Source: Photobacterium profundum SS9
GTDB lineage: Bacteria; Pseudomonadota; Gammaproteobacteria; Enterobacterales; Vibrionaceae
Assembly: GCF_000196255.1 (NCBI RefSeq)
Contig: NC_006370.1
Coordinates: 2,245,411-2,309,410, forward strand
Direction: 5' to 3'
Length of the DNA stretch: 64,000 nucleotides
Made by a program: the position numbers and the translations under genes. Shown here one piece after another: positions 1-64,000 of the stretch. The notes beneath the pieces are model-generated. The model saw nothing but the letters and a program-made list of their open reading frames with translations, was not told the DNA's origin and did no database searches. The stretch's first letter is position 1; each line of letters begins with the position of its first letter.

Positions 1-544
1 CCCATGCTTTTCCTGCATACAGAAATTCTGATGATGGTACATCACATGGATCAAAGTCGAAATTCAATATCGCTAAGTGTGTACTATCAAGTTGCGCGTC
101 AACCATTACCCAACGGGATTCTTGTTGATTCCAATACTCACAAATCCAGTGGTCTTCAAAATGCCCGGCAACTAAATAAGTAGCGAAGCCACACCGAATG
201 CGAGCTGGGATATTCTTAGCTCTTAAGACTGAACACAATACTAGTGCAAAGTCTCTACATACACTCACCACTCTATCTTTAGGGTTTCTCTTTACATCGA
301 AAGATTGCCCTGATTTGTTCATAGCCAAAGTAATTATGTCTTTGGAATGTCGAGTTTGCATTTCTGAAAATTTGGCAGACTCTTCAACTTGAACGCCATA
401 GCGCTTTAACCAATATGCATGGATTAAATTATGCTGTACAAACTCACATATTTTTTCAATATCATCAGATAGCAAGTTTATATCATGCTGGAAACAGCTT
501 AAATCTGTGAATTCACTTAGTTCCGTGTAATATGAAATATTCAT
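1..544 (-). CDS. Transglutaminase-like domain protein (C-terminus outside window)
   Basis: An open frame runs on the minus strand from an ATG at 542-544 off the left edge, giving 181 visible residues. It carries the transglutaminase-like triad in order: Cys in VCRDFALVLCSVLRA, His in HFEDHW and Asp in VMVDAQLD, with a helix-then-strand arrangement typical of bacterial transglutaminase-core proteins. These are usually cysteine proteases or amidases rather than cross-linking enzymes; the substrate cannot be told. No signal peptide, so probably cytosolic. It lies in the accessory block, and 551-600 upstream resembles the cassette-junction repeat at 3139-3187. Confidence 0.75.
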   Translation of the reverse strand, partial: MNISYYTELSEFTDLSCFQHDINLLSDDIEKICEFVQHNLIHAYWLKRYGVQVEESAKFSEMQTRHSKDIITLAMNKSGQSFDVKRNPKDRVVSVCRDFALVLCSVLRAKNIPARIRCGFATYLVAGHFEDHWICEYWNQQESRWVMVDAQLDSTHLAILNFDFDPCDVPSSEFLYAGKAW

Positions 545-550
545 TTATCC

Positions 551-600
551 CTTAAAAGTATGCTACTACAAGTACATATAACACCGAACAACAATTTCGC
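551..600. repeat. Fragment of cassette-junction repeat, type 1
   Basis: The stretch TATGCTACTAC followed by an ACACCGAAC-like segment matches 3139-3187 (TATGCTACTACC ... ACACCAACACCG) at most positions. It sits just upstream of the transglutaminase-like gene, as the full copy at 3133-3210 sits upstream of the acetyltransferase gene. It is cut on its right by a tyrosine-recombinase remnant. Confidence 0.4.
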
Positions 601-846
601 GCCTATTTACTTTATGAACAACAGCTTACTAGCTTAAAATTGTAAGGTAAACGTCCTGCAACCATTGACACCTATCCACGTGCGGTACGTCGCATTACTC
701 ACCACTTTGATAAAGCACCCGACACCCATTCTTGGAGTACTGTCAGAGTTGTTCGTAATGCCAAGAAAGCCTTGTATACACCAAACCTTGACCCGCACAA
801 TAGCCGACAAACAAAACTTACTGCATTTCAACTGAAAAGAGGTTAA
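598..846 (+). pseudogene. Tyrosine recombinase remnant (IS91-associated type)
   Basis: Translation gives a SAM-like N-terminal integrase segment (YEQQLTSLKL, stop, GKRPATIDTY then RAVRRIT) followed by HSWSTVRVVRN, the start of the next conserved part of phage-type recombinases that travel with IS91-like transposases. An in-frame TAA interrupts the segment where the second copy at 27406 has a glutamine codon. A large internal part and all catalytic residues are missing, so it is dead. The tail after about residue 60 is not recognisable. Confidence 0.55.
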
Positions 847-1058
847 AAGAGCAACCACTTGCCGAAGACCAATCCATAAAGATAAGGGGGATACGTCCAA
901 TAAATAATTATATAACCATACATCATACAAAAATAAATTATCTATCTATCGCATATCGAGCTATTCAAGAATAAATGCCTAAGTATTAACTTTACTTAGT
1001 TACTTCTAAAAACTTAAATTAAAACCCACCCAAGACTTACTAATGGTAAATACAGATC

Positions 1059-1379
1059 ATGTTTGGAAAATTAAAAAACAAAGCAAAAGAGCTATCTTCT
1101 TCAAATGATACCGACAATGAAATGGGATCAAGAAAGATAAACGAAATCATTCAATCACAATGGCCCAAAATCGAAGGCATCTTATTGGAACGTATGATAC
1201 CTCTGGCAGGTGATAAAATAAATGATGATGAATTTATAACAAAGGCTTTTGAAAACACTTACGAATTTTTACCTATGCCTATTAGAATGCTATTATCAAA
1301 AGAAAAGTTTGTTTCCTATTGTAAGACACACAAAGAGCCATTAATAGAAAAAATCAATGAACTTAACAATGTAAAATAA
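1059..1379 (+). CDS. Hypothetical protein, 106 aa
   Basis: Not recognised. The predicted product is a small, charged, soluble helical protein: a Lys/Ser/Asn-rich N-terminus (MFGKLKNKAKELSSSND), then a segment rich in Ile, Leu and Met with a central FLPMPIRMLL patch, and a Lys-rich end. There is no signal peptide or membrane segment. It is the only plus-strand gene in the left accessory block and is followed at once by a large inverted repeat (1396-1472). No clear Shine-Dalgarno precedes the ATG, so the start is uncertain. Low GC like its surroundings. Confidence 0.5.
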   Translation: MFGKLKNKAKELSSSNDTDNEMGSRKINEIIQSQWPKIEGILLERMIPLAGDKINDDEFITKAFENTYEFLPMPIRMLLSKEKFVSYCKTHKEPLIEKINELNNVK

Positions 1380-1395
1380 TCATTATTGTATTGAC

Positions 1396-1472
1396 AATTA
1401 ATGCACTCATCCCTGTTTTTTGATTTTGTAAACGCATATTTTGTAATATGCTTGGTTTGATGTGCATTAATT
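1396..1472. repeat. Imperfect palindrome after the 106-aa ORF
   Basis: AATTAATGCAC (1396-1406) is exactly inverted as GTGCATTAATT (1462-1472), and the centre holds a second hairpin, GCATATT/AATATGC (1434-1451). The nested palindrome sits directly downstream of a small gene, as attC sites do, but a terminator role is also possible. Confidence 0.5.
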
Positions 1473-1490
1473 ATAAAATATCACTTGAGC

Positions 1491-1551
1491 ACCTAACACC
1501 GAACACTTACGAATCCCCACAAGATACCTTTGTAGTTCAATAAGTAGACAC
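1491..1551. repeat. Cassette-junction repeat, type 2 (copy a)
   Basis: Begins with ACCTAAC, which fits the integron core box RYYYAAC, and continues with ACACTTACGAATCC and AATAAGTAGACAC. The same order of blocks recurs at 30553-30606 between unrelated genes. It lies in an intergenic stretch with no gene of its own. Confidence 0.45.
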
Positions 1552-1676
1552 AAAGCTTGTCTACAAATCTAAAGTATGATGTTTCAATCGCTTTTATACG
1601 GCTATCTTGATGAGTTGATGGCTGCATATTCATATGGTGGTGACTGGCAGCAGCTTTGATACCAATAAACGGCAAT

Positions 1677-1718
1677 GGATAGGTGTCGGCTTCGCGACAC
1701 ATGTCCTTATCTGTTATG
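1677..1718. repeat. Cassette-junction/IS91-end repeat, type 3 (copy a)
   Basis: One of three copies (others 27634-27675 and 28856-28898) of a block reading GGATAGGTG, a GTGTCG/CGACAC hairpin, then TCCTTATCTGTTATG. Each copy lies just past the stop codon of a minus-strand gene; here it follows the pseudouridine synthase gene. It may be an IS91-type terminus or part of a recombination site. Confidence 0.5.
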
Positions 1719-1733
1719 TACCGTCATTTGTCA

Positions 1734-2422
1734 TCAGCTCCTTTTGTGTAAGCAACCTACTGTGCCCCTCTTCAGCCCCTCTAGGCAAATATTCCCCACA
1801 GAAACTCGATGAAGTTCCAACACTTCGTTTTGAAAAAACCAAACATCCGTTTAACTTGATGATACTTGCCTTCAACCAGTGAGAGCCTAGCGGTATACTC
1901 AGAGAGTATCTCTAAACAAGCGGGCTTCGTTGTAATGTCTTCGTAACCAAAATAGATACCCTCTCGAAATACTGTAATATACTCATCACTTAATGGCTTA
2001 GACAAGGTAACCTCATACACCTTTGCGAGCTTTGTCTCGGGTAAACTTATCTTGCGCGACCATGCCCCATCGTTAGTCAATAACACTAGTCCCGTTGTAT
2101 TAAAGTCTAGGCGTCCAACAATGTGCAGTTCGTTCTTCTGAGAGTGCTGAATAAGGTCTAACACAGTAGAATGCTTAATGTCTTTCGTCGCGCTAACAAC
2201 CCCCTTGGGTTTATTCAGCACGATATAAACCGGATTGTTATCTTGTAAGCAATTACCATCTAATTCGACATAAGTGAATTTCGTCACTTTCTGTTGATTT
2301 GAATGCGCCACATGCCCATCCACAAGGATCCGTTTTTGAGCAATTAAAAGACGGGTATCTGAAATAGAAAAAGTACTATTCTGGCTAATAAAACGATCGA
2401 GTCGGTTGGTAGTAGATTTCAT
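1734..2422 (-). pseudogene. RsuA-family rRNA pseudouridine synthase, frameshifted
   Basis: The product would convert a specific uridine of rRNA to pseudouridine. It has an S4 RNA-binding domain at the start (NRLDRFISQ), the catalytic motif GRLDFNTTGL with the essential Asp, and the family KYHQVKRMF motif. Right after KRMFG a run of six T shifts the frame: as written the frame stops at 1781, but one extra base restores NEVLELHRVSVGN and the normal RsuA-type end, with a stop at 1734-1736. The shift falls in a homopolymer, so it may be a true mutation or a sequencing error. The ATG at 2420-2422 suits the family start better than the upstream one at 2566. It is most like 16S pseudouridine-516 synthases, but RluE/RluF relatives cannot be excluded. 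Confidence 0.7.
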
Positions 2423-2605
2423 GAAATAATTATAATCACTGTTTGATATAAGATTCACCGATAAGGTAAGCCTGTTTTTGGAAACTAATAAACTCACGCA
2501 CAACCGTGTATCTATTTCTCTATTTTTAATACTGAAACTAAAGATCCACTCGCTCTCCTGAAACATAACGCCGTAACAGCACGTGCGAACGCCTTAATTG
2601 CCAAT

Positions 2606-2650
2606 TATACCCAAGTCACCTCAATATGCTCGTTTCAGCGAGAATTTATT
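2606..2650. repeat. Truncated end of the 266-bp miniature element
   Basis: TATACCCAAG, a CACCTCA segment, then GCTCGTTTCAGCGAGAATT reproduce the inverted right end of the full copies at 24619-24884 and 52100-52365. The match stops after about 45 bp. It lies between the pseudouridine synthase gene and the acetyltransferase gene. Confidence 0.65.
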
Positions 2651-2667
2651 GCTTTGTATCTGTATTC

Positions 2668-3090
2668 TTATTTAACCAATGCACTTTTAAGCACGAAATG
2701 ATCATCGTGCGTTTCAATTACTTGCCAGTTTAGCTTTGAATACAATTCTGGGATTTGAGCAAAAACCAATAATTCTGACTCACCGATACTCTCGACCAAT
2801 TTCTCAGCACGATTAATCAATTGTGAGCTAATACCCTGTTTACGATTTTCAGGTTTAATAAAAACAGCATTAATCCAAACAGCTTGCTCATTAGTCATTG
2901 GAGATAGAAAACGAGTAAAAACCAAACCACCAACCAATTCGCCGTCTTTTAGAGCAATGATTGGGCTTGGGATTACTTTCCCATCCTTTGTTGACGCTAA
3001 AGGTTCAACATCATCCCATTCACTTTCAAACCATTGATATAAAGTAATCAAATACTGAGAGTCACTTTCAACCTCTTGAATTAAAACCAT
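2668..3090 (-). CDS. GNAT-family N-acetyltransferase, 140 aa
   Basis: A compact single-domain Gcn5-type acetyltransferase that would move an acetyl group from acetyl-CoA to an unknown amine. The acetyl-CoA-binding motif A is visible as KPENRKQGISSQLI (about residues 79-92) after the strand AVWINAVFI, followed by the C-terminal YSKLNWQVIETH segment typical of the fold. The length is normal for the family. GGAG lies at a good distance from the ATG. It sits alone between a junction repeat upstream (3133-3210) and a miniature-element fragment downstream, a single-gene unit of the kind found in cassette arrays. Confidence 0.8.
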   Translation of the reverse strand: MVLIQEVESDSQYLITLYQWFESEWDDVEPLASTKDGKVIPSPIIALKDGELVGGLVFTRFLSPMTNEQAVWINAVFIKPENRKQGISSQLINRAEKLVESIGESELLVFAQIPELYSKLNWQVIETHDDHFVLKSALVK

Positions 3091-3132
3091 TATTACTCCA
3101 TTAAAATAGCCCTTTCAGTGAAAAAACATAAC

Positions 3133-3210
3133 GTCTAACTTAAGTTATGCTACTACCAAGCCCACTGAACTCCACACCAACACCGCGAGTAAAATGCATC
3201 AACCTTATGT
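3133..3210. repeat. Cassette-junction repeat, type 1 (copy a)
   Basis: Starts with GTCTAAC (RYYYAAC; GTTAGAC on the coding strand) about 45 bp upstream of the acetyltransferase ATG. The core CACTGAACTCCACACC ... GCGAGTAAAATGC is repeated at 31116-31200 and more loosely at 24998-25115. It fills the gap between the methyltransferase stop and the next start. Confidence 0.5.
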
Positions 3211-3221
3211 TTTTTATTAGG

Positions 3222-3881
3222 TTACTTTTCGCAAAGCCTGTTTCTGAAGTGCTCGTGAGCAGCATCTGAAATGTCGTTCCCCATATACCTGCGATCTAGA
3301 TTTTTTGCTGCAATCAAAGTAGCACCAGAGCCAAAAAATGGATCAACAACTAACTCATAGTTAGCACTGCTTTGAGAAATAAGAGTCTGGATGAGTTCTA
3401 CTGGCTTTTCAGTCGGATAACCACGATAAACACGCTTAAATTCCAGAATATCAGGTATACCTAAATCATTTAACTTACGCTTACCTTTTTCAAAGAACAA
3501 AATGTACTCATGTCGAGCTCGATAGTGGTATCCCATACCAATGCTAACTTTGTCCCAAATAATTGGTTTCCAGAACTTAAAACCAACCTTTTCGGCAATT
3601 GGTTTAATAAAGAACATAGTTTCTTGGTCACAAAATAAGTAGAAGTGAGCGTCTTTCTTTAAAACTCGGTAAACCTCGCGCAAAAAATCTTCAAACCGAT
3701 TATTTGGGAATATTTCAAACCACTGATTACTCGATGACTTACTGACTTTTAGCCTAGTTGTTGTCCCTATTTTTCTGTGCTTCTCCAATGATTCATATGG
3801 AGGATCAGTCACAATAAGATCAACGCTCGCATCAGCGAGCGTTGAAAGCCAAGTTACAGCATCTTCTTTAAAAACTTGCAT
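3222..3881 (-). CDS. Orphan DNA methyltransferase (N6-adenine/N4-cytosine, beta order)
   Basis: Transfers a methyl group from S-adenosylmethionine to an exocyclic amino group of a DNA base. The catalytic motif DPPY stands near the N-terminus (VTDPPYESLEKH, about residue 26) and the AdoMet-binding motif near the C-terminus (DPFFGSGATLIAAKNLDRRY, about 178-197), which is the beta arrangement. EKPVELIQTLI just before it is the usual motif X region. At 219 residues it is small, with little room for a target-recognition domain. No restriction endonuclease is adjacent, so it is more likely a phage- or cassette-borne solitary methylase than half of a restriction system. Target sequence unknown. Confidence 0.85.
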   Translation of the reverse strand: MQVFKEDAVTWLSTLADASVDLIVTDPPYESLEKHRKIGTTTRLKVSKSSSNQWFEIFPNNRFEDFLREVYRVLKKDAHFYLFCDQETMFFIKPIAEKVGFKFWKPIIWDKVSIGMGYHYRARHEYILFFEKGKRKLNDLGIPDILEFKRVYRGYPTEKPVELIQTLISQSSANYELVVDPFFGSGATLIAAKNLDRRYMGNDISDAAHEHFRNRLCEK

Positions 3882-4030
3882 TTAACCCCTAAACTAAACC
3901 GCTACATGGACGTCCATTTTTATATACCCGAGAGGCTACACCTTTCAATAGTCTACGACAATCTATGCGTCGCTTTGATAGCCATCAGGATTACGAGCGG
4001 TCTTGCGAGCTGGCGTTTTACTAGAACATC

Positions 4031-4552
4031 TCAGCCGCCCATCACAACACATTGATTTTCAATAAAAACATCAAAACTCGATCTATCTTTGATTATGACT
4101 TTTTTACATTGTGCCGACTCAAATAGACTACGGTGATATGAGCATGAATTTTTAGTATCTCGACTGTAGTAATCTTCAGCCCAAACGAGCAATTTTTCAA
4201 AGTTAATTTCAGCATGCGCTGGTTCTAATTGCTTAGAACTTTCCGATCCACGAGAAAGTAAATTTTTATAACAAACCACCCAAGGTAAATCTAAATAAAT
4301 AAGTAATGTTGCTTGAGATAGAAATTGCTCGACCAAACTCCCAAAAACACCTTCAACGACCCATTCTTGTTTATTTTTGATTGACTCAACTAGAGATGAG
4401 AGATTTTCTTCTGAACGTTTATGATTGTAGCCACCAGGAAGCCAAAAAAGGTTATCAAGAGAAATCGGAGGTACGCCTACTTTATTACCGATTAAATTTG
4501 ATAGATACGTTTTGCCTGAACCTGAATTACCATATATTAATATTCGAGACAT
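4031..4552 (-). CDS. P-loop nucleotide kinase-like protein (FlaR/adenylate-kinase type)
   Basis: The N-terminus carries a Walker A motif, GNSGSGKT (residues 8-15), followed by LDNLFWLPGGY and later WVVEGVFG and LLIYLDLPW, the pattern of small adenylate-kinase-like proteins often labelled DNA topology modulation protein FlaR. These bind ATP and probably phosphorylate a small molecule; the substrate is not known. Length (173 aa) is typical. It stands alone in the accessory block, 150 bp from the methyltransferase gene, with no overlap or operon partner. The ATG follows a weak ribosome site. Confidence 0.75.
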   Translation of the reverse strand: MSRILIYGNSGSGKTYLSNLIGNKVGVPPISLDNLFWLPGGYNHKRSEENLSSLVESIKNKQEWVVEGVFGSLVEQFLSQATLLIYLDLPWVVCYKNLLSRGSESSKQLEPAHAEINFEKLLVWAEDYYSRDTKNSCSYHRSLFESAQCKKVIIKDRSSFDVFIENQCVVMGG

Positions 4553-4599
4553 ATCCGACCTTGATTGATGAACTTAATTTCGTCTAGATCCAAGAATAA

Positions 4600-4630
4600 G
4601 GTGTGCCTCACTGAACTTGCAAAGCACACC
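4600..4630. repeat. Hairpin between CsaA-like and kinase genes
   Basis: GGTGTGC and GCACACC form a 7-bp stem around a 17-nt loop in the gap upstream of the kinase gene. There is no T-run, so it is not a clear terminator. It may be another junction palindrome. Confidence 0.35.
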
Positions 4631-4712
4631 GAAACTAAAGACAAACCTAGAATGTCGAATATAATAAATCATGTTGATGCGATTGCTATAGCTTGGAACT
4701 CACAACAAACAT

Positions 4713-5066
4713 TTAACCTGCTCTACTACCGTTTGGCATTGGCGTTTCTGGCATTGCTAAACAAGGAGTCAATTTGTCTGCATAGCCAATATCAAACAAC
4801 ATTCCTTGAGATACTTCTCCTGCCATTTTTTGCTCAGGAAGATTTACAACAAAAAGAGCTTGCTTACCTTCAATTTCAAATGGATTTTCGCGTTCTTGTT
4901 TTATGCCAGCAAGAATTGAACGAACATGATCACCAAAGTCCACAGTCAACTTCATCAATTTTTTAGATTTTTCAACTTCTGAAACAGCTGTTATTGTCCC
5001 CACTCGTATATCCAGCTTTTCAAAATCACTGAATGCAATAAGTTCTTTTATTGGAGCATATTCCAT
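4713..5066 (-). CDS. csaA: CsaA-like tRNA-binding protein
   Basis: A 117-residue OB-fold protein matching the tRNA-binding domain also found at the end of methionyl-tRNA synthetase. Visible family features are FEKLDIRVGTI (residues 14-24), KKLMKLTVDFGD, RSILAGIK and VVNLPEQKMAGEVSQGMLF. Stand-alone versions (CsaA, YgjH type) bind tRNA or act as weak chaperones. Length is normal, so the gene looks intact. A GAGAG ribosome site precedes the ATG. It is on the same strand as the neighbouring kinase and RDD genes, but spacing does not suggest one operon. Confidence 0.75.
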   Translation of the reverse strand: MEYAPIKELIAFSDFEKLDIRVGTITAVSEVEKSKKLMKLTVDFGDHVRSILAGIKQERENPFEIEGKQALFVVNLPEQKMAGEVSQGMLFDIGYADKLTPCLAMPETPMPNGSRAG

Positions 5067-5135
5067 TTTTATTCTCTCTATTTGTTTTTTAAGCTACGAC
5101 GCCGAAATAACACGTTGATTGCTTGTAGATTACAT

Positions 5136-6047
5136 TTACTCAAAACCTAATAAATCAGTAGGAGCAAAAGTATGTGTCTGACTAAACCATTGTGACCAAA
5201 TGCCTATATCATACCCATATGTCAAAGTTACTTTAATCACGTCTTTATTTATTGATTCTGAATAAGTATTAACAACTACCTCACCCAAGTTACGAGCAAG
5301 CGCTTCATCAGCCACATTATTCTCTGAAATAAACGCCTGTACATTAACATACGTTGTTGTTGTTGTTTGTGAATCTTCATTAGTTGAGGCAAATATGCTA
5401 GAACCGGAAGTTACACTGGCATAGGTAACAGCTGAAAAACTATTTATCGTTTTTTGCGTAGATATTAAATCTTCAAACGACTCGACTTTCGCCTGTTGTG
5501 ATGTATATATAGGAATAATAATCGATACGACAAATAAAATCACAACAACTAATAAGTGTGGTTTCCAAATAACCCCAACCTTTTGATGGTCAACCTCTGA
5601 ATTTACGACATAAGTACCAAAAATCAAATCATGAAGTGATTGTCGAGTAACTCTATTACAGACATACAGATATATTATTGCAAAAAAACCACCAAAAATT
5701 AAGAATGAAAACGGATACATTAAGTAAGAGACTAGCGCTTCGTTAGTAATGTGTATTCCATTTAGAGAGAATGGAATTGCAAGTACTGTATACCTTGCGA
5801 ATGATTTTGAAATAGAAATTGTATCGTTAGATGAATTTACTACTTTTATATTTAATGCCTTCTTACCAAGAGTTTGTCCATTTGAAACGACACTATTCAT
5901 GACACCAAAATATACAAGAGAAATAGAAAATCCGATAAGTCGTCCCCAGTCACCAATTTCTATAAAAGTACTTTCAAGTAAAAGTCCTAAAACAAAACCT
6001 ACAGCACTAAGTATCAAACCATCAATGAATAAAGCCCCAATACGCAT
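5136..6047 (-). CDS. RDD-family membrane protein, probably 5'-truncated by an IS
   Basis: The first 150 residues are an RDD domain: IGALFIDGLILSAVGFVLG, a second hydrophobic segment, GQTLGKKALNIKVV, and further hydrophobic stretches including VTRQSLHDLIFGTYVV. A hydrophobic helix (about 163-184) then leads to a Ser/Thr-rich, probably extracytoplasmic tail of about 120 residues with no recognisable fold. RDD proteins usually have 10-20 residues ahead of the position where this frame starts, and its ATG (6045-6047) lies inside the terminal inverted repeat of the IS4-type element. The true N-terminus was therefore probably removed and an ATG supplied by the IS end. Function unknown. Confidence 0.65.
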   Translation of the reverse strand: MRIGALFIDGLILSAVGFVLGLLLESTFIEIGDWGRLIGFSISLVYFGVMNSVVSNGQTLGKKALNIKVVNSSNDTISISKSFARYTVLAIPFSLNGIHITNEALVSYLMYPFSFLIFGGFFAIIYLYVCNRVTRQSLHDLIFGTYVVNSEVDHQKVGVIWKPHLLVVVILFVVSIIIPIYTSQQAKVESFEDLISTQKTINSFSAVTYASVTSGSSIFASTNEDSQTTTTTYVNVQAFISENNVADEALARNLGEVVVNTYSESINKDVIKVTLTYGYDIGIWSQWFSQTHTFAPTDLLGFE

Positions 6048-6053
6048 AGGTAT

Positions 6054-6916
6054 CTACACAGATTGAGCAAAAAACGAACTGGCTATTTGCCTCATCGCGT
6101 TTATCTCATCCATGGTGTAGGTATCTAGTACTTCACACATTTGTAGGAAAACCCATAGTCCCGCAAGCAGTGATGGCTGAGTGACAGGCTTTGTTCGCTT
6201 AGTTAAACGACCACTCAGCTTAACCAAAAAACCTTTAAATTCATTAGCTTCATCCGAGCTGTCCGAATAAAGCTTAAATATCAACGTCGTTGCAACACTG
6301 GCTGTGATCAGACGCTTTAATATTGACTCCGCAGTAGTTTGCTGCCATTTTTCTAACTGATGACCATCTGACTTCAATAACTTAAACCAAGATTCAATAT
6401 TCCAGCGATGGCAATACCACGTTGCAATCTCTGTTGCATCAACATCCAACACGTTAGACAGCAGATACCATCTTGCTAGCTCTTTACCTTCATCATCCGT
6501 GACCAGGCTCATAACAAAGCGACAGGTGGGCGCCGCTGACGCGAGCTTTTCTGATTTCCGGTGTAACTCAACAGTCGTTTCACCAACAAACAAATAGCCC
6601 TCTTTACCTCGAAGAGAAATAACACCTTTCAAGTCTGGGGAGATTGTTCGACTGATGATTTCAGCCGTTTTAAACTGACCTTCGTGACAGAACGTTGAGC
6701 CTTTTTTAGTTCGAGTTAGCCAGTGAACTGAGCCTAAACGTCTTAAGTCTTTCGCTGAATCTGCTTCTCTATCAACAACATGCACCAGGGGCTTGTCTAA
6801 ATGTAATTGTTCTTGCCAATGAATGCTGTCAAAGAGTGAATCTAGGTGACTTTGCTTGGGTTGTAACTCTTGGCTTCGGCATTGATAAATACCGTTGCTT
6901 GTCAGTAAGTTAAGAC
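6054..6916 (-). pseudogene. IS4-family transposase, C-terminal part
   Basis: The second half of the DDE transposase. It contains HVVDREADS with the second catalytic Asp and the YREK-type signature YCHRWNIESWFKLLK with the catalytic Glu. It reads in frame upstream to 6916, where the IS66 target duplication begins. Joined to 8690-9113 it would give 428 residues with no frameshift or stop, so the gene was intact before the insertion. Confidence 0.8.
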
Positions 6917-6924
6917 CTGCTGGA

Positions 6925-8689
6925 GTAACTTCTCAATAAGCCGAGGCAGGGTGGGCTTTCTGGAGCACCAGAGAGCCTAAAGATGGGATTACATTACTTT
7001 GAGAAATTCGGTCGTTGAGATATTTCCAGAAGGAAACCCCTAATTTTCGGCACGTTTTTTTCAGGCTGGAAAAGGTATCTCGGCATTGTCGGCCAAGATC
7101 ACTACGAGTACCTCCACTGACTTTGCGCCGCTTGACCTGCTCCCTTAGATCATTTTCGCTTCCATTTGTATGGATTGGAATTTCTGGTCGTTCCAATACC
7201 AGCAATAAGCTTGATTTTAATTTGTTTAACCGCTTTAGTTGCTGATTAAGGAGCTCATAGCGGGTTTTCTGAGTAAATAGCCGATCGAACTCCTTCGACA
7301 GAGCTGATTTCTTCGTGTCGCAAGGCTGTTTTTTGTATTCTTTCAGCTCCTTGTAGAACGACCAAATCTCATCACGTACTTGTGCGATGTCTTCTCGATG
7401 TCCCTCATTCAACGGAATAAGCTTGTGGACCAACCGCTCCGCATGTACCCAGCACAAACCATGTTGTAGAACCTTAAACTGTCCAGCACCATCACTGATC
7501 ACAGCGAGTTTACCCAAAGCTTCATTCTCTGACGCGCAACCCAATAGGGCACCTTCAGTCGCTATTTGAATATGCCTTTTTACGACAATACCCAGCTGAA
7601 CTAGATGAGCAGACCATTCCTCTTCACATCCAAAGTTGGTCACTGGTGTGTTTGCTAACAATGCTAACTGGGGAGCAGGGAGTTTATTTGTCGCCATATA
7701 GTTTAGTGCGCAGGTGTTCACCTGATAACCCTTGTTTCCAGCCCGAAGGAGTGACAGGAAGTTGATCCGATTTTTTCGGTCTGAACTTTGAAACCAAGCA
7801 AACCACTCATTGCCTATGTGGGTGACAAAACCGTTCTTGCCCTGATGCCTAGCTCCGGTGTCATCTGTTGTGATATAGCCAGTGCTTTGCAGGCCTGCAG
7901 CCAGAAGTTCGGCTTTTTCTTCATGCAAATCATCATGATTTTCGGTCAATAAGCGATTTAATTGGCCACTGGAAATATCGATACCCCATTCTCTAAGTTG
8001 TTCCAACAACAGAGGCTGAGTGACCTGACATTGATGATACTGATAGAGGATGTAGCTTCTTAGTCGAGTGCCAAAGTGTTGGCCTGCTAGTCCATTAGGC
8101 AAGGTAGCGGTAACCGTCGAACCATCAGGTAATAGATAGCAAGCTAAGCGATAACGTACATTGCACGACTGTATCTCTAGCTCTTGGACGACAAAATCTC
8201 GGTAGCCCTTGAATCGTGCCCCGATAGGTAAAGGTTGTTCTGGCTGGACAATGTTATCCTGATGAATGGTCAGCGTTTGATTTTTGCTACGCTTGGTAGA
8301 GCCGGACCGTTTGTTATCAGTCGAGCCTTGGTCTGACTTTTCATCGGTATTTGTGTCGAGTTTACTCGGCTTGAACTTGGGCCGTTTTTTCTGCCCTTTT
8401 AGTACGTTGATCTCGTCTTTAAGGAGGGTGATTTCTTCTTGTTGGCGCTCAACCGTATCGGAAAGCTGCTCAATGATCCCAATTAAGCCTTTTACCAAAG
8501 GGGTTTGCTCTGACTCTGGAATGTCTGGGAGATTAATTTTCATTGAGACAAAAGGCTCTACGTGGTTAGAGGCTACTATTTTGAAGGTTTGAAAGGATCA
8601 ATCAAGCCGATCTTAGAGATCCTAACATTAATTTTAAAAACACTATCAGGATCACTCTTCGCTTATGCCCCGACTTATTGAGAAGTTAC
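6925..8689 (-). mobile_element. IS66-family element, copy 1 (1765 bp)
   Basis: Ends GTAACTTCTCAATAAG and its inverted copy at 6925 and 8689 bound the element. It is flanked by a perfect 8-bp target duplication CTGCTGGA (6917-6924 and 8690-8697). The same length, ends and gene recur at 25142-26906 in the opposite orientation. Confidence 0.9.
6933..8543 (-). CDS. IS66-family transposase, copy 1
   Basis: A 536-residue DDE transposase. It has an N-terminal coiled coil (about residues 18-52), a basic linker, a cysteine-containing zinc-finger-like region, the catalytic Asp residues in TTDDTGARH and ISDGAGQFK, and the Glu in HTNGSENDLRE near the C-terminus. The element has no TnpA/TnpB accessory genes, as in the single-gene (ISBst12-like) branch of IS66. 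It differs from copy 2 by one residue (Ala249 here, Thr in copy 2), so the copies diverged very recently. Confidence 0.9.
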   Translation of the reverse strand: MKINLPDIPESEQTPLVKGLIGIIEQLSDTVERQQEEITLLKDEINVLKGQKKRPKFKPSKLDTNTDEKSDQGSTDNKRSGSTKRSKNQTLTIHQDNIVQPEQPLPIGARFKGYRDFVVQELEIQSCNVRYRLACYLLPDGSTVTATLPNGLAGQHFGTRLRSYILYQYHQCQVTQPLLLEQLREWGIDISSGQLNRLLTENHDDLHEEKAELLAAGLQSTGYITTDDTGARHQGKNGFVTHIGNEWFAWFQSSDRKNRINFLSLLRAGNKGYQVNTCALNYMATNKLPAPQLALLANTPVTNFGCEEEWSAHLVQLGIVVKRHIQIATEGALLGCASENEALGKLAVISDGAGQFKVLQHGLCWVHAERLVHKLIPLNEGHREDIAQVRDEIWSFYKELKEYKKQPCDTKKSALSKEFDRLFTQKTRYELLNQQLKRLNKLKSSLLLVLERPEIPIHTNGSENDLREQVKRRKVSGGTRSDLGRQCRDTFSSLKKTCRKLGVSFWKYLNDRISQSNVIPSLGSLVLQKAHPASAY

Positions 8690-9113
8690 CTGCTGGAGCA
8701 ATGGGTGCGCCAGTATTTGCGTCTACCAATAAAGACGCTTGCAGTTCGTAGCCAACATCGAGAGCGTGTGACATCTTAGTTTTATCTAACTTACTATGAT
8801 GTTTAGCGAAATTGATATGGCACCAATCATGAGCCATTAATACATATCGATTTTGACTTTCTTTCACACCAGAACGAGCAAGTCCCAGCATCGGGCCACT
8901 TAGCATAGGAAAAGTCACATCCTCATTATGATAAAAACGCCATGTTGCTTGTGTCGATGCCCATGATTGTGTGTGGTGGCGAAGAGATTTTACACCTGGT
9001 GCATTGCTAGAATTAACTGTCATGTGTTCCATTATAAGGGTCTGATAACGCTTAGATAATCTTGATTCAAGGATACAGGGTAATTGATGTTGTTCAAAAA
9101 GAGTCATCGTCAA
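8690..9113 (-). pseudogene. IS4-family transposase, N-terminal part
   Basis: First 141 residues of the interrupted transposase, including the first catalytic Asp in LMAHDWCHI. The frame reaches the end of the target duplication after GAPIAPAG and then enters the IS66 end, where it picks up a short foreign tail and a stop. The sequence continues at 6916 without loss of frame. Confidence 0.8.
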
Positions 9114-9376
9114 TACTAATGAAATGAAAGTTAACTCTCTTGATCGTTGATCCTTAGATCAGTTCTCTTCTCTTGGCCGATTGGTTAATTCGCAACCATT
9201 TTGTGTAGATACCTATGGCTCTAACCTTCAGAATTTCGCGTCTAATATCCAACGAATAAAAAAGTAACAACATGATTATTAACAATAATTACAGCCAAAT
9301 AATGACGTTCTATTTTTTTGAATAAGACACACAATTTTTTCCGCTATCTTCGACATGCCCTCCCTTTTATAGTTAA

Positions 9377-10009
<633 letters not shown>

Positions 10010-10077
10010 GCATTGATGCTATCAATGACTTTTAGATAACCAATTAAACTGCCAGCTAAGAATTATTTTAGCTATTT

Positions 10078-10117
10078 GCCTTATCGGATCACATTGTTCG
10101 ATAAGGCTTTTTTATTT
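10078..10117 (+). terminator. Intrinsic terminator of azoR
   Basis: GCCTTATCG and CGATAAGGC form a 9-bp stem followed by a run of seven T. Confidence 0.9.
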
Positions 10118-10268
10118 TATGGCGTGATATCTCAACTTCAGCTTTCTCTGCTTTTCTTCTGTGGCCAACCTACTTAATTTGCTCCAATAATAAATTCCAA
10201 TCTAGGTCAGGCTCTAGCGAGCATGCTACTGCATTGATCCAGTCAGAATATAAAGAGAGAGTAATAAC

Positions 10269-10745
10269 GTGATTAAAACAAACCCCTTCATTGGCAACGA
10301 TACCGACCGTGAACAAATCTGGCACATGCTTGTTAGCCGCGACATTAAAGCATACTGCGATGCAGATTGGTCGCAGGTGGCTGATGATTTCATCGAAGAA
10401 GAATTTTATGCAGTGAATGGTAATAAGAACCCTGACCCAGGCTCATGGAATTTAACATTCTCGACGCTAAGTCATTACCGCGATGAATGGCTAAAACAAG
10501 CCGAACTTGCTCAGCGAACAGAATATGCAGAGCCATTAGAAGCTGCTGTTCACGCGGCAACAACATTGAATCACATTAGTATAGAAAACGGACGGGCGAT
10601 TGCGCGTAAACAGTTTAAAGGCGCAATTAAACGCGCTGATGGGCAATCTGATGAACTATTATGGCAAACGCTATACTATTTAAAAAGCACAGATACTGGC
10701 TGGAAAATTTGTGGGTTTACAGGTTACCTTCCCTATACTGAATAA
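10269..10745 (+). CDS. NTF2/SnoaL-like hypothetical protein, 158 aa
   Basis: A soluble protein with no catalytic motif that I can name. The alternation of amphipathic helices at the N-terminus (REQIWHMLVSRDIKAYCDADWSQVADDFIEE) and strands at the C-terminus (TGWKICGFTGYLPY) resembles the SnoaL/NTF2 cone fold, often used for small-molecule binding. The start is GTG at 10269 after an AGAGAGAG purine stretch. It stands alone between azoR and a bidirectional terminator. Fold assignment is by pattern only. Confidence 0.6.
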   Translation: MIKTNPFIGNDTDREQIWHMLVSRDIKAYCDADWSQVADDFIEEEFYAVNGNKNPDPGSWNLTFSTLSHYRDEWLKQAELAQRTEYAEPLEAAVHAATTLNHISIENGRAIARKQFKGAIKRADGQSDELLWQTLYYLKSTDTGWKICGFTGYLPYTE

Positions 10746-10766
10746 CGCTTACTGTACGTATAATTC

Positions 10767-10823
10767 AAAAAGCCATGCGATAGCCTATTCACGTGAATAA
10801 TCGACGTATTGCATGGTTTTCTG
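10767..10823. terminator. Bidirectional terminator between convergent genes
   Basis: CCATGC (10773-10778) pairs with GCATGG (10811-10816), flanked by AAAAAG and TTTTCT. It could end both the plus-strand NTF2-like gene and the minus-strand porin gene. Confidence 0.6.
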
Positions 10824-12188
10824 TTAAAAGCCGAACTGTACGTAAACAGTATTGTAATTACTACCGCCTTTAATTCTGCCAAACTGGGAAGCAGATTCAA
10901 AGATTGCAGAACGGTGATGCAAACTATATCCCACCCAAACATCATCCAACGATTTCTGATTAAAGATATCACCAAGATTTACATCAAAAGAAAAATCAAG
11001 ATAGTTTAATAACTTACTTGGCTCGTAGCCCTTACGCTCCATTTCACTGCCTTCGATATAGGTAATCTGACTTGCATAGGATAAACCTTCAGCTAAACCA
11101 AAACGCCATTGCACAGGCCAATCGAAAGTGTAATAGGCTTTAATCGCGAGAACATATTCTTGCGATGAACTTTGTACATCAGATTCCCAATGCCACGCAA
11201 CACCAGGCGTTAAATAGATATCTAACGGTAAACCAAATAGTTCATCAGTCAGCGGATGCCCATAGAAAATGGACGTAAGCTTATTATCAAATTCATCTTT
11301 TTCACGGTTAAACTTAAAAATATCGCCAATGTTAGAAGGTGTTGCCCAACCGTGGGCTATGCGCCAATATGATTTGTTTGATATTGATGATTTTACAGGT
11401 TTGCTGTCATCACGGAAGAAACCAAAGCCAGCATATAACTCACCTTGCCAATCAGCATCAATCGTCGCTGAATCTCTTACATTGATATCAAAACGTCTTG
11501 CGTATGCGCCGCCCAATAAATACAAATTAGACGCGACATGATAACGCGCAGTGGTGCCAAGTTTTAAATCAATGCCGCCGTCTATAGATTCTTGATTCAA
11601 CCCATAATAGTACGAGTTATAATCTGATTCTTTCCATATTAATGAAGCACTTGGTTGAACTAACCAGTTCCCTTCGTCGTAACGCACACCTATCGTAGCC
11701 ACAGAATGAAAGCGCATGCTTGAGTCGAACATCACATCCACTTTAGAATAGATATTTTCATCAATATTAAACTTAAACTGCAGCCCACCATCGCCACTGT
11801 CACCCCCTATTTCATTTTGGAATGATGAAGGTAAATCAATAAAATGCATTCGAATAAGTGCATTCACTTCCCACTCATCTTCTCGGTATAGGTTTAACCC
11901 GCCCTCGGTACCGTAAACAAAAAACCGATCACCTTGATAAAACATCATGGGTACAAACGTACTAACAGTACTATCTGCAACTGCGCTACTCGTAGAATAT
12001 GGGATAGACGCCACTCGAACAGCGGCAGCAATACCCCAATTCTGTTCTTCATCTCGCTTATCACGCAGATCTTGTAATGATACAAAGCCTGTTTTCTTGG
12101 CGTCTTTCTGCTCTACGTTAGATCCCTCACCACCCGCGAAGGCGAATACAGGTAATGACAGTACGAAACAAGCCCAGCGTTTTATCAA
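10824..12188 (-). CDS. MipA/OmpV-family outer-membrane protein
   Basis: A 454-residue beta-barrel protein of the MltA-interacting MipA/OmpV family. It has a signal peptide (MIKRWACFVLSLPVFAFA), then WGIAAAVRVASIPY, the conserved start of the family barrel, many alternating aromatic strands, and a final Phe (YVQFGF) as needed for outer-membrane assembly. MipA proteins scaffold murein hydrolases or act as porins induced by osmolytes and drugs. At 454 residues it is longer than E. coli MipA (about 250), so it belongs to the larger marine subgroup. Single-gene unit with terminators on both sides. Confidence 0.8.
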   Translation of the reverse strand: MIKRWACFVLSLPVFAFAGGEGSNVEQKDAKKTGFVSLQDLRDKRDEEQNWGIAAAVRVASIPYSTSSAVADSTVSTFVPMMFYQGDRFFVYGTEGGLNLYREDEWEVNALIRMHFIDLPSSFQNEIGGDSGDGGLQFKFNIDENIYSKVDVMFDSSMRFHSVATIGVRYDEGNWLVQPSASLIWKESDYNSYYYGLNQESIDGGIDLKLGTTARYHVASNLYLLGGAYARRFDINVRDSATIDADWQGELYAGFGFFRDDSKPVKSSISNKSYWRIAHGWATPSNIGDIFKFNREKDEFDNKLTSIFYGHPLTDELFGLPLDIYLTPGVAWHWESDVQSSSQEYVLAIKAYYTFDWPVQWRFGLAEGLSYASQITYIEGSEMERKGYEPSKLLNYLDFSFDVNLGDIFNQKSLDDVWVGYSLHHRSAIFESASQFGRIKGGSNYNTVYVQFGF

Positions 12189-12288
12189 ATTTACATCCCC
12201 ACAAATGCTACAGATTTACTTATTATTTGATGCAATGATTACTATCTCATTGCTTTATTTTATAAGTTTAACCGTTTAAGAGTAAAAA

Positions 12289-12320
12289 AAGATAAAAAAA
12301 AGCCTGATCATGATCAGGCT
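12289..12320 (-). terminator. Intrinsic terminator of tmaR
   Basis: A perfect 20-bp palindrome, AGCCTGATCATGATCAGGCT (12301-12320), is followed on the minus strand by TTTTTTTATC. Confidence 0.9.
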
Positions 12321-12382
12321 TATATATCACATTCATTTTACACGACTCAGTTTCTATACTACTACCGAGTACTAAACATCAA

Positions 12383-12688
12383 TTATTTATGTGCAATTTC
12401 AGCTTTCTTAAGATCTTTTACATTCTTGCTTACTTCACGACGCTCTTTAGAAAGCTCTGCGCTAACGATGATGTGGTCGTCAACACGATCTTCATAATCA
12501 CCCTTCATGTTTTCAACAATCTCTAGAATCGCTTCTTGGCTCATATCTGGGCGAATGTAGTCCAATAAGTTTTCTAGCAATTCAACACGCTTGCGGTTGT
12601 CACGAATTTTACGGTCGTTATCAAGAATTTCACGCTTCAATTTGTTTTTGCGGCGTGTTTGGCGTACTAGCTCAAGGATATTGTTCAT
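12383..12688 (-). CDS. tmaR: Pole-localizer protein TmaR (YeeX/DUF496)
   Basis: A 101-residue coiled-coil protein matching E. coli YeeX/Tma[44 protein letters not shown] and [12 protein letters not shown] are near-identical blocks. In E. coli TmaR forms clusters at one cell pole and holds the phosphotransferase enzyme EI there, tuning sugar uptake. Length and composition (very high Lys, Arg and Glu; no Cys) are typical. Single gene with its own terminator and a long upstream region. Confidence 0.93.
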
Positions 12689-13105
12689 TTTTTGTCCCTT
12701 AATAAAAATATAAATCTATCTGAACTGACTTAATGCAAGATCTTATTCGGTGGTTATAACACACCAACAGATCACTTAATCACTCAGTTCATTATCACTG
12801 AAATCGTTATAACAGAAATTCGTATAAAACCTCAAGCAATACCACCAGCATTATGCTTTTTACGGAAAAGATATTCGAATTGCACTTAATTAGTGCCCAC
12901 TAGAATCTACTGATTCTAAAATGGCTTCCTTGATTTCGTTCAAGATAATCGAACTATTGTAACAAATGATTATGACAAACATAGGCACCCCTAAAATTTA
13001 GACATTCATGCCTACCGATATGTGAATTAACCCACAAAATCTTCACACGATTATTTGCATTTGGCATATAAGTGCCTACTCTTCTAATAGGTTAATACGT
13101 TTTTG
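12689..13105. other. Intergenic region between tmaR and the first csp gene
   Basis: About 400 bp of AT-rich DNA between divergent genes. It must hold the tmaR promoter and part of the csp promoter. No open frame, repeat or clear operator seen. Confidence 0.5.
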
Positions 13106-13254
13106 ACAGTAATATCGCAATCTGAACAATGAAAACTTCGTGTAACATTTCTACTATAGATTAGTTATCTTGAAGATATTCACCGTTTCAATTTGCACTA
13201 CCCGTTAAATGGTTATTGCCTATAACAGTTGATGTAGAAAAATCAGGAGACAAC
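13106..13254 (+). promoter_or_regulatory. Long 5' leader of cold-shock gene 1
   Basis: The leader shares blocks with the second csp gene: CGCAA..TGAA, then GAAAACTTCGT (13132-13142), then TGAAGA..TTCA, and the ribosome site TCAGGAGACA. Long structured leaders that melt or refold in the cold are typical of cspA-type genes. The shared blocks suggest a common cold-responsive element. Confidence 0.6.
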
Positions 13255-13464
13255 ATGTCTAAAGCAACAGGTACCGTTAAGTGGTTCAATGAAGAAAAAG
13301 GTTTCGGTTTCATCACACAGGATAACGGCGGTGCTGACGTATTCGTTCATTTTCGTGCCATTACGGGCGACGGCTTTAAAACACTAGCCGAAGGTCAAAA
13401 AGTTTCTTATGAAACTGAGCAGGGACCAAAAGGTTTACAAGCTGCAAATGTAGAAGCTATCTAA
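13255..13464 (+). CDS. CspA-family cold-shock protein 1
   Basis: A 69-residue single-stranded nucleic-acid chaperone that melts RNA structure at low temperature. RNP1 (KGFGFITQ) and RNP2 (VFVHF) are both intact. The ATG at 13255 is chosen over the upstream in-frame start at 13216 because AGGAG lies 5 bases before it and the family begins [12 protein letters not shown]. It is a near twin of the gene at 13891; the two are separate transcription units with matching leaders and individual terminators, so this looks like a tandem duplication. Confidence 0.95.
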
Positions 13465-13497
13465 CTGTAGATATTTTTTATATAACAGTTTATAAAA

Positions 13498-13518
13498 TAG
13501 GGCTTTTTAGCCCTTTTT
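13498..13518 (+). terminator. Terminator of csp gene 1
   Basis: GGGCTTTTTAGCCC followed by TTTTT. Confidence 0.8.
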
Positions 13519-13734
13519 CCCGTCATTTCTCCACGCTAATTAACAATTTAGACCCAGCCCATCATTTTCATTACATTCCTAGCCTAACCTCTTAAATTAA
13601 TACGTTTTTTAAATGGACAAATGTTATTTTTGTCACATTTTTGATGATAAGTCATTTAAACCATTTGTAACCCCTTGCCCCTCTTCCTGAGCTATGGCTT
13701 AATGGAGTTCGGCTTGTAATGCAGAAATATTTAT

Positions 13735-13890
13735 GCCGCAAATTGAAATAGAAAACTTCGTTCCGCTACTTAGTAATAAGTGTTGTTGTCCTGAAGAGCT
13801 TCAAACTTCTTTTGTCCATAAGTAATACATTATGTTGGCTTAAGTGCGCAATAATGCGTAATAACACAATACAAATTCAGGAGACATAAA
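13735..13890 (+). promoter_or_regulatory. Long 5' leader of cold-shock gene 2
   Basis: Contains the same ordered blocks as 13106-13254: CGCAAATTGAA, GAAAACTTCGT (13751-13761), CCTGAAGAGCTTCA and TCAGGAGACA, with unrelated sequence between them. Conservation in blocks while the spacers differ points to a functional leader. Confidence 0.6.
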
Positions 13891-14100
13891 ATGTCTAAAA
13901 CAACAGGTATCGTTAAGTGGTTTAACGACGAGAAAGGTTTCGGCTTCATCACTCAAGATAACGGCGGTGCTGACGTATTCGTTCACTTCCGTGCAATCAC
14001 TGGTGACGGATTCAAATCTCTTGCTGAAGGCCAGAAAGTATCTTTTGACGTTGAGCAAGGCCAGAAAGGTCCTCAAGCTGCAAACGTTGAAATCGCATAA
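13891..14100 (+). CDS. CspA-family cold-shock protein 2
   Basis: A 69-residue cold-shock protein with intact RNP1 (KGFGFITQ) and RNP2 (VFVHF). It differs from the upstream paralogue mainly at the N-terminus ([13 protein letters not shown]) and C-terminus ([20 protein letters not shown]). AGGAG precedes the ATG at a normal distance. Likely roles are RNA chaperoning and antitermination after a temperature drop; the pair may divide constitutive and cold-induced duty, which the sequence cannot show. Confidence 0.95.
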
Positions 14101-14123
14101 TTCGCTAATTAATTAGTGATCTT

Positions 14124-14150
14124 AAAAGGGTATCTTACGATACCCTTTTT
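14124..14150 (+). terminator. Terminator of csp gene 2
   Basis: AAAAGGGTATC and GATACCCTTTTT form a strong hairpin ending in T. It may also serve the convergent ddl gene. Confidence 0.85.
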
Positions 14151-14197
14151 GTTTTATAGCAATCAGTATTTAGTCAACACGCAATGCGAGGCATGAC

Positions 14198-15112
14198 TTA
14201 ACAAATATCGTCATATTTTGCAGAATCGAGCAACGATGAAATAACCTGCCCAAAGCTTAGCCCAGCTTCTTTTGCTGCCATTGGAAATACACTTCGTGTT
14301 GTCATTCCTGGAATGGTGTTCATTTCAATCAAGAAAACGTCGCCAGATTCATCCAAAATAGTATCTACCCGACCCCAGCCACGACATCCAAGGGCATTAT
14401 ATGCGTTTAACGCTAATGCTTGCATATCGCGTTCTTGTTCGCTCGTTAGATCACTAGGGCAATGATAAGTCGCACTCTGACTGCCAAATTTCGCATCATA
14501 ATCAAAAAACTGTTCAGACCGAATTTGAACAATGGGTAATGGTTTACCATTAAGCACTGCACACGTATATTCACGACCAGCAATAAAGGATTCAATCAAA
14601 ATATCATCGTCATATTCAAAGGCAGTAATCACCGCCTCTAAAAGGTCAGCATTATTGTCTACCTTTGACACACCAATGCTGCATCCTTGAGATATAGGCT
14701 TAACCACAACAGGGCAAACAACACTCGACAACTGTGCTTTAATGTCTTCTATCGGTGCATGCTTATGAAGGGTTACCCAATCAGCACTCTTTAAACTATT
14801 ACTTTGCCAAATTTCTTTACTATTGAGTTTATTTAAAGACATTGCAGAGGCTAAAGTACCACTGCCGGTATAAGGAATTTTAAGCAAATCTAACAATGCC
14901 TGAACATGCCCGCTTTCCCCTATTCCACCATGTAACGCAATGAACACTTTATCCAGTTTAAAAAAACCCATCAGGGTGACATCAATGTGCTTAGGATCAA
15001 TTGAAATAGCTTCATGGCCCAGCGACTCAATCGCTTTTACAACACATTCACCTGATTTTAAGGAGACAGATCTTTCGCTAGATTCGCCCCCGAGTAATAC
15101 ACCAATACGCAT
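14198..15112 (-). CDS. ddl: D-alanine--D-alanine ligase
   Basis: Joins two D-alanines with ATP to make the dipeptide for peptidoglycan precursors in the cytosol. ATP-grasp features are present: IGVLLGGESSERSVSLKSG at the start, the ALHGGIGESG loop, GCSIGVSKV, GREYTCAVL, and the Mg-binding end VFLIEMNTIPGMT. The ATG at 15112 is used because the upstream alternative is a TTG and a CAAGG motif sits 11 bases before the ATG; this gives 304 residues, normal for Ddl. It lies outside the dcw cluster, so it is either the DdlA-type paralogue or the only copy. Confidence 0.93.
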   Translation of the reverse strand: MRIGVLLGGESSERSVSLKSGECVVKAIESLGHEAISIDPKHIDVTLMGFFKLDKVFIALHGGIGESGHVQALLDLLKIPYTGSGTLASAMSLNKLNSKEIWQSNSLKSADWVTLHKHAPIEDIKAQLSSVVCPVVVKPISQGCSIGVSKVDNNADLLEAVITAFEYDDDILIESFIAGREYTCAVLNGKPLPIVQIRSEQFFDYDAKFGSQSATYHCPSDLTSEQERDMQALALNAYNALGCRGWGRVDTILDESGDVFLIEMNTIPGMTTRSVFPMAAKEAGLSFGQVISSLLDSAKYDDIC

Positions 15113-15387
15113 TATATTAAACAACCTTGTAGCTCATTATATTCACTGTGATTAATAATATATTAATCTGTCAATATGCACACTGCTCAATATATTAAAA
15201 CGAGCCACTGTATACATTTTTAGACATCAAACAGAGAATACACCTACCCCTTGTTTAATAAAGAAACGATTACTGGTTAAATTCGCAGCACAACATCAGC
15301 AGGGTGACAGTGTCACTAAAGGAGGGAATGACAATGATAAAAAAAATACAGCTCAATACCTTTTAGCAAACACTTGTAGCTTGCTTT

Positions 15388-16017
15388 CTAAGACATCATG
15401 ATTCTTAAGCCAAACATTGCAAATAGACCACCGGTAATATAATCAACGATGCTTGATATTCGGCTATATGCTCCTTTCGCTGAGTTGTGCGAAAAAATCG
15501 CAGCAAGCGTAAGGTGCCAGCATAATGTAATTGATGACATTATTAACATAATAGTAAACATCAACCCCACACTAATTTCTTGAGGCATTGAAACACTGAA
15601 TAAACTAACGACAAAGAAACCAGTTTTTGGGTTTAAAATGCTGGTAATAAATGCAGATAAAAAGACCTTTCGTTTTGAGGGAAATACTGCTTGGTGAACA
15701 TCTGTCGTATTTGCCCTATTTTTATCTATTCGTGCTCGATAAATTTGGCGTATGCCTAGGTAAAGTAAATAGCTTCCACCACAGAACTTCATAACCCAAA
15801 ATAATTGAGGGAAAAGAGAAAATAGAATGACAAGTCCTGAACCTCCAAAGAGCGCCCATAACAATATCGCGGAGCTAACACCAAAGGCTGAAAACATTGC
15901 AAGATTACGATCATAATGTAGGGCGGTGTTGATGGTAAGCAGCACATTAGCCCCCGGTGTAACAACCGCTAATATCCAGATAAGAACGACATGACTAACA
16001 ATCAATAAATAATCCAT
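15388..16017 (-). CDS. LysE/RhtB-family amino-acid exporter
   Basis: A 209-residue inner-membrane protein with six predicted helices. The family signature is visible near the start (ILAVVTPGANVLLTINTAL; the usual form is TPGPN) and in the middle (KFCGGSYLLYLGIRQIYRAR) and LNPKTGFFVVSLFSV. Such proteins export homoserine, threonine, lysine or related compounds; the substrate is not predictable here. It stands alone, with no LysR regulator next to it. Confidence 0.88.
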   Translation of the reverse strand: MDYLLIVSHVVLIWILAVVTPGANVLLTINTALHYDRNLAMFSAFGVSSAILLWALFGGSGLVILFSLFPQLFWVMKFCGGSYLLYLGIRQIYRARIDKNRANTTDVHQAVFPSKRKVFLSAFITSILNPKTGFFVVSLFSVSMPQEISVGLMFTIMLIMSSITLCWHLTLAAIFSHNSAKGAYSRISSIVDYITGGLFAMFGLRIMMS

Positions 16018-16115
16018 AGCTCATTTTCCTAAAGTGCTATCAAATGCCTAAAAATCATAATACTCTTTAATTTCCATGTGAAAGCATCAATATGATCCTT
16101 GGTATACAAATATAC

Positions 16116-16631
16116 TCACCTGATTCCATTTATTTTTTTGAATCGTCTAACCTTGGTTCGCACATTTTTCATTGGTGATGATGTATTAAACTGAATCATA
16201 CGTCCAAGCGTCCACTTTTCATACCAACACACACCATAAAGAGCATGGTTATCAAGACTAACCACTAGCAGTAAAATATCTTGTGTTGTCGTTGTGAATT
16301 CACTTTGTAAGCTCGGGTAATCCCAATTTTGATAATCTTTTTGGAAACTCTGTGCCAATAATCCTAGCTGGTTCCATTTGTAGCCAGTCTCTGGGAAATC
16401 GACGCTTTGCCCCTGTGATTGTAGTGAATACCACTTCAAGACAAGCTTCCCCCAGCCAATCAAATATGCAAGCGTATCGCAAACACTAATAGCCGTACCT
16501 TTAACATTCCCTTCTATCGCAATTGTTCTCGACAATTCATCAGGAATTGAACGGTAATCATCTAACAACCTTCCCGATACAAAGGTGATTGCATTGATTA
16601 ATTCATCTTTATTCTGGGGGATTGATGACAT
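16116..16631 (-). CDS. ClbS/DfsB-family four-helix bundle protein
   Basis: A 171-residue protein of the ClbS/DfsB (DUF1706) family: SSIPQNKDELINAI at the start, a central CDTLAYLIGWGKLVLKWY, the GYKWNQLGLLAQSFQKDYQ block, and near the end WTLGRMIQFNTSSPMKNVRTKVRRFKK. ClbS itself protects DNA from colibactin; most family members have no known function and resemble DinB-type bundles. The ATG at 16631 is preferred because GGAG lies 6 bases upstream, although two earlier ATGs overlap. No polyketide genes are nearby. Confidence 0.82.
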   Translation of the reverse strand: MSSIPQNKDELINAITFVSGRLLDDYRSIPDELSRTIAIEGNVKGTAISVCDTLAYLIGWGKLVLKWYSLQSQGQSVDFPETGYKWNQLGLLAQSFQKDYQNWDYPSLQSEFTTTTQDILLLVVSLDNHALYGVCWYEKWTLGRMIQFNTSSPMKNVRTKVRRFKKINGIR

Positions 16632-16755
16632 ACATGACTCCATTCAACTACCGCCTGTAATTTGTGGCGCAATTACGCCACAAATTAACCTAAACACCAT
16701 AATAACAAAGCTCATTCAAACCCAATCTACTGAGAAATAGTGTTTGTTTAATTTT

Positions 16756-17139
16756 TTATACAGATATTTCGTTACGAGATTCAAACACTTCCTTCGCAAC
16801 AGTCATTCCATTTATTGCAGCTGGAAAACCCGCATACACAGACATTTGAAGGATAACCTCAGTAATTTCCTTTTGAGTACAACCTATATTCAAAGCACCA
16901 TTAATATGCCCATTAAGCTGTGGCTGACAGTTTCCGAGCGCAGTTAAAGCGGCAATTGTAACGAGTTCACGAGTACGGTAATCCAGCCCATCTCGCTGCA
17001 ATATATCGCCAAAAGGATACTCAATTGTATACTTTGCAAGATCAGGGCAGACCTCATTAAAAGCATCTATTAAATTATTAGCGCCATTAGGCTCTAATTC
17101 ATTCAGTTTTTCGGCACCTTTTAAGTATCTTTCACTCAT
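16756..17139 (-). CDS. Carboxymuconolactone decarboxylase-family protein
   Basis: A 127-residue AhpD-like helical protein. The CMD core is visible as GLDYRTRELVTIAALTALGNCQPQLNGHINGALNIGCTQKEITEVILQM (about residues 51-98) and the following AGFPAAINGM. The CxxC pair of peroxidase-type AhpD is absent; a single Cys (NCQPQL) occupies that helix, so a gamma-carboxymuconolactone-decarboxylase-like or unknown role is more likely than peroxide reduction. Single gene, no aromatic-catabolism genes around it. Confidence 0.8.
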   Translation of the reverse strand: MSERYLKGAEKLNELEPNGANNLIDAFNEVCPDLAKYTIEYPFGDILQRDGLDYRTRELVTIAALTALGNCQPQLNGHINGALNIGCTQKEITEVILQMSVYAGFPAAINGMTVAKEVFESRNEISV

Positions 17140-17284
17140 TTTTCATCAACTTAGACAGACAAATCATAGAGTAATTAAAATATCATTTTCTATATCAATA
17201 ACCTATAAAGATTCAACAATAAACAGACTAATACTTATTTAAGTTGGTATAGCTCACTATCGCTACGATTCTTATCGTAGATCC

Positions 17285-17314
17285 CAAAAGAAAAGGAGGC
17301 ATATTAGCCTCCTT
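17285..17314 (-). terminator. Terminator of the large secreted protein gene
   Basis: AAGGAGG and CCTCCTT form a stem with the loop between GGC and GCC; on the minus strand it is followed by TTCTTTT. Confidence 0.7.
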
Positions 17315-17367
17315 CTATTTATTTGTATGATAATGTGAAATTAATACGTTTTATGTGTACCTACCCA

Positions 17368-20300
17368 CTAGCGACACATTCTGCCTCTACTATATATATT
17401 CAGTAATAACGCCAACTTCTTTGCAGCCCTCGCATCTTTTCGAGGCATATAGCCGTAAGATCCATCGTACCCTACATGCAGCAACAAGTTTTGACCGTCT
17501 TGCATAAGACGAGAAGATTTATCACACATCGCGTAACCTAGCGATTGATATACTTTTGTTTTCAATAACTTACCAGCCAAATAATGAGCAGGTAAGCGTC
17601 TATTGTTGTAATAATGGCTATTAAAAAGTGTAGAAAGTAACTCACAACTATCAATACGCATATACCCCACACTGTACGCATTATTTGCCATGTGTGCTTC
17701 CGTTACTTCGTAACCTTGTTTCATCACATAACAGACCTCTTCCTGCGGCGGATAGCTAACCACCTTGTAGTACTTCACGTTATTCAGCTCGAACACTAAC
17801 GTTTGCCCATTATCAACGGTGAAGTTCACACAATAGGTACTGGTGCTTTTATAATCTGTTGGAGCTTCAGCATTTGGATTAAACACTTCGCTATAACCTA
17901 ACTCAGGCTCAATCACAGAACTAGTGCCGTCAGTATAAGTAATTGATGTATCTGCACTACCATCACCATCGGTATCAACTCGCCAAATTGGACGCCAACC
18001 AAACGGAATATTCACTTCACACAAAGTATATTCGACGCCAGAGTCCAATTTCACACCACTGAAATCTAGACTTGTAGGAGGCGTAGACGCCAACGTATTC
18101 ACACTGGGGCCCGTTAGTGTAAAGTCCCAAATGTCATCAGTTTCATATCCTTTAGTTAACTTGAGCACTTCTACCATGCCTTTTTCACTATTGGTAAATG
18201 TACATTCTACGGTTTCACCTGGGTCTAACTCGATATTCGCTCTACGATTGTTCACATCCACTGACGAGTTTTGAGTACCCTCGGTACAGACAAGATTAGA
18301 TAATGAGTAAGTAGGAGCCGGATTGTCTTCTGTTACGGTATAACTACCGGCAGGTACATTCATGAAAGTTTGGTTATCAGCGTCATTTAAAGTAAATGTT
18401 GTACCAGTATCACCAATATTATGTGTAAAACCAAAACCTTCTCCGCCACTAGGCTCGCTCACTTTATGAATAATAATGGTACCAAGCTGCCGATTTGTGA
18501 ACGAACATGCCTTAGTTGTTCCAGTATCATTTTCCGTAACTGTAAACTCACAACCAGTACTGGATATTTGCTCCCAACCGGGCTTGAGAGTTTCAGCTAT
18601 TGTATACTCACCTGGAGCCAACTTCAGAGGACCAGCGTTATCTTGGAATAGTTCAAAAGCAGATGCGTTACTATCAGCGGTAATTAGTTCAACAGAGCCT
18701 ATAAGTGGGCTACCTGCTAATGTCATTACCCAATCATTTTCAAGCCCTGCGGGCAGGGTAACTTTGTTTACCGATACTAATACCGGCGCATCAACCTCTG
18801 GTTCAATCAAAACAAAACTTGCGGTATCCGAACAATCATCAATCGTAGGCTGTGCAGGCAACGTAAGGTCAACGGTTTGAATAGCAGGTCCATCGACAAT
18901 CAATGTTCCGCAGGTACTAACACTCAGCGTATATACGTCAGGAATAAGGTCGCTGGCATCAATAGAAAGCACATTGTTAATGTCATCAAACATATACGTT
19001 AAAGTATCAACGACCACATTGCTGCTATTTTTAACTTCAACCTCACATGTCAACGTTTCTGATGTAGCTAAAACAGGAATTTCAACTGATACCGTCAAAT
19101 CAATAAGTGCGGTACTAATAACAGAAATATTCACAGGACTCTCACTTGTCCCGCTAGATGCTGTTGCACCGTCAGATGCAGTTAACAATGCCCAGTCTGA
19201 TAAAACACCGGATGTTGCTGTCGCAGCTGGTACAGAGACACGCTTATTAAAGACGACTGAGTTCGCAGCAGACTGGGAAACTGATGTCCATAATAAATTC
19301 TTATTATTCTGGTCTAAAAGAGTCGCTAATGTATAAGCCATACCATCGAGGGTAAAATCACCATTAGCACTACCTGCCACCGTACCCAATGCAGCATAAC
19401 TTAGTCCATTCCCTGTAATTGTTTCAGTGTCGGTAATCACGGCCATAGTATTATCTTGAGAGCCTGGTTGAATACCAGCACCATCTGTGTCTAAGTCAAA
19501 GCTGGCACTTGTTTGACCTGTAATAGGTAAAGGCGCTGAACCTGAAGATACAGGGTCTGAATATGTAGCAACCACTGTATCACTTAAGTCAGTCACACCT
19601 GCAGCAGAAAATGTATGTGTAAATACATTCACGTCTTGATTCGGTGGTAACGTAACATCACCAGAACTTGCAACATCTAAAGGCACTATGCCAGCCCCAA
19701 TATTACCGCTAATGGTATCTGTTACATTAATCGTTATTGCACGTGCTGCTGGGTTTGTGGCATAGATATTGGTGACCACCAATACTTCCCCTGCCGTACT
19801 TGGAATAACGCTCCATTCAACCCTAATTTCAACATCTTGCTCATTGGTCACAGAGGTGTCACAAGTATCACCCAGGTTTACTGCTGTCGGTGAAGCTTGC
19901 TTGGTAACATTCCAAATATCACCACCACCTTGTGTCGCAGTCATGTCTTTGCGCAGCGATGCTGCAACGATATCTTTGACTGGAATGGGTACTGTTCGCT
20001 TTCCTTTTGTAAAATCTTCTGATTCAAACATATACGCTTGCAGTGATGAACCACTAAATTGGCTGGCACCGATAGCCAAACGGCTAGCCCAATCAATCAC
20101 ACACGTTGTATTAGCATTTTGAGAGATCGTCAGTTCGCGATAAATAACATCATCAATACCGCCCGTTACTGTACCAGTCTGATCAATCAATTGCGGACCA
20201 ACGATTAAGCTACATGAAGGGTCGGAGAATACATTCAACGAGTCACTGGATGATGTGATAATTTGCACATCAAAAATTTGGTCATACCCTTCTACACTAT

Positions 20301-20667
20301 TAAGTGCATTATCGGCAGCAATGAGCACGTTGTACTGTGCATTTGTACCATTTTGATTATTTTTCGTTATTAAGCGGTGTGGAACCAAATCCAGCTCATG
20401 CCATCCTTTCCCTAAGTTCCCTGACGTATAGGGTGTGTCATTCCCCCCTAAGCTATTCACATCTTGGCAGGTAAAGTTGCCATCCGTATTCGGTAATGTA
20501 CCACCAGGCGTTATCAATGGAGAGCCATCATTTCGGCAACCTTCCAAGGTAAATTGCAGTGTATTGGGCGGCTCAACAAACGCAACTGAAGCACCTGAAT
20601 AAAAAAACGACAACATACATACCGCACCGATCATGAGCAATCGGTTGGTTATACCAATGAATTTCAT
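17368..20667 (-). CDS. Large secreted repeat protein with SpaA/prealbumin-like domains
   Basis: A 1099-residue exported protein with a signal peptide (hydrophobic stretch ending ASVAF, about residue 30). The first half is Ser/Thr/Asp-rich with beta-rich segments resembling DUF11-type modules. From about residue 640 there are at least three modules of the prealbumin-like type, each ending in the pattern GEYTIAETLKPGW, GSYTVTEDNPAP or VEYTLCEVNIPFGW, with intervening CxFTN signatures (ACSFTNRQ, ECTFTNSE). The last 120 residues are Cys- and Arg-rich and unlike the rest. No LPXTG or membrane anchor is seen, so it is probably released or held by another factor. A role in adhesion or a surface matrix is inferred from architecture only. 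About 370 bp of non-coding DNA lies upstream. Confidence 0.75.
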   Translation of the reverse strand: MKFIGITNRLLMIGAVCMLSFFYSGASVAFVEPPNTLQFTLEGCRNDGSPLITPGGTLPNTDGNFTCQDVNSLGGNDTPYTSGNLGKGWHELDLVPHRLITKNNQNGTNAQYNVLIAADNALNSVEGYDQIFDVQIITSSSDSLNVFSDPSCSLIVGPQLIDQTGTVTGGIDDVIYRELTISQNANTTCVIDWASRLAIGASQFSGSSLQAYMFESEDFTKGKRTVPIPVKDIVAASLRKDMTATQGGGDIWNVTKQASPTAVNLGDTCDTSVTNEQDVEIRVEWSVIPSTAGEVLVVTNIYATNPAARAITINVTDTISGNIGAGIVPLDVASSGDVTLPPNQDVNVFTHTFSAAGVTDLSDTVVATYSDPVSSGSAPLPITGQTSASFDLDTDGAGIQPGSQDNTMAVITDTETITGNGLSYAALGTVAGSANGDFTLDGMAYTLATLLDQNNKNLLWTSVSQSAANSVVFNKRVSVPAATATSGVLSDWALLTASDGATASSGTSESPVNISVISTALIDLTVSVEIPVLATSETLTCEVEVKNSSNVVVDTLTYMFDDINNVLSIDASDLIPDVYTLSVSTCGTLIVDGPAIQTVDLTLPAQPTIDDCSDTASFVLIEPEVDAPVLVSVNKVTLPAGLENDWVMTLAGSPLIGSVELITADSNASAFELFQDNAGPLKLAPGEYTIAETLKPGWEQISSTGCEFTVTENDTGTTKACSFTNRQLGTIIIHKVSEPSGGEGFGFTHNIGDTGTTFTLNDADNQTFMNVPAGSYTVTEDNPAPTYSLSNLVCTEGTQNSSVDVNNRRANIELDPGETVECTFTNSEKGMVEVLKLTKGYETDDIWDFTLTGPSVNTLASTPPTSLDFSGVKLDSGVEYTLCEVNIPFGWRPIWRVDTDGDGSADTSITYTDGTSSVIEPELGYSEVFNPNAEAPTDYKSTSTYCVNFTVDNGQTLVFELNNVKYYKVVSYPPQEEVCYVMKQGYEVTEAHMANNAYSVGYMRIDSCELLSTLFNSHYYNNRRLPAHYLAGKLLKTKVYQSLGYAMCDKSSRLMQDGQNLLLHVGYDGSYGYMPRKDARAAKKLALLLNIYSRGRMCR

Positions 20668-21044
20668 AGATTAAGCCCTTAATACAACTTGCAGGTTACA
20701 CCCACAAAAAAAGAGTGAAAATGACAACTTTGTTTAGCTACTTGAAAAGAATTCAAGCCTTTCACAAAGCGTACCTCTAGCGTAGCCAATAGAAGTTGCC
20801 TCTTTGAAGGCTTTCATTAGAAGGGTTAACATTGATTCAAAGTGTTGAAGACAATACTTAGCGTTGCGACTGAGAAAGAATCTTACCTACGTAGGAAGAA
20901 TCCTTATTTCAAGAAATACGTACAAGATAAACACCTCAATAGCAGAGGAGTTAAAAGAGAAAAAAACAAAACAAAGATGTTCTCTTTTTAATTTACGTCA
21001 ATGACTTACCATATTCTCGAGCCTAATCAGACGAGTAAACAACC
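20668..21044. other. Intergenic region between divergent genes
   Basis: About 375 bp separating the large secreted protein gene from a plus-strand small gene. It must contain both promoters. No open frame or strong hairpin noticed. Confidence 0.4.
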
Positions 21045-21305
21045 ATGTTCTATTGGATGGATGACGAAGAGAGTGCCCTGACTGGCGTAAGTCTATTACA
21101 TAATGAACGTACTGACTGTGGAACCTATTTTAGCGAACAGCTTATGATTGGCTATCACTCAAGTTATGAAAGTGCGCTTAAGTACGCCAAGATTATGCAT
21201 CCCGATAAGCAGCCTCGAATGTGTCCTCAATGTCTCGCTTTTTTAGCTGAAATGAAACGCATCAAAACCCAATGCCAGCAAAACAGCAAACAACATGTAG
21301 ATTGA
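21045..21305 (+). CDS. Small hypothetical protein with a CPQC motif, 86 aa
   Basis: Not recognised. The protein is soluble and ends in a charged helix; RMCPQCLAFLAEMKRIK (about residues 58-74) holds a CxxC pair that could bind zinc or be redox active, with one more Cys near the start (ERTDCGTYF). The composition fits a real gene, but the ribosome site is weak. Downstream lies a fragment of the miniature element at 21357. Confidence 0.5.
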   Translation: MFYWMDDEESALTGVSLLHNERTDCGTYFSEQLMIGYHSSYESALKYAKIMHPDKQPRMCPQCLAFLAEMKRIKTQCQQNSKQHVD

Positions 21306-21356
21306 AAACCGATATAATCCGCGTGCTTTATGGCGCGGCTTCTCACTGCACACCAT

Positions 21357-21379
21357 ATATACCCAAGTCACCTCAGTGC
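21357..21379. repeat. Terminal fragment of the miniature element
   Basis: TATATACCCAAGTCACCTCA is the terminal inverted repeat of the 266-bp element; nothing else of it remains here. Confidence 0.5.
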
Positions 21380-21525
21380 TATTTACTCGGTTAAAATTAG
21401 TTACCTAACCAATAGACTGTCAAAAAAATGATCTATCGTTACTTTTTTGACAGCTCATATTTGAATTATTCACATCAAAAATATATCCTCTCCCCACTTA
21501 CCTAGAAAGTAAAAAAGCGCATCTA

Positions 21526-21540
21526 TGATAATGATTATTC
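21526..21540 (+). promoter_or_regulatory. Fur-box-like operator
   Basis: TGATAATGATTATTC matches the 7-1-7 Fur consensus TGATAATnATTATCA at 12 of 14 defined positions. It ends 13 bases before the GGDEF gene ATG, where a bound repressor would block transcription or initiation. Confidence 0.55.
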
Positions 21541-21553
21541 CGGCCTACTACTT

Positions 21554-23416
21554 ATGCTGACATTCTTCACCAAAAACCTTGGCTGGCGAATTCAGTTTAC
21601 GTTATCTCTGTTTGTCTTTATCACAGCAATACCAATCGGTTTAATTTGGTATAAAAGCTCCGAGCAAGTACTGGTTAAAACCATAGAAAAACTCTACCAC
21701 CATTCTAGCGAAGTGATTAAAAGTCAGTTAGACGATTTTTTCACCGAAGCCAAAACCGTCTATAAACATCAATCTCGGTTAAATATTAACTTAGCCGAAA
21801 CTATCAACGATCGAGAAAAACTGTTGGCACATATCGCCAATATCTTGAGTCACCACCATGATATTGATTATTACTATTTTGCCAATAATAAAGGTGCCTT
21901 GCTGTCACTGGGAAAATATCAAAAGGCACAATATATACGTATTGAATCCGATCAACCCAGCGTCGGCCCAATCAGTAGCTATAAAGCTGATTTCAACGGA
22001 AACGGCGAGCATGTTTTAAATCAAAAGGCCTTTTTTGATCCCCGCGCTCGTGATTGGTATCAGCGGGCACTAGAAAAAAACCAGCCAGTATGGAGTAATA
22101 TCTACCCTGGTGCCATCGAAGATATTTTAGGTATTAGTCTTTCTAAAGTGCTAAAAGACACCGATGGTAAAGTACTTGGTGTATGGGGGTTAGATTTAAC
22201 GCTCAACAGTGTGACTCAGAAATTACACAAGAGTAAGTTGAGCCCAAACAGTACAGTGCTGTTAATGAACACAAGAGGTGAGATTATTGCTAGTACGAAT
22301 GATCAGCACGCCCCAAAAGATGGACAACTGCTCAATGTAGCATCCGGTCAAACACCGCTCTTACAAACCATTTGGCCAACAGTCTCGCCCGCAGAATATT
22401 ACAAGAACAACTCAGCGTATCAGTTTCACTATCAAGGTGAACAATGGGTCTGTTTTACTTCCTATTATCCGCTCAGTGATAACCGCGACATTTTAGTATT
22501 ACTTATAACGCCCATTTCCGATTTCACATCTGAGTTCATCGAAGCCAAGCACTTCGCTATCATTATTACAGTACTATTAATTGGCATCGCAATATATTAC
22601 GGCTCATACGGTACTAAATACATCCTCACACCGATCATACGGCTTACACACAGCGCCGAAGCCATTAGCCAAGGAAAGTGGGAGCATCAAATCCACCTTG
22701 AACGCCAAGATGAACTCGGCCAGCTAGCACGCTCGTTCAATAAGATGATTGATCACTTAAAATCTTACATCGACCAACTCAATGCACATCAAGATGAAAC
22801 CGCACGTTTAAATGCCTTGCTCGAAAAACAAAACCAGAAGTTAGAAGAACGCGTTCAAGCGCGCACACGCTCACTTACCGAAGCCAATCAAAAGCTCCAA
22901 CAATTAGCGTATTATGATCCTCTCACCAACGTGGCAAACCGCCGTTACTTTTGGGATGAATTTGAACGCCAGTTACATCAGCCAACAGGACCAGCAGAAT
23001 CACCATTACACCGTGGCTGGTTGTTTATTCTCGATATCGATAACTTTAAACAGTTTAATGACCAATATGGCCATGTCGTGGGTGATGATGCCCTCAAACA
23101 TTTCTCACTGGTGTGCACGACGTGTCTTCGTGATCAAGATCTGATCGGGCGTATCGGTGGTGAAGAGTTTGCAATTTGGTCTAACGTGGTTCACCAATCT
23201 GAAGCGCAAGCTATTGCCGATGCCATTTTATCTGCACTTTCATCACGATCTCTCTTTGTAACAGATAGTCATGAAGCCATTTTTATCAGCGTCAGTATTG
23301 GTGTTACCTCCTGCCAGTATGAGGATAATAATTGTTATGCACGTGCCGATAAAGAGCTATATAAAGCTAAAGCCGCCGGAAAAAACCAAGTATGTATAAA
23401 CACACACAAATGCTAA
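21554..23416 (+). CDS. Diguanylate cyclase with Cache sensor and HAMP domain
   Basis: A 620-residue inner-membrane receptor that would make cyclic di-GMP from two GTP. Order: first membrane helix (about 10-32), periplasmic double-Cache sensor (about 40-330, with DPRARDWYQRALEK and VWGLDLTLNSV), second helix (about 335-355), HAMP (about 352-405, TPIIRLTHSAEAISQGKW), coiled coil, and GGDEF domain (about 445-615). The active site is GGEEF (RIGGEEFAIW) and the substrate loop is DIDNFKQFNDQYGHVVGDD. RDQD lies five residues before GGEEF, the RxxD inhibitory site for product feedback. A Fur-like box sits just upstream, hinting at iron control. Confidence 0.92.
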   Translation: MLTFFTKNLGWRIQFTLSLFVFITAIPIGLIWYKSSEQVLVKTIEKLYHHSSEVIKSQLDDFFTEAKTVYKHQSRLNINLAETINDREKLLAHIANILSHHHDIDYYYFANNKGALLSLGKYQKAQYIRIESDQPSVGPISSYKADFNGNGEHVLNQKAFFDPRARDWYQRALEKNQPVWSNIYPGAIEDILGISLSKVLKDTDGKVLGVWGLDLTLNSVTQKLHKSKLSPNSTVLLMNTRGEIIASTNDQHAPKDGQLLNVASGQTPLLQTIWPTVSPAEYYKNNSAYQFHYQGEQWVCFTSYYPLSDNRDILVLLITPISDFTSEFIEAKHFAIIITVLLIGIAIYYGSYGTKYILTPIIRLTHSAEAISQGKWEHQIHLERQDELGQLARSFNKMIDHLKSYIDQLNAHQDETARLNALLEKQNQKLEERVQARTRSLTEANQKLQQLAYYDPLTNVANRRYFWDEFERQLHQPTGPAESPLHRGWLFILDIDNFKQFNDQYGHVVGDDALKHFSLVCTTCLRDQDLIGRIGGEEFAIWSNVVHQSEAQAIADAILSALSSRSLFVTDSHEAIFISVSIGVTSCQYEDNNCYARADKELYKAKAAGKNQVCINTHKC

Positions 23417-23505
23417 TGAATTGTAAAATGCAGACATCTGTCACACGCCCTTTCCCCTCTTTTTGATAAAAATGACATTCATCATTTAACTTAAGGAGGA
23501 TAACG

Positions 23506-23778
23506 ATGATGGTTCGCCCTACAGTTTATGCAGGATGTTGGATATGGGTAAACCCTCATGATTGCTTAATTACGCGAGTTCGATCAGCCAGTAATCCCTT
23601 TGGAGATTGTGAAGTGATTTTTGACCCATTAAACCCAACATGCAGAAATGTATATTGGAATGACGAAAATTGGGCATTTACTGATAATGAATATTTTAGC
23701 ACTGCGGCTGAATCTGTGCGTTTATCTCGTTTTGTAAAGGAACTGAAAAAGCAAATCATTGAAGAAGAACAAAAATAA
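23506..23778 (+). CDS. Small hypothetical protein, 90 aa
   Basis: Not recognised. It is soluble, with an aromatic-rich beta-like core (YAGCWIWVNPHDCLITRV ... NVYWNDENWAF) and a charged C-terminal helix (VKELKKQIIEEEQK). An exceptionally good ribosome site, AAGGAGG, lies 6-7 bases before the first of two ATGs, and a strong terminator follows, so the gene is very likely expressed. It stands between the GGDEF gene and the accessory block. Confidence 0.65.
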   Translation: MMVRPTVYAGCWIWVNPHDCLITRVRSASNPFGDCEVIFDPLNPTCRNVYWNDENWAFTDNEYFSTAAESVRLSRFVKELKKQIIEEEQK

Positions 23779-23783
23779 CCTTC

Positions 23784-23818
23784 AGATGCTTTCACGTTGA
23801 AAGCATCTTTATTTTCAA
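23784..23818 (+). terminator. Terminator of the 90-aa gene
   Basis: AGATGCTTTC and GAAAGCATCT form a 10-bp stem followed by TTATTTT. Confidence 0.85.
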
Positions 23819-23909
23819 TATGATGCCTAATTACTCGCTTATTTCTACACAGACACACGTCAAACTAACAACGCCAAATGTAAGGTCACATAACATGTTC
23901 TACCGTCTG

Positions 23910-24389
23910 TTATAAAGCCTTTGTCATATACAGTAATGTCCAGTTTTGAACATTAAATATGCGCAAACCTGTCTCTTCACTTGTCACTTTAAAGCCAAGT
24001 GATTGGTAACAATTAATTGCTCTTTTGTTATGTCCAAACACAGCTAAATTGACCTTTTTTGCATCTAGAACTGTTTTTGCATAATCAATCGCTAATTCAA
24101 CAAGTACTTTTCCATAACCTTTTCCTCGTTGAGCTTTATCACCAATCAAAACTCGGCATAATCGGTAAGTTGTTTGAGATTCTTGGAGTAACTCAATATA
24201 ACCGATGTTTTTATCTCCTTGCCTTAAAATGAATGGCGTAACTTCTGGTCTTGTAACATGAGTTATAATTTGCTGTTCAGTTAATGGGTACTCGTATATA
24301 GGCCCACCCCAGAGATAGTTGAACTCTTCCGTTGGTATCCAATTAACCAACAACGCATAATCCATAGTTGTAAATTTTTCTAAATGCAT
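23910..24389 (-). CDS. GNAT-family N-acetyltransferase, RimJ/RimL-like
   Basis: A 159-residue acetyltransferase. FTTMDYALLVNWI and LTEQQIITHV are N-terminal features of the RimJ/RimL/AacA4-like branch; motif A is GDKAQRGKGYGKVLVELAIDYA (about residues 85-106), and NLAVFGHNKRAINCYQSLGFK is motif B. Such enzymes acetylate ribosomal protein N-termini or aminoglycosides; the substrate is not clear. AGGAG lies 6 bases before the ATG. Its first codons overlap the end of the transporter remnant on the same strand. Confidence 0.85.
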   Translation of the reverse strand: MHLEKFTTMDYALLVNWIPTEEFNYLWGGPIYEYPLTEQQIITHVTRPEVTPFILRQGDKNIGYIELLQESQTTYRLCRVLIGDKAQRGKGYGKVLVELAIDYAKTVLDAKKVNLAVFGHNKRAINCYQSLGFKVTSEETGLRIFNVQNWTLLYMTKAL

Positions 24390-24973
24390 CCACCTCTCCT
24401 TGGCTTTATATGCTTCACGACATTAATTTTTGAAATTGCTTGATGGTATGTCAGTTCACCTTCCGTTTTATGAAAGCGCTCGTAAAACCAAGCATCTAAC
24501 GTTCCAGAGTAAATCGCGCGAGCACCACCGAGAGGGATCTCTAATGCCGCTGTACTGCCAACCCATACAGCCATAACAAAGCCAATTTCTTGAAGGTTTA
24601 AGCCTCGCGATTGAAATATATACCCAAGTTACCTCAAGATGCAGGATTCAGAGTGACCTCAACTTGTTTAATTCAAGGAAAATATGTGTAGGAATGGCAC
24701 TCCCTTTCAAACATATTTGACACAGAAGTAGACACGTTGAGTCACTCCCGAAGGGCGAGTTTTATTGGGCTCTATACGGTGTTGCTCATTTTCAACGTAG
24801 AACCACTAGGTCTATAAATGAGCGCCTTGCCTAGAGCCCAATAAATTCTCGCTGAAACGAGCACCTTGAGGTAGCTTGGGTATAAGCACCAAGACTGGAA
24901 TAGCAATACCTACTATTGCCCAGTGTAGTCCCTGATGACCCGCATATATCCAAAGTAATTTGTTCTTATTCAC
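24380..24973 (-). pseudogene. MFS transporter remnant split by a miniature element
   Basis: The first segment (GTG at 24973, AAGGA upstream) encodes a first membrane helix, LLWIYAGHQGLHWAIVGIAIPVLVLI. The frame then enters the 266-bp element at 24884. Removing that element plus one TA rejoins it in frame to FQSRGLNLQEIGFVMAVWVG and LEIPLGG. The gene was already damaged: LEIPLGG jumps straight to ARAIYSGTLDAWF, losing the loop and about two helices, and the end after AISKINV is replaced by an unrelated tail. Only about 90 residues of a roughly 400-residue transporter remain, so it is non-functional. Confidence 0.75.
24619..24884. mobile_element. 266-bp palindromic miniature element (MITE), copy 1
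   Basis: Terminal inverted repeats begin TACCCAAG and end CTTGGGTA, flanked on both sides by TA, a duplication typical of Tc1/mariner/IS630-type insertion. Inside are four stems: CTCAAC/GTTGAG, AATATGT/ACATATT, TTTATTGGGCTCTA/TAGAGCCCAATAAA and GCTCATTT/AAATGAGC. It has no coding capacity. A second full copy of identical length is at 52100-52365. Confidence 0.9.
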
Positions 24974-24997
24974 TGAACTTTCCTTGTTCGAGTATTC

Positions 24998-25115
24998 ACC
25001 TAACGCCTGCAACCTACGTATTCCCAAAAAAGGCTCTTACGCCACACTAAACGGGAAAAAATAGTTGACGAGAATAAGCGACTAGGGAGTAAAGCCAAAC
25101 GGTACTTTTCATTAT
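24998..25115. repeat. Cassette-junction repeat, type 1 (diverged copy c)
   Basis: Starts with ACCTAAC (GTTAGGT on the coding strand) 25 bases upstream of the transporter-remnant start and contains TGCAGGCGTTA, also seen at 28689. CACTAAAC ... GGAGTAAA matches the core of copies at 3133 and 31116. It is directly followed by the IS66 copy. Confidence 0.4.
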
Positions 25116-25141
25116 TTAACAAATAGTTAGTTAACTACAAT

Positions 25142-26906
25142 GTAACTTCTCAATAAGTCGGGGCATAAGCGAAGAGTGATCCTGATAGTGTTTTTAAAAT
25201 TAATGTTAGGATCTCTAAGATCGGCTTGATTGATCCTTTCAAACCTTCAAAATAGTAGCCTCTAACCACGTAGAGCCTTTTGTCTCAATGAAAATTAATC
25301 TCCCAGACATTCCAGAGTCAGAGCAAACCCCTTTGGTAAAAGGCTTAATTGGGATCATTGAGCAGCTTTCCGATACGGTTGAGCGCCAACAAGAAGAAAT
25401 CACCCTCCTTAAAGACGAGATCAACGTACTAAAAGGGCAGAAAAAACGGCCCAAGTTCAAGCCGAGTAAACTCGACACAAATACCGATGAAAAGTCAGAC
25501 CAAGGCTCGACTGATAACAAACGGTCCGGCTCTACCAAGCGTAGCAAAAATCAAACGCTGACCATTCATCAGGATAACATTGTCCAGCCAGAACAACCTT
25601 TACCTATCGGGGCACGATTCAAGGGCTACCGAGATTTTGTCGTCCAAGAGCTAGAGATACAGTCGTGCAATGTACGTTATCGCTTAGCTTGCTATCTATT
25701 ACCTGATGGTTCGACGGTTACCGCTACCTTGCCTAATGGACTAGCAGGCCAACACTTTGGCACTCGACTAAGAAGCTACATCCTCTATCAGTATCATCAA
25801 TGTCAGGTCACTCAGCCTCTGTTGTTGGAACAACTTAGAGAATGGGGTATCGATATTTCCAGTGGCCAATTAAATCGCTTATTGACCGAAAATCATGATG
25901 ATTTGCATGAAGAAAAAGCCGAACTTCTGGCTGCAGGCCTGCAAAGCACTGGCTATATCACAACAGATGACACCGGAGCTAGGCATCAGGGCAAGAACGG
26001 TTTTGTCACCCACATAGGCAATGAGTGGTTTACTTGGTTTCAAAGTTCAGACCGAAAAAATCGGATCAACTTCCTGTCACTCCTTCGGGCTGGAAACAAG
26101 GGTTATCAGGTGAACACCTGCGCACTAAACTATATGGCGACAAATAAACTCCCTGCTCCCCAGTTAGCATTGTTAGCAAACACACCAGTGACCAACTTTG
26201 GATGTGAAGAGGAATGGTCTGCTCATCTAGTTCAGCTGGGTATTGTCGTAAAAAGGCATATTCAAATAGCGACTGAAGGTGCCCTATTGGGTTGCGCGTC
26301 AGAGAATGAAGCTTTGGGTAAACTCGCTGTGATCAGTGATGGTGCTGGACAGTTTAAGGTTCTACAACATGGTTTGTGCTGGGTACATGCGGAGCGGTTG
26401 GTCCACAAGCTTATTCCGTTGAATGAGGGACATCGAGAAGACATCGCACAAGTACGTGATGAGATTTGGTCGTTCTACAAGGAGCTGAAAGAATACAAAA
26501 AACAGCCTTGCGACACGAAGAAATCAGCTCTGTCGAAGGAGTTCGATCGGCTATTTACTCAGAAAACCCGCTATGAGCTCCTTAATCAGCAACTAAAGCG
26601 GTTAAACAAATTAAAATCAAGCTTATTGCTGGTATTGGAACGACCAGAAATTCCAATCCATACAAATGGAAGCGAAAATGATCTAAGGGAGCAGGTCAAG
26701 CGGCGCAAAGTCAGTGGAGGTACTCGTAGTGATCTTGGCCGACAATGCCGAGATACCTTTTCCAGCCTGAAAAAAACGTGCCGAAAATTAGGGGTTTCCT
26801 TCTGGAAATATCTCAACGACCGAATTTCTCAAAGTAATGTAATCCCATCTTTAGGCTCTCTGGTGCTCCAGAAAGCCCACCCTGCCTCGGCTTATTGAGA
26901 AGTTAC
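25142..26906 (+). mobile_element. IS66-family element, copy 2 (1765 bp)
   Basis: Inverted ends GTAACTTCTCAATAAG at 25142 and 26906, flanked by a perfect 8-bp duplication ACTACAAT (25134-25141 and 26907-26914). It has the same length as copy 1, in inverse orientation. It inserted exactly at the stop codon of the neighbouring membrane-protein gene; the duplicated bases supply the TAG. Confidence 0.92.
25288..26898 (+). CDS. IS66-family transposase, copy 2
   Basis: A 536-residue DDE transposase identical to the one at 6933-8543 except for Thr249 in place of Ala. The catalytic Asp, Asp and Glu are intact (TTDDTGARH, ISDGAGQFK, NGSENDLRE), so both copies could be active. The stop codon lies 9 bases inside the right end of the element. 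Confidence 0.92.
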   Translation: MKINLPDIPESEQTPLVKGLIGIIEQLSDTVERQQEEITLLKDEINVLKGQKKRPKFKPSKLDTNTDEKSDQGSTDNKRSGSTKRSKNQTLTIHQDNIVQPEQPLPIGARFKGYRDFVVQELEIQSCNVRYRLACYLLPDGSTVTATLPNGLAGQHFGTRLRSYILYQYHQCQVTQPLLLEQLREWGIDISSGQLNRLLTENHDDLHEEKAELLAAGLQSTGYITTDDTGARHQGKNGFVTHIGNEWFTWFQSSDRKNRINFLSLLRAGNKGYQVNTCALNYMATNKLPAPQLALLANTPVTNFGCEEEWSAHLVQLGIVVKRHIQIATEGALLGCASENEALGKLAVISDGAGQFKVLQHGLCWVHAERLVHKLIPLNEGHREDIAQVRDEIWSFYKELKEYKKQPCDTKKSALSKEFDRLFTQKTRYELLNQQLKRLNKLKSSLLLVLERPEIPIHTNGSENDLREQVKRRKVSGGTRSDLGRQCRDTFSSLKKTCRKLGVSFWKYLNDRISQSNVIPSLGSLVLQKAHPASAY

Positions 26907-26907
26907 A

Positions 26908-27357
26908 CTACAATTCCAAAACACCTAAGGTAGAGAGTATAATTAATGGCCCTGCAATTATTAACATTGAACCAACTAGACAAAGTAAACCCAATAAAAA
27001 TACACGCCAATTTGAATGAAACTCAAATTCATTCGATTCCACAATCGCCGATTTTGTCATCTGATATTTGTCAGCTATCAATCGAGCTATAACAATATAG
27101 AGCACTGTAAAAGGTGTACTTGGTACCTCTTCAGGTAGAAATGGCAAAGCTATTATTAACACGATTAGAAAAGCAGCACCGTAAACTAGAGTCTTCTTTT
27201 TTAGCTCATCATTTCTTAATATTGAGAAGTTAGAGTGGAGAAAGTAAATTAACCCTACTGGGCCTCCAATTGTTCCACAAGCTACCTGAGTCGGTGAGAA
27301 AATTTTAGTTTTACTTATATTCTTATTGATACTATTGTCATATGTATTCTCTGACAC
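26908..27357 (-). CDS. Hypothetical integral membrane protein, 149 aa
   Basis: Not assigned to a function. Four hydrophobic segments are visible (VACGTIGGPVGLIYFL, LVYGAAFLIVLIIALPFL, FTVLYIVIARLIA and VFLLGLLCLVGSMLIIAGPLIIL), with a soluble N-terminus of about 25 residues. The start is taken as GTG at 27357, preceded by AAGGAG at good spacing; the ATG-like start further upstream lies inside a junction repeat. The stop codon abuts the IS66 right end, but the TAG was present in the target, so the protein is unaltered. Confidence 0.65.
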   Translation of the reverse strand: MSENTYDNSINKNISKTKIFSPTQVACGTIGGPVGLIYFLHSNFSILRNDELKKKTLVYGAAFLIVLIIALPFLPEEVPSTPFTVLYIVIARLIADKYQMTKSAIVESNEFEFHSNWRVFLLGLLCLVGSMLIIAGPLIILSTLGVLEL

Positions 27358-27375
27358 GGTTAATTCTCCTTGCTC

Positions 27376-27675
27376 GCCTAACGAGCTGCATAACACATTT
27401 TTTACTATGAACAACAGCTTACTAACTTAAAACTGCAAGGTAAACGCCATGCAACCATTGATGCCTATTCACGTGCGGTGCCTCGCATTACACACCGCGT
27501 TGATAAGCAGCCTACACCCTTTCAATCGACGATATTAAACGTGGCATTGCCAGCACTGTAAACAATGGGTTTTGATCGCCACACAAAAACGAATCAAACA
27601 AGGACACTGCCGACCGTAAATGTTCAATACTTCGGATAGGTGCCGGCTTCGCGACACATATCCTTATCTATTATG
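27376..27675. mobile_element. IS91/tyrosine-recombinase deletion remnant in a cassette junction
   Basis: Starts with the core box GCCTAAC, followed by a recombinase N-terminal fragment (YEQQLTNLKLQGKRHATIDA, 27406 on, plus strand). It then jumps to a tail reading HCQHCKQWVLIATQKRIKQG with a CxxC pair and a stop, resembling the zinc-ribbon end of IS91-type transposases. The type 3 repeat (27634-27675) closes it. It is an internally deleted derivative with no active gene. Confidence 0.5.
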
Positions 27676-27685
27676 TATATTACGA

Positions 27686-28261
27686 CTAAACCTTTGCAGC
27701 AAGATTTGATACAAGCCTTCCCCACTTATCTCTTTGTACTTGTGTTGAGTTCATCACTGGACCTATATAAGTTGCCGATATCTGCTTAAAGCCACAAAAC
27801 TCAAGAATTGTACGTTTAAACTGTTTATATACTGGATTACCTTGAAACCAACGATAATAAAATGGTGGAGTGTCCATCGTTAATATAATATCCGCAGTTC
27901 TACCTTGAAGTAACTTCTCAGGAATTGTCCCTTTTCCTTTATACTTAAATGCGAAGCCTGGTAAAAAAGTTCGATCAATTAACCCTTTTAACTTCGCTGG
28001 CATGCCACCCCACCAAACAGGAACAACAAACACTACATGTTCAGACCATAAAATAGATTGTTGAAAATAGACCAAATCTGGCTCGAGATCTTGGCTACCC
28101 TTGTAGCCGTCAGTTAAGTCAGCTTCGAATCTAAGATCATTTAATGAAATAAGCCTTATGTCATTCTTTGACGCACTTGCTGCAATATAATTATCTGCTA
28201 ACTCTCGACAATAACTTGTAGATTTAGGGTTACCGTTTATAACTAAGACCTTTTTACTCAT
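27686..28261 (-). CDS. NAD(P)H-dependent quinone oxidoreductase, flavodoxin fold
   Basis: A 191-residue FMN/FAD enzyme of the NQO1/KefF/MdaB-like group, reducing quinones by two electrons. Visible: KVLVINGNPKSTSYCREL (flavin phosphate loop), VVFVVPVWWGGMPAKLKGLIDRTF (about residues 78-101) and TMDTPPFYYRWF. The start at 28261 fits the family start MSKKVLVING. It lies 53 bases downstream of a MerR-type regulator on the same strand, a two-gene unit whose logic would be sensing and detoxifying electrophiles or quinones. The type 3 junction repeat follows its stop. Confidence 0.85.
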   Translation of the reverse strand: MSKKVLVINGNPKSTSYCRELADNYIAASASKNDIRLISLNDLRFEADLTDGYKGSQDLEPDLVYFQQSILWSEHVVFVVPVWWGGMPAKLKGLIDRTFLPGFAFKYKGKGTIPEKLLQGRTADIILTMDTPPFYYRWFQGNPVYKQFKRTILEFCGFKQISATYIGPVMNSTQVQRDKWGRLVSNLAAKV

Positions 28262-28314
28262 AACTTTCACTCTTATAAAAAGGGATAGCATAAGCCTTGC
28301 CCCATAGGGAAGAG

Positions 28315-28665
28315 TCAATGACAATCTAAGCATTTTTGGATATTTAAACGATACTTTTCAATTTTCTTCATTTGTATGGTCAAGCAAGCAATTTCCTTTT
28401 CAGCTTCATCTTCCTTCTTATGCAGTATTTCAATAACAGCATTCCAGTTCAGTTCATTGCGCCCAACAACAAGCTCTTTTAAGTCAGATAAGCTAAGGCC
28501 TAACATTTGAGCCTCTTTGATTAACCTTACAAACTCAACATCACTCTCATCATAGATACGATAACTACCATTTCTCTTGATGTTCGAAAGCAAACCAAGC
28601 GATTCATATAATCTAATTGCTTTTGGCGACGCCCCTGAACGTTTTGATGCTTCTCCGATATACAA
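28315..28665 (-). CDS. MerR-family transcriptional regulator
   Basis: A 116-residue regulator: winged helix-turn-helix at the N-terminus (LYIGEASKRSGASPKAIRLYESLGLL then GSYRIYDESDVEFVRLIKEAQMLGLSLSDLKELV) and a dimerisation coiled coil (NAVIEILHKKEDEAEKEIACLTIQMKKIEKYRLNI), ending in CLDCH. The two C-terminal cysteines could form an effector or metal site. The start is taken as TTG at 28665, because the family begins just there and GGGG precedes it; the upstream in-frame region lies in repeat DNA. It probably controls the quinone reductase gene. Confidence 0.85.
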   Translation of the reverse strand: MYIGEASKRSGASPKAIRLYESLGLLSNIKRNGSYRIYDESDVEFVRLIKEAQMLGLSLSDLKELVVGRNELNWNAVIEILHKKEDEAEKEIACLTIQMKKIEKYRLNIQKCLDCH

Positions 28666-28724
28666 CTTGAAACCCCGCAACCAACAAATATATAACGCCT
28701 GCACTACACGTTTATTACTAAGCA

Positions 28725-28898
28725 GCCTAACCTGAATTTTACCACGGAAAACACCCGACAAACTGAGAATGCCCAACGTTTTGCGATCGAGTTAATCATG
28801 TTCTGCTTATGACGTACCTTGGATGGGTGAACGCAATGGGCTTGTTCAACACTTCGGATAGGTGCTGGCTTCGCGACACTTATCCTTATCTGTTAGGC
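28725..28898. repeat. Cassette-junction region with type 3 repeat (copy c)
   Basis: Lies between the MerR start and the hydrolase stop. GCCTAAC stands at 28725-28731 and its complement GTTAGGC at 28892-28898, the latter only 11 bases past the hydrolase stop. The type 3 block with the GCGACAC hairpin occupies 28856-28898. The ends satisfy RYYYAAC and GTTRRRY, but the interior is not a clean palindrome. Confidence 0.4.
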
Positions 28899-29237
28899 GC
28901 TATTCACAACTACTTAATCGCTTTTTTTATCCATGGGCCAATAAGGTCGGAAGCATTCAAAATTATTGAAAAATGATTTTCTTTATCAACTACTTCAATT
29001 TCCTTGTTTGCTTTTTTATCACTGTATTTTTGTGCAAACATGGTTACTTTTACTGGATCAAATGCCTCATCTTGCTTTCCTATCCATAGCCCAAACTGTT
29101 GTACATCAGATAATTGAGTATCAGGCGAATGAGGCGTAACAGCGTTTGACATATTAACGGTGTTAAATGGCACAATTTCAGGGTTATCCCTTAACACAGC
29201 GTCTGGAAAGTTGAACTTTACCGCCTTTGAATGACCT

Positions 29238-29826
29238 GAAACTAAACAACCACCTACTAAAGTAGGTGGGTTAGTATTAAGGACTGAAAGTCCGGATACG
29301 GGTCAAAGACCCGTTTTCGTTAGCCTTCTGTCCTGAAGTTATCTTCAGCCTTGGGCTCAAAGTGATGATCAAGGTATTCCTTTATCATTTCTTCCGTTAG
29401 GTCACCAGATGTCACACAAAAGTAGCCTCTAGCCCAAAAATGACGTCCCCAGTATTTCTTCTTTAAATCAGGATAACTCTCGAACAACTTAGCCGATGTA
29501 CGGCCTTTAATCCTTCGCATTATTTCGCTAGGTGCCATATTGGGTGGTGCAGAAACTAACAAGTGAACATGATCTTTACTGATTACCCCCTTCAAAATAT
29601 CAATCTCAAAAGCATGACATGTTTGCCTGATTAGCTCTCGAGCTTTCAAGCCAACATCACCAGTCAAAACTTGATAACGATACTTCGTTACAAAAACGAA
29701 ATGGTACTGAATTTTGAAGACTGTATGACTTCCATATCTATAATCCATAATCATGCTCCAACATCATCGATGACCGTAAAATATCATAGCTGAAGCTGAC
29801 CGACTAAAGTCGGTGGTTTTAACCTT
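29238..29826 (-). mobile_element. IS200/IS605-type element, about 590 bp
   Basis: A tnpA-only element without inverted ends or target duplication. Subterminal hairpins with a TTTA loop flank it: CCACCTAC/GTAGGTGG on the left (29250-29269) and CCGAC/GTCGG on the right. Two more hairpins (GGACTTTCAGTCC and GGGTC/GACCC) lie between tnpA and the left end. Boundaries are approximate. Confidence 0.8.
29320..29748 (-). CDS. tnpA: IS200-type transposase TnpA (HUH Y1)
   Basis: A 142-residue single-strand transposase. The HUH metal motif is DHVHLLVS (about residues 59-66) and the catalytic Tyr sits in MIKEYLDHHFEP near the C-terminus; HFVFVTKYRYQVL and RIKGRTSAKLFE are family blocks. The ATG at 29748 is preferred because GGAG lies seven bases upstream. 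All active-site residues are present, so it could be active on hairpin ends. Confidence 0.92.
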   Translation of the reverse strand: MDYRYGSHTVFKIQYHFVFVTKYRYQVLTGDVGLKARELIRQTCHAFEIDILKGVISKDHVHLLVSAPPNMAPSEIMRRIKGRTSAKLFESYPDLKKKYWGRHFWARGYFCVTSGDLTEEMIKEYLDHHFEPKAEDNFRTEG

Positions 29827-30552
29827 TTAGGTGACGAATAAACCACCACTCATAGTATTTATGACAAAGTCTGACGTTTTTACTGTAGAAAACTCAAAGC
29901 CTTTATTTTCACCCTCCTCGTAGTTAGTTTCTGAACGAAAACCAAAATATGGCGAGAGAAAGACATATCCATCAACTTCAGATCTTTGATCCCAACTTGA
30001 ATAATTAAGTGCTAGACCTGCACCAGCCGAGTGTCCCCCGACAAAGATAGGAAGATTAGGATATTTATCACGGGCAATTTCAACAATAGTATTAGTGTCT
30101 GACCACACTTGTTCAACATTTGGAGTATCTCCTCGATCCCCCCCAGAGCCACCATGCCCTCGAATATCTGGCATATATACGGCTATATTAAAACCATCAC
30201 GTAAACCAGCGCCGATGTGATTATAGGTAAGCCCACTATGAGCACCAGCTCCATGATAAAAAATTAGAATTGCTTGTGCCTGTTGTGGAAGATAAGAGCG
30301 ATATGCTAAAGAAACATCATCCGTTGCTTGTACATATTGAAGAGGCTCCATTGTTTTTTTAGGCGCATTTTTTATCTCAACAAGCGAGAAAAACTCTTCA
30401 GTATTTTGCTCATCTGAACTCGCGTATAAATTATTAGTCAGAGAAATAGATAACAGCATTATCCCTGCATTCATAATCATAGATTTTAATTTCATTAACA
30501 GTTCCTTTATTAAACAACTATCCAAATGTGGCATACGGATGCGTATTCATGC

Positions 30553-30606
30553 GCTTAACACTTACCAATTCCTACAAAACCCTTTTTCAATTTAATAAGT
30601 AGACAC
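30553..30606. repeat. Cassette-junction repeat, type 2 (copy b)
   Basis: Starts with GCTTAAC (RYYYAAC) 58 bases upstream of the hydrolase ATG and continues CACTTACCAATTCC ... TTTAATAAGTAGACAC, matching 1491-1551. Confidence 0.45.
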
Positions 30607-30695
30607 GTAAGTCACCTAAAAATCTTATGGTGTGATAATTAAAAATACCATTGATGGTACAATATGGCTTTGCAAACCCTGCTAATTGGCGAGTT

Positions 30696-31097
30696 ATGAA
30701 AGATTGTAATCAATGTGGTAAATGTTGCATCAAATACGGAGGTGGTGATCTTTCGGCGACAAAAGATGAAATTGCTCTATGGGAAATATTTAACCCAGAA
30801 ATCTTCAAATTCGTTAAAAATGGTGAGATATGGTTCGATCCTGAATCTGGAACAAGACTTAAAAAATGCCCTTTTCTTGAGCTTTTACCCAAAATAAACT
30901 CTCTTGCCCCAAATAAATATACATGCATCATCTACTTAGATAGACCAGAAGACTGCCGTCATTACCCTAGCCTCGTACCAGAAATGATTAGAGATGAATG
31001 TGAAATGATTGAAGCAATAGACTTAGTCAAACCGAAACAAGCTCAAAGAAGGCTAGATTTATTGATGAAAGGTAGTCGCCCTCCAAGCTACTCATAG
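30696..31097 (+). CDS. YkgJ-family cysteine-cluster protein
   Basis: A 133-residue protein with the YkgJ/zinc-iron-chelating signature CNQCGKCCIKYGGG at residues 4-17, followed by KKCPFLEL, TCIIYLDRPEDCRHYP and a DECEMIEAI segment, so all expected cysteines are present. These proteins bind iron-sulfur or zinc; the role is unknown. The ATG at 30696 is chosen because the cluster normally starts within a few residues; an earlier in-frame ATG at 30651 exists. It is opposite in orientation to its neighbours. Confidence 0.8.
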   Translation: MKDCNQCGKCCIKYGGGDLSATKDEIALWEIFNPEIFKFVKNGEIWFDPESGTRLKKCPFLELLPKINSLAPNKYTCIIYLDRPEDCRHYPSLVPEMIRDECEMIEAIDLVKPKQAQRRLDLLMKGSRPPSYS

Positions 31098-31115
31098 GAC
31101 GAATCAACGATGGTA

Positions 31116-31200
31116 TATAACTTACAAATCTACACCAAGCGCACTAAACCCCACACCAAAACTGTGGAGTAAAATGCGTCAACTTGACCTTTTGGTTATG
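31116..31200. repeat. Cassette-junction repeat, type 1 (copy b)
   Basis: CACTAAACCCCACACC, AACTGTGGAGTAAAATGC and GTCAAC repeat the 3133-3210 copy. A CCACA/TGTGG stem is visible. It lies between the YkgJ stop and the SnoaL stop, which converge here. Confidence 0.5.
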
Positions 31201-31214
31201 TTTATCTTGTGGTA

Positions 31215-31574
31215 TCAAAAAGCAGCATTCCACTGTTCAGTGTCAACAAACCACCTTTCCTCGTAAATTTTCCCGTCAACAAACTTAAATAACACTGAAA
31301 ACTGAGAGCCAGATACTTTCTCAGACTTCCAACCAACAATCGAGATGACTTCATTTTCACCTTCAATTTGTCGCAACTCTGTTATTTCAAAACCAGGAGG
31401 AAGGAGCTCGCCAAGACAATCCAAAGCAGAGCGGAACGCTGCTCGTCCTTCTAAAATATCTGTTTGCCCCGGCATGATGAAAACCATTTCCTCTGCATAG
31501 TCAGCCACTAACGTATCAAAATCTCCAGCACCTACTGCTTCCCAACCTCTCTGTACGATATCAGCTAAATTCAT
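31215..31574 (-). CDS. SnoaL-like (NTF2-fold) protein
   Basis: A 119-residue protein with the ketosteroid-isomerase-like pattern: an N-terminal helix pair (LADIVQRGWEAVGAGDFDTLVADYAEEMVF), IMPGQTDILEGRAAFRSAL, then strands IEGENEVISIVGWKSE, FSVLFKFVDGKIYEERWFVD. Such folds bind or isomerise small hydrophobic molecules; no specific substrate is suggested. The ATG at 31574 is used because GAGGG/AAGG lies upstream; earlier in-frame codons overlap that site. Confidence 0.75.
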   Translation of the reverse strand: MNLADIVQRGWEAVGAGDFDTLVADYAEEMVFIMPGQTDILEGRAAFRSALDCLGELLPPGFEITELRQIEGENEVISIVGWKSEKVSGSQFSVLFKFVDGKIYEERWFVDTEQWNAAF

Positions 31575-31731
31575 CGCCCTTACCCTCATAATTGATTATT
31601 CATCCACGAAACAATCGGACCACTTGCCCCTAGGGATGTATTGTTTTTTGAACAATTTAATTATAGAAGATACATACTTCTTAGTTCGCTAGAAAACACA
31701 ACGCCTCTAATAACTAGCAAATAATAGTGGG

Positions 31732-31905
31732 CTAAACTTGAGCGAAATGACGTCGTTTACGCAACTCTACCCTGATCCATTTTAATTTACTCAGGAGGCG
31801 CTTTTTGATGGTCTTTCGCTTCAGAATAATGCCTTTACGATTTCTAGTTAAATCCCAATAGTGGGTAAAACCAAGGAAATCAAACGTTTTTGGTCTGCGC
31901 GATTT
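31732..31905 (-). pseudogene. Group II intron maturase, C-terminal remnant
   Basis: Translation gives PKTFDFLGFTHYWDLTRNRKG followed by KRKTIKKRLLSKLKWIRVELRKRRH and a stop. The FxFLGFTHY block followed by a basic K/R-rich helix is characteristic of the region just after the reverse-transcriptase fingers and palm in intron-encoded proteins (LtrA type). Only about 57 residues remain; the RT active site is gone. The flanks (31590-31731 and 31906-32040) hold nothing else I can name. Confidence 0.65.
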
Positions 31906-32040
31906 ACCTCAGTAATGTATCCAATAGAGCAACTACTACGCCAAACTTTTAAAATACGATAAATAAGAAGGAAACTCGCGACGATTGTCGAAAGAAAGGC
32001 ACGAAAGAGTTCTGTTAACAAAATAAACTAGGGAATAGAA

Positions 32041-32919
32041 TTACTCATCCTTCTGAATAATGAGTGCAATCTCAATTAGCTCAGGTGAATCGTTTTCATT
32101 TATTTCATATTTATGGCAGATTTTTTGTCGTACCATATCTGGCACAAATTTAATTGCAGCGGGCTTGTTTTTAAGTGCAATAATACATAATTCAAATGAC
32201 TTGCTCTCAGAGGGTATAAACTCAAGTAGATCACCATCTCGTTGTACTGCTGTTACGCAGAGGCTTAATGTTTTGAATTCATCCGAAATGTATTCTATTG
32301 CACGTTGGTCTTGTTCTACAGCTGCAATCGCCATATAGATATCAATTACATCACTAGGTACAAACTGTATAGCTAAACCATAGCGACTGACTGCATCAAA
32401 GCAAATTTCATAGCACCTCAATTCGACAGGTACAGAAGATATAGCCCATAAGTCATTCTTAACAGCTTCCCTGCATAGTTCTGACGTTTTATAAGATTTG
32501 TGAATATATGCTAATACTCTTCCTTTCCTCTTCACTAATGTTAGTAAAAGTAACTCTGTAATGTATTTATCAGATACAAATTGAATTGCATCTGGATTAT
32601 TATCAAGTGCTAGCTCACAAAGATGTAAACTCTTGACCTCTTCTGGCACATACTGCAAAGATAATCCATTATTTCCAATGGCTATTCTGCAAACATCTTC
32701 ACTCCTTAGTGTCACTGCTATGAATTGTAAAGAGATTCCATTTTTTCCTACGGCTAACATGCAAAGCTCATTACATTGCCATTCAGCCGGAACGTATTGT
32801 AACGAAATAGGATCAATTTCTATTAAACCTTTAATTATATCATTGCCAATTAAATCAGGTTTTATTGGCAAAACAGTATCGACAATTAACTCATTGATTA
32901 TTTCTTTTGCGTTAAACAT
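32041..32919 (-). CDS. 24-residue helical repeat protein (DUF4116-like)
   Basis: A 292-residue protein made of about nine tandem repeats of exactly 24 residues, each like ELCMLAVGKNGISLQFI or DVCRIAIGNNGLSLQYVPEE: a helix with Cys/Ala/Val, a turn with Asn/Gly, and a short Ile/Leu-Gln-Phe/Tyr-Val/Ile segment. The pattern matches DUF4116-type solenoids, probably a protein-binding surface. The ATG lies 18 bases after the stop of a receiver-domain gene on the same strand, so the two are very likely co-transcribed and may act together, the repeat protein as output partner. Confidence 0.7.
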   Translation of the reverse strand: MFNAKEIINELIVDTVLPIKPDLIGNDIIKGLIEIDPISLQYVPAEWQCNELCMLAVGKNGISLQFIAVTLRSEDVCRIAIGNNGLSLQYVPEEVKSLHLCELALDNNPDAIQFVSDKYITELLLLTLVKRKGRVLAYIHKSYKTSELCREAVKNDLWAISSVPVELRCYEICFDAVSRYGLAIQFVPSDVIDIYMAIAAVEQDQRAIEYISDEFKTLSLCVTAVQRDGDLLEFIPSESKSFELCIIALKNKPAAIKFVPDMVRQKICHKYEINENDSPELIEIALIIQKDE

Positions 32920-32937
32920 ACAATTCCCTGTGATTGG

Positions 32938-33339
32938 CTATGAAGTCATATTCAGTTTGTGTTTTTTGTTTTCTTCAAATTTCAATATGCTTCGTTTAAC
33001 TTTAGCAACGGATAATGGCTTTATTAAATAATCTTGAGGTTTGCATAAAAGAGTACGCTTTACTATTTCAGTATCACTTTCAGACGTAATGATAGAAATA
33101 GGTATTGTGGGGTAATTATTTCGAATGAAGGCTAAAAGCTCTAATCCATCAAGACGCTTTTCTATGTTTAAATCTAAAAAAATGCCTGTTATGTTGTCTT
33201 TTGAATTCAAGAGTGCCTTATGCGCAGACTCAATAGTTGAACATTTCATGATCTCCTTAGGAGTAATGCATTTTCGAATAATTTGAGCTAATACATCAGC
33301 CATCACTTTATTGTCTTCTATTATCAAGAACTTGCTCAT
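32938..33339 (-). CDS. Single-domain response regulator
   Basis: A 133-residue receiver domain with no output domain. The acidic pocket is FLIIEDN near the N-terminus, the phospho-acceptor Asp sits in GIFLDLNIEKRLDGLELL (about residue 56), the switch Thr in ISIITSESD and the Lys in YLIKPLSVAKV. The C-terminus is Lys-rich. No sensor kinase is nearby. It is followed within 18 bases by the 24-residue-repeat protein, its probable partner. Confidence 0.88.
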   Translation of the reverse strand: MSKFLIIEDNKVMADVLAQIIRKCITPKEIMKCSTIESAHKALLNSKDNITGIFLDLNIEKRLDGLELLAFIRNNYPTIPISIITSESDTEIVKRTLLCKPQDYLIKPLSVAKVKRSILKFEENKKHKLNMTS

Positions 33340-33579
33340 TCATACCTCAATTAAGCACCACAACGCACTGCAACTTGGTTGTTATTATTTATTGTTATAA
33401 TAATAACCTTAAATTAACAAGTAAGCGGGAGTTTTTTGGAGGGTGCGTCACAAATTAATGAAGAAGTACTAGGTATTGAATTAGCCATTTAAAGCTAGCA
33501 CTCACTCAATATCAGTTTAGAAACGAGAAAGACCGCCATGACACGTTATCGAATTTAGTTGTTCGGATAAATCTTCTCA

Positions 33580-33675
33580 CTAATACAATAACAACAACAT
33601 CGCCGAGCCAAGAATGAAAACATTTAACCAAAAGCCACGGCGGCAAGGTACAGACGAGTGTTTATGTATATGCAT
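33580..33675 (-). CDS. Possible 31-aa membrane peptide
   Basis: An ATG at 33673-33675 preceded by AGAAGG at good spacing opens a frame encoding a basic His/Arg N-terminus (MHIHKHSSVPCRRGFW), then a hydrophobic helix (LNVFILGSAMLLLLY) and a stop. Size and layout fit a small single-span membrane protein. It lies just downstream of the MauE-like gene on the same strand. Coding status is uncertain. Confidence 0.35.
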   Translation of the reverse strand: MHIHKHSSVPCRRGFWLNVFILGSAMLLLLY

Positions 33676-33709
33676 AACGAGACCTTCTAAGTTATTGTAA
33701 TGATTTGAA

Positions 33710-34156
33710 TTACACCATATAAGGTGGGTTCTGTACCGGATTCTGTGTATTAAAAACATGCAAAGCACAGGCAACAATAGTGACAATTAAAAGAATGAAA
33801 AACTGCGGTTCTAACTCACGATAAACCAACGATTCTAATGAACCCGTCACGTAGCAGTTACAGTCTAAATTTAGCCCTTGTTGAATCGCAAAACCGGCTA
33901 AAAATGTATATAACGTAAAACAAAAAATGGTGGGTTTAAGACTTGCGATGTCAAAATATGCAAGTAATGCACAGACAGTTAACGCAAAAGGAAAAGCGAA
34001 CGTTATGGGTTCAACATACATTGCAGGTACTAGCCCTGTATCAATGAGCAGTAAACCTGTATTTTCCGGCATAAAAAAGCCTTTTATAGCAATGGCAGCT
34101 ACCGTAAAAAATACGAAACAAGTAATGAAGCGATGAACATATCCTTTGATTTTCAT
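33710..34156 (-). CDS. MauE/DoxX-like membrane protein
   Basis: A 148-residue protein with four hydrophobic helices (about residues 8-28, 50-68, 73-95 and 113-133) and a Cys pair in a loop (NLDCNCYVTGSLESLVYRE), the arrangement of MauE/methylamine-utilisation-type redox membrane proteins. These are thought to pass reducing power to periplasmic disulfides. Assignment is by topology and the CxC loop, so moderate. It lies 58 bases downstream of yqeB on the same strand. Confidence 0.5.
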   Translation of the reverse strand: MKIKGYVHRFITCFVFFTVAAIAIKGFFMPENTGLLLIDTGLVPAMYVEPITFAFPFALTVCALLAYFDIASLKPTIFCFTLYTFLAGFAIQQGLNLDCNCYVTGSLESLVYRELEPQFFILLIVTIVACALHVFNTQNPVQNPPYMV

Positions 34157-34214
34157 AACGTCGCCCTCTCCTTCAAAAATTTTTGCTAAGGTGGGTACCC
34201 TTACTCACCTTGCG

Positions 34215-35813
34215 CTAACTCAATGTCGTCTGCTCTAGGTGCAACATGGCTTCCAGTACGCTGCCACCAATGGCACGTGCTTTATCTGAAACCGTCGTGA
34301 AATCTGCCTCTATACCACGAGGATCGATATCACCAATTTTGAACCCTTCTGTTACAGTGAGTCCTTCGTTCAATAGCCCTCTTACCATGCCACTTAATGG
34401 AGACACGACAGGGCTATCTGCAACATGTGCGATAACATCACCTTCTTCAACAATGTCACCAAGTGATACATGGTTGTGCATAATGCCGTTGCAAGGTGCA
34501 CGAAGAACCCGTTGATGGGTATAACCCGCAATATTGCCCGGTATACCCGTATTGGCTTGTGTTTCACCGTGATAAATCACACGACCCAAGTAATGCCCAC
34601 GGTTAGTTTCGATCACTGCATCGCAGTCAACACCCGCATTAAAACCGGGACCTAACGCTACCGTGACGGGTGCCATATCTTTAGTCGTACCAAGATTACG
34701 TTTCGCCAAAATCGCATCAACGACAAAAGTAGGTTTAAGGTTATTAAGTGAACAGCATTCTTGATCCACCATTACAGGGATATTCCCCTGCTCTAGGACT
34801 GTAAAAACCTCTTCACAACTTCGTGCTTTCTGGGCGGTAATGCCTTCAACCTCTACCGGATCGCCATATAAACATTGAGCAAAAGAAACGGTACAACGAA
34901 TGACCGTTGGCTGGGCAATATCCGTCATCACTACTTTGAAACCAGAATTGTGTAAACGCACAGCAACGCCTGTAGCAATATCTCCCGCACCACGGATTAA
35001 CACTAATTTATGACGATTCACGCGGGTATCATCTTTCATTAATCCACCCGCTGACTGGTGTTGAACTTTTAACACTTCAGCCATAATGCTAATGGCAATT
35101 TCATCTGGCGTTTCTGCACCGATATTAAATCCAATGGGGGAATGAATCGCTTGAATATGGGCTTCGCTCACACTGCTTTTACGTAGATGGGTAAATAAGG
35201 TTTGTACTTTGCGACGGCTGGCCATTAAACCAATATATTGGGTGTCACACCCCACCACTTTCGTGATCGCATCTTGGTCTTGATGATTCGTGGCTATCAC
35301 TACAAAGCTGTTTTTATCAATCGTAAGTTGGTCGATGGCATCATCCATCGTTTTACCCAAAACACGCTTTGTACCTTCGGGGAAATGTTCTTCTGACAGG
35401 CTTTCTTCATACGCATCGGCAACGGTAATATCAAAACCCAAAACATGGGCAGCATGAGCAACGGCACGGTTTACATGCCCTGCACCTATTAATAACAACG
35501 CAGGGCGTAATCCGAATACATCAATGAAGACTGTCATTGCACCACCACAATCCATTCCCATTGCTTCGGGACCTGAACGGGTCATTCTGCCTTTAACAAC
35601 ACGCGGCTTGCGTTCTTGTAGCGCTTCTATGGCTTGCTCTATAACATAACGTTCAATCATACCGCCACCAACAGTGCCTATGATTGACCCATCCGCTTTA
35701 ACAATCATCTGCCCTGAATGGCGAGGAGCTGACCCTTTGGTATCGATAATGTTTGTAAGGGCGAATGGAATATTCTGTTGTTCTAACTGAGCAGCCTGCG
35801 AAAAAATGTTCAT
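34215..35813 (-). CDS. yqeB: YqeB: XdhC-like plus EF2563-type molybdenum-hydroxylase maturation protein
   Basis: A 532-residue fusion. The first 255 residues are XdhC/CoxI-like: NIIDTKGSAPRHSGQMIV, GTVGGGMIE, GMDCGGAMTVF and the Rossmann motif LLIGAGHVNRAVAHAA. The second part (from about 262, KLVLIRGAGDIATGVAVRLH) is the family of selenium-dependent molybdenum hydroxylase system proteins. Members insert sulfur or selenium into the molybdenum cofactor of purine hydroxylases. Length matches E. coli YqeB (about 540). It follows yqeC with a 39-base gap on the same strand. No hydroxylase subunit gene is in the window. Confidence 0.85.
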   Translation of the reverse strand: MNIFSQAAQLEQQNIPFALTNIIDTKGSAPRHSGQMIVKADGSIIGTVGGGMIERYVIEQAIEALQERKPRVVKGRMTRSGPEAMGMDCGGAMTVFIDVFGLRPALLLIGAGHVNRAVAHAAHVLGFDITVADAYEESLSEEHFPEGTKRVLGKTMDDAIDQLTIDKNSFVVIATNHQDQDAITKVVGCDTQYIGLMASRRKVQTLFTHLRKSSVSEAHIQAIHSPIGFNIGAETPDEIAISIMAEVLKVQHQSAGGLMKDDTRVNRHKLVLIRGAGDIATGVAVRLHNSGFKVVMTDIAQPTVIRCTVSFAQCLYGDPVEVEGITAQKARSCEEVFTVLEQGNIPVMVDQECCSLNNLKPTFVVDAILAKRNLGTTKDMAPVTVALGPGFNAGVDCDAVIETNRGHYLGRVIYHGETQANTGIPGNIAGYTHQRVLRAPCNGIMHNHVSLGDIVEEGDVIAHVADSPVVSPLSGMVRGLLNEGLTVTEGFKIGDIDPRGIEADFTTVSDKARAIGGSVLEAMLHLEQTTLS

Positions 35814-35852
35814 GAACTATAACCTCTAATTATCTGTAAGAGGTCCATACGA

Positions 35853-36755
35853 CTACCTCGTTACAATATCTCTTATTGGCGTGTGATCGCACATCGCAGC
35901 AAGCCAAATTTCATCAAGTTTCTGGTTGTCTGTTATGACCCTTTTCGCCAACTGTTTTACAGTGGAATAAGAACACGCAAGGTCTACTTTATTTATTAAC
36001 CAAATCTTGATGGCATGTTTGGGCGCTTGCTTAAACATTCCTTGTGGATCTGCAATCAAATGACTAAATACTCGGTGATCCATATCATCACCTTCCGAGC
36101 ATTGAGTCAGTGCAGAGAATACGTTCCATCTATGAATTCTCTCGGAGCTTGCCTGAGTATGAATAACCTCTGCACCTGTAACACCAATGACCATATCTGA
36201 ACTAAGAGGAATGCAAGGCTCATGCCCAGAAGGTGCCTTTATTGGCAAACACTTAGCACCATCAGCTTCAATAATAAAAACTGTGAAAGGCGAGTCATTT
36301 TTCAGCTTATCGACCCATTCTGGCGTGATCCCTGCTACCTTTTTTTTATCCGTTGCTGATGTCTCATTTATTATTTCTTGATAGCAAAAAGTGATAGAAG
36401 GCTCTGATTTTTTTGGTTGAAGTCGTGATACTAGTAAAGGTGTTTCCATCACATTTTGAGGCGATTCGAGATCAAAAGGTGAAGAGCTGTTAATAGGCTG
36501 ACTATCAATTTGATTGTTTGATTTATCAGTACTTAAAACACTATCTTTATTAATCAAATCGGTACTGCTAATAAAATAGTCAGCCTGATGTCTCTCTGGT
36601 AAATACATTTTGGTGGTTGTACTAACGAATACATAATGCCCACGCTTTTTATATTCTTGCGCTAACCAAAATGCTGTTGATGTTTTACCGCCGCCGCCCA
36701 CTAAGGCGATAACAAAAGGGGTCGAAGGCTGAGTAATAAGACTATTTGGGATCAT
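35853..36755 (-). CDS. yqeC: YqeC: selenium-dependent hydroxylase accessory protein, P-loop
   Basis: A 300-residue nucleotide-binding protein. The P-loop is VGGGGKTSTAF (about residues 18-28), followed by VSTTTKMY and in the second half VFIIEADGAKCLPIKAP and VIGVTGAEVIH, all hallmarks of YqeC. Relative to E. coli YqeC (256 aa) it has a Ser/Asn-rich insert (about 70-110) that looks disordered. It is upstream of yqeB on the minus strand and divergent from mocA, with only 54 bases between the starts, so the two promoters overlap. Confidence 0.85.
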   Translation of the reverse strand: MIPNSLITQPSTPFVIALVGGGGKTSTAFWLAQEYKKRGHYVFVSTTTKMYLPERHQADYFISSTDLINKDSVLSTDKSNNQIDSQPINSSSPFDLESPQNVMETPLLVSRLQPKKSEPSITFCYQEIINETSATDKKKVAGITPEWVDKLKNDSPFTVFIIEADGAKCLPIKAPSGHEPCIPLSSDMVIGVTGAEVIHTQASSERIHRWNVFSALTQCSEGDDMDHRVFSHLIADPQGMFKQAPKHAIKIWLINKVDLACSYSTVKQLAKRVITDNQKLDEIWLAAMCDHTPIRDIVTR

Positions 36756-36809
36756 AACAACGCCTTTACTTCACTTAAGTGGCTATAGAATTTAAATTGC
36801 GAGCACAGA

Positions 36810-37391
36810 ATGATAATGAAACAGAAGCATCTTGATTGTGTAATGCCTGCCGCTGGATTATCGTCACGGATGGGTGACTGGAAATTAATGCTACCTTACC
36901 GCCAGCATACAATCCTTGATGAGAGTATCGAAAACGCACTCCTTTTTTGTTCACGTGTGATCGTTGTCGCGGGTCATCGGCATGAAGAGTTAGTGAAACA
37001 TTATTGTCGTCACGATAATGTACTGGTCGTGATCAACTCTCATTATCAACAAGGCATGTTCAGTTCCATTCAAGTAGGCGTTGAACATGTAGAAAGTGAA
37101 CATTTCTTTATTTGTCATGGTGATATGCCATGTGTTCCCGCAGACATTTATCAGCAAGTATGGGCACTTAAAGATCAATGTACTGTTTTCCCCGGTACAT
37201 TAAACAAGCCTGGACACCCTGTTTTATTACCCAACAACATGATTGATATAATAAAAAATGCACCGATTACCAGCAAAATGAAACCCTTAATTATGGCGCA
37301 TACTGTGAAGTATCTCGGTTTGAAATGTGATGAAATATATTTAGATATTGATACGCCAGATGCGTATCAATCGTTAATCAAAACGCAGTAA
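36810..37391 (+). CDS. mocA: Molybdenum cofactor cytidylyltransferase MocA
   Basis: A 193-residue enzyme that joins CMP to molybdopterin to give the dinucleotide cofactor of xanthine-dehydrogenase-type hydroxylases. It starts with the nucleotidyltransferase motif MPAAGLSSRMGDWKLMLPY, has ICHGDMPCVP (the metal-binding GDMP, about residues 103-106), and GHPVLLPN. It is divergent from yqeC/yqeB and convergent with nifJ, sharing a terminator. It corresponds to ygfJ of E. coli, next to yqeBC there too. Its presence implies a molybdenum hydroxylase elsewhere. Confidence 0.9.
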   Translation: MIMKQKHLDCVMPAAGLSSRMGDWKLMLPYRQHTILDESIENALLFCSRVIVVAGHRHEELVKHYCRHDNVLVVINSHYQQGMFSSIQVGVEHVESEHFFICHGDMPCVPADIYQQVWALKDQCTVFPGTLNKPGHPVLLPNNMIDIIKNAPITSKMKPLIMAHTVKYLGLKCDEIYLDIDTPDAYQSLIKTQ

Positions 37392-37510
37392 TAGCAAATC
37401 GGCACTAACAAATGTATTGTCGTTGACTATTTCACCTTTCATTTGAAATTTATCAAAATGATAGCCATCTTCATTCAACACTATCATTTTGATTTACTTC
37501 GTTTACCCCA

Positions 37511-37560
37511 AACAAAAAAAGCCTGATAGTTAGACACGTAATCTAACATCAGGCTTTATT
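37511..37560. terminator. Bidirectional terminator between mocA and nifJ
   Basis: GCCTGATAGTTAGA and TCTAACATCAGGC form a long stem with T-rich tails on both strands. Confidence 0.9.
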
Positions 37561-37584
37561 AGCAAAAGCAGTTATTCTTTACAT

Positions 37585-40500
37585 TTAATCATTATTTTCT
37601 AACTCAACATGCGGGGCAATTGACCCTTGTTTTCGAGTCGCTAATTCCTCATAAAGCTGCCATTTACGCTCTGCCACTTTCTGCGCGCGGGCTGTAATAT
37701 CAGCAGCGACTTCAGGGTGAGTTCTACGAAGAATTTGATAACGCGCTTCATTATAACGATACTCAGCCAATGGAATACTTGGCCGTAATGTATCTAATGA
37801 AAATGGGTTTTCATCAACATCTCGTAAGTCCGGATTATAACGGAACAACGGCCAGTGGCCTGATTTCACTGCTAATTGCTGTTGATGTAATCCCTCTTCC
37901 ATATTAATGCCATGCGCAATACAGTGGCTGTAAGCAATAATAATAGAAGGACCGTGATACGCTTCTGCTTCTCGCATCGCTAACAACACCTGCTGAGGAT
38001 CGGCACCTAAGGCAACGCGAGCAACATACACGTTGTTGTAAGAAATAGCCTGCATCGCGACGTCTTTCTTGGTGGCTTGTTTTCCTGCGGTGGCAAACTT
38101 CGCTACCGCGCCCAATGGGGTCGATTTCGACATTTGACCGCCAGTATTTGAATACACTTCAGTATCCATCACCAACACGTTAACATCAGCGCCACTGGCT
38201 AATACATGGTCTAAGCCACTTGAGCCAATATCATATGCCCAACCATCACCACCCACTATCCAGATAGAACGGCGAATAAGCTGATCGGCTACCGAGATTA
38301 GATTTAAGGCTGATTCTGTACCCAGAGTTTTAAGCTGTGTTTTTAGTTTATCAACCCGTTTAATTTGGCTCTGAATATCGCTTTCGGTTTGCTGCTCGGC
38401 ATGCAGTAGCTCATCGACTAACTGTGAATCGAGCGATTCCTTATTCTCCACCAGCAATTGCTTCGCCATCTCGTGCTGTTTGACCGCCGCGAGTCGGAAG
38501 CCAAAACCAAATTCGGCATTATCTTCAAACAACGAGTTTGCCCATGCTGGGCCACGACCATCAGCATTTTTCGACCATGGTGTGGTGGGTAAGTTACCCC
38601 CGTAAATTGACGAACACCCTGTCGCATTGGCAATCATTAAGCGATCACCAAATAACTGAGACATCAATTTAAGGTAAGGCGTTTCACCACAACCTGAACA
38701 CGCACCCGAAAATTCAAATAACGGATGCAAGAACTGCGCGCCACGCACATTAGAGAAATCGATACGAGACCGATCGTTATAAGCAATGGTTTCAAAGAAT
38801 TCAAGATTCTGTTTCTCTTGCTCCATATACGGCGCTTTAATTTCCATGTTTATCGCTTTGCGTTCAGGCTGCCCGTCACTCGCTTCTTGGATGACCATTG
38901 GGCAAGCATCAACACACAACGTACATCCTGTGCAATCTTCGGCATACACCTGCAAGGTATAACGGGTATCTGGGAAACCACGGGCAGTAATACCTGCCGA
39001 TTTGAACCCATCTGGAGCCTGTTCAAGAATAGATTTATCGTAGAACTTGGCACGAATCGCAGCATGTGGGCAGACAATGCTACAGTTACCGCACTGAATA
39101 CAATCTTGCGATTCCCAAACCGGTATTTTCTGGGCAATGTTACGTTTTTCCCACTGAGTGGTGCCCGACGGATAAGTGCCATCGACTGGAAGCATAGAAA
39201 CAGGAATTAAATCCCCTTTTCCTGCCATCATTTGTGCTGTCACTTGCTGTACAAATTCAGGTGCCAGTGCAGAAACAACAGGTTTAGGCTGGCTGGTTGC
39301 TGTTACTTTCTGCTGAACCTCTACTTGGTATAAATGCGCTAAAGTATGATCGACCGCCGCGAAGTTTTTCTGTACCACTTCGGGACCTTTACGGGCATAG
39401 GTTTTTTCGATCGCTTTTTTAATTTTCGCAATGGCGACGTCTTTATCTAACACACCAGAGAGCGCAAAAAAGCAGGTTTGCATAATCGTATTAATGCGCG
39501 TGCCCATACCCGTATCACGCCCTACTTTGTAGGCATCAATAACATGCAGGCTCATGTGACGATCAATTAATTGCTGCTGCATTCTGGCAGGTAAACTATC
39601 CCACACCTTATCTACAGGAACCGTGGTATTGAGTAAGAACGTTGCTTTATCAGCGGCTTTTGCCAACATGTCTGTACTTTCAACAAACGTTGATTGGTGG
39701 CACGCCACAAAGTTCGCCGATTGAATCAAATACGGGCTATTAATTGGGTGATGACCAAAACGCAGGTGTGACTCAGTTTGCGATCCTGACTTTTTAGAAT
39801 CATATACAAAGTAACCTTGCGCGAAGTAATTAGGATCGTCCCCGATTATCTTAATGGTGTTTTTATTTGCCCCGACCGTACCATCGGCACCAAGCCCGTA
39901 GAACATCGCGCGAACAACGTCGTTGGATTCAATATCGAAAGCGGGATCGTATTCAAGGTGCGAGTTCATCACATCATCAATAATACCGATCGTAAAATGA
40001 TGCTTCGATTTATCTTGTGCAAGGTTATCGAAAATAGCTTTGACCATCGCGGGCGTAAATTCTTTGCTCGATAAACCATAACGGCCAGCCACTAATCGCG
40101 GCATTACCTGATTAGGCTTAGCACTATACATATCTTGATTATCGATCAAAGCAGTCAGTATGTCTTGATACAGCGGATCAGCATTGGCACCCGGTTCTTT
40201 GGTGCGATCAAGCACGGTGATTTTCGTTACTGTTTCAGGCAGTGCAGCCAACAGATGCTCTGCAGATAACGGACGATAGAGGCGTACTTGTAATACACCC
40301 ACCTTTTTGCCTTGCGCCACTAAATATTCGACCGTTTCTTTAATGGTTTCAACACCGGATCCCATCGCAATGACGACATGTTCAGCATCTGGTGCGCCAT
40401 GGAATTCCAGTAACTTATAATGACGCCCCGTTAACTCACCCAGTTTATCCATACATTGCTGCACAATCGCAGGCGTTTGAGCATAATACGGATTAACCGT

Positions 40501-41229
40501 TTCACGACCTTGGAAATAAACATCTGGGTTTTGTGCTGTACCACGAATAAACGGTTTATCGGGTCTTAAGCCTCTCTCCCGATGTTCGCGTACTAACTTA
40601 TCTGAAATCATTTCTCTGATATGAGCATCAGAAATCATCTTGATTTTATTTACTTCATGCGAGGTTCTAAAACCATCAAAAAAGTGAATGAAGGGAATGC
40701 GAGAATCAAGAGTAGCTGCATGAGCCACCAGCGCCATATCATGGGCTTCTTGTACCGACGATGATGCCAACAACGCAAAACCAGTACCACGCGCTGCCAT
40801 AATATCTTGATGGTCACCAAAGATTGATAAACCCTGTGCCGCTAGCGAACGGGCTGCGACATGGAATACCGCAGAAGTAAGTTCCCCTGCAATTTTATAC
40901 ATGTTTGGCAGCATTAACATTAAGCCTTGAGAGGCGGTAAATGTTGTGGTTAGTGCCCCACTTTGTAGTGCACCATGGACGGTACCTGCTGCGCCACCTT
41001 CACTTTGCATTTCAGCAATAAGAGGAATATTACCCCAGATATTACGCTTGTCTTCGGCGGCCCATTGATCGGCAAATTCCGCCATGGTCGAAGATGGCGT
41101 TATTGGGTAAATAGCACAGACTTCACTAACACGATAAGCAATATGTGCCGTGGCTTCGTTACCGTCACAAGTGTGCATAACAGATTCTGTCGATAAGTTT
41201 TTAGCGATAAGATCGTTGTTCGTTGTCAT
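37585..41229 (-). CDS. nifJ: Pyruvate:ferredoxin (flavodoxin) oxidoreductase
   Basis: A 1214-residue single-chain enzyme oxidising pyruvate and CoA to acetyl-CoA and CO2 with low-potential electrons, in the cytosol without oxygen. Order: N-terminal TPP-pyrimidine domain (YPITPSSTMAEFADQW), domain II, gamma domain with GLGADGTVGANKNTIKI (about 440), a two-cluster ferredoxin domain (CIQCGNCSIVCP about 706, CTGCTLCVDACP about 765), and the TPP-diphosphate domain with a third cluster (CSGCGETPYLKL about 843, GDGWAYDIG). Full length and intact. It lies 9 bases after the GltD-like gene, so the two are translationally close partners. Position inside the ygeW-yqeA region suggests it consumes pyruvate made by YgeX. 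Confidence 0.95.
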   Translation of the reverse strand: MTTNNDLIAKNLSTESVMHTCDGNEATAHIAYRVSEVCAIYPITPSSTMAEFADQWAAEDKRNIWGNIPLIAEMQSEGGAAGTVHGALQSGALTTTFTASQGLMLMLPNMYKIAGELTSAVFHVAARSLAAQGLSIFGDHQDIMAARGTGFALLASSSVQEAHDMALVAHAATLDSRIPFIHFFDGFRTSHEVNKIKMISDAHIREMISDKLVREHRERGLRPDKPFIRGTAQNPDVYFQGRETVNPYYAQTPAIVQQCMDKLGELTGRHYKLLEFHGAPDAEHVVIAMGSGVETIKETVEYLVAQGKKVGVLQVRLYRPLSAEHLLAALPETVTKITVLDRTKEPGANADPLYQDILTALIDNQDMYSAKPNQVMPRLVAGRYGLSSKEFTPAMVKAIFDNLAQDKSKHHFTIGIIDDVMNSHLEYDPAFDIESNDVVRAMFYGLGADGTVGANKNTIKIIGDDPNYFAQGYFVYDSKKSGSQTESHLRFGHHPINSPYLIQSANFVACHQSTFVESTDMLAKAADKATFLLNTTVPVDKVWDSLPARMQQQLIDRHMSLHVIDAYKVGRDTGMGTRINTIMQTCFFALSGVLDKDVAIAKIKKAIEKTYARKGPEVVQKNFAAVDHTLAHLYQVEVQQKVTATSQPKPVVSALAPEFVQQVTAQMMAGKGDLIPVSMLPVDGTYPSGTTQWEKRNIAQKIPVWESQDCIQCGNCSIVCPHAAIRAKFYDKSILEQAPDGFKSAGITARGFPDTRYTLQVYAEDCTGCTLCVDACPMVIQEASDGQPERKAINMEIKAPYMEQEKQNLEFFETIAYNDRSRIDFSNVRGAQFLHPLFEFSGACSGCGETPYLKLMSQLFGDRLMIANATGCSSIYGGNLPTTPWSKNADGRGPAWANSLFEDNAEFGFGFRLAAVKQHEMAKQLLVENKESLDSQLVDELLHAEQQTESDIQSQIKRVDKLKTQLKTLGTESALNLISVADQLIRRSIWIVGGDGWAYDIGSSGLDHVLASGADVNVLVMDTEVYSNTGGQMSKSTPLGAVAKFATAGKQATKKDVAMQAISYNNVYVARVALGADPQQVLLAMREAEAYHGPSIIIAYSHCIAHGINMEEGLHQQQLAVKSGHWPLFRYNPDLRDVDENPFSLDTLRPSIPLAEYRYNEARYQILRRTHPEVAADITARAQKVAERKWQLYEELATRKQGSIAPHVELENND

Positions 41230-41238
41230 GATAAGCTC

Positions 41239-42873
41239 CTATTCCGTTAGTGCCGCGACCATTTCGATCGCATGACAAGGACATTGGGAATAGCAGGCTT
41301 CACAGCCAGTGCACTTGTCGTAATCCACCTTATAGCCTTTGCCCTTCCCAAGATGGGTAATCGCACCTTGCGGACAAGCCCCCAAACAACCATTACATTC
41401 AAAGCAGTTACCGCAAGAATAACAACGCTGTGCCTCGTATAAGGCTTCTTCTTCGGTTAACCCACCCACCACTTCATCAAATGAAGTCGCACGCTGGATC
41501 ACTGGGATCGCGGGTTGCTCACTCTGCTCGGCATCGGTTTTGTACCACAGGTGTAACTTATCAAAGCGGATCAGCGGTTGCTTGCTGATTTTGTTGAAAC
41601 TACGGTGATTGAGGAAAGCATCAATGTGTGCAGCGGCTTTCTTTCCGTGCCCAACAGCAATGGTAACGGTGCGGTCGCTTGGTACCATATCACCGCCCGC
41701 AAACAGCCCTTTGTAACCCGTCATCATTTGTTCATTTACGATCACGGTTCCATCGTGTTTGTGTTCAACACACGGTATCGATTCGGTCAACTTGGTATCA
41801 ATATTCTGACCCAGAGCCAGAATCAATGAATCCGCTTTCACTGTTTCAAATTCGCCAGTCGGTTGCGGACGACCATTGTCATCAATCGCCATTTTTTCCA
41901 ACGTAAACGCCGTACCATCGATTTCTTTAATGGTCCGCTGCCAATGGAAAGTCACGCCTTCTTCCATTGCTTCGACACATTCAAAATCATGGGCGGGCAT
42001 GTGTGCACGATCACGACGGTAAATCACCGTCACATCGGCCCCTAAACGACGGGCAGTTCGGGCGGCATCCATCGCAGTATTACCGCCGCCATAGACTGCA
42101 ACACGTTTACCTAATATGGGGGCGGTGCCCATTTCAACATCGCGTAAATATGAAACCGCATCATTGACCTTTCCAGGCTCATCGTTCGGAATATCAACTC
42201 CACGACCGACATGTGCACCAATCGCTAGGAAAACCGCATCAAACTGCCCTTTCACTTTTTCGGCCAGTAAATTTTCCACTTTGTGGTTCAATATAATCTT
42301 GATGCCCATGGCTTCGATGCGTGCAATTTCATTCTCTAAAATATCACGCGGTAAACGGTATGCAGGAATACCAAAGTGCATCATGCCGCCAGCCATTGGT
42401 GCTGAATCACGTATTTCAACCTCATGCCCTTTACGCTTGAGGTGATACGCCGTCGCTAAACCACTAGGACCCGCGCCAACAACCAATACACGTTTACCGG
42501 TTGGCTCGGCCTGAAAACGTACTTGCCAATTATTGACTAACGCTTGATCACCTAAATAACGTTCAACGGCATGAATACTCACCGCTTGATCCACGTTGGT
42601 ACGGTTACACGCCGATTCGCACGGGTGGTAACACACACGACCATGAATCGCAGGCATTGGGTTATTTTTGATTAACGCTTGAAAAGCATCTTCATAGTGC
42701 TCTGACTGAGCGAGGGATAGCCATTCTTGTATATTACTCCCGGTAGGACAGGCGTGATTACAAGGTGGTAAGGAATTGGAATAGATAGGAAGTTTTGTAC
42801 GAATGGCCCCTGACCCTTTTTTCATTTTAAGGTCTGGGGGTAAGGTCATATCCTTAGAACAATTGCTCATCAT
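41239..42873 (-). CDS. GltD-like NAD(P)H-dependent Fe-S flavoprotein
   Basis: A 544-residue electron-transfer subunit resembling the small subunit of glutamate synthase and the C-terminal half of AegA/YgfT. The N-terminal cluster domain has CNHACPTGSNI and CYHPCESACNR; the FAD motif is VVGAGPSGLATAYHL (about 131), the NADPH motif VYGGGNTAMDAART (about 262), and after LFAGGDMV a C-terminal ferredoxin domain has CYSCGNCFECNGC and CTGCEACYSQCP (about 482-530). There is no glutamate synthase large subunit nearby. With nifJ 9 bases away it probably links NifJ or ferredoxin electrons to NAD(P). The terminator just upstream means expression may need readthrough. Confidence 0.88.
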   Translation of the reverse strand: MMSNCSKDMTLPPDLKMKKGSGAIRTKLPIYSNSLPPCNHACPTGSNIQEWLSLAQSEHYEDAFQALIKNNPMPAIHGRVCYHPCESACNRTNVDQAVSIHAVERYLGDQALVNNWQVRFQAEPTGKRVLVVGAGPSGLATAYHLKRKGHEVEIRDSAPMAGGMMHFGIPAYRLPRDILENEIARIEAMGIKIILNHKVENLLAEKVKGQFDAVFLAIGAHVGRGVDIPNDEPGKVNDAVSYLRDVEMGTAPILGKRVAVYGGGNTAMDAARTARRLGADVTVIYRRDRAHMPAHDFECVEAMEEGVTFHWQRTIKEIDGTAFTLEKMAIDDNGRPQPTGEFETVKADSLILALGQNIDTKLTESIPCVEHKHDGTVIVNEQMMTGYKGLFAGGDMVPSDRTVTIAVGHGKKAAAHIDAFLNHRSFNKISKQPLIRFDKLHLWYKTDAEQSEQPAIPVIQRATSFDEVVGGLTEEEALYEAQRCYSCGNCFECNGCLGACPQGAITHLGKGKGYKVDYDKCTGCEACYSQCPCHAIEMVAALTE

Positions 42874-42892
42874 ATTCTACCTTTTTGACGGT

Positions 42893-42933
42893 AAAAAAAT
42901 GCGCCCTTGGAGGTAATAATTTGAGTGGGCGCA
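42893..42933 (-). terminator. Terminator/attenuator in front of the GltD-like gene
   Basis: TGCGCCC and GGGCGCA form a 7-bp GC-rich stem followed on the minus strand by TTTTTTT. It ends 20 bases before the start codon, leaving no space for a promoter in between. Confidence 0.8.
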
Positions 42934-43028
42934 GATCATGAAAAGCAGCGATGTGAAAGAGTTAGGCTTATTGGTTACGTTACGCACGGTGCCAATACCC
43001 ACCTCTTTTCCTCATTACTGCACTTGGC

Positions 43029-43931
43029 CTACATACTCACGCATGTACCTGCGCGTTCGGCCAATACTTCTAATCCTTCTTCAAGCGCACCGATATAGGC
43101 ACGTCCACCGAATGTGGCAAAGTCAGTCGCTGCTTCGACTTTTGGCCCCATTGAACCGGCGGGGAAATCATATTCACTCAGTTCTGTGGGCGTTGCCTTA
43201 CGCAGTGCTCGTTGGTTATCAGTACCCCAATCTAAATACACGGCGTCGGCATCGGTTAAGATCAATAATTTATCGGCATTGAGTTGCTTTGCTAATAACG
43301 TGGCTGAAAGATCTTTGTCGATCACGCCTTCTACACCTTGGTAGCCCACTTCAGCACGACAAACAGGAATGCCACCACCACCACAACAAATCACGACCTG
43401 CCCGGCCGCAAGTAAGGTATCGATAGACACTTTATCTAATATACTAATTGGTTTAGGTGACGGCACTACGCGACGGACGAATTCGCCATCTCGCTTCATG
43501 ATCCAATTGTTGGCTTCTGCAAGAATGCCCGCTTCTTCTTCGTTGTAGACGGGTCCAACAAACTTCGAAGGATCCAACATGCTTGGATCGTTGGCATCGA
43601 CTTCAATGCGGGTTAACAAAGTCGCCACTTGTGTATCTGGCATTAGGTTTTGCAGCTCTTGCGCCAACATATAACCAATCATGCCTTCACTTTCTGCACC
43701 TAACACATCGAGTGGGTATGGTGATACTTTGTCATACGCTAGGTTCTGTAACGCCAATAAACCAACTTGTGGACCATTACCATGGACAATCGCAACTTGG
43801 TATTCTTTGGCTATTTCAGCAATGGCTTTTGCCGCTACTTTGATGTTCGCGAGTTGGTTGTCAAAACTGGGCGCATCGCCACGACGCAGCAATGCATTAC
43901 CGCCAAGGGCTACTACAGCTGTGGGTTTCAT
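43029..43931 (-). CDS. arcC: Carbamate kinase
   Basis: A 300-residue kinase that makes ATP from carbamoyl phosphate and ADP, releasing carbamate. Family blocks: VVALGGNALLRRGD at the start, VHGNGPQVGLL, VPSPKPISI, ICCGGGGIPV (about residues 182-191), VIDKDLSATLLA, LTDADAVYLDWG and SMGPKVEAA. Length is standard. AAGGAGG precedes the ATG. It is the counterpart of yqeA in the E. coli ygeW-yqeA operon and follows hydA by 43 bases on the same strand. It would harvest the carbamoyl phosphate made by a ureido-splitting carbamoyltransferase such as YgeW. Confidence 0.95.
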   Translation of the reverse strand: MKPTAVVALGGNALLRRGDAPSFDNQLANIKVAAKAIAEIAKEYQVAIVHGNGPQVGLLALQNLAYDKVSPYPLDVLGAESEGMIGYMLAQELQNLMPDTQVATLLTRIEVDANDPSMLDPSKFVGPVYNEEEAGILAEANNWIMKRDGEFVRRVVPSPKPISILDKVSIDTLLAAGQVVICCGGGGIPVCRAEVGYQGVEGVIDKDLSATLLAKQLNADKLLILTDADAVYLDWGTDNQRALRKATPTELSEYDFPAGSMGPKVEAATDFATFGGRAYIGALEEGLEVLAERAGTCVSM

Positions 43932-43974
43932 ATTACCTCCTTGAGGTTCTAAATTTTAAAGGGAAATTGCCTTC

Positions 43975-45471
43975 TTACTCTTTCTCACCACCATGATGCG
44001 CAGAGGTTTGCTCCGTTGAGAATTCACTCGTTGAAACATGTTGCGTTGAGAAAGGTTTGCGGTGAACAAAGCGGCCATTCCCAGCTTTCCCCATAAATTC
44101 ACCCATGCACGCCACTACATTGCCACGGCTTAACGTCATTACAGGCCAGCCATGGCTTTCTATTGATTCAAACGGGGTGTAATCAGTATTATCGTGCAAT
44201 AAATCATGTGTGACTGTGACATTCTCTTTCGGATCAAACAGCACAATGTCAGCATCAGCACCAATATCAAAACTGCCTTTCTGTGGATACAATCCAAACA
44301 GCTTTGCTGGCATATAACTGGTTAATTCCACAAAACGGCTTGGCGTAATTCGCCCTGCCATCACACCCTCAGAGAAGAGCAATGGCATACGCGTTTCGAC
44401 GCCAGGCATGCCATTTGGACAGGCACTAAAATTGTCTTTCCCGCGTTGTTTTTGCTCATGATAAGTAAACGAGCAATGATCGGTCGCAACGGTATCAATA
44501 CTGCCATCCATAAGGCCTTGCCATAATTTTTCACGTTCTGCAGTTGGGCGTAATGGTGGGCTTAAAATGAATTTCAATGCATCGTCACGTTCGTAACAAC
44601 GTTCATCCAGTAACAAATACTGAGGGCAGGTTTCCGCCCATACAGGTTGTTTGTTTTGGCGGGCTAAGCGAATGTAGTCCAGCCCTAATCCATTGGATAA
44701 GTGGACGATATATAACGGTGCATTATCGGCTAATCGTGCAAGATTTATCATTCGACCAATAGCTTCTGCTTCGCACTCTAGCGGACGGCTGATGGCATGG
44801 TATTTCGGGGCGGTTTTACCGGCTTCCAACAGTTGAGTACGACGTAATGCAATTGCAGCATCGTTTTCTGGATGAACCGTTGTTAGCGCATTCACTTTAT
44901 TTAACTGCGTTAATGCGCGCAGTACTGAGTCATCATCTAATTTATAGCCATAAGTAAGATAGAGCTTGAAGCTCGAAATACCTTCTTCTTCGACCATAGA
45001 CGCCATTTCGGCAAGAATCTCATCATTTACGTGCTGAATAACACCATGAAAGCTGTAATCAATAACGGCGTTATCACCAGCATAGTCTTTATAAACACTA
45101 AGTTGGTGATGCAGGTTACACCCTTTAGGTCCAAACCCCATGTGGTCGATAACCATGGTTGTACCACCACAAGCTGCCGATCGAGTACCTGTATAAAAAT
45201 CATCGATGCTACGGGTAAACCCTGCATCAATATTGAAATGGGTATGTACATCGATACCACCCGGCATCACGTATAATCGCGCGGCATCAATCACTTTAGT
45301 GCCTTTGGGGTAATCATCGATGGTATGAGCAACCTTGGCAATCTTGCCATCAATAATTAAGATCTGTTTTTTACTTTCGCTATGAGCGTCTACAACAATA
45401 CCGTTAACGATTAAGATTGGGCGAACATCGTTGTCGACCGGACGGTTTGCAGAATGAATGCTCTGTTTCAT
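43975..45471 (-). CDS. hydA: Dihydropyrimidinase/hydantoinase-type amidohydrolase
   Basis: A 498-residue cyclic amidohydrolase with a binuclear metal site. Metal ligands lie in GGIDVHTHFN (about residue 74), the carbamylated Lys in GISSFKLYLTYGY (about 166), His in TTVHPEN and YHAISRPLECEAEA, and Asp in VATDHCSF. It opens hydantoin, dihydropyrimidine or related ureide rings to N-carbamoyl compounds. The last 30 residues are a Ser/Thr/His-rich tail with no fold. Counterpart of E. coli hyuA (ygeZ). A structured RNA element (45553-45615) lies 82 bases upstream. Confidence 0.93.
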   Translation of the reverse strand: MKQSIHSANRPVDNDVRPILIVNGIVVDAHSESKKQILIIDGKIAKVAHTIDDYPKGTKVIDAARLYVMPGGIDVHTHFNIDAGFTRSIDDFYTGTRSAACGGTTMVIDHMGFGPKGCNLHHQLSVYKDYAGDNAVIDYSFHGVIQHVNDEILAEMASMVEEEGISSFKLYLTYGYKLDDDSVLRALTQLNKVNALTTVHPENDAAIALRRTQLLEAGKTAPKYHAISRPLECEAEAIGRMINLARLADNAPLYIVHLSNGLGLDYIRLARQNKQPVWAETCPQYLLLDERCYERDDALKFILSPPLRPTAEREKLWQGLMDGSIDTVATDHCSFTYHEQKQRGKDNFSACPNGMPGVETRMPLLFSEGVMAGRITPSRFVELTSYMPAKLFGLYPQKGSFDIGADADIVLFDPKENVTVTHDLLHDNTDYTPFESIESHGWPVMTLSRGNVVACMGEFMGKAGNGRFVHRKPFSTQHVSTSEFSTEQTSAHHGGEKE

Positions 45472-45552
45472 TACGTTGTCCTTTTTGTATCAAATCCATT
45501 TATTACACTGTTTTGTTATTTTTTATCGCATTCGCAAACTCAAACAATAAAG

Positions 45553-45615
45553 CCATCCCGAGGGGGATATGTGGCCAGTTCTCTAAGGCAGAGTGAACTG
45601 ACACCCTCGGGACGG
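45553..45615 (-). ncRNA. Structured 5' leader element of hydA (riboswitch candidate)
   Basis: On the transcript a 12-bp outer stem (CCGTCCCGAGGG with CCCTCGGGATGG) encloses an asymmetric internal loop and an inner hairpin CAGTT/AACTG, bulged, extended by CTCT/AGAG around GCCTT. The position, between ygeY and hydA and upstream of hydA in a purine/ureide operon, suggests a cis-acting RNA. The T-rich tail is weak, so a simple terminator of ygeY is the main alternative. Confidence 0.5.
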
Positions 45616-45692
45616 AAGTCGGTATCAATATCGTTTAACGCTTATTGTTATTAATGAAACATCATTCGACATTGCGAAGTTGTAAGTCGTTT

Positions 45693-46910
45693 CTATTTTT
45701 CGAGTTGCTTCAAATACATTTGTGGGATCACGGCATACATTGCCGCACAAGTTACTAGATGATCTTTCCATGTCTTTTCGTTTGGCGCGTGTGCTTCAGG
45801 CTCTTTACCTGGGCCAAAGCCAATAACAGGAATACCGTAACGACCCATGATAGAAACGCCGTTAGTAGAGAATGTCCACTTATCAACCTTTGGTTTCTTG
45901 TCGAATAATAATTCGTAAGAAGCTTCTAGTGTCTTGGTCGCGACATGCTCTTCATCAATCACCCACGTTGGGAAATAACACTCTGTTGGGTAAACCAAAC
46001 CGGTGTAAGCCGGGCGGTTGTATTCATACATAGACACCACACCTTGTGCCTCTTGTACTGCTGGTAGTGCACGAATTTCGTCAAGTGCGCCTTCCCACGT
46101 TTCGCCCCATGTTAAACGGCGGTCAATAGACACAGCACAGCTGTCTGCTACTGCACAACGGCTTGGTGAGGTAAAGAAAATTTCAGAGACAGTTAATGTG
46201 CCTTTGCCTAGGAATGGATCATCTTTTAGGTTATGAGACAGCCCTTCAAGTTGATTCAGAATTGGACCCATTTTGAAGATCGCGTTATCGCCACGCTCTG
46301 GTGCAGATCCATGGCAGCTCACCCCTGCTACATCAACACGAATTTCCATACGTCCGCGCTGACCACGGTAGATCTGGCAATCTGTTGGCTCAGTAGAAAC
46401 CACAAACTCTGGACGAATATTGCTTTCTTCGATGATGTACTGCCAGCAAAGACCATCACAATCTTCTTCTTGTACAGTACCAGTAACTAACAACGTGTAT
46501 TCATCTTCAAGACCAAGATCTTTTATGATCTTGCCAGCATAAACCATTGAAGCCATGCCGCCTTCTTGATCCGACGCCCCACGACCACCGATAATTTCGT
46601 CGTTTTCCATGCCTTGGTATGGGTCGAATTCCCAGTTGTCCATGTTGCCGACACCAACGGTATCAATGTGTGCATCCATCGCAATCAAATGTGGACCATG
46701 ACCAATCCACCCTAGTACGTTACCCATTGGGTCGATTTCAACTTTGTCGAAACCCACTTTTTCCATTTCTTCTTTGATTCTCAACACTACTTTTTCTTCG
46801 TCGCAGCTTTCGCTTGGAATCGCAATCATGTCGCGTAAGAAACGGGTCATATCTGCTCGGTATTCTTCCGCTTTTTCTACAACAGTGTTGAAAGGAATAT
46901 TCATTGTCAT
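45693..46910 (-). CDS. ygeY: YgeY-family M20 metallohydrolase
   Basis: A 405-residue zinc hydrolase of the M20/DapE/ArgE fold, in the YgeY family linked to selenium metabolism and purine use. Metal ligands are in [11 protein letters not shown] (about residue 77), [11 protein letters not shown], and TVQEEDCDG with the catalytic Glu; [13 protein letters not shown] is the dimerisation-side His motif. Likely substrate: an N-carbamoyl or N-acyl amino acid such as that made by HydA, which is inferred. It sits between ygeX and hydA in the E. coli gene order, with 220-235 bp gaps on each side that hold inverted repeats. Confidence 0.93.
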
Positions 46911-47050
46911 TGTAATTCTCCTTGGGTCGAGTGGTGGTCATCACACCCGACATGATCTATTTTTAAGGCACCCTGCACTTTTGATGACGCACGCAGGACG
47001 CTAATTAATTTTCTTAATATATCTTTATGTAACCTTTGCTTTTTATTGAA

Positions 47051-47134
47051 GCTAATTAGTGCAAGAACAAAGAGAAAGCGCGGAATTTATGGCTATAAAT
47101 GAGCACTTTCGATGCCGTAATTGTGCTAATTAGC
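47051..47134. repeat. Inverted repeat between ygeX and ygeY
   Basis: GCTAATTAGTGCAA (47051-47064) faces TTGTGCTAATTAGC (47121-47134), a 14-base arm with one mismatched pair; each arm also contains the palindrome CTAATTAG. It could be a regulator site pair or an RNA stem in the ygeX-ygeY gap. Confidence 0.5.
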
Positions 47135-47145
47135 AAAAATAACAA

Positions 47146-48348
47146 TCAAAGCGTTGGGTGCTTGCCCTGCCACACAACTTCACGGTAATGAACCGGATCA
47201 GTATCACCTTCGGTATTGATTAGCAGCACGACAGAGTCTTTATTCAGCCCCATCTTCGCCATTAATGCTTCACGATCTGGATGGTAATAGGCAGCAACTA
47301 ATAAGCCTGCACCTACTGCACCTGACTCCCCTGATATCACACGAGGATCATCACCTAACGGATTGCCCAATACGCGCATTCCGAGTGCTGCTACGCTATC
47401 TTGGCAAGAAACAAATTGAGTTGCACAATCACGCAATACTGGCCAACCTAACGGATTTGGTTCACCACACGCCAGACCCACCATGATGGTTGCCATGTCG
47501 CCGCCAACATTCACCATGCCGCCGTCAGCACTGATACCTGAACGGTAGATACAGTCAGCTTGGTCGGGTTCAATGATTACAGAATGCAAATTTTCAGCGC
47601 CATATAGGTCACATAGGTACCCCAAGACACCGCCCGCTAATGCACCGACACCGGCTTGTAAGAACACATGGGTTGGTTTAGCAACAGCGTGGATTTTCAT
47701 TTGATCAACGGCTTCTGCCGCTAATGTTGTATAACCTTGCATAATCCATGTTGGGATTTTGGTGTAACCTTCCCACGCCGTGTCTTGAACTATTTTCCAG
47801 CCGCACTCTTCTGCTGTCTTAATGGCTAATCGCACGGTATCGTCGTAGTTCATATCGGTGACGATACATTCAGCACCTAAAGCGCGAATATTATTTACAC
47901 GTTCGTCAGCCGAACCTTTTGGCATATACACAACTGCATTTTGACCCAGCTTATTCGCTGCCCATGCTACGCCGCGTCCATGGTTACCATCGGTTGCTGT
48001 TGCGAAGGTCATCTTTTCTTTAATGTCATTTTTGAGCGTATCGAAATCAAAGACATTAATATCAAGTTGGTATTCATCACACAGCAAGCGAGCAATAGCA
48101 TATGCCCCACCTAACATTTTGAATGCGCATAAATCGAAACGGTGAGATTCATCTTTTACAAGAATTTTGCCAACGCCTATCTCTTTGGCTAGACAGTCGA
48201 GAGATTGCAGCGGTGTTGGTTGATAACCTTCAACTTTTTGATGGAAGGCACGGGCTTTTTCCGCTTCATCAATGGTGAACAAAGAAGACAGCTGACCGTT
48301 ATAGTGACGGTTATCGGCTATCTCCATTTTTAGAGAGAATATAGACAC
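47146..48348 (-). CDS. ygeX: 2,3-diaminopropionate ammonia-lyase
   Basis: A 400-residue fold-type II PLP enzyme converting 2,3-diaminopropionate to pyruvate and two ammonia. The PLP lysine is in LCAFKMLGGAYA (about residue 77); FATATDGNHGRGVAWAA, GVGALAGGVLGYL (phosphate-binding glycine loop) and GESGAVGAG complete the site. It is very close to E. coli YgeX, including the start SIFSLKMEIADN. It lies 74 bases after ygeW with a hairpin between. Its product pyruvate feeds naturally into NifJ encoded downstream. Confidence 0.96.
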   Translation of the reverse strand: MSIFSLKMEIADNRHYNGQLSSLFTIDEAEKARAFHQKVEGYQPTPLQSLDCLAKEIGVGKILVKDESHRFDLCAFKMLGGAYAIARLLCDEYQLDINVFDFDTLKNDIKEKMTFATATDGNHGRGVAWAANKLGQNAVVYMPKGSADERVNNIRALGAECIVTDMNYDDTVRLAIKTAEECGWKIVQDTAWEGYTKIPTWIMQGYTTLAAEAVDQMKIHAVAKPTHVFLQAGVGALAGGVLGYLCDLYGAENLHSVIIEPDQADCIYRSGISADGGMVNVGGDMATIMVGLACGEPNPLGWPVLRDCATQFVSCQDSVAALGMRVLGNPLGDDPRVISGESGAVGAGLLVAAYYHPDREALMAKMGLNKDSVVLLINTEGDTDPVHYREVVWQGKHPTL

Positions 48349-48383
48349 GATCAGACCTCATTGATGTGAATAAAAAGAAGTGC

Positions 48384-48416
48384 GGGATAACGAAGAACAC
48401 TACCCCGCGAAAGGAG
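48384..48416 (-). terminator. Hairpin/attenuator between ygeW and ygeX
   Basis: GCGGG and CCCGC pair around a 17-nt loop, followed on the minus strand by ACTTCTTTTTATTC. It is a weak terminator or processing site inside the operon. Confidence 0.45.
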
Positions 48417-48422
48417 CAAAAC

Positions 48423-49610
48423 TTATTTAACGCGAGTTTTATACTCATCAAGCAGTTGTTGTAACACCAATCCAGGCTCTTGGTATTTACGGTTCATGAT
48501 CATCGATGCAATGATGTACGGCTTCCAACTTGCTTCTTTGTAAGTGGCAATACGGTACTTCTCGAATACTGCTTCTTCCACTTCGCCTTCTTTACAAGAA
48601 ACACCTGTAATATCAGCTGGCAGACAGTGCATGTATAAGGCTTCACCGCCCTTGGTTTTCGTCATCATTTCTTCAGTACAATGCCAATCTTTGAAGTTCG
48701 CATTTTGTGCTAGGCATTCTTGCTCAAGGGCTTTTAATCCATCATGGTCTTGTGCGCGAAGCAGCTCGGTACGACGCTCCATCACTTGATACGGAGCCCA
48801 AGATTTAGGGTAAACAATATCAGCACCGTCGAACGCTTCTTCCATCGACGTTACTTGAGTAAAGCTACCACCAGATGCTTCAGCGTTCTGACGCGCTTGC
48901 TCAACCACTTCAGGAATAAGGTCGTAACCTTCTGGATGCGCTAATGTCACGTCCATGCCAAAGCGGGTCATTAAACCAATAATGCCTTGTGGCACAGAAA
49001 GTGGTTTGCCGTAACTTGGAGAGTACGCCCATGTCATTGCGAGTTTCTTGCCTTTAAGCTGATTCAAGTCACCAAAGTGCTCTTCTAGCCATGCAAGATC
49101 TGCCATTGATTGAGTCGGGTGGTCAATGTCACATTGAAGATTAATTAATGCAGGACGGCTCGGTAAAACACCTTCTTTTACGCCTTCATCTAGTGCTGCA
49201 CCCACTTCACGCATGTAGGCATTACCCGCGCCTAAATACATATCATCACGGATACCAATCGCATCGGCACAAAATGAAATCATGTTTGCTGTTTCACGCA
49301 CGGTTTCGCCATGTGCGATTTGAGATTTACCTTCGTCAAGATCTTGCTGGGCCAAACCCAACATATTAATCGCAGAAGCATAAGAGAAACGGGTACGTGT
49401 TGAGTTATCGCGGAACAGAGAAATACCTAAGCCGTTATTAAATACATTGGTTGCAATATTCTCTTGGCGCATAGCTTTTAAAACTTGCGCAGTTTTCAAT
49501 ACACGCTCTAGTTCTTCTGGGCTCTGCTCCCATGTTAATAAGAAATCTTTCTCATGCAGTTCTGACTTTAATTCATTGATTTCCTTGATCAGTTCATTAA
49601 TGCTTTTCAT
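48423..49610 (-). CDS. ygeW: YgeW, putative carbamoyltransferase
   Basis: A 395-residue knotted transcarbamylase. The carbamoyl-phosphate motif is FRDNSTRTRFSYASA (STRTR, about residues 69-73); HPTQSMADLAWLEEHFGDL and MHCLPADI (HCLP, about 329) are the second-substrate side. YgeW differs from OTC and ATC and its substrate is unproven; in this operon it probably splits a ureido compound to carbamoyl phosphate for ArcC. It is the first gene of the operon, with a sigma-54-like promoter about 110 bases upstream and an activator gene divergent from it. Confidence 0.95.
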   Translation of the reverse strand: MKSINELIKEINELKSELHEKDFLLTWEQSPEELERVLKTAQVLKAMRQENIATNVFNNGLGISLFRDNSTRTRFSYASAINMLGLAQQDLDEGKSQIAHGETVRETANMISFCADAIGIRDDMYLGAGNAYMREVGAALDEGVKEGVLPSRPALINLQCDIDHPTQSMADLAWLEEHFGDLNQLKGKKLAMTWAYSPSYGKPLSVPQGIIGLMTRFGMDVTLAHPEGYDLIPEVVEQARQNAEASGGSFTQVTSMEEAFDGADIVYPKSWAPYQVMERRTELLRAQDHDGLKALEQECLAQNANFKDWHCTEEMMTKTKGGEALYMHCLPADITGVSCKEGEVEEAVFEKYRIATYKEASWKPYIIASMIMNRKYQEPGLVLQQLLDEYKTRVK

Positions 49611-49720
49611 TTTATTCTTCCCAGTTATGAATTTGTTATTGGTGTATATCCAGTTATCAAATATGTAAGAGTGCGAGGCTGGAAATGCTTGTGGGTGTTA
49701 ACAAGCTTCTGGTTCTCTTA

Positions 49721-49738
49721 ATCCAATAACTGTGCCAA
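49721..49738 (-). promoter_or_regulatory. Sigma-54-type promoter of the ygeW operon
   Basis: On the minus strand TTGGCACAGTTATTGGAT fits the -24/-12 consensus TGGCAC-N5-TTGCW, with the invariant GG at -24 and one mismatch at the -12 GC. It lies about 110 bases before the ygeW start and faces it. Confidence 0.6.
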
Positions 49739-49830
49739 TTAAAAAACAATTAACTAAAATAGATTTAACACATTAAAAAACAATAGCTTACACGCAAAAG
49801 TGGGAGGTTACTTGATATTTATAGCCAAAT

Positions 49831-49877
49831 TATCACTATCTGCGGCTATCAGTGATAGTAACCAAAATGATAGTGAC
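49831..49877. promoter_or_regulatory. Probable activator-binding sites (UAS) of the ygeW operon
   Basis: Three related half-palindromes, TATCACTATC (49831-49840), CTATCAGTGATAG (49846-49858) and TGATAGTGAC (49868-49877), lie 95-155 bases upstream of the sigma-54-like promoter, the usual enhancer distance. The divergent sigma-54 activator gene starts 157 bases further on, so it is the obvious ligand and may also autoregulate. Confidence 0.6.
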
Positions 49878-50033
49878 CACAGTGTCAATTATCATATTGA
49901 TATTCTGGTGTGACCGCGCTAGCAATTCCTATTTCGTATTATCACTCGACGATAAAAGCCTGATTCACATCAAATTGATGCAAGCAATACTTGATTAAGT
50001 TATAGAAGTATTATTTAGGGATAGAACTGAATT

Positions 50034-51791
50034 ATGTTGAACACCACACATCAATCAGAATTAATGCAATTGCAGCCAACCATTCTGCGCTTCACCCAAA
50101 TGCTTTCTGCCGTGCTTCAATTAGATGCTGAAGTGGTTGATGCCAATTTAGTACGTATTGCGGGTACTGGTCCTTACAGTAAATTTTTTGGTAAGAAGTT
50201 AAATACTAGCTCAAGAATATTTCGCTATATTTTGGAAACACACCAAGAAAAAGTCGTTGTTAAATCACGTACCGATCCTTTGTGCGATGGATGTACTAAC
50301 AAAACTAATTGTCGTGAAACCGCTTTTCTTGGCGTACCCATTATGATTGAAGGTCGCTGTATCGGAGTGATCAGCTTAGTGGCATTTACTGTCGAATCTC
50401 GTGAAAAGATTAAAGAGAATGCTCAGCTATTTTCCGACTATATTCGGCACATTTCAGAGCTGTTTGTCTCTAAAGTTTTAGACATGAACGACTCAGAACA
50501 CGGGCTAGATAAAGTGTTTACTAGCCTGATCGAAAATATGGATCAAGGTGTATTAGTACTCGATGAGCATAGCCGTGTTCAATACGGTAATACGCCAGCC
50601 CTCACTAATTTGAATATAGAAAAAGAAGAATTAGTACGGGTAGAAGTAAACATCCAACCTTTATCTATTCACAACAACGACCTTAAAGGTCATCAACAGC
50701 ACATTATTTCTTTAGGCAAACGCCAAGAATTAGTGGTTGGTCAGTTCCATGATATTCAAGGGCACCAACTCTTTATTATGGCTTTCTATCAACCGAATAC
50801 ATCTTTCTCGAATAATGAGGCTCCGAAAGCACAATTCACGGGTGTGATTGGTGAATGTAAAAAGATGCAGCAACTGAAGGTGCTTATTTCTCGTATTGCC
50901 AGCAGCCCTTCCAGTGTATTAATTAATGGTGATAGTGGCACAGGTAAAGAAGTTGTCGCGCATGCCGTTCATAATATGAGCGATCGTGTCGATAAGCCTT
51001 TTATTGCCATTAACTGTGCCGCGATTCCAGACCAATTATTAGAAAGTGAACTGTTTGGCTATGTAAAAGGCGCTTTTACTGGTGCATCAAGCAAAGGCAA
51101 AACAGGGCTGATTCAAGCGGCTAATCAAGGCACCCTATTTCTTGATGAAATCGGTGATATGTCGATGACGCTACAAGCTAAATTATTACGGGTATTAGAA
51201 GAACGAGAAGTCATGCCTATTGGCTCAAATACTGCGGTTCCCGTGAATATTCGTATAATTTCAGCAACAAACCGTAACTTCTCTGAAATGATTGCCACCA
51301 ACAAATTCAGAGAGGATTTGTATTATCGTTTGAACGTCATTCCCATTCACTTACCCACATTGAAAGAGCGCGGAAAAGATATTGAACTGTTAATCCATTT
51401 CTTTCTTGATATCCATACCCGTAAAATCGGTGTTAGCTATCCGGGAATTACACCTGCCGTTATGTTGCGGCTTAATGCGTATCATTGGCCGGGGAATGTG
51501 CGTGAGCTGAGTAATCTTATTGAATACCTCGTCAATGTGGTACCAGAAGGCGATGTTATCGATATCGATCTATTACCCCCCTATTTTGAAGGTACAGTGT
51601 TAGAACAAAAAAATGATCACCAGATCATTGATGAAAGTATTATGAGCTTAGAAGAAATGGAAAAAATTCGAATTGAAGAAGCGATTAGTCGGTTAAGCAA
51701 CCGGAAATTAGTCGCGGATGAACTGGGGATTGGAATTGCGACGTTATACAGAAAAATCAAAAAATATGGTCTGAGTTCTCACAGTAGTTAA
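50034..51791 (+). CDS. ygeV: Sigma-54-dependent activator, YgeV-like
   Basis: A 585-residue enhancer-binding protein: N-terminal sensor of about 270 residues with a GAF-like fold and a cysteine cluster CDGCTNKTNC (about 83-92), possibly an Fe-S or redox site; central AAA+ domain with Walker A GDSGTGKE (about 299), the sigma-54 contact loop GAFTGAS (about 346) and Walker B LFLDEIGDM; and a Fis-type helix-turn-helix at the end (RKLVADELGIGIATLYRKIKKYG). It is divergent from ygeW, whose upstream region holds a sigma-54-type promoter and three putative operator copies. It probably senses a purine catabolite or anaerobic state. Confidence 0.9.
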   Translation: MLNTTHQSELMQLQPTILRFTQMLSAVLQLDAEVVDANLVRIAGTGPYSKFFGKKLNTSSRIFRYILETHQEKVVVKSRTDPLCDGCTNKTNCRETAFLGVPIMIEGRCIGVISLVAFTVESREKIKENAQLFSDYIRHISELFVSKVLDMNDSEHGLDKVFTSLIENMDQGVLVLDEHSRVQYGNTPALTNLNIEKEELVRVEVNIQPLSIHNNDLKGHQQHIISLGKRQELVVGQFHDIQGHQLFIMAFYQPNTSFSNNEAPKAQFTGVIGECKKMQQLKVLISRIASSPSSVLINGDSGTGKEVVAHAVHNMSDRVDKPFIAINCAAIPDQLLESELFGYVKGAFTGASSKGKTGLIQAANQGTLFLDEIGDMSMTLQAKLLRVLEEREVMPIGSNTAVPVNIRIISATNRNFSEMIATNKFREDLYYRLNVIPIHLPTLKERGKDIELLIHFFLDIHTRKIGVSYPGITPAVMLRLNAYHWPGNVRELSNLIEYLVNVVPEGDVIDIDLLPPYFEGTVLEQKNDHQIIDESIMSLEEMEKIRIEEAISRLSNRKLVADELGIGIATLYRKIKKYGLSSHSS

Positions 51792-51818
51792 TCCATTATT
51801 CCTGCGATAGAATGAACA

Positions 51819-51852
51819 ACATAAATCCCGCGAACAGCGGGTTTTATGTTTA
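51819..51852 (+). terminator. Terminator of the sigma-54 activator gene
   Basis: AACATAAATCCCGC and GCGGGTTTTATGTT form a long stem around a GAACA loop, with T-rich sequence in the distal arm. Confidence 0.75.
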
Positions 51853-52099
51853 AATTCGAACATTATATTATCATACAGTAAGCGTATACTTCGTTACAAA
51901 ACACTATGTAGAGTCACACAACTAGTGTTACTGACTAACTTATTAATTACCTTGGCATATTATTTTTAACGCTTAAGGCATAAGGAACGGGGGAAATCCC
52001 CACAAATATACAAAAACATGATCTCGTTCGCGAAATTTATGTCATCATTCTTTGAATTACGCGCCTCGACGCTCTACGATTGACGCCCTAAATGAACGT

Positions 52100-52365
52100 T
52101 ATACCCAAGCTACCTCAAGATGCAGGATTCAGAGTGAGCTCAGCGTGTTTAATTCAAGGAAAATGTGTGTAGGAATGGCATTCCCTTTCAAACACATTTG
52201 ACACAGAAGTAGATACGCTGAATCACTCCCGAAGGGCGAGCTTTGTTGGGCTCTATGCGGTGTTACTTATTTCCAACGTAGAACGACTAGGTCTATAAAT
52301 AAGTGCCTTGCCTAGAGCCCAACAAATTCTCGCTGAAACGAGCATCTTGAGGTAACTTGGGTATA
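52100..52365. mobile_element. 266-bp palindromic miniature element (MITE), copy 2
   Basis: Same length and layout as 24619-24884, with ends TACCCAAG/CTTGGGTA flanked by TA. The same four stems are kept by paired changes: TCAGC/GCTGA, AATGTGT/ACACATT, TTTGTTGGGCTC/GAGCCCAACAAA and ACTTATTT/AAATAAGT. It lies 51 bp upstream of maeA, so it may affect that gene's promoter or leader. Confidence 0.9.
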
Positions 52366-52416
52366 TACTAAAATTTTCATTTATGCCTTCTTCTAAACAT
52401 AAACAGAGTCTATTGC

Positions 52417-54105
52417 ATGAACAACGATAAAAGACCTTTATACATCCCCTACGCCGGTCCCGCTTTACTTGAAACACCTCTGCTAAATAAAGGTAGTGCA
52501 TTCTCTATAGAAGAACGTATGTTCTTCAACTTGGAAGGTCTGCTTCCTGAAGCAATTGAATCGATAGAAGAACAAACAGAACGTGCTTATCAACAATACC
52601 AAAAGTTTGATAAAGACATGGATAAGCATATCTATCTTCGTAATATCCAAGATACAAACGAAACCTTATTCTACCGTTTGGTTGAAAATCACATCACAGA
52701 AATGATGCCGATTATTTATACGCCAACAGTTGGCGCGGCTTGTGAAGATTTCTCTAACATTTACCGTCGTGGTCGTGGTCTGTTTATCTCATACCCGAAC
52801 CGTGACCGCATTGAAGACATGCTGAACAATGCCTCTCGTCAAAACGTAAAAGTTATCGTGGTAACCGATGGCGAGCGTATTCTTGGTCTTGGCGATCAGG
52901 GTATCGGCGGCATGGGCATTCCCATTGGTAAGCTGGCACTTTACACCGCTTGTGGTGGTATAAGCCCTGCCTACACTCTACCCGTTGTACTGGATGTAGG
53001 TACTAACAACCCGCAACGTTTATCTGACCCTATGTACATGGGCTGGCGTCACACGCGTATTTCTGGGCAAGAGTACGACAACTTTGTTGATGAGTTCATT
53101 CAAGCGGTTAAGCGACGTTGGCCTGATGCGTTAATTCAATTTGAAGATTTTGCACAAAAAAACGCAATGCCATTGCTTGAACGTTACAAAAACAAAATAT
53201 GCTGTTTCAACGATGACATTCAAGGTACAGCCGCTGTTACTGTGGGCTCATTACTTGCGGCGTGTAAAGCGGCGAAAAGTAAACTGTCTGAACAGCGAAT
53301 TTCTTTCTTAGGTGCAGGTTCAGCAGGTTGTGGTATTGCTGAAGCGATTATTGCACAAATGGTGTCTGAAGGTATTTCTGAAGCACAAGCACGCAGCCAA
53401 GTATTCATGGTCGACCGTTGGGGCTTGCTGATTGATGACATGCCAAACCTGCTTAATTTCCAACAAGCACTGGTTCAGAAGCGCGATACCGTGAATGAGT
53501 GGGATCTGGCAGATAACAATGTTTCACTGCTTGATGTTATGCGTAATGCAAAACCTACGGTACTAATTGGCGTATCTGGTGTACCGGGTCTATTTAGTGA
53601 AGACGTGATCCGTGAGATGCATGCACACTGCAAGCGTCCAATCGTATTCCCACTATCTAACCCAACTAGCCGTGTCGAAGCAACACCAGCCGACATCATA
53701 AACTGGACTGACGGCAACGCATTGGTAGCAACTGGCTCACCATTCGAACCTGTTGTGCATAACGGTAAAACCTACCCAATCGCACAATGTAATAACAGCT
53801 ACATCTTCCCAGGTATTGGTCTAGGTATACTGGCAGTGAATGCACGCCGTGTTACCGATGAAATGCTAATGGCAAGTAGCCGTGCATTGGCAGAATGTTC
53901 ACCGCTTGCAATCAATGGCCATGGTGCATTACTTCCGCCACTGGAAGACATTCAAAAAGTATCACGTAAGATCGCATTTGCTGTCGCGAAAAAAGCCATT
54001 GAACAAGGTAAAGCGCCGAAGAACTCTGATGAACGTATTCTTGATAAAATCGATGCTAACTTCTGGCAGTCTGATTACCGTAATTACAAACGTACTTCTT
54101 TCTAA
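52417..54105 (+). CDS. maeA: NAD-dependent malic enzyme
   Basis: A 562-residue enzyme decarboxylating malate to pyruvate with NAD. Family features: [21 protein letters not shown] with the catalytic Tyr (about 105-125), [40 protein letters not shown] with the metal-binding Asp, the Rossmann motif [13 protein letters not shown] (about 298) and ATGSPF. Full length and intact. It starts with ATG at 52417; no strong ribosome site. A palindromic element ends 51 bp upstream. A dicarboxylate importer gene lies 1.8 kb downstream, so malate use is a theme of the neighbourhood. Confidence 0.96.
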
Positions 54106-54134
54106 TACGTTAACTTTGCAAAAATGAAACATCA

Positions 54135-54155
54135 AGCCCGCCTCGAGCGGGCTTT
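54135..54155 (+). terminator. Terminator of maeA
   Basis: AGCCCGC and GCGGGCT form a GC-rich stem followed by TTTT. Confidence 0.9.
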
Positions 54156-54242
54156 TTAATATATTGAAAGATACCCGCATAAGTTACAGTCAATAATCAC
54201 TTATTGTTATAATTCATATGATAAACAAGTACTCGTTATGCT

Positions 54243-54281
54243 TATACTCAAGTTACTTCAAGATGCTCGTTTCAGTAGCTT
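54243..54281. repeat. Diverged end of the miniature element
   Basis: TATACTCAAGTTACTTCAAG then ATGCTCGTTTCAG matches the right-end inverted repeat with two changes; the rest of the element is absent. The gap 54282-54395 holds only the promoter region of the next gene. Confidence 0.55.
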
Positions 54282-54395
54282 GGAGATAAATTTGTATCAA
54301 TAGGTAAAATTTACATCAATTTTGACACGTTTTTAACGCAACATTATTAATAGATTAAGGTAATATTATCAAATCTATTCGATCTTTGGATAATT

Positions 54396-55097
54396 ATGAA
54401 ACTGCTCACAATATGTCGCCTTTTTGCAGTTCTCTGTATCATTTTAGTTAGTACTAGCTTACTGATCGATCGTTGGGTTTCAGCGAGTACTTCTGATCGT
54501 ATCTTTTATGACGTTTCTCATATTCCTTCTCGCTCTATTGGGTTAGTACTCGGCACGAGTAAATACATAGCTAAAACATTAAACCCTTATTACAGCTATC
54601 GTATGGAAGCTGCACTTGAGCTTTATAAACAGGGGAAAATTAACGTTTTTTTATTGAGTGGTGATAATGCCCATCGCTCATATAATGAACCTTGGACAAT
54701 GAAACGAGATTTATTAAAGTCAGGCATTCCAGATAGCGATATTGTGCTCGATTATGCAGGCTTTAGAACCTTAGATTCTGTTGTTCGCGCTAAAGAGGTT
54801 TTTGAAGCCGATCACTTTGTTATTATTACCCAAAAATTCCATTGTGAACGCGCGCTCTTTATTGCCGAGAGCAATAACATCGATGCGATTTGTTTAGCGG
54901 TACCCGAACCAAGAGGATTTGCAGGGTTTAAAATTCGACTTAGAGAAGTACTGGCTCGTGGTAAAGCGGTGATCGATTTATACGTATTAGATATTCAACC
55001 GCGTTTTCTTGGCCCTAAAGAGCCGATTGAGCCAACACCAAGTGATAAAACAAACGCTAACATTGATAACAAAAACGCCAAAGAAAATACCAATTAA
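54396..55097 (+). CDS. sanA: SanA/YdcF-family inner-membrane protein
   Basis: A 233-residue protein with one N-terminal membrane helix (about residues 7-24) and a periplasmic DUF218 domain: SIGLVLGTSKYIAKTLNPYYSYRMEAALELYKQGKI, FLLSGDNAH, YNEPWTMKRDLLKSGIP, TLDSVVRAKEVF and ITQKFHCERALFIA match SanA. SanA affects vancomycin tolerance and envelope barrier in E. coli, probably through lipid-linked precursors. The Asn/Lys-rich tail after residue 210 is variable. Single gene with its own terminator. Confidence 0.9.
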   Translation: MKLLTICRLFAVLCIILVSTSLLIDRWVSASTSDRIFYDVSHIPSRSIGLVLGTSKYIAKTLNPYYSYRMEAALELYKQGKINVFLLSGDNAHRSYNEPWTMKRDLLKSGIPDSDIVLDYAGFRTLDSVVRAKEVFEADHFVIITQKFHCERALFIAESNNIDAICLAVPEPRGFAGFKIRLREVLARGKAVIDLYVLDIQPRFLGPKEPIEPTPSDKTNANIDNKNAKENTN

Positions 55098-55134
55098 ATC
55101 GTTTAAATTATTCTAGATCCCTTTTAAAACCATT

Positions 55135-55164
55135 AAAAAAGCCAGTAATGATACTGGCTTTTTT
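55135..55164. terminator. Bidirectional terminator after sanA
   Basis: GCCAGTA and TACTGGC with TTTTTTA after it and AAAAAA before it; usable on both strands, so it could also end the small minus-strand ORF at 55216. Confidence 0.85.
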
Positions 55165-55215
55165 ATTGAAAAATAAATTCGAATTCCGTATGTGTTTTTC
55201 AATCATTCATAGAAA

Positions 55216-55332
55216 CTATTGTTTTTTTGAATTATTTTTAAGTTCTCGCAGACACCTAGCTCGTACTTGCCTTATATGTTCTTGAGCTTCAGCGTGTATC
55301 CTTTTGCGCAATGGTGCATTTTTGGAACTCAT
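55216..55332 (-). CDS. Possible small basic protein, 38 aa
   Basis: An ATG at 55330-55332 opens a frame of 38 codons giving a Lys/Arg-rich helical peptide (MSSKNAPLRKRIHAEAQEH then IRQVRARCLRELKNNSKKQ). An AAGG/TAGG purine motif lies 8-12 bases upstream, and the terminator at 55135-55164 works in this direction too. I do not recognise it; a ribosome- or RNA-associated role would fit the charge but is speculation. Confidence 0.35.
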   Translation of the reverse strand: MSSKNAPLRKRIHAEAQEHIRQVRARCLRELKNNSKKQ

Positions 55333-55938
55333 TTTAACCTAGCCTTTATTTTAGTATTATTTTTGTGATTCTTCTTCATAAAAAGAACCTAAACATATGA
55401 TACCTAACGCACTAAGTTTGAGCGAGTATTTTTAATCAATGAAATATTTTATGTGAAATAAATCACGTTTTGTTCAGGTTTAAATTTTAATACAGACCTC
55501 TTTAACCCGTTATTTTCTACATACGATTACTACTAACACATTAGTCAATAGGTAGTTATTCGATAGATTATTTATATATGACAATTAACCTTTAACATTG
55601 ACCGTATCGAATAACGCAAAGCAACAACACTTTGCCTGCACTTATGAATGATTACTACCGATAATAAAATACATACTCTCATTAATGATGAATATTTAAT
55701 GACACTACGTTAACTACCCTTCTCACGTTTTGCCTTGTTTTCTACCCATCCTATTCAATGGGTAGATTTCTACACATAAGAAATCAATAACCTCACAAAA
55801 ATTATAATTATTCCGCCAACAGAGCAACAACTGACCAGTAAAGCATTAACAAAAGATCAATAAAGTGTAACATCCTTAGCAACTACACAGTTGTGGTTCC
55901 GCTAATAAACACAACGATAACCAATGGAAGGAAAGTCT
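55333..55938. other. Long AT-rich intergenic region upstream of the symporter
   Basis: About 600 bp with no convincing gene. It includes the CRP-like site at 55450-55469 and must hold the promoter of the dicarboxylate symporter. Several T-rich and A-rich stretches occur, but no strong hairpin. Confidence 0.45.
55450..55469. promoter_or_regulatory. CRP-binding-site-like sequence
   Basis: TGTGA, six bases, TCACG (55452-55467) matches the CRP consensus TGTGA-N6-TCACA at 9 of 10 positions. It is about 470 bp from the symporter start, unusually far, but between it and the small minus-strand ORF. Confidence 0.4.
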
Positions 55939-57309
55939 ATGACAGCCTTAACGCTCACACTTAAAAACTGGCTGCTGAATCGAAACAGCATGATATTCAT
56001 CGGAAATATCTTATTATTCTCAATCATGCTAAATACCCTACCTTTTGAAAAAGATGTTGTTATCGGGCTTTGTATACTGACTTTTGTCGCGATACTTTGG
56101 CTTACCGAAGCTGTTCATGTCAGCATTACCGCTATTCTCGTTCCTGTACTCGCGGTAGGCTTTGGCATTTTTCAAACTCCCCAAGCATTAACCAACTTTT
56201 CAAACCCAATTATATTCTTATTCCTTGGTGGGTTTGCACTAGCGGCTGCACTTCATAAGCAAGAGCTTGATAAAGCCATTGCAGATAAAGTACTTATTCT
56301 TGCTAAAGGTAAAATGTCTGTTGCTGTCTTTATGCTTTTCGGTGTAACTGCAGGGCTCTCCATGTGGATCAGTAACACTGCCACAACAGCAATGATGCTA
56401 CCGCTAGTATTAGGCGTACTCAATAAAGTGAATGCCAAAAGTGAACGTAGCACTTACGTATTTGTACTATTAGGTATTGCTTATTGTGCAAGTATTGGTG
56501 GTATTGCGACGGTCGTGGGCAGCCCGCCGAACGCAATAGCTGCAGCTGAAGTTGGTTTAAGCTTCACAGAATGGATGGAATTTGGTGTGCCGATCGCCAT
56601 GATTCTACTCCCTATCACAGTGGCGCTACTTTATTTTATTGTAAAGCCAAACCTTTCACATACATTCGAACTCGACCACACACCAGTAAAATGGGATAAC
56701 GGCAAACTTATTACGCTCGCTATTTTTGCGCTTACTGTTTCTTTATGGGTATTCAGTAAACCAATAAATGCTTTCTTGGGTGGCTTTAGCAAGTTCGATA
56801 CCTTAGTGGCTTTATTCGCTATCATTCTGCTTGGTGTATCACGTGTGGTTGAATGGAAAGACATCGAAAAGTCTACCGACTGGGGTGTATTGATTCTGTT
56901 CGGTGGTGGTATTTGTCTTAGTAACGTACTGAAAGAAACAGGCACCAGTGTTTTCTTAGCACATAGTCTAAGTGGTTTCCTTGAGCAAGCAGGCTTATTT
57001 TTTACTATCTTAGTGATTGTAAGTTTCGTGGTATTCCTCACTGAATTTGCCAGTAACACCGCGAGTGCTGCGCTGCTAGTCCCTGTTTTTGCAACGGTTG
57101 CAGAAGCGTTAGGCGTTTCACCTATTATTCTTTCTGCACTTATTGCTGTTGCCGCTTCATGTGCATTCATGTTACCTGTAGCAACGCCACCGAATGCCAT
57201 CGTCTTTGGTTCCGGGCATATTAAGCAAAGTGAGATGATGAAGGTGGGTATCTACTTGAACCTTGCTTGTATTATTGCACTAACAGTATTTGCATGGATG
57301 TTCTGGTAA
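55939..57309 (+). CDS. Sodium/dicarboxylate symporter, DASS (INDY) family
   Basis: A 456-residue inner-membrane carrier importing C4-dicarboxylates such as succinate or malate with Na+. The two symmetric SNT signatures that bind substrate carboxylates and sodium are [11 protein letters not shown] (about 145) and [11 protein letters not shown] (about 372), with the helical hairpin motifs [13 protein letters not shown] and [13 protein letters not shown]. Length and layout are those of V. cholerae INDY. The ATG at 55939 is preferred because AAGGAAA lies before it; an upstream ATG at 55924 is in frame. It may feed malate to MaeA. Confidence 0.93.
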
Positions 57310-57356
57310 CAGTGATTTGAAGTAATTCTAAAATTATAATCAACTCCCCCCCATTC

Positions 57357-57386
57357 AGGTGGTCTCTTGTAGACCACCTTTTTTTG
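57357..57386 (+). terminator. Terminator of the symporter gene
   Basis: AGGTGGTCT and AGACCACCT around CTTGT, followed by TTTTTT. Confidence 0.9.
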
Positions 57387-57410
57387 GTTTTTACCACTAA
57401 ATATAAAGTA

Positions 57411-58394
57411 TTACACGACTTCATCAGCAGGGAATCGAACCCCAATAATCTCGCGAGCGCGTGTGATAATGGCACTCACAATACATGTACGATCTAAACC
57501 TGAATGCATTGTTTGTTTTGTTTCGATAAGATCAGCGAAAACGCCAGCTTCATACTGCATAGTATTTTCACCTTGATCTTGTGATAGCACAACAGCAGGC
57601 TCACCTTGGCGTAATATAGACACCGTTTCACACTCTGAAATGCTTTCAATCAGAATTGATGCTTGCTCACCTTGCAGTTCACTTGGCGCATAACCATTAC
57701 TGACTTTAGAGTGAGAGATGACAGCATCAAAATCATCATAATGCAGTACCAATGTGCCATGCGCATCAACCCCAGAATATAATAATACCCCTTGAGCCGT
57801 AAAGCTATTCGGTTCTCCGAATAAACCAATCGCAGTACTGAGTGGATAAATACCGATATCCATTAATGAACCATTTGAAAATTTCGGGTTAAATGTATTC
57901 GGGTTTTCACCGTTTAAAAACTTTTGGTAACGTGATGAATGCTGGCAATAGGTAAAGTGCACTTTTCGCAGTTTTCCAAGCTTAGGAAGTGCTTGCTGCA
58001 ATATTTTAAAATTGGGGTTGTAAGTCGTTTTAAGAGCTTCAAAAAGCACAACGTCCTTTTCTTGCGCTAACGCAATCAACGATTCAATTTCATGAATATT
58101 CGATGCAAGCGGCTTTTCACCAATAACATGCTTACCATTTTCAATAAACAGTTTAGCTTGTGGTGCATGAAGGGAGTTAGGGCTAGCAATATATACAGCA
58201 TCAATCGTATCGCTTGCAGCCATTTCTTCTAGGCTATCAAAACTATGATCAACACTGAATTTAGCAGCAAATTCTTGTGCTCGATCCATCTCACGAGAAT
58301 ACACCCCGGTAAGCTGCATCTTTCCTGAAGCATGTGCCCCTTCGATAAATTTTTCAGTGATCCAATTTGTTCCAATTACACCAAAACGCACCAT
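57411..58394 (-). CDS. Gfo/Idh/MocA-family NAD(P)-dependent oxidoreductase
   Basis: A 327-residue dehydrogenase: Rossmann start VRFGVIGTNWITEKFIEGA, VYIASPNSLHAPQAKLFIENGKHVIGEKPLA with the EKP catalytic Lys (about residue 93), and a C-terminal substrate domain with GSLMDIGIYPL. Substrates are usually sugars, inositols or their phosphates. It has no sugar transport or kinase genes nearby, so the specific reaction is unknown. Convergent with the symporter gene. Confidence 0.9.
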   Translation of the reverse strand: MVRFGVIGTNWITEKFIEGAHASGKMQLTGVYSREMDRAQEFAAKFSVDHSFDSLEEMAASDTIDAVYIASPNSLHAPQAKLFIENGKHVIGEKPLASNIHEIESLIALAQEKDVVLFEALKTTYNPNFKILQQALPKLGKLRKVHFTYCQHSSRYQKFLNGENPNTFNPKFSNGSLMDIGIYPLSTAIGLFGEPNSFTAQGVLLYSGVDAHGTLVLHYDDFDAVISHSKVSNGYAPSELQGEQASILIESISECETVSILRQGEPAVVLSQDQGENTMQYEAGVFADLIETKQTMHSGLDRTCIVSAIITRAREIIGVRFPADEVV

Positions 58395-58644
58395 TATTCT
58401 TCCCTATACCTATTTAAATCAATCATAGTTAACAGTTCTATTATCCACTTAACCAACTGAAGGTAAACATAAGCTTCTGCCTTGCACTAATACGCGACTG
58501 ACGTAGTATAGAAAATAATTCTGTACCCAATTGAAAATACGTGACCTCCACGATTCAATTCTTTAAACATTAAAATACGCCAACCACTATTGATGCCGAA
58601 CTATGCATGAATAAAGACAGGCCATTACGATAGCGAAGGGAACT

Positions 58645-59721
58645 ATGCTGCATTACGCTGAAATCACCGGCTGGGGAAAATGTTTACCACCAGCAATACT
58701 CACCAATGATGAACTCAGTACATTTGTTGAAACATCTGATGAATGGATTAAAAGCCGTACAGGTATTGAATCTCGCCATATCAGCCATGTAAATACATCC
58801 GATTTAGCACATGTTGCAGGCGCACGGGCATTAGCAGCTGCTGGCATTGATGCCAATGAACTTGATTTAATCATTGTAGCCACCTGCTCGCCTGATACGC
58901 TAATTCCCAATATTGCTTCGAAGGTTCAATTAGAACTCGGTGCTAGTAACGCCGCTGCTTTTGATATGAATGCAGCATGTACTGGCTTTTTGTACGGATT
59001 AGAAACTGCGACGCGTATGATCCAAGCAGGGGCTTACCGTCATGCTTTAGTGATCGGCGCAGAGCGTTTATCTTGGTATTTAGACTGGAGCAAGCGTGAT
59101 ACCGCGGTTTTATTTGGTGATGGTGCTGGTGCTGTCGTATTAAGTAAAACAGATAAACCTGTCGGTATACTTCAAGCACAATTAGGTTGTGACTCGAAAG
59201 GCCGTGATGTACTTGCCATACCTAAATTTGGTACCGCAATGGATCGTTACGACCCAGAATCAGGCCATTTTGCTTTTGATTTTGTTGGTCGTGATATTTT
59301 CCGAAACGCTGTACGCGGTATGGGCTCTGCGGCGAATACGGTGCTTCATCGTGCTGAACTAGACAGTAATGATATTGATATTGTTATCCCTCATCAGGCC
59401 AACAAACGTATTATTGAAGCATTGTGTGATCACGCAAAAATCCCATTAGATAAAGCGTTTATTAACATTCATAAATACGGTAATACTTCTGCAGCAACCG
59501 TGCCTATTGCACTATGTGAAGCGGTTGAACAAGGGCGAATTCAAGCAGGAAGTAAAATACTTTCAGCGGCTTTTGGTGCAGGTTTAACTTGGGGCGCGAC
59601 GTTTATTCAGTGGGGTGAGCGCACAACCGCTATTCATCAAACGGATATTGAATTGCCACCGTGTGAACATACTGCCAAAGAACTTTTAGCAAATGCAGTC
59701 TCTCACTCAACCAATCGATAA
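58645..59721 (+). CDS. Beta-ketoacyl-ACP synthase III (FabH-like)
   Basis: A 358-residue thiolase-fold condensing enzyme that joins acetyl-CoA or another acyl-CoA with malonyl-ACP. The triad is Cys in [12 protein letters not shown] (about 112), His in IPHQANKRI (about 250) and Asn in [12 protein letters not shown] (about 281). [16 protein letters not shown] is the usual N-terminal motif. It has a C-terminal extension of about 30 residues beyond typical FabH. It is not in the fab cluster, so it is probably a second FabH with altered primer preference, as found in other Vibrionaceae. AAGGGA precedes the ATG. Confidence 0.9.
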
Positions 59722-59957
59722 ATGGTCTGATTTTAGTTACATAATAATCTGGGATCAGTAACTGATTCCGGATTATGTCAGGCTTGCAAGATCGTTCTTT
59801 CGGTAGCCCCGTCTCATATCCCCCCCTTTTTATACTCTCAATTATAACGGTAGCGAATAGACATACGCCCTCGTATTTGCACAGAAAAGCATTTTATTAA
59901 TAAGCGTAATTATGGGTGAAATAGTGCTGGTATCTCAGTTTCAGTAGGCATAGAATG
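59722..59957. other. Intergenic region before the alx riboswitch
   Basis: About 235 bp with GC-poor and C-rich stretches (CCCCCCTTTTTATACTC), expected to contain the alx promoter. A weak hairpin near 59748-59776 (ATCTGGGATCAG with CTGATTCCGGAT) may end the synthase gene. No open frame. Confidence 0.4.
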
Positions 59958-60082
59958 CCCCTGTTTGGGGAGTAGTCACCAATTGTTCGTCTGTCGTCAT
60001 CACGAAGCCCCATGCTTCCGGCAGCCGAGAATGGATTTGTTTCTGTAAAACAGTAAGCACCATTTTGACGAGACCAACGCCA
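59958..60082 (+). ncRNA. yybP-ykoY manganese riboswitch aptamer upstream of alx
   Basis: The leader contains the 5' signature TTTGGGGAGTAG, then GTCGTCATCACG, a GCTTCCGGCAGCC hairpin and the 3' signature GACGAGACC, in the order expected for the yybP-ykoY class, which binds Mn2+ (and responds to pH in E. coli alx). The downstream gene is alx, the commonest partner of this class in gammaproteobacteria. Boundaries are approximate. Confidence 0.85.
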
Positions 60083-60116
60083 TTATTTACTGCACGTTTT
60101 GTGTGGTTTTTTTAAT

Positions 60117-60174
60117 GCGCGGAAGGTCATTAGTCACGTCTAATATCCATCCCCTTCCGCGTTCGTTTGGAAGG
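60117..60174 (+). promoter_or_regulatory. Expression platform of the alx riboswitch
   Basis: CGCGGAAGG (60118-60126) pairs perfectly with CCTTCCGCG (60153-60161). The same CCTTCC can instead pair with the GGAAGG at 60169-60174, which is the ribosome-binding site 9 bases before the alx ATG. The two pairings exclude each other, giving an on/off switch for translation. Confidence 0.65.
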
Positions 60175-60183
60175 ATAAAAACT

Positions 60184-61137
60184 ATGAGCCTTTTTAGTTA
60201 TGAAGGTTTCGCTATATTAACAGTACTTATGCTAGCGCTGGATTTGTATCAAACTCGCGGTGGTAAAGTTACTATCAAAAAAGCCGCAATCTGGAGCCTT
60301 TTCTGGGTCGCACTTGCATTACTTTTCAACGTTGTTATCTATTTATACTGGCCGTTAATGGCGCCAGAAAGTAGCTATACAAATGGTCAAGCTGCCACTG
60401 CATTCTTAACAGGTTACTTACTTGAAAAGTCGTTAAGTGTTGATAATCTATTTGTTTTTGCACTTATATTTGGTCAATTTGCTGTACCTGCACATTTACG
60501 CCCTCGCATTCTGATGTTAGGTGTTGTCGGTGCTCTGATTCTGCGTGGCATAATGATCGCCGTTGGTGCTCAGCTTCTTAGTGAGTTCCACTGGGTTCTA
60601 TATATCTTCGCAGCGTTTCTTCTATATACAGGTTACAAGTTATGGAAAGAAGGTGAAGAGGAACCCGAAGACTTTTCTAACAGCTTGCCAGTTCGCTTAG
60701 TGAAACGGTTCTTCCGGGTAAGTGATGAATATCAAGGCAATAAAATGCTGGTGAAAGACAGTAAAGGTTGGATAGCAACACCACTCATGATTGTGGTTGC
60801 CGTTATTGCATTAACTGATGTTATGTTTGCACTAGATTCGATTCCTGCGATCTTTGCGGTCACTCAAGAACCGTTTTTGGTCTTTACAGCTAACGTATTC
60901 GCATTATTAGGCTTACGTTCATTGTATTTCGTTCTTGAAGGCATGCTGACACGTTTCTGTTACCTACGTGTAGCTCTGGCATTTATTCTTAGCTTCATTG
61001 GTATCAAGATGCTATTAATGGAAACTGTATGGGCAATTCCAACACCGGTATCTTTAGCTGTAATTGCATTGAGTATAACAACGGCCATTGTGGCGTCGCT
61101 TTGGAAAACTCGCGATCAAGTTGAACAGACACAATAA
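60184..61137 (+). CDS. alx: TerC-family membrane protein Alx
   Basis: A 317-residue inner-membrane protein of the TerC/Alx family, implicated in manganese export in E. coli. Visible: LDLYQTRGGKVTIKKAAIWSLFWVALAL, TGYLLEKSLSVDNLFVFALIF with the conserved Asp (DNLFVF), and the second copy ALTDVMFALDSIPAIFAVT (DxxFALDSIPA). About nine hydrophobic segments. The ATG at 60184 is used because GGAAGGA precedes it and E. coli Alx starts equivalently; the in-frame upstream ATG at 60103 lies inside the riboswitch leader. Confidence 0.93.
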   Translation: MSLFSYEGFAILTVLMLALDLYQTRGGKVTIKKAAIWSLFWVALALLFNVVIYLYWPLMAPESSYTNGQAATAFLTGYLLEKSLSVDNLFVFALIFGQFAVPAHLRPRILMLGVVGALILRGIMIAVGAQLLSEFHWVLYIFAAFLLYTGYKLWKEGEEEPEDFSNSLPVRLVKRFFRVSDEYQGNKMLVKDSKGWIATPLMIVVAVIALTDVMFALDSIPAIFAVTQEPFLVFTANVFALLGLRSLYFVLEGMLTRFCYLRVALAFILSFIGIKMLLMETVWAIPTPVSLAVIALSITTAIVASLWKTRDQVEQTQ

Positions 61138-61180
61138 TAATATGTGTTCTTGATGTAAAAGTTACATTAATGCCTAAAAT

Positions 61181-61207
61181 GGCTTGTCGGTTGGCAAGCC
61201 TTTTTTA
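61181..61207 (+). terminator. Terminator of alx
   Basis: GGCTTG and CAAGCC around TCGGTTGG, followed by TTTTTT. Confidence 0.85.
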
Positions 61208-61573
61208 TAAGCAGACAGACGTATAACTAGACAAACAAAGATTGTTATAAACCCACCATCACACATTCTAGTCACTCTTTTACACAATCATTATCCCTTT
61301 GAAATACAAGGCATAGTAATTCGCTCAGATTGTAAGCAAATGTACAGGCATATTTTTATTCTTGAAATTACAAATAGATCAATATCTATATTTTTATTAC
61401 ATAAAGGATGCCCTGTAAGCATTTAGTGTAATATTTCACATTGAAATCAGCGTTTTCATGGCTGAGGATACATGAGTTTATTATTGTCATTTTAGTCAGC
61501 TACACCTTGGTGATACTCATTCATATTAATTGGTTAGGTCTTTCTTGCTGAAAATGGCATAAAGGTACGAGTT
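61208..61573. other. Intergenic region upstream of the chemoreceptor gene
   Basis: About 365 bp of AT-rich DNA, expected to hold the chemoreceptor promoter. No open frame, repeat or strong hairpin was seen. Confidence 0.4.
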
Positions 61574-63139
61574 ATGAAAAAAATAATATTATTTGTTGTC
61601 TGTCTAATGTTTGCAATTGCTGCAATAACAAGTGTTACTTCAACTTCTTATATATCTCATCAAGAAATTGACAAGATCATTTTAAAAAAATCTCAGGCAC
61701 AAGCTGAGTTGTTAGCTAAAAATGTGGAATATGTATTAACTACATCTCCAAAGCCTTTAGATGATTTACAAAACTTGGTTAAATCACTCAAAAGTCGTTC
61801 AGATATTAGCTATGCCATCGTAATTAACAAAAATGTTAAAGCGATTGCTCATAGTGATATTGAAAAATTAAACAAAACTTATAGTGACAACTATACCGTT
61901 GATGGAGCAACTAAAGGAAAAGCACAACATTCAAAGTGGTATGCAGATATACAAGGTGTATGGGTATACGACATTTTGACGCCTGTTTATGTTGATGGCA
62001 AATTATACGGTACTTTCGATGTCGGTATCCCTATCACTGAAGTCAGTGAAGCGGCGAAAGGCATTGTAATGACTCAGTTAATCGCCATCTTAGCTATCTT
62101 CTCTATCTGTGGCTGTATACTTATGTGGCTACTAGGCAAACTCTTAAGACCGCTTTCCGGATTACAGCATGCCTTAGAAAACATATCTAAAGGCGATGGC
62201 GATCTTACTATTCGACTGCCCGTACGTGGCAACGATGAGATCGCCCATATTTCTACTGCCTTCAATACCTTTGTGGGCAAAATCAATGAAATTATTGGTC
62301 AAGTAGTCAATACAGGGACAGAGCTAGGCCACTCTGCAACTGAACTTCATAGCCAATCTCAGAAAGCGTTATCAAGAGGTCACGAACAAAGCGAACAGTC
62401 TTTATTAGTCGTGACTTCGATGAATGAAATGATCGCAACAATTGGTGAAATTTCTCAAAATGCAGCCAGTGCAGCAGAATCAGCAGAGAGCGCCAACGTC
62501 GAAACTCAGGAAGGACAAAAAATCTTACAGGAAGCAACCAGTAGCATTACAAATCTTTCTTCTGAAATGAACAATATGTCAGAGGTAATTACTTCCTTAG
62601 CAGAAAAAACACAATCCATAGGGTCTATTCTTGACGTTATTCGAGGTATTTCAGACCAAACCAACCTATTGGCGTTAAATGCGGCTATTGAGGCAGCACG
62701 GGCTGGTGAAGCGGGTCGTGGTTTTGCTGTCGTTGCCGATGAAGTAAGAAACCTTGCGACCAAAACGGCTCAATCAACGAATGAAATTCAAAACATGATT
62801 GACCAGCTACAAAATGAAGCAAAAAATGCTGTCGATGCAATGAACAGCAGTAAATCATTAACCGTAGAAGGCGCTGTAGCAACAGAAAAAGCTCAGCAAG
62901 CCCTTGAACAAATCTCAGTGCAGATCATGACAATACTTGATATGAATACGCAAGTTGCTACTGCTACAGAGGAACAATCTAGTGTTGCCAATGAGATCAA
63001 CCTCAATATGGACACAGTAGATAGCTCGGTGAAAATTGGTTTAACGGCTAGCCAAGAGTTAGAACAATCAAGCCAAGATCTAGAAAAACTAGCTCAAACA
63101 TTGGATCATCATGTTGGTTCCTTTAAAATTAACCACTAA
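61574..63139 (+). CDS. Methyl-accepting chemotaxis protein
   Basis: A 521-residue chemoreceptor: membrane helix 1 (about 3-22), a periplasmic sensor of about 140 residues (single-Cache-like, ending [19 protein letters not shown]), membrane helix 2 (about 165-188), HAMP ([26 protein letters not shown]), and a cytoplasmic coiled-coil signalling domain whose hairpin tip is [20 protein letters not shown] (about 359-378) followed by [15 protein letters not shown]. No C-terminal CheR-tethering pentapeptide. AAGGT precedes the ATG. It has no adjacent chemotaxis genes. Ligand unknown. Confidence 0.93.
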
Positions 63140-63158
63140 CATGTAGAGCCTTTTAATT

Positions 63159-63186
63159 AGCCCCTTTTTTATTAGGGGCTTTATTT
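63159..63186 (+). terminator. Terminator of the chemoreceptor gene
   Basis: AGCCCC and GGGGCT around TTTTTTATTA, followed by TTATTTTATT. Confidence 0.85.
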
Positions 63187-63201
63187 TATTCACAAGACAA
63201 C

Positions 63202-63269
63202 AGAAATGACTCTGAATCTTGCACTTTGAGATCACTCTGAATCCTGCATCTTGAGCTAGCTTGGGTATA
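63202..63269. repeat. Miniature-element end with internal duplication
   Basis: CTTGGGTATA (63260-63269) is the element end. Inward, ACTCTGAATCCTGCATCTTGAG and a near copy ACTCTGAATCTTGCACTTTGAG lie in tandem, a duplication of the subterminal block that full copies carry once. Nothing of the central palindromes remains. It ends three bases before the stop of ldtD. Confidence 0.55.
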
Positions 63270-63272
63270 CCA

Positions 63273-64000
63273 CTATCTACGATAGTTTTTCATTGATATA
63301 AATTGAGAATCGATCGCTTCTTTTTGCGGGCTATCATACCCGTAAATATCTTCACGCATTTGTAGGGTGTTCTTTTCATCAATCCACGCAGTAAGATAAA
63401 CAAAATCGACACCTAAACGCTGAGACAGCCTAACCGTATCTAAATCGCCATCTTTCAACATTGCATTAAACGATTCAATATTCTTACGTTTTTGAAAGTC
63501 GATAATAAAATTGGCTAAATCATACGCTTTTTCGACACGCACACACCCAGAGCTTAAATTCCGCTTTGTTTTATTAAACAAGCCTCTTGCGGGGGTGTCA
63601 TGTAAATATATCGAGTAATCATTTGGCATTAAAAACTTAACGCGACCTAAAGAATTACTTGGACCAGGCCCTTGCTGAAACTCATGGGGGAACGTTTTAG
63701 GATTTACACTAGACCAATCTATTTGATCTGCCGGAATTTCAGTACGATCACGCCAGCTATTCAATATACGCATATTATGCGCAGTTAAGTAATCACGAGA
63801 ATGCTTCACTTTAGGAATAACATCTTTTCGTTTAATCGTTTCAGGTACATTCCATGTTGGATTTACCACCATGGTATTTATTGCTGATGAGAACAAGTTA
63901 GTTGGACGGCTTGTTCGGCCAACAATCACTTTGGATTCAAAAATCACATTACCTTGCTCAAAAATTTTCAGCATATAATCAGGAATGTTCACCCAGATAT
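63273..64000 (-). CDS. ldtD: L,D-transpeptidase, LdtD/YcbB-like (N-terminus outside window)
   Basis: The C-terminal part of a YkuD-type L,D-transpeptidase that forms 3-3 cross-links in peptidoglycan in the periplasm. VNIPDYMLKIFEQGNVIFESKVIVG opens the catalytic domain; NTMVVNPTWNVPETI, the His in DYSIYLHDTPARGLF and the catalytic Cys in RNLSSGCVRVE are all present, as is the capping insert between domain parts seen in YcbB. About 242 residues are visible; the frame stays open beyond 64000, and full YcbB-type proteins are about 550-600 residues, so the scaffold and peptidoglycan-binding domains lie outside. The GTG at 63992 is not the true start. Confidence 0.9.
   Translation of the reverse strand, partial: IWVNIPDYMLKIFEQGNVIFESKVIVGRTSRPTNLFSSAINTMVVNPTWNVPETIKRKDVIPKVKHSRDYLTAHNMRILNSWRDRTEIPADQIDWSSVNPKTFPHEFQQGPGPSNSLGRVKFLMPNDYSIYLHDTPARGLFNKTKRNLSSGCVRVEKAYDLANFIIDFQKRKNIESFNAMLKDGDLDTVRLSQRLGVDFVYLTAWIDEKNTLQMREDIYGYDSPQKEAIDSQFISMKNYRR

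Follow-up and report, generated by a model that had tools for sequence, protein, structure and literature searches.

Bacterial MITEs are usually seen as empty leftovers of insertion sequences. Those of the RUP and Correia type, which derive from IS630 elements, insert at a TA target that they duplicate, have short terminal inverted repeats and no gene, and reach high copy numbers. REPINs and BIMEs, associated with a RAYT transposase, consist of two inverted hairpins that form one mobile unit without terminal repeats or target duplication. We know of no RUP or Correia element with two homologous, covarying, strand-polar hairpins, or with a core that recurs under different ends.

Other repeats come close in description. 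ERIC (RU-1) and YPAL (RU-2) of enterobacteria and vibrios are intergenic, form stable stem-loops and have TA ends with TA duplication (PMC2759123), and a second source describes ERIC as one long stem-loop (PMC2267715). MITEs of the sulfur bacterium Thiomargarita have TATA ends, a long hairpin and many copies, and their authors liken one of them to Correia (PMC4853749).

The 266-bp element described here, from Photobacterium profundum SS9, is like RUP and Correia elements in its TA target and duplication, short terminal inverted repeats, lack of a gene and high copy number, but unlike them, as we know them, in its two homologous, covarying, strand-polar hairpins and in a core that occurs under varying ends. 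It resembles ERIC and YPAL as an intergenic stem-loop repeat with TA ends and TA duplication, and is set apart from them by length (127 bp for ERIC and 168 bp for YPAL versus 266 bp) and by its two inverted homologous arms. The likeness to the Thiomargarita MITEs lies in the TATA ends, the long hairpin and the many copies. With REPINs and BIMEs the element shares two inverted hairpins in one mobile unit, but it has terminal repeats and a TA duplication.

Two copies of a repeat in P. profundum

The window, a 64,000-nucleotide stretch of the SS9 genome (contig NC_006370.1, positions 2,245,411 to 2,309,410), holds two full copies of the element and several fragments:

24619..24884, + strand: element copy 1, flanking/terminal TA included (TA TACCC...GGGTA TA)
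24619..24642, + strand: left terminal inverted repeat of copy 1
24651..24747, + strand: arm A hairpin of copy 1 (model R2, 106.1 bits on +, 31.1 on −)
24748..24754, no strand: centre between the arms of copy 1, a possible mini-hairpin with pairs 130:136 and 131:135 nearly invariant
24755..24852, − strand: arm B hairpin of copy 1 (model R1, 109.9 bits)
24861..24884, − strand: right terminal inverted repeat of copy 1
52100..52365, + strand: element copy 2, whose site is empty in three relatives
52132..52228, + strand: arm A hairpin of copy 2 (model R2, 108.4 bits on +, 33.0 on −)
52236..52333, − strand: arm B hairpin of copy 2 (model R1, 105.1 bits)
2606..2656, − strand: short relic of one element end, without core (E 4.5e-11)
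54243..54275, − strand: short relic of one element end, without core (E 1.4e-5)
63213..63269, − strand: short relic of one element end, without core (E 2.5e-11)
21358..21380, no strand: possible terminal-repeat relic, weak, without core (E 0.22)

A preliminary description of this DNA had reported two copies of equal length at these positions, and both are indeed 266 bp long and contain every stem string that it named. Its observation of compensating paired differences in the stems holds, although some differences do not fit. The copies differ at 22 positions, 10 of which make up five exact pair-for-pair replacements, in each of which one Watson-Crick pair takes the place of another (element positions 44:119, 66:96, 146:224, 166:205 and 169:202); omitted from that description were pair 39:123 (CG in copy 1, GA in copy 2), four one-sided differences at paired positions (46:117, 48:115, 158:212 and 21:246) and six differences outside pairs. 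No open reading frame of at least 100 amino acids overlaps either copy, and the element is without a transposase gene. An IS66-type transposase gene lies shortly downstream of copy 1 (25288-26898, + strand).

The host genome comprises 6.40 Mb, with large contigs of 4,085,304 and 2,237,943 bases. A 22-base end pattern, with two mismatches at most, occurs in it 180 times forward and 171 times in reverse (control 0), which corresponds to up to about 175 copies, part of them solitary ends; at least 40 full-length copies were scored from 300 first-look candidates. Matches to the element are present in 35 of 52 genomes of the genus, SS9 included. From 185 non-overlapping matches, those covering at least 255 model positions gave, after removal of repeats, 151 copies from 23 genomes, 148 of them unique. 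Length is 262-268 bp in 147 of the 151, even at 68-75% identity to copy 1.

Several size variants were also seen. A group of ~280-bp copies, outside the analysed set, occurs in several genomes (G011:C13:54888-55169, G001:C45:121180-121460 and G042:C502:1218-1500, among others), a mini-version of ~85 bp consists of two ends with little core (L055, 1501-1585), and a 67-bp pair of ends lies at G000:C3:85462-85528. Seven plasmid records match the element (four from Vibrio, two from Pseudoalteromonas and one from Photobacterium), and a search of phage sequences gave no match.

A conserved two-hairpin fold

The element folds into a stem formed by the terminal repeats, arm A (positions 33-129), a short centre and arm B (137-234). 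RNA folding z-scores are −12.75 (+ strand) and −9.99 (− strand) for copy 1 and −12.22 (+ strand) for copy 2, and in each case none of 200 shuffled sequences folds as well. Across the 148 unique copies, 95.8% of 15188 pair cells hold standard pairs, a figure somewhat favoured by the structure having been derived from one sequence in the set; when the 3′ partners are slid by 1 to 3 columns, standard pairs fall to 29-43%.

Covariation was scored on alignments made from sequence only. For arm B, with 38 of the 42 representatives (37 of them distinct), the score is 0.452 versus 0.171 for shuffled alignments and at most 0.082 for slid ones; for arm A, with 29 of the 42 (28 distinct) after exclusion of rows that were more gapped and distant, it is 0.341 versus 0.154 and at most 0.115. 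In both Photobacterium arm sets four of five covariation measures exceed all 500 shuffles; the fifth, which counts further pair types, is reached by 57 and 221 of the 500. RNAalifold on all 148 copies returned an unfavourable covariance term on both strands, and its consensus was left unused. In a set of 54 arms from many genera, whose alignment was fitted to the model and thus leans to the structure, covariation is 0.952 (0.222 when shuffled, no more than 0.162 when slid), two-sided change occurs in each of the 36 pairs, and 94.0% of cells pair.

The conserved letters are CAAGGC (5′ side), AAC-G/A-C-n-G (3′ side) and TAG...CTA (tip). Because these kept letters sit at stem edges or outside stems, they point to recognition by a partner. 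No Rfam model covers the element: the window yields only the cspA thermoregulator RNA (13741-14153, + strand), locus L001 yields nothing, and among 14 distant loci only tRNAs pass the cut-off, with microRNA and snoRNA matches far below theirs. One sub-cut-off Rfam match overlies an arm in L305 (33 of 98 bits).

Homologous arms with opposite polarity

Model R1, built from arm B on the − strand, recovers sense matches to arm A from each of the nine Photobacterium loci that hold this arm (19.6-52.9 bits) and scores arm A antisense at no more than 20.1 bits. Model R2, built from arm A, gives sense matches to arm B at seven of the eight loci (28.5-49.9 bits, missing L054) and scores it antisense at no more than 17.5 bits. 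Because the stems are palindromic, R1 also scores the reverse complement of arm B itself, at 22.4-35.9 bits, and the cross-arm R1 matches in the three most distant loci (L046, L051 and L048; 24.9-35.7 bits) lie within this stem background. The cross-matches indicate that arms A and B are homologous and arranged head to head.

Read in + strand letters, changes from Watson-Crick pairs lead to G-U versus A-C 76 against 38 times in arm A and 35 against 69 times in arm B. On a tree built from the same columns, with ties resolved towards Watson-Crick pairs (as in all branch counts given here), internal branches show 19 versus 6 in arm A (p 0.015) and 6 versus 22 in arm B (p 0.0037), and tips show 57 versus 32 (p 0.011) and 29 versus 47 (p 0.05). 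On its own strand, each arm prefers G-U over A-C by 1.6-1.8 to 1 on tips and by 3.2-3.7 to 1 on internal branches; the strand that favours G-U is + for arm A and − for arm B. Some pairs are mostly G-U, such as 50:113 in 119 of 148 copies, and 41:59 of arm B is G-U in 20 of 37 sequences. The terminal-repeat pairs (1-24 with 243-266) show an A-C excess of 51 versus 19 G-U, mainly on tips.

Spreading lineages and resident copies

The excess of paired over unpaired substitutions, which the preliminary description expected of further copies, is found on the internal branches of the tree and is absent on its tips and between resident copies. On internal branches, two-sided changes outnumber changes to non-standard pairs on the own strand in both arms (45 versus 26 in arm A, 45 versus 21 in arm B), whereas tips show the reverse (23 versus 85 and 25 versus 91). 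The terminal-repeat stem shows 7 two-sided changes on internal branches versus 14 or 20 to non-standard pairs, depending on the strand. Among orthologous copies at shared insertion sites (14 pairs, including one triple counted more than once), two-sided change accounts for 1 of 45 changed arm pairs. Since resident copies hardly compensate and internal branches do, pairing is preserved in the copies that found others, not through repair at each site.

These counts bear on both explanations that had been put forward for the paired differences. Selection of the fold is supported, by the two-sided changes and the polarity, for a folded RNA or single-stranded DNA; selection of a plain cruciform is less likely, because the terminal-repeat stem is without a two-sided excess and the polarity is strand-specific. 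Conversion of the arms against each other during mobility finds no support, given the single two-sided change at the 14 shared-site pairs.

The broader view that selection plays no part, and that paired changes arise in one step through template switching between the arms (quasipalindrome correction) or gene conversion, strikes us as very improbable. Such correction is known to act on long imperfect hairpins, and resident copies are less diverged than the 200 bp on either side of them (79 of 3715 versus 338 of 5535 positions, 2.9 times less, in 13 of 14 pairs, with one reversed), which conversion between copies could explain. However, such processes leave two-sided change rare among orthologous copies unaccounted for, as they do its scarcity on tips and abundance inside the tree in both arms, and template switching predicts no G-U polarity. 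The lower divergence of resident copies could itself reflect gene conversion or constraint. One orthologous pair (G001_L038 and G032_L171) has 0 of 266 differences in the copies and 39 of 400 in the flanks, by conversion, constraint or repeated insertion.

Mobility and changeable ends

The element is mobile: three relatives (G011, G018 and G031) lack copy 2 at its site, and the empty site in G011 (...GTTATACTAC...) fits a 262-bp insertion with a duplicated TA, as read from the letters of this one relative; the position of the cut within TATA is ambiguous. Among the matches listed for G011, copy 1 is represented by its left flank only.

The ends resemble one end of resident IS630-type elements, so the element is most likely an IS630-type MITE. 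That end matches the element-end pattern, three of whose 24 positions are degenerate, at 21-22 of 24 positions in the SS9 genome; the other end matches at 17 of 24, as do unrelated sites in the same loci. The resident IS630-type elements encode DDE_3/HTH transposases. Of 35 DDE_3 matches in SS9, 20 were fetched, and 13 of these have similar but non-identical ends and seven (208-aa frames) different ones. An autonomous element with exactly the ends of the repeat was not found in SS9, in the genus genomes or in one scan of genome contigs: IS630 kin occur in 25 of 52 genus genomes, often as fragments, and neither they nor the 11 loci taken from the contig scan have identical ends, and ORF translations inspected by eye showed no transposase adjoining the solitary ends in L052, L056, L059 and L164.

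An origin from Y1 (RAYT) transposases was rejected. Among the 20 of 33 Y1 loci fetched, none carries the end motif at the boundaries deduced from three copies, and in this too the element differs from REPINs and BIMEs. The Y1 family itself (G000, L213-L232), in which 27 of 33 matches share the top score and a 147-aa frame, represents a burst of an IS200-like element in SS9.

Homologues of the hairpins extend well beyond the genus. R1 matches at least 136 of 394 genomes sampled from the order (38 of 115 genera), at least 32 of 369 from the class (28 of 272 genera) and at least 34 of 398 from the phylum, seven of the last outside the class and two of those weak; the samples overlap, and strict filters with few scored candidates per genome make the counts lower bounds. 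Both arms adjoin at E ≤ 0.01 in 51 of 70 fetched loci; each of these 51 has its left arm on the + strand and its right arm on the − strand, both reading inward. The remaining 19 have a single arm, two distant arms or cuts at contig ends. In a Methylophaga metagenome-assembled genome, a 315-bp relative abuts an IS630 copy (L270, 1621-1935), and R1 scores its arms at 30.2 and 23.3 bits.

The inverted ends around this core vary (TATACCCAAG, ATACCAATCnGTATAA, ATACCAATTCYATTAATTA, AGTACCTTAACA, AGAGCACCATATAG, GTACCAAC and TATTAACCCGGCAACC, and further TACTAACCCGAACACTGG, GGGAAGGTCTGCACGA, AGGAACCTCYGAT, GGGAAACACTGATTAATGC, TTAGGCTCTGTTGACG, CTAGGGCCTGTTCACACTACGCC and others). Terminal repeats of 25-38 bp, perfect or imperfect, are present in 25 of 29 loci tested, and shorter ones in L309 and L328 (4 bp each) and L316 (18 bp); a perfect 70-bp repeat in L307 resembles an assembly palindrome and was excluded from the count. 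Judged by eye, the same core looks to lie inside unrelated ends, which may alternatively have diverged deeply from one ancestral end. The GGGAAGGTCTGCACGA-like ends form 18 pairs in three genomes that belong to a single genus, and 13 of these pairs, with a spacing of 261-264 bp, may enclose the core. These ends are possibly IS5-like, a reading left unsettled by TA on both sides in ~4 of the 18 pairs.

The near-constant, symmetric distance of the core from the ends would suit a sub-terminal transposition site needed by the IS630-type transposase or a DNA-bending partner, with the structure as a by-product, and so would the keeping of structure in spreading lineages and not in residents. Yet resident IS630 elements with similar ends are ~1.1 kb long and nearly filled by their gene, so that the core would not fit, the core persists while the ends look entirely different, and a double-stranded site does not need base pairing. 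We consider such a site unlikely.

Gene context

Of 146 copies placed by crude ORF picking, which is blind to disrupted genes and left two unassigned, 84 lie between co-directional, 31 between divergent and 29 between convergent genes, and the background sites number 49, 15 and 24. Co-directional copies divide 45 versus 39 between the strands without preference, as an orientation-proof design predicts. No open reading frame of at least 90 amino acids runs through any of the 146 copies. A terminator or 3′-end element was rejected as a candidate, there being no excess at gene 3′ ends. One study reports 460 putative sRNAs, 150 of them in repeated regions, and the part of it available names no such repeat (PMC3505737). 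Among the open-access papers searched, no title, abstract opening or consulted passage describes the double-hairpin core; a subscription-only paper may exist.

Sparing of reading frames and the 2.9-fold lower divergence of residents relative to their flanks would fit a repeat of the ERIC/REP kind that serves the host as an mRNA stabiliser or terminator and is selected individually at each site. Against such a role, which we think highly unlikely, gene 3′ ends are not enriched, the conserved internal-loop letters are unneeded for simple stability, and the change of resident copies without compensation argues against a host function at each site.

The strand polarity and the conserved unpaired residues would suit a folded single-stranded DNA equally well as an RNA. 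The hairpins could act on the lagging-strand template or during transfer, each arm being bound by a replication or recombination protein in the manner of a primosome assembly site or an attC-type hairpin, and the head-to-head order would put one arm on the right strand whichever way the element is oriented. Gene orientation without preference agrees with this, and no transcript is known. However, preference for G-U over A-C (1.6-1.8 to 1 and 3.2-3.7 to 1 on the own strand) and mostly-G-U pairs are more typical of RNA, and IS630-type transposition is understood to use double-stranded ends. Action as single-stranded DNA is possible but rather doubtful; we favour an RNA function as about twice as probable.

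Discussion

The explanation that we prefer, in which our confidence is about even, is a TA-inserting MITE moved by IS630-type transposases, with a conserved two-hairpin cargo whose fold serves the spreading lineages, probably as an RNA bound by a host factor. The element would be non-autonomous and moved in trans by transposases of the IS630 type (Tc1/mariner superfamily) able to recognise its ends. It would differ from an ordinary MITE in its cargo, a head-to-head pair of homologous ~98-nt hairpins, each predicted to have a long stem, a CAAGGC / AAC-R-C internal loop, an 8-bp stem and a TAG-loop-CTA tip. Each hairpin would be favoured in the strand reading inward from its own end, so that in either landing orientation a transcript through the element should have one hairpin in the working sense. 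The fold likely has a function, putative and so far undescribed, that would matter in spreading lineages, most likely through recognition of the RNA by a conserved host factor; for example, insertions may be made tolerable through altered transcription read-through, RNA decay or processing. This explanation builds on the absence of copy 2 in relatives, the TA insertion (one site), covariation, polarity, arm homology and the core in other ends, from which we infer the transposase, the host factor, the benefit and a role as RNA in preference to single-stranded DNA.

More tentatively, the true unit may be the double-hairpin core itself: a selfish RNA or single-stranded DNA module, independent of any one transposase, that has spread through Gammaproteobacteria in locally accepted terminal repeats and persists because, whichever way it lies, its fold engages a conserved host machine.

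In this element it is the interior that is conserved, and the ends that vary. It offers a testable case of a structured RNA or single-stranded DNA module, unmatched in Rfam, that governs the spread of a repeat in many proteobacterial genomes. The G-U polarity test, together with the comparison of ends, is a simple route to finding more such elements. If the partner is RNA polymerase, Rho, an RNase or a primosome protein, the element would represent a new way for mobile DNA to coexist with its host.
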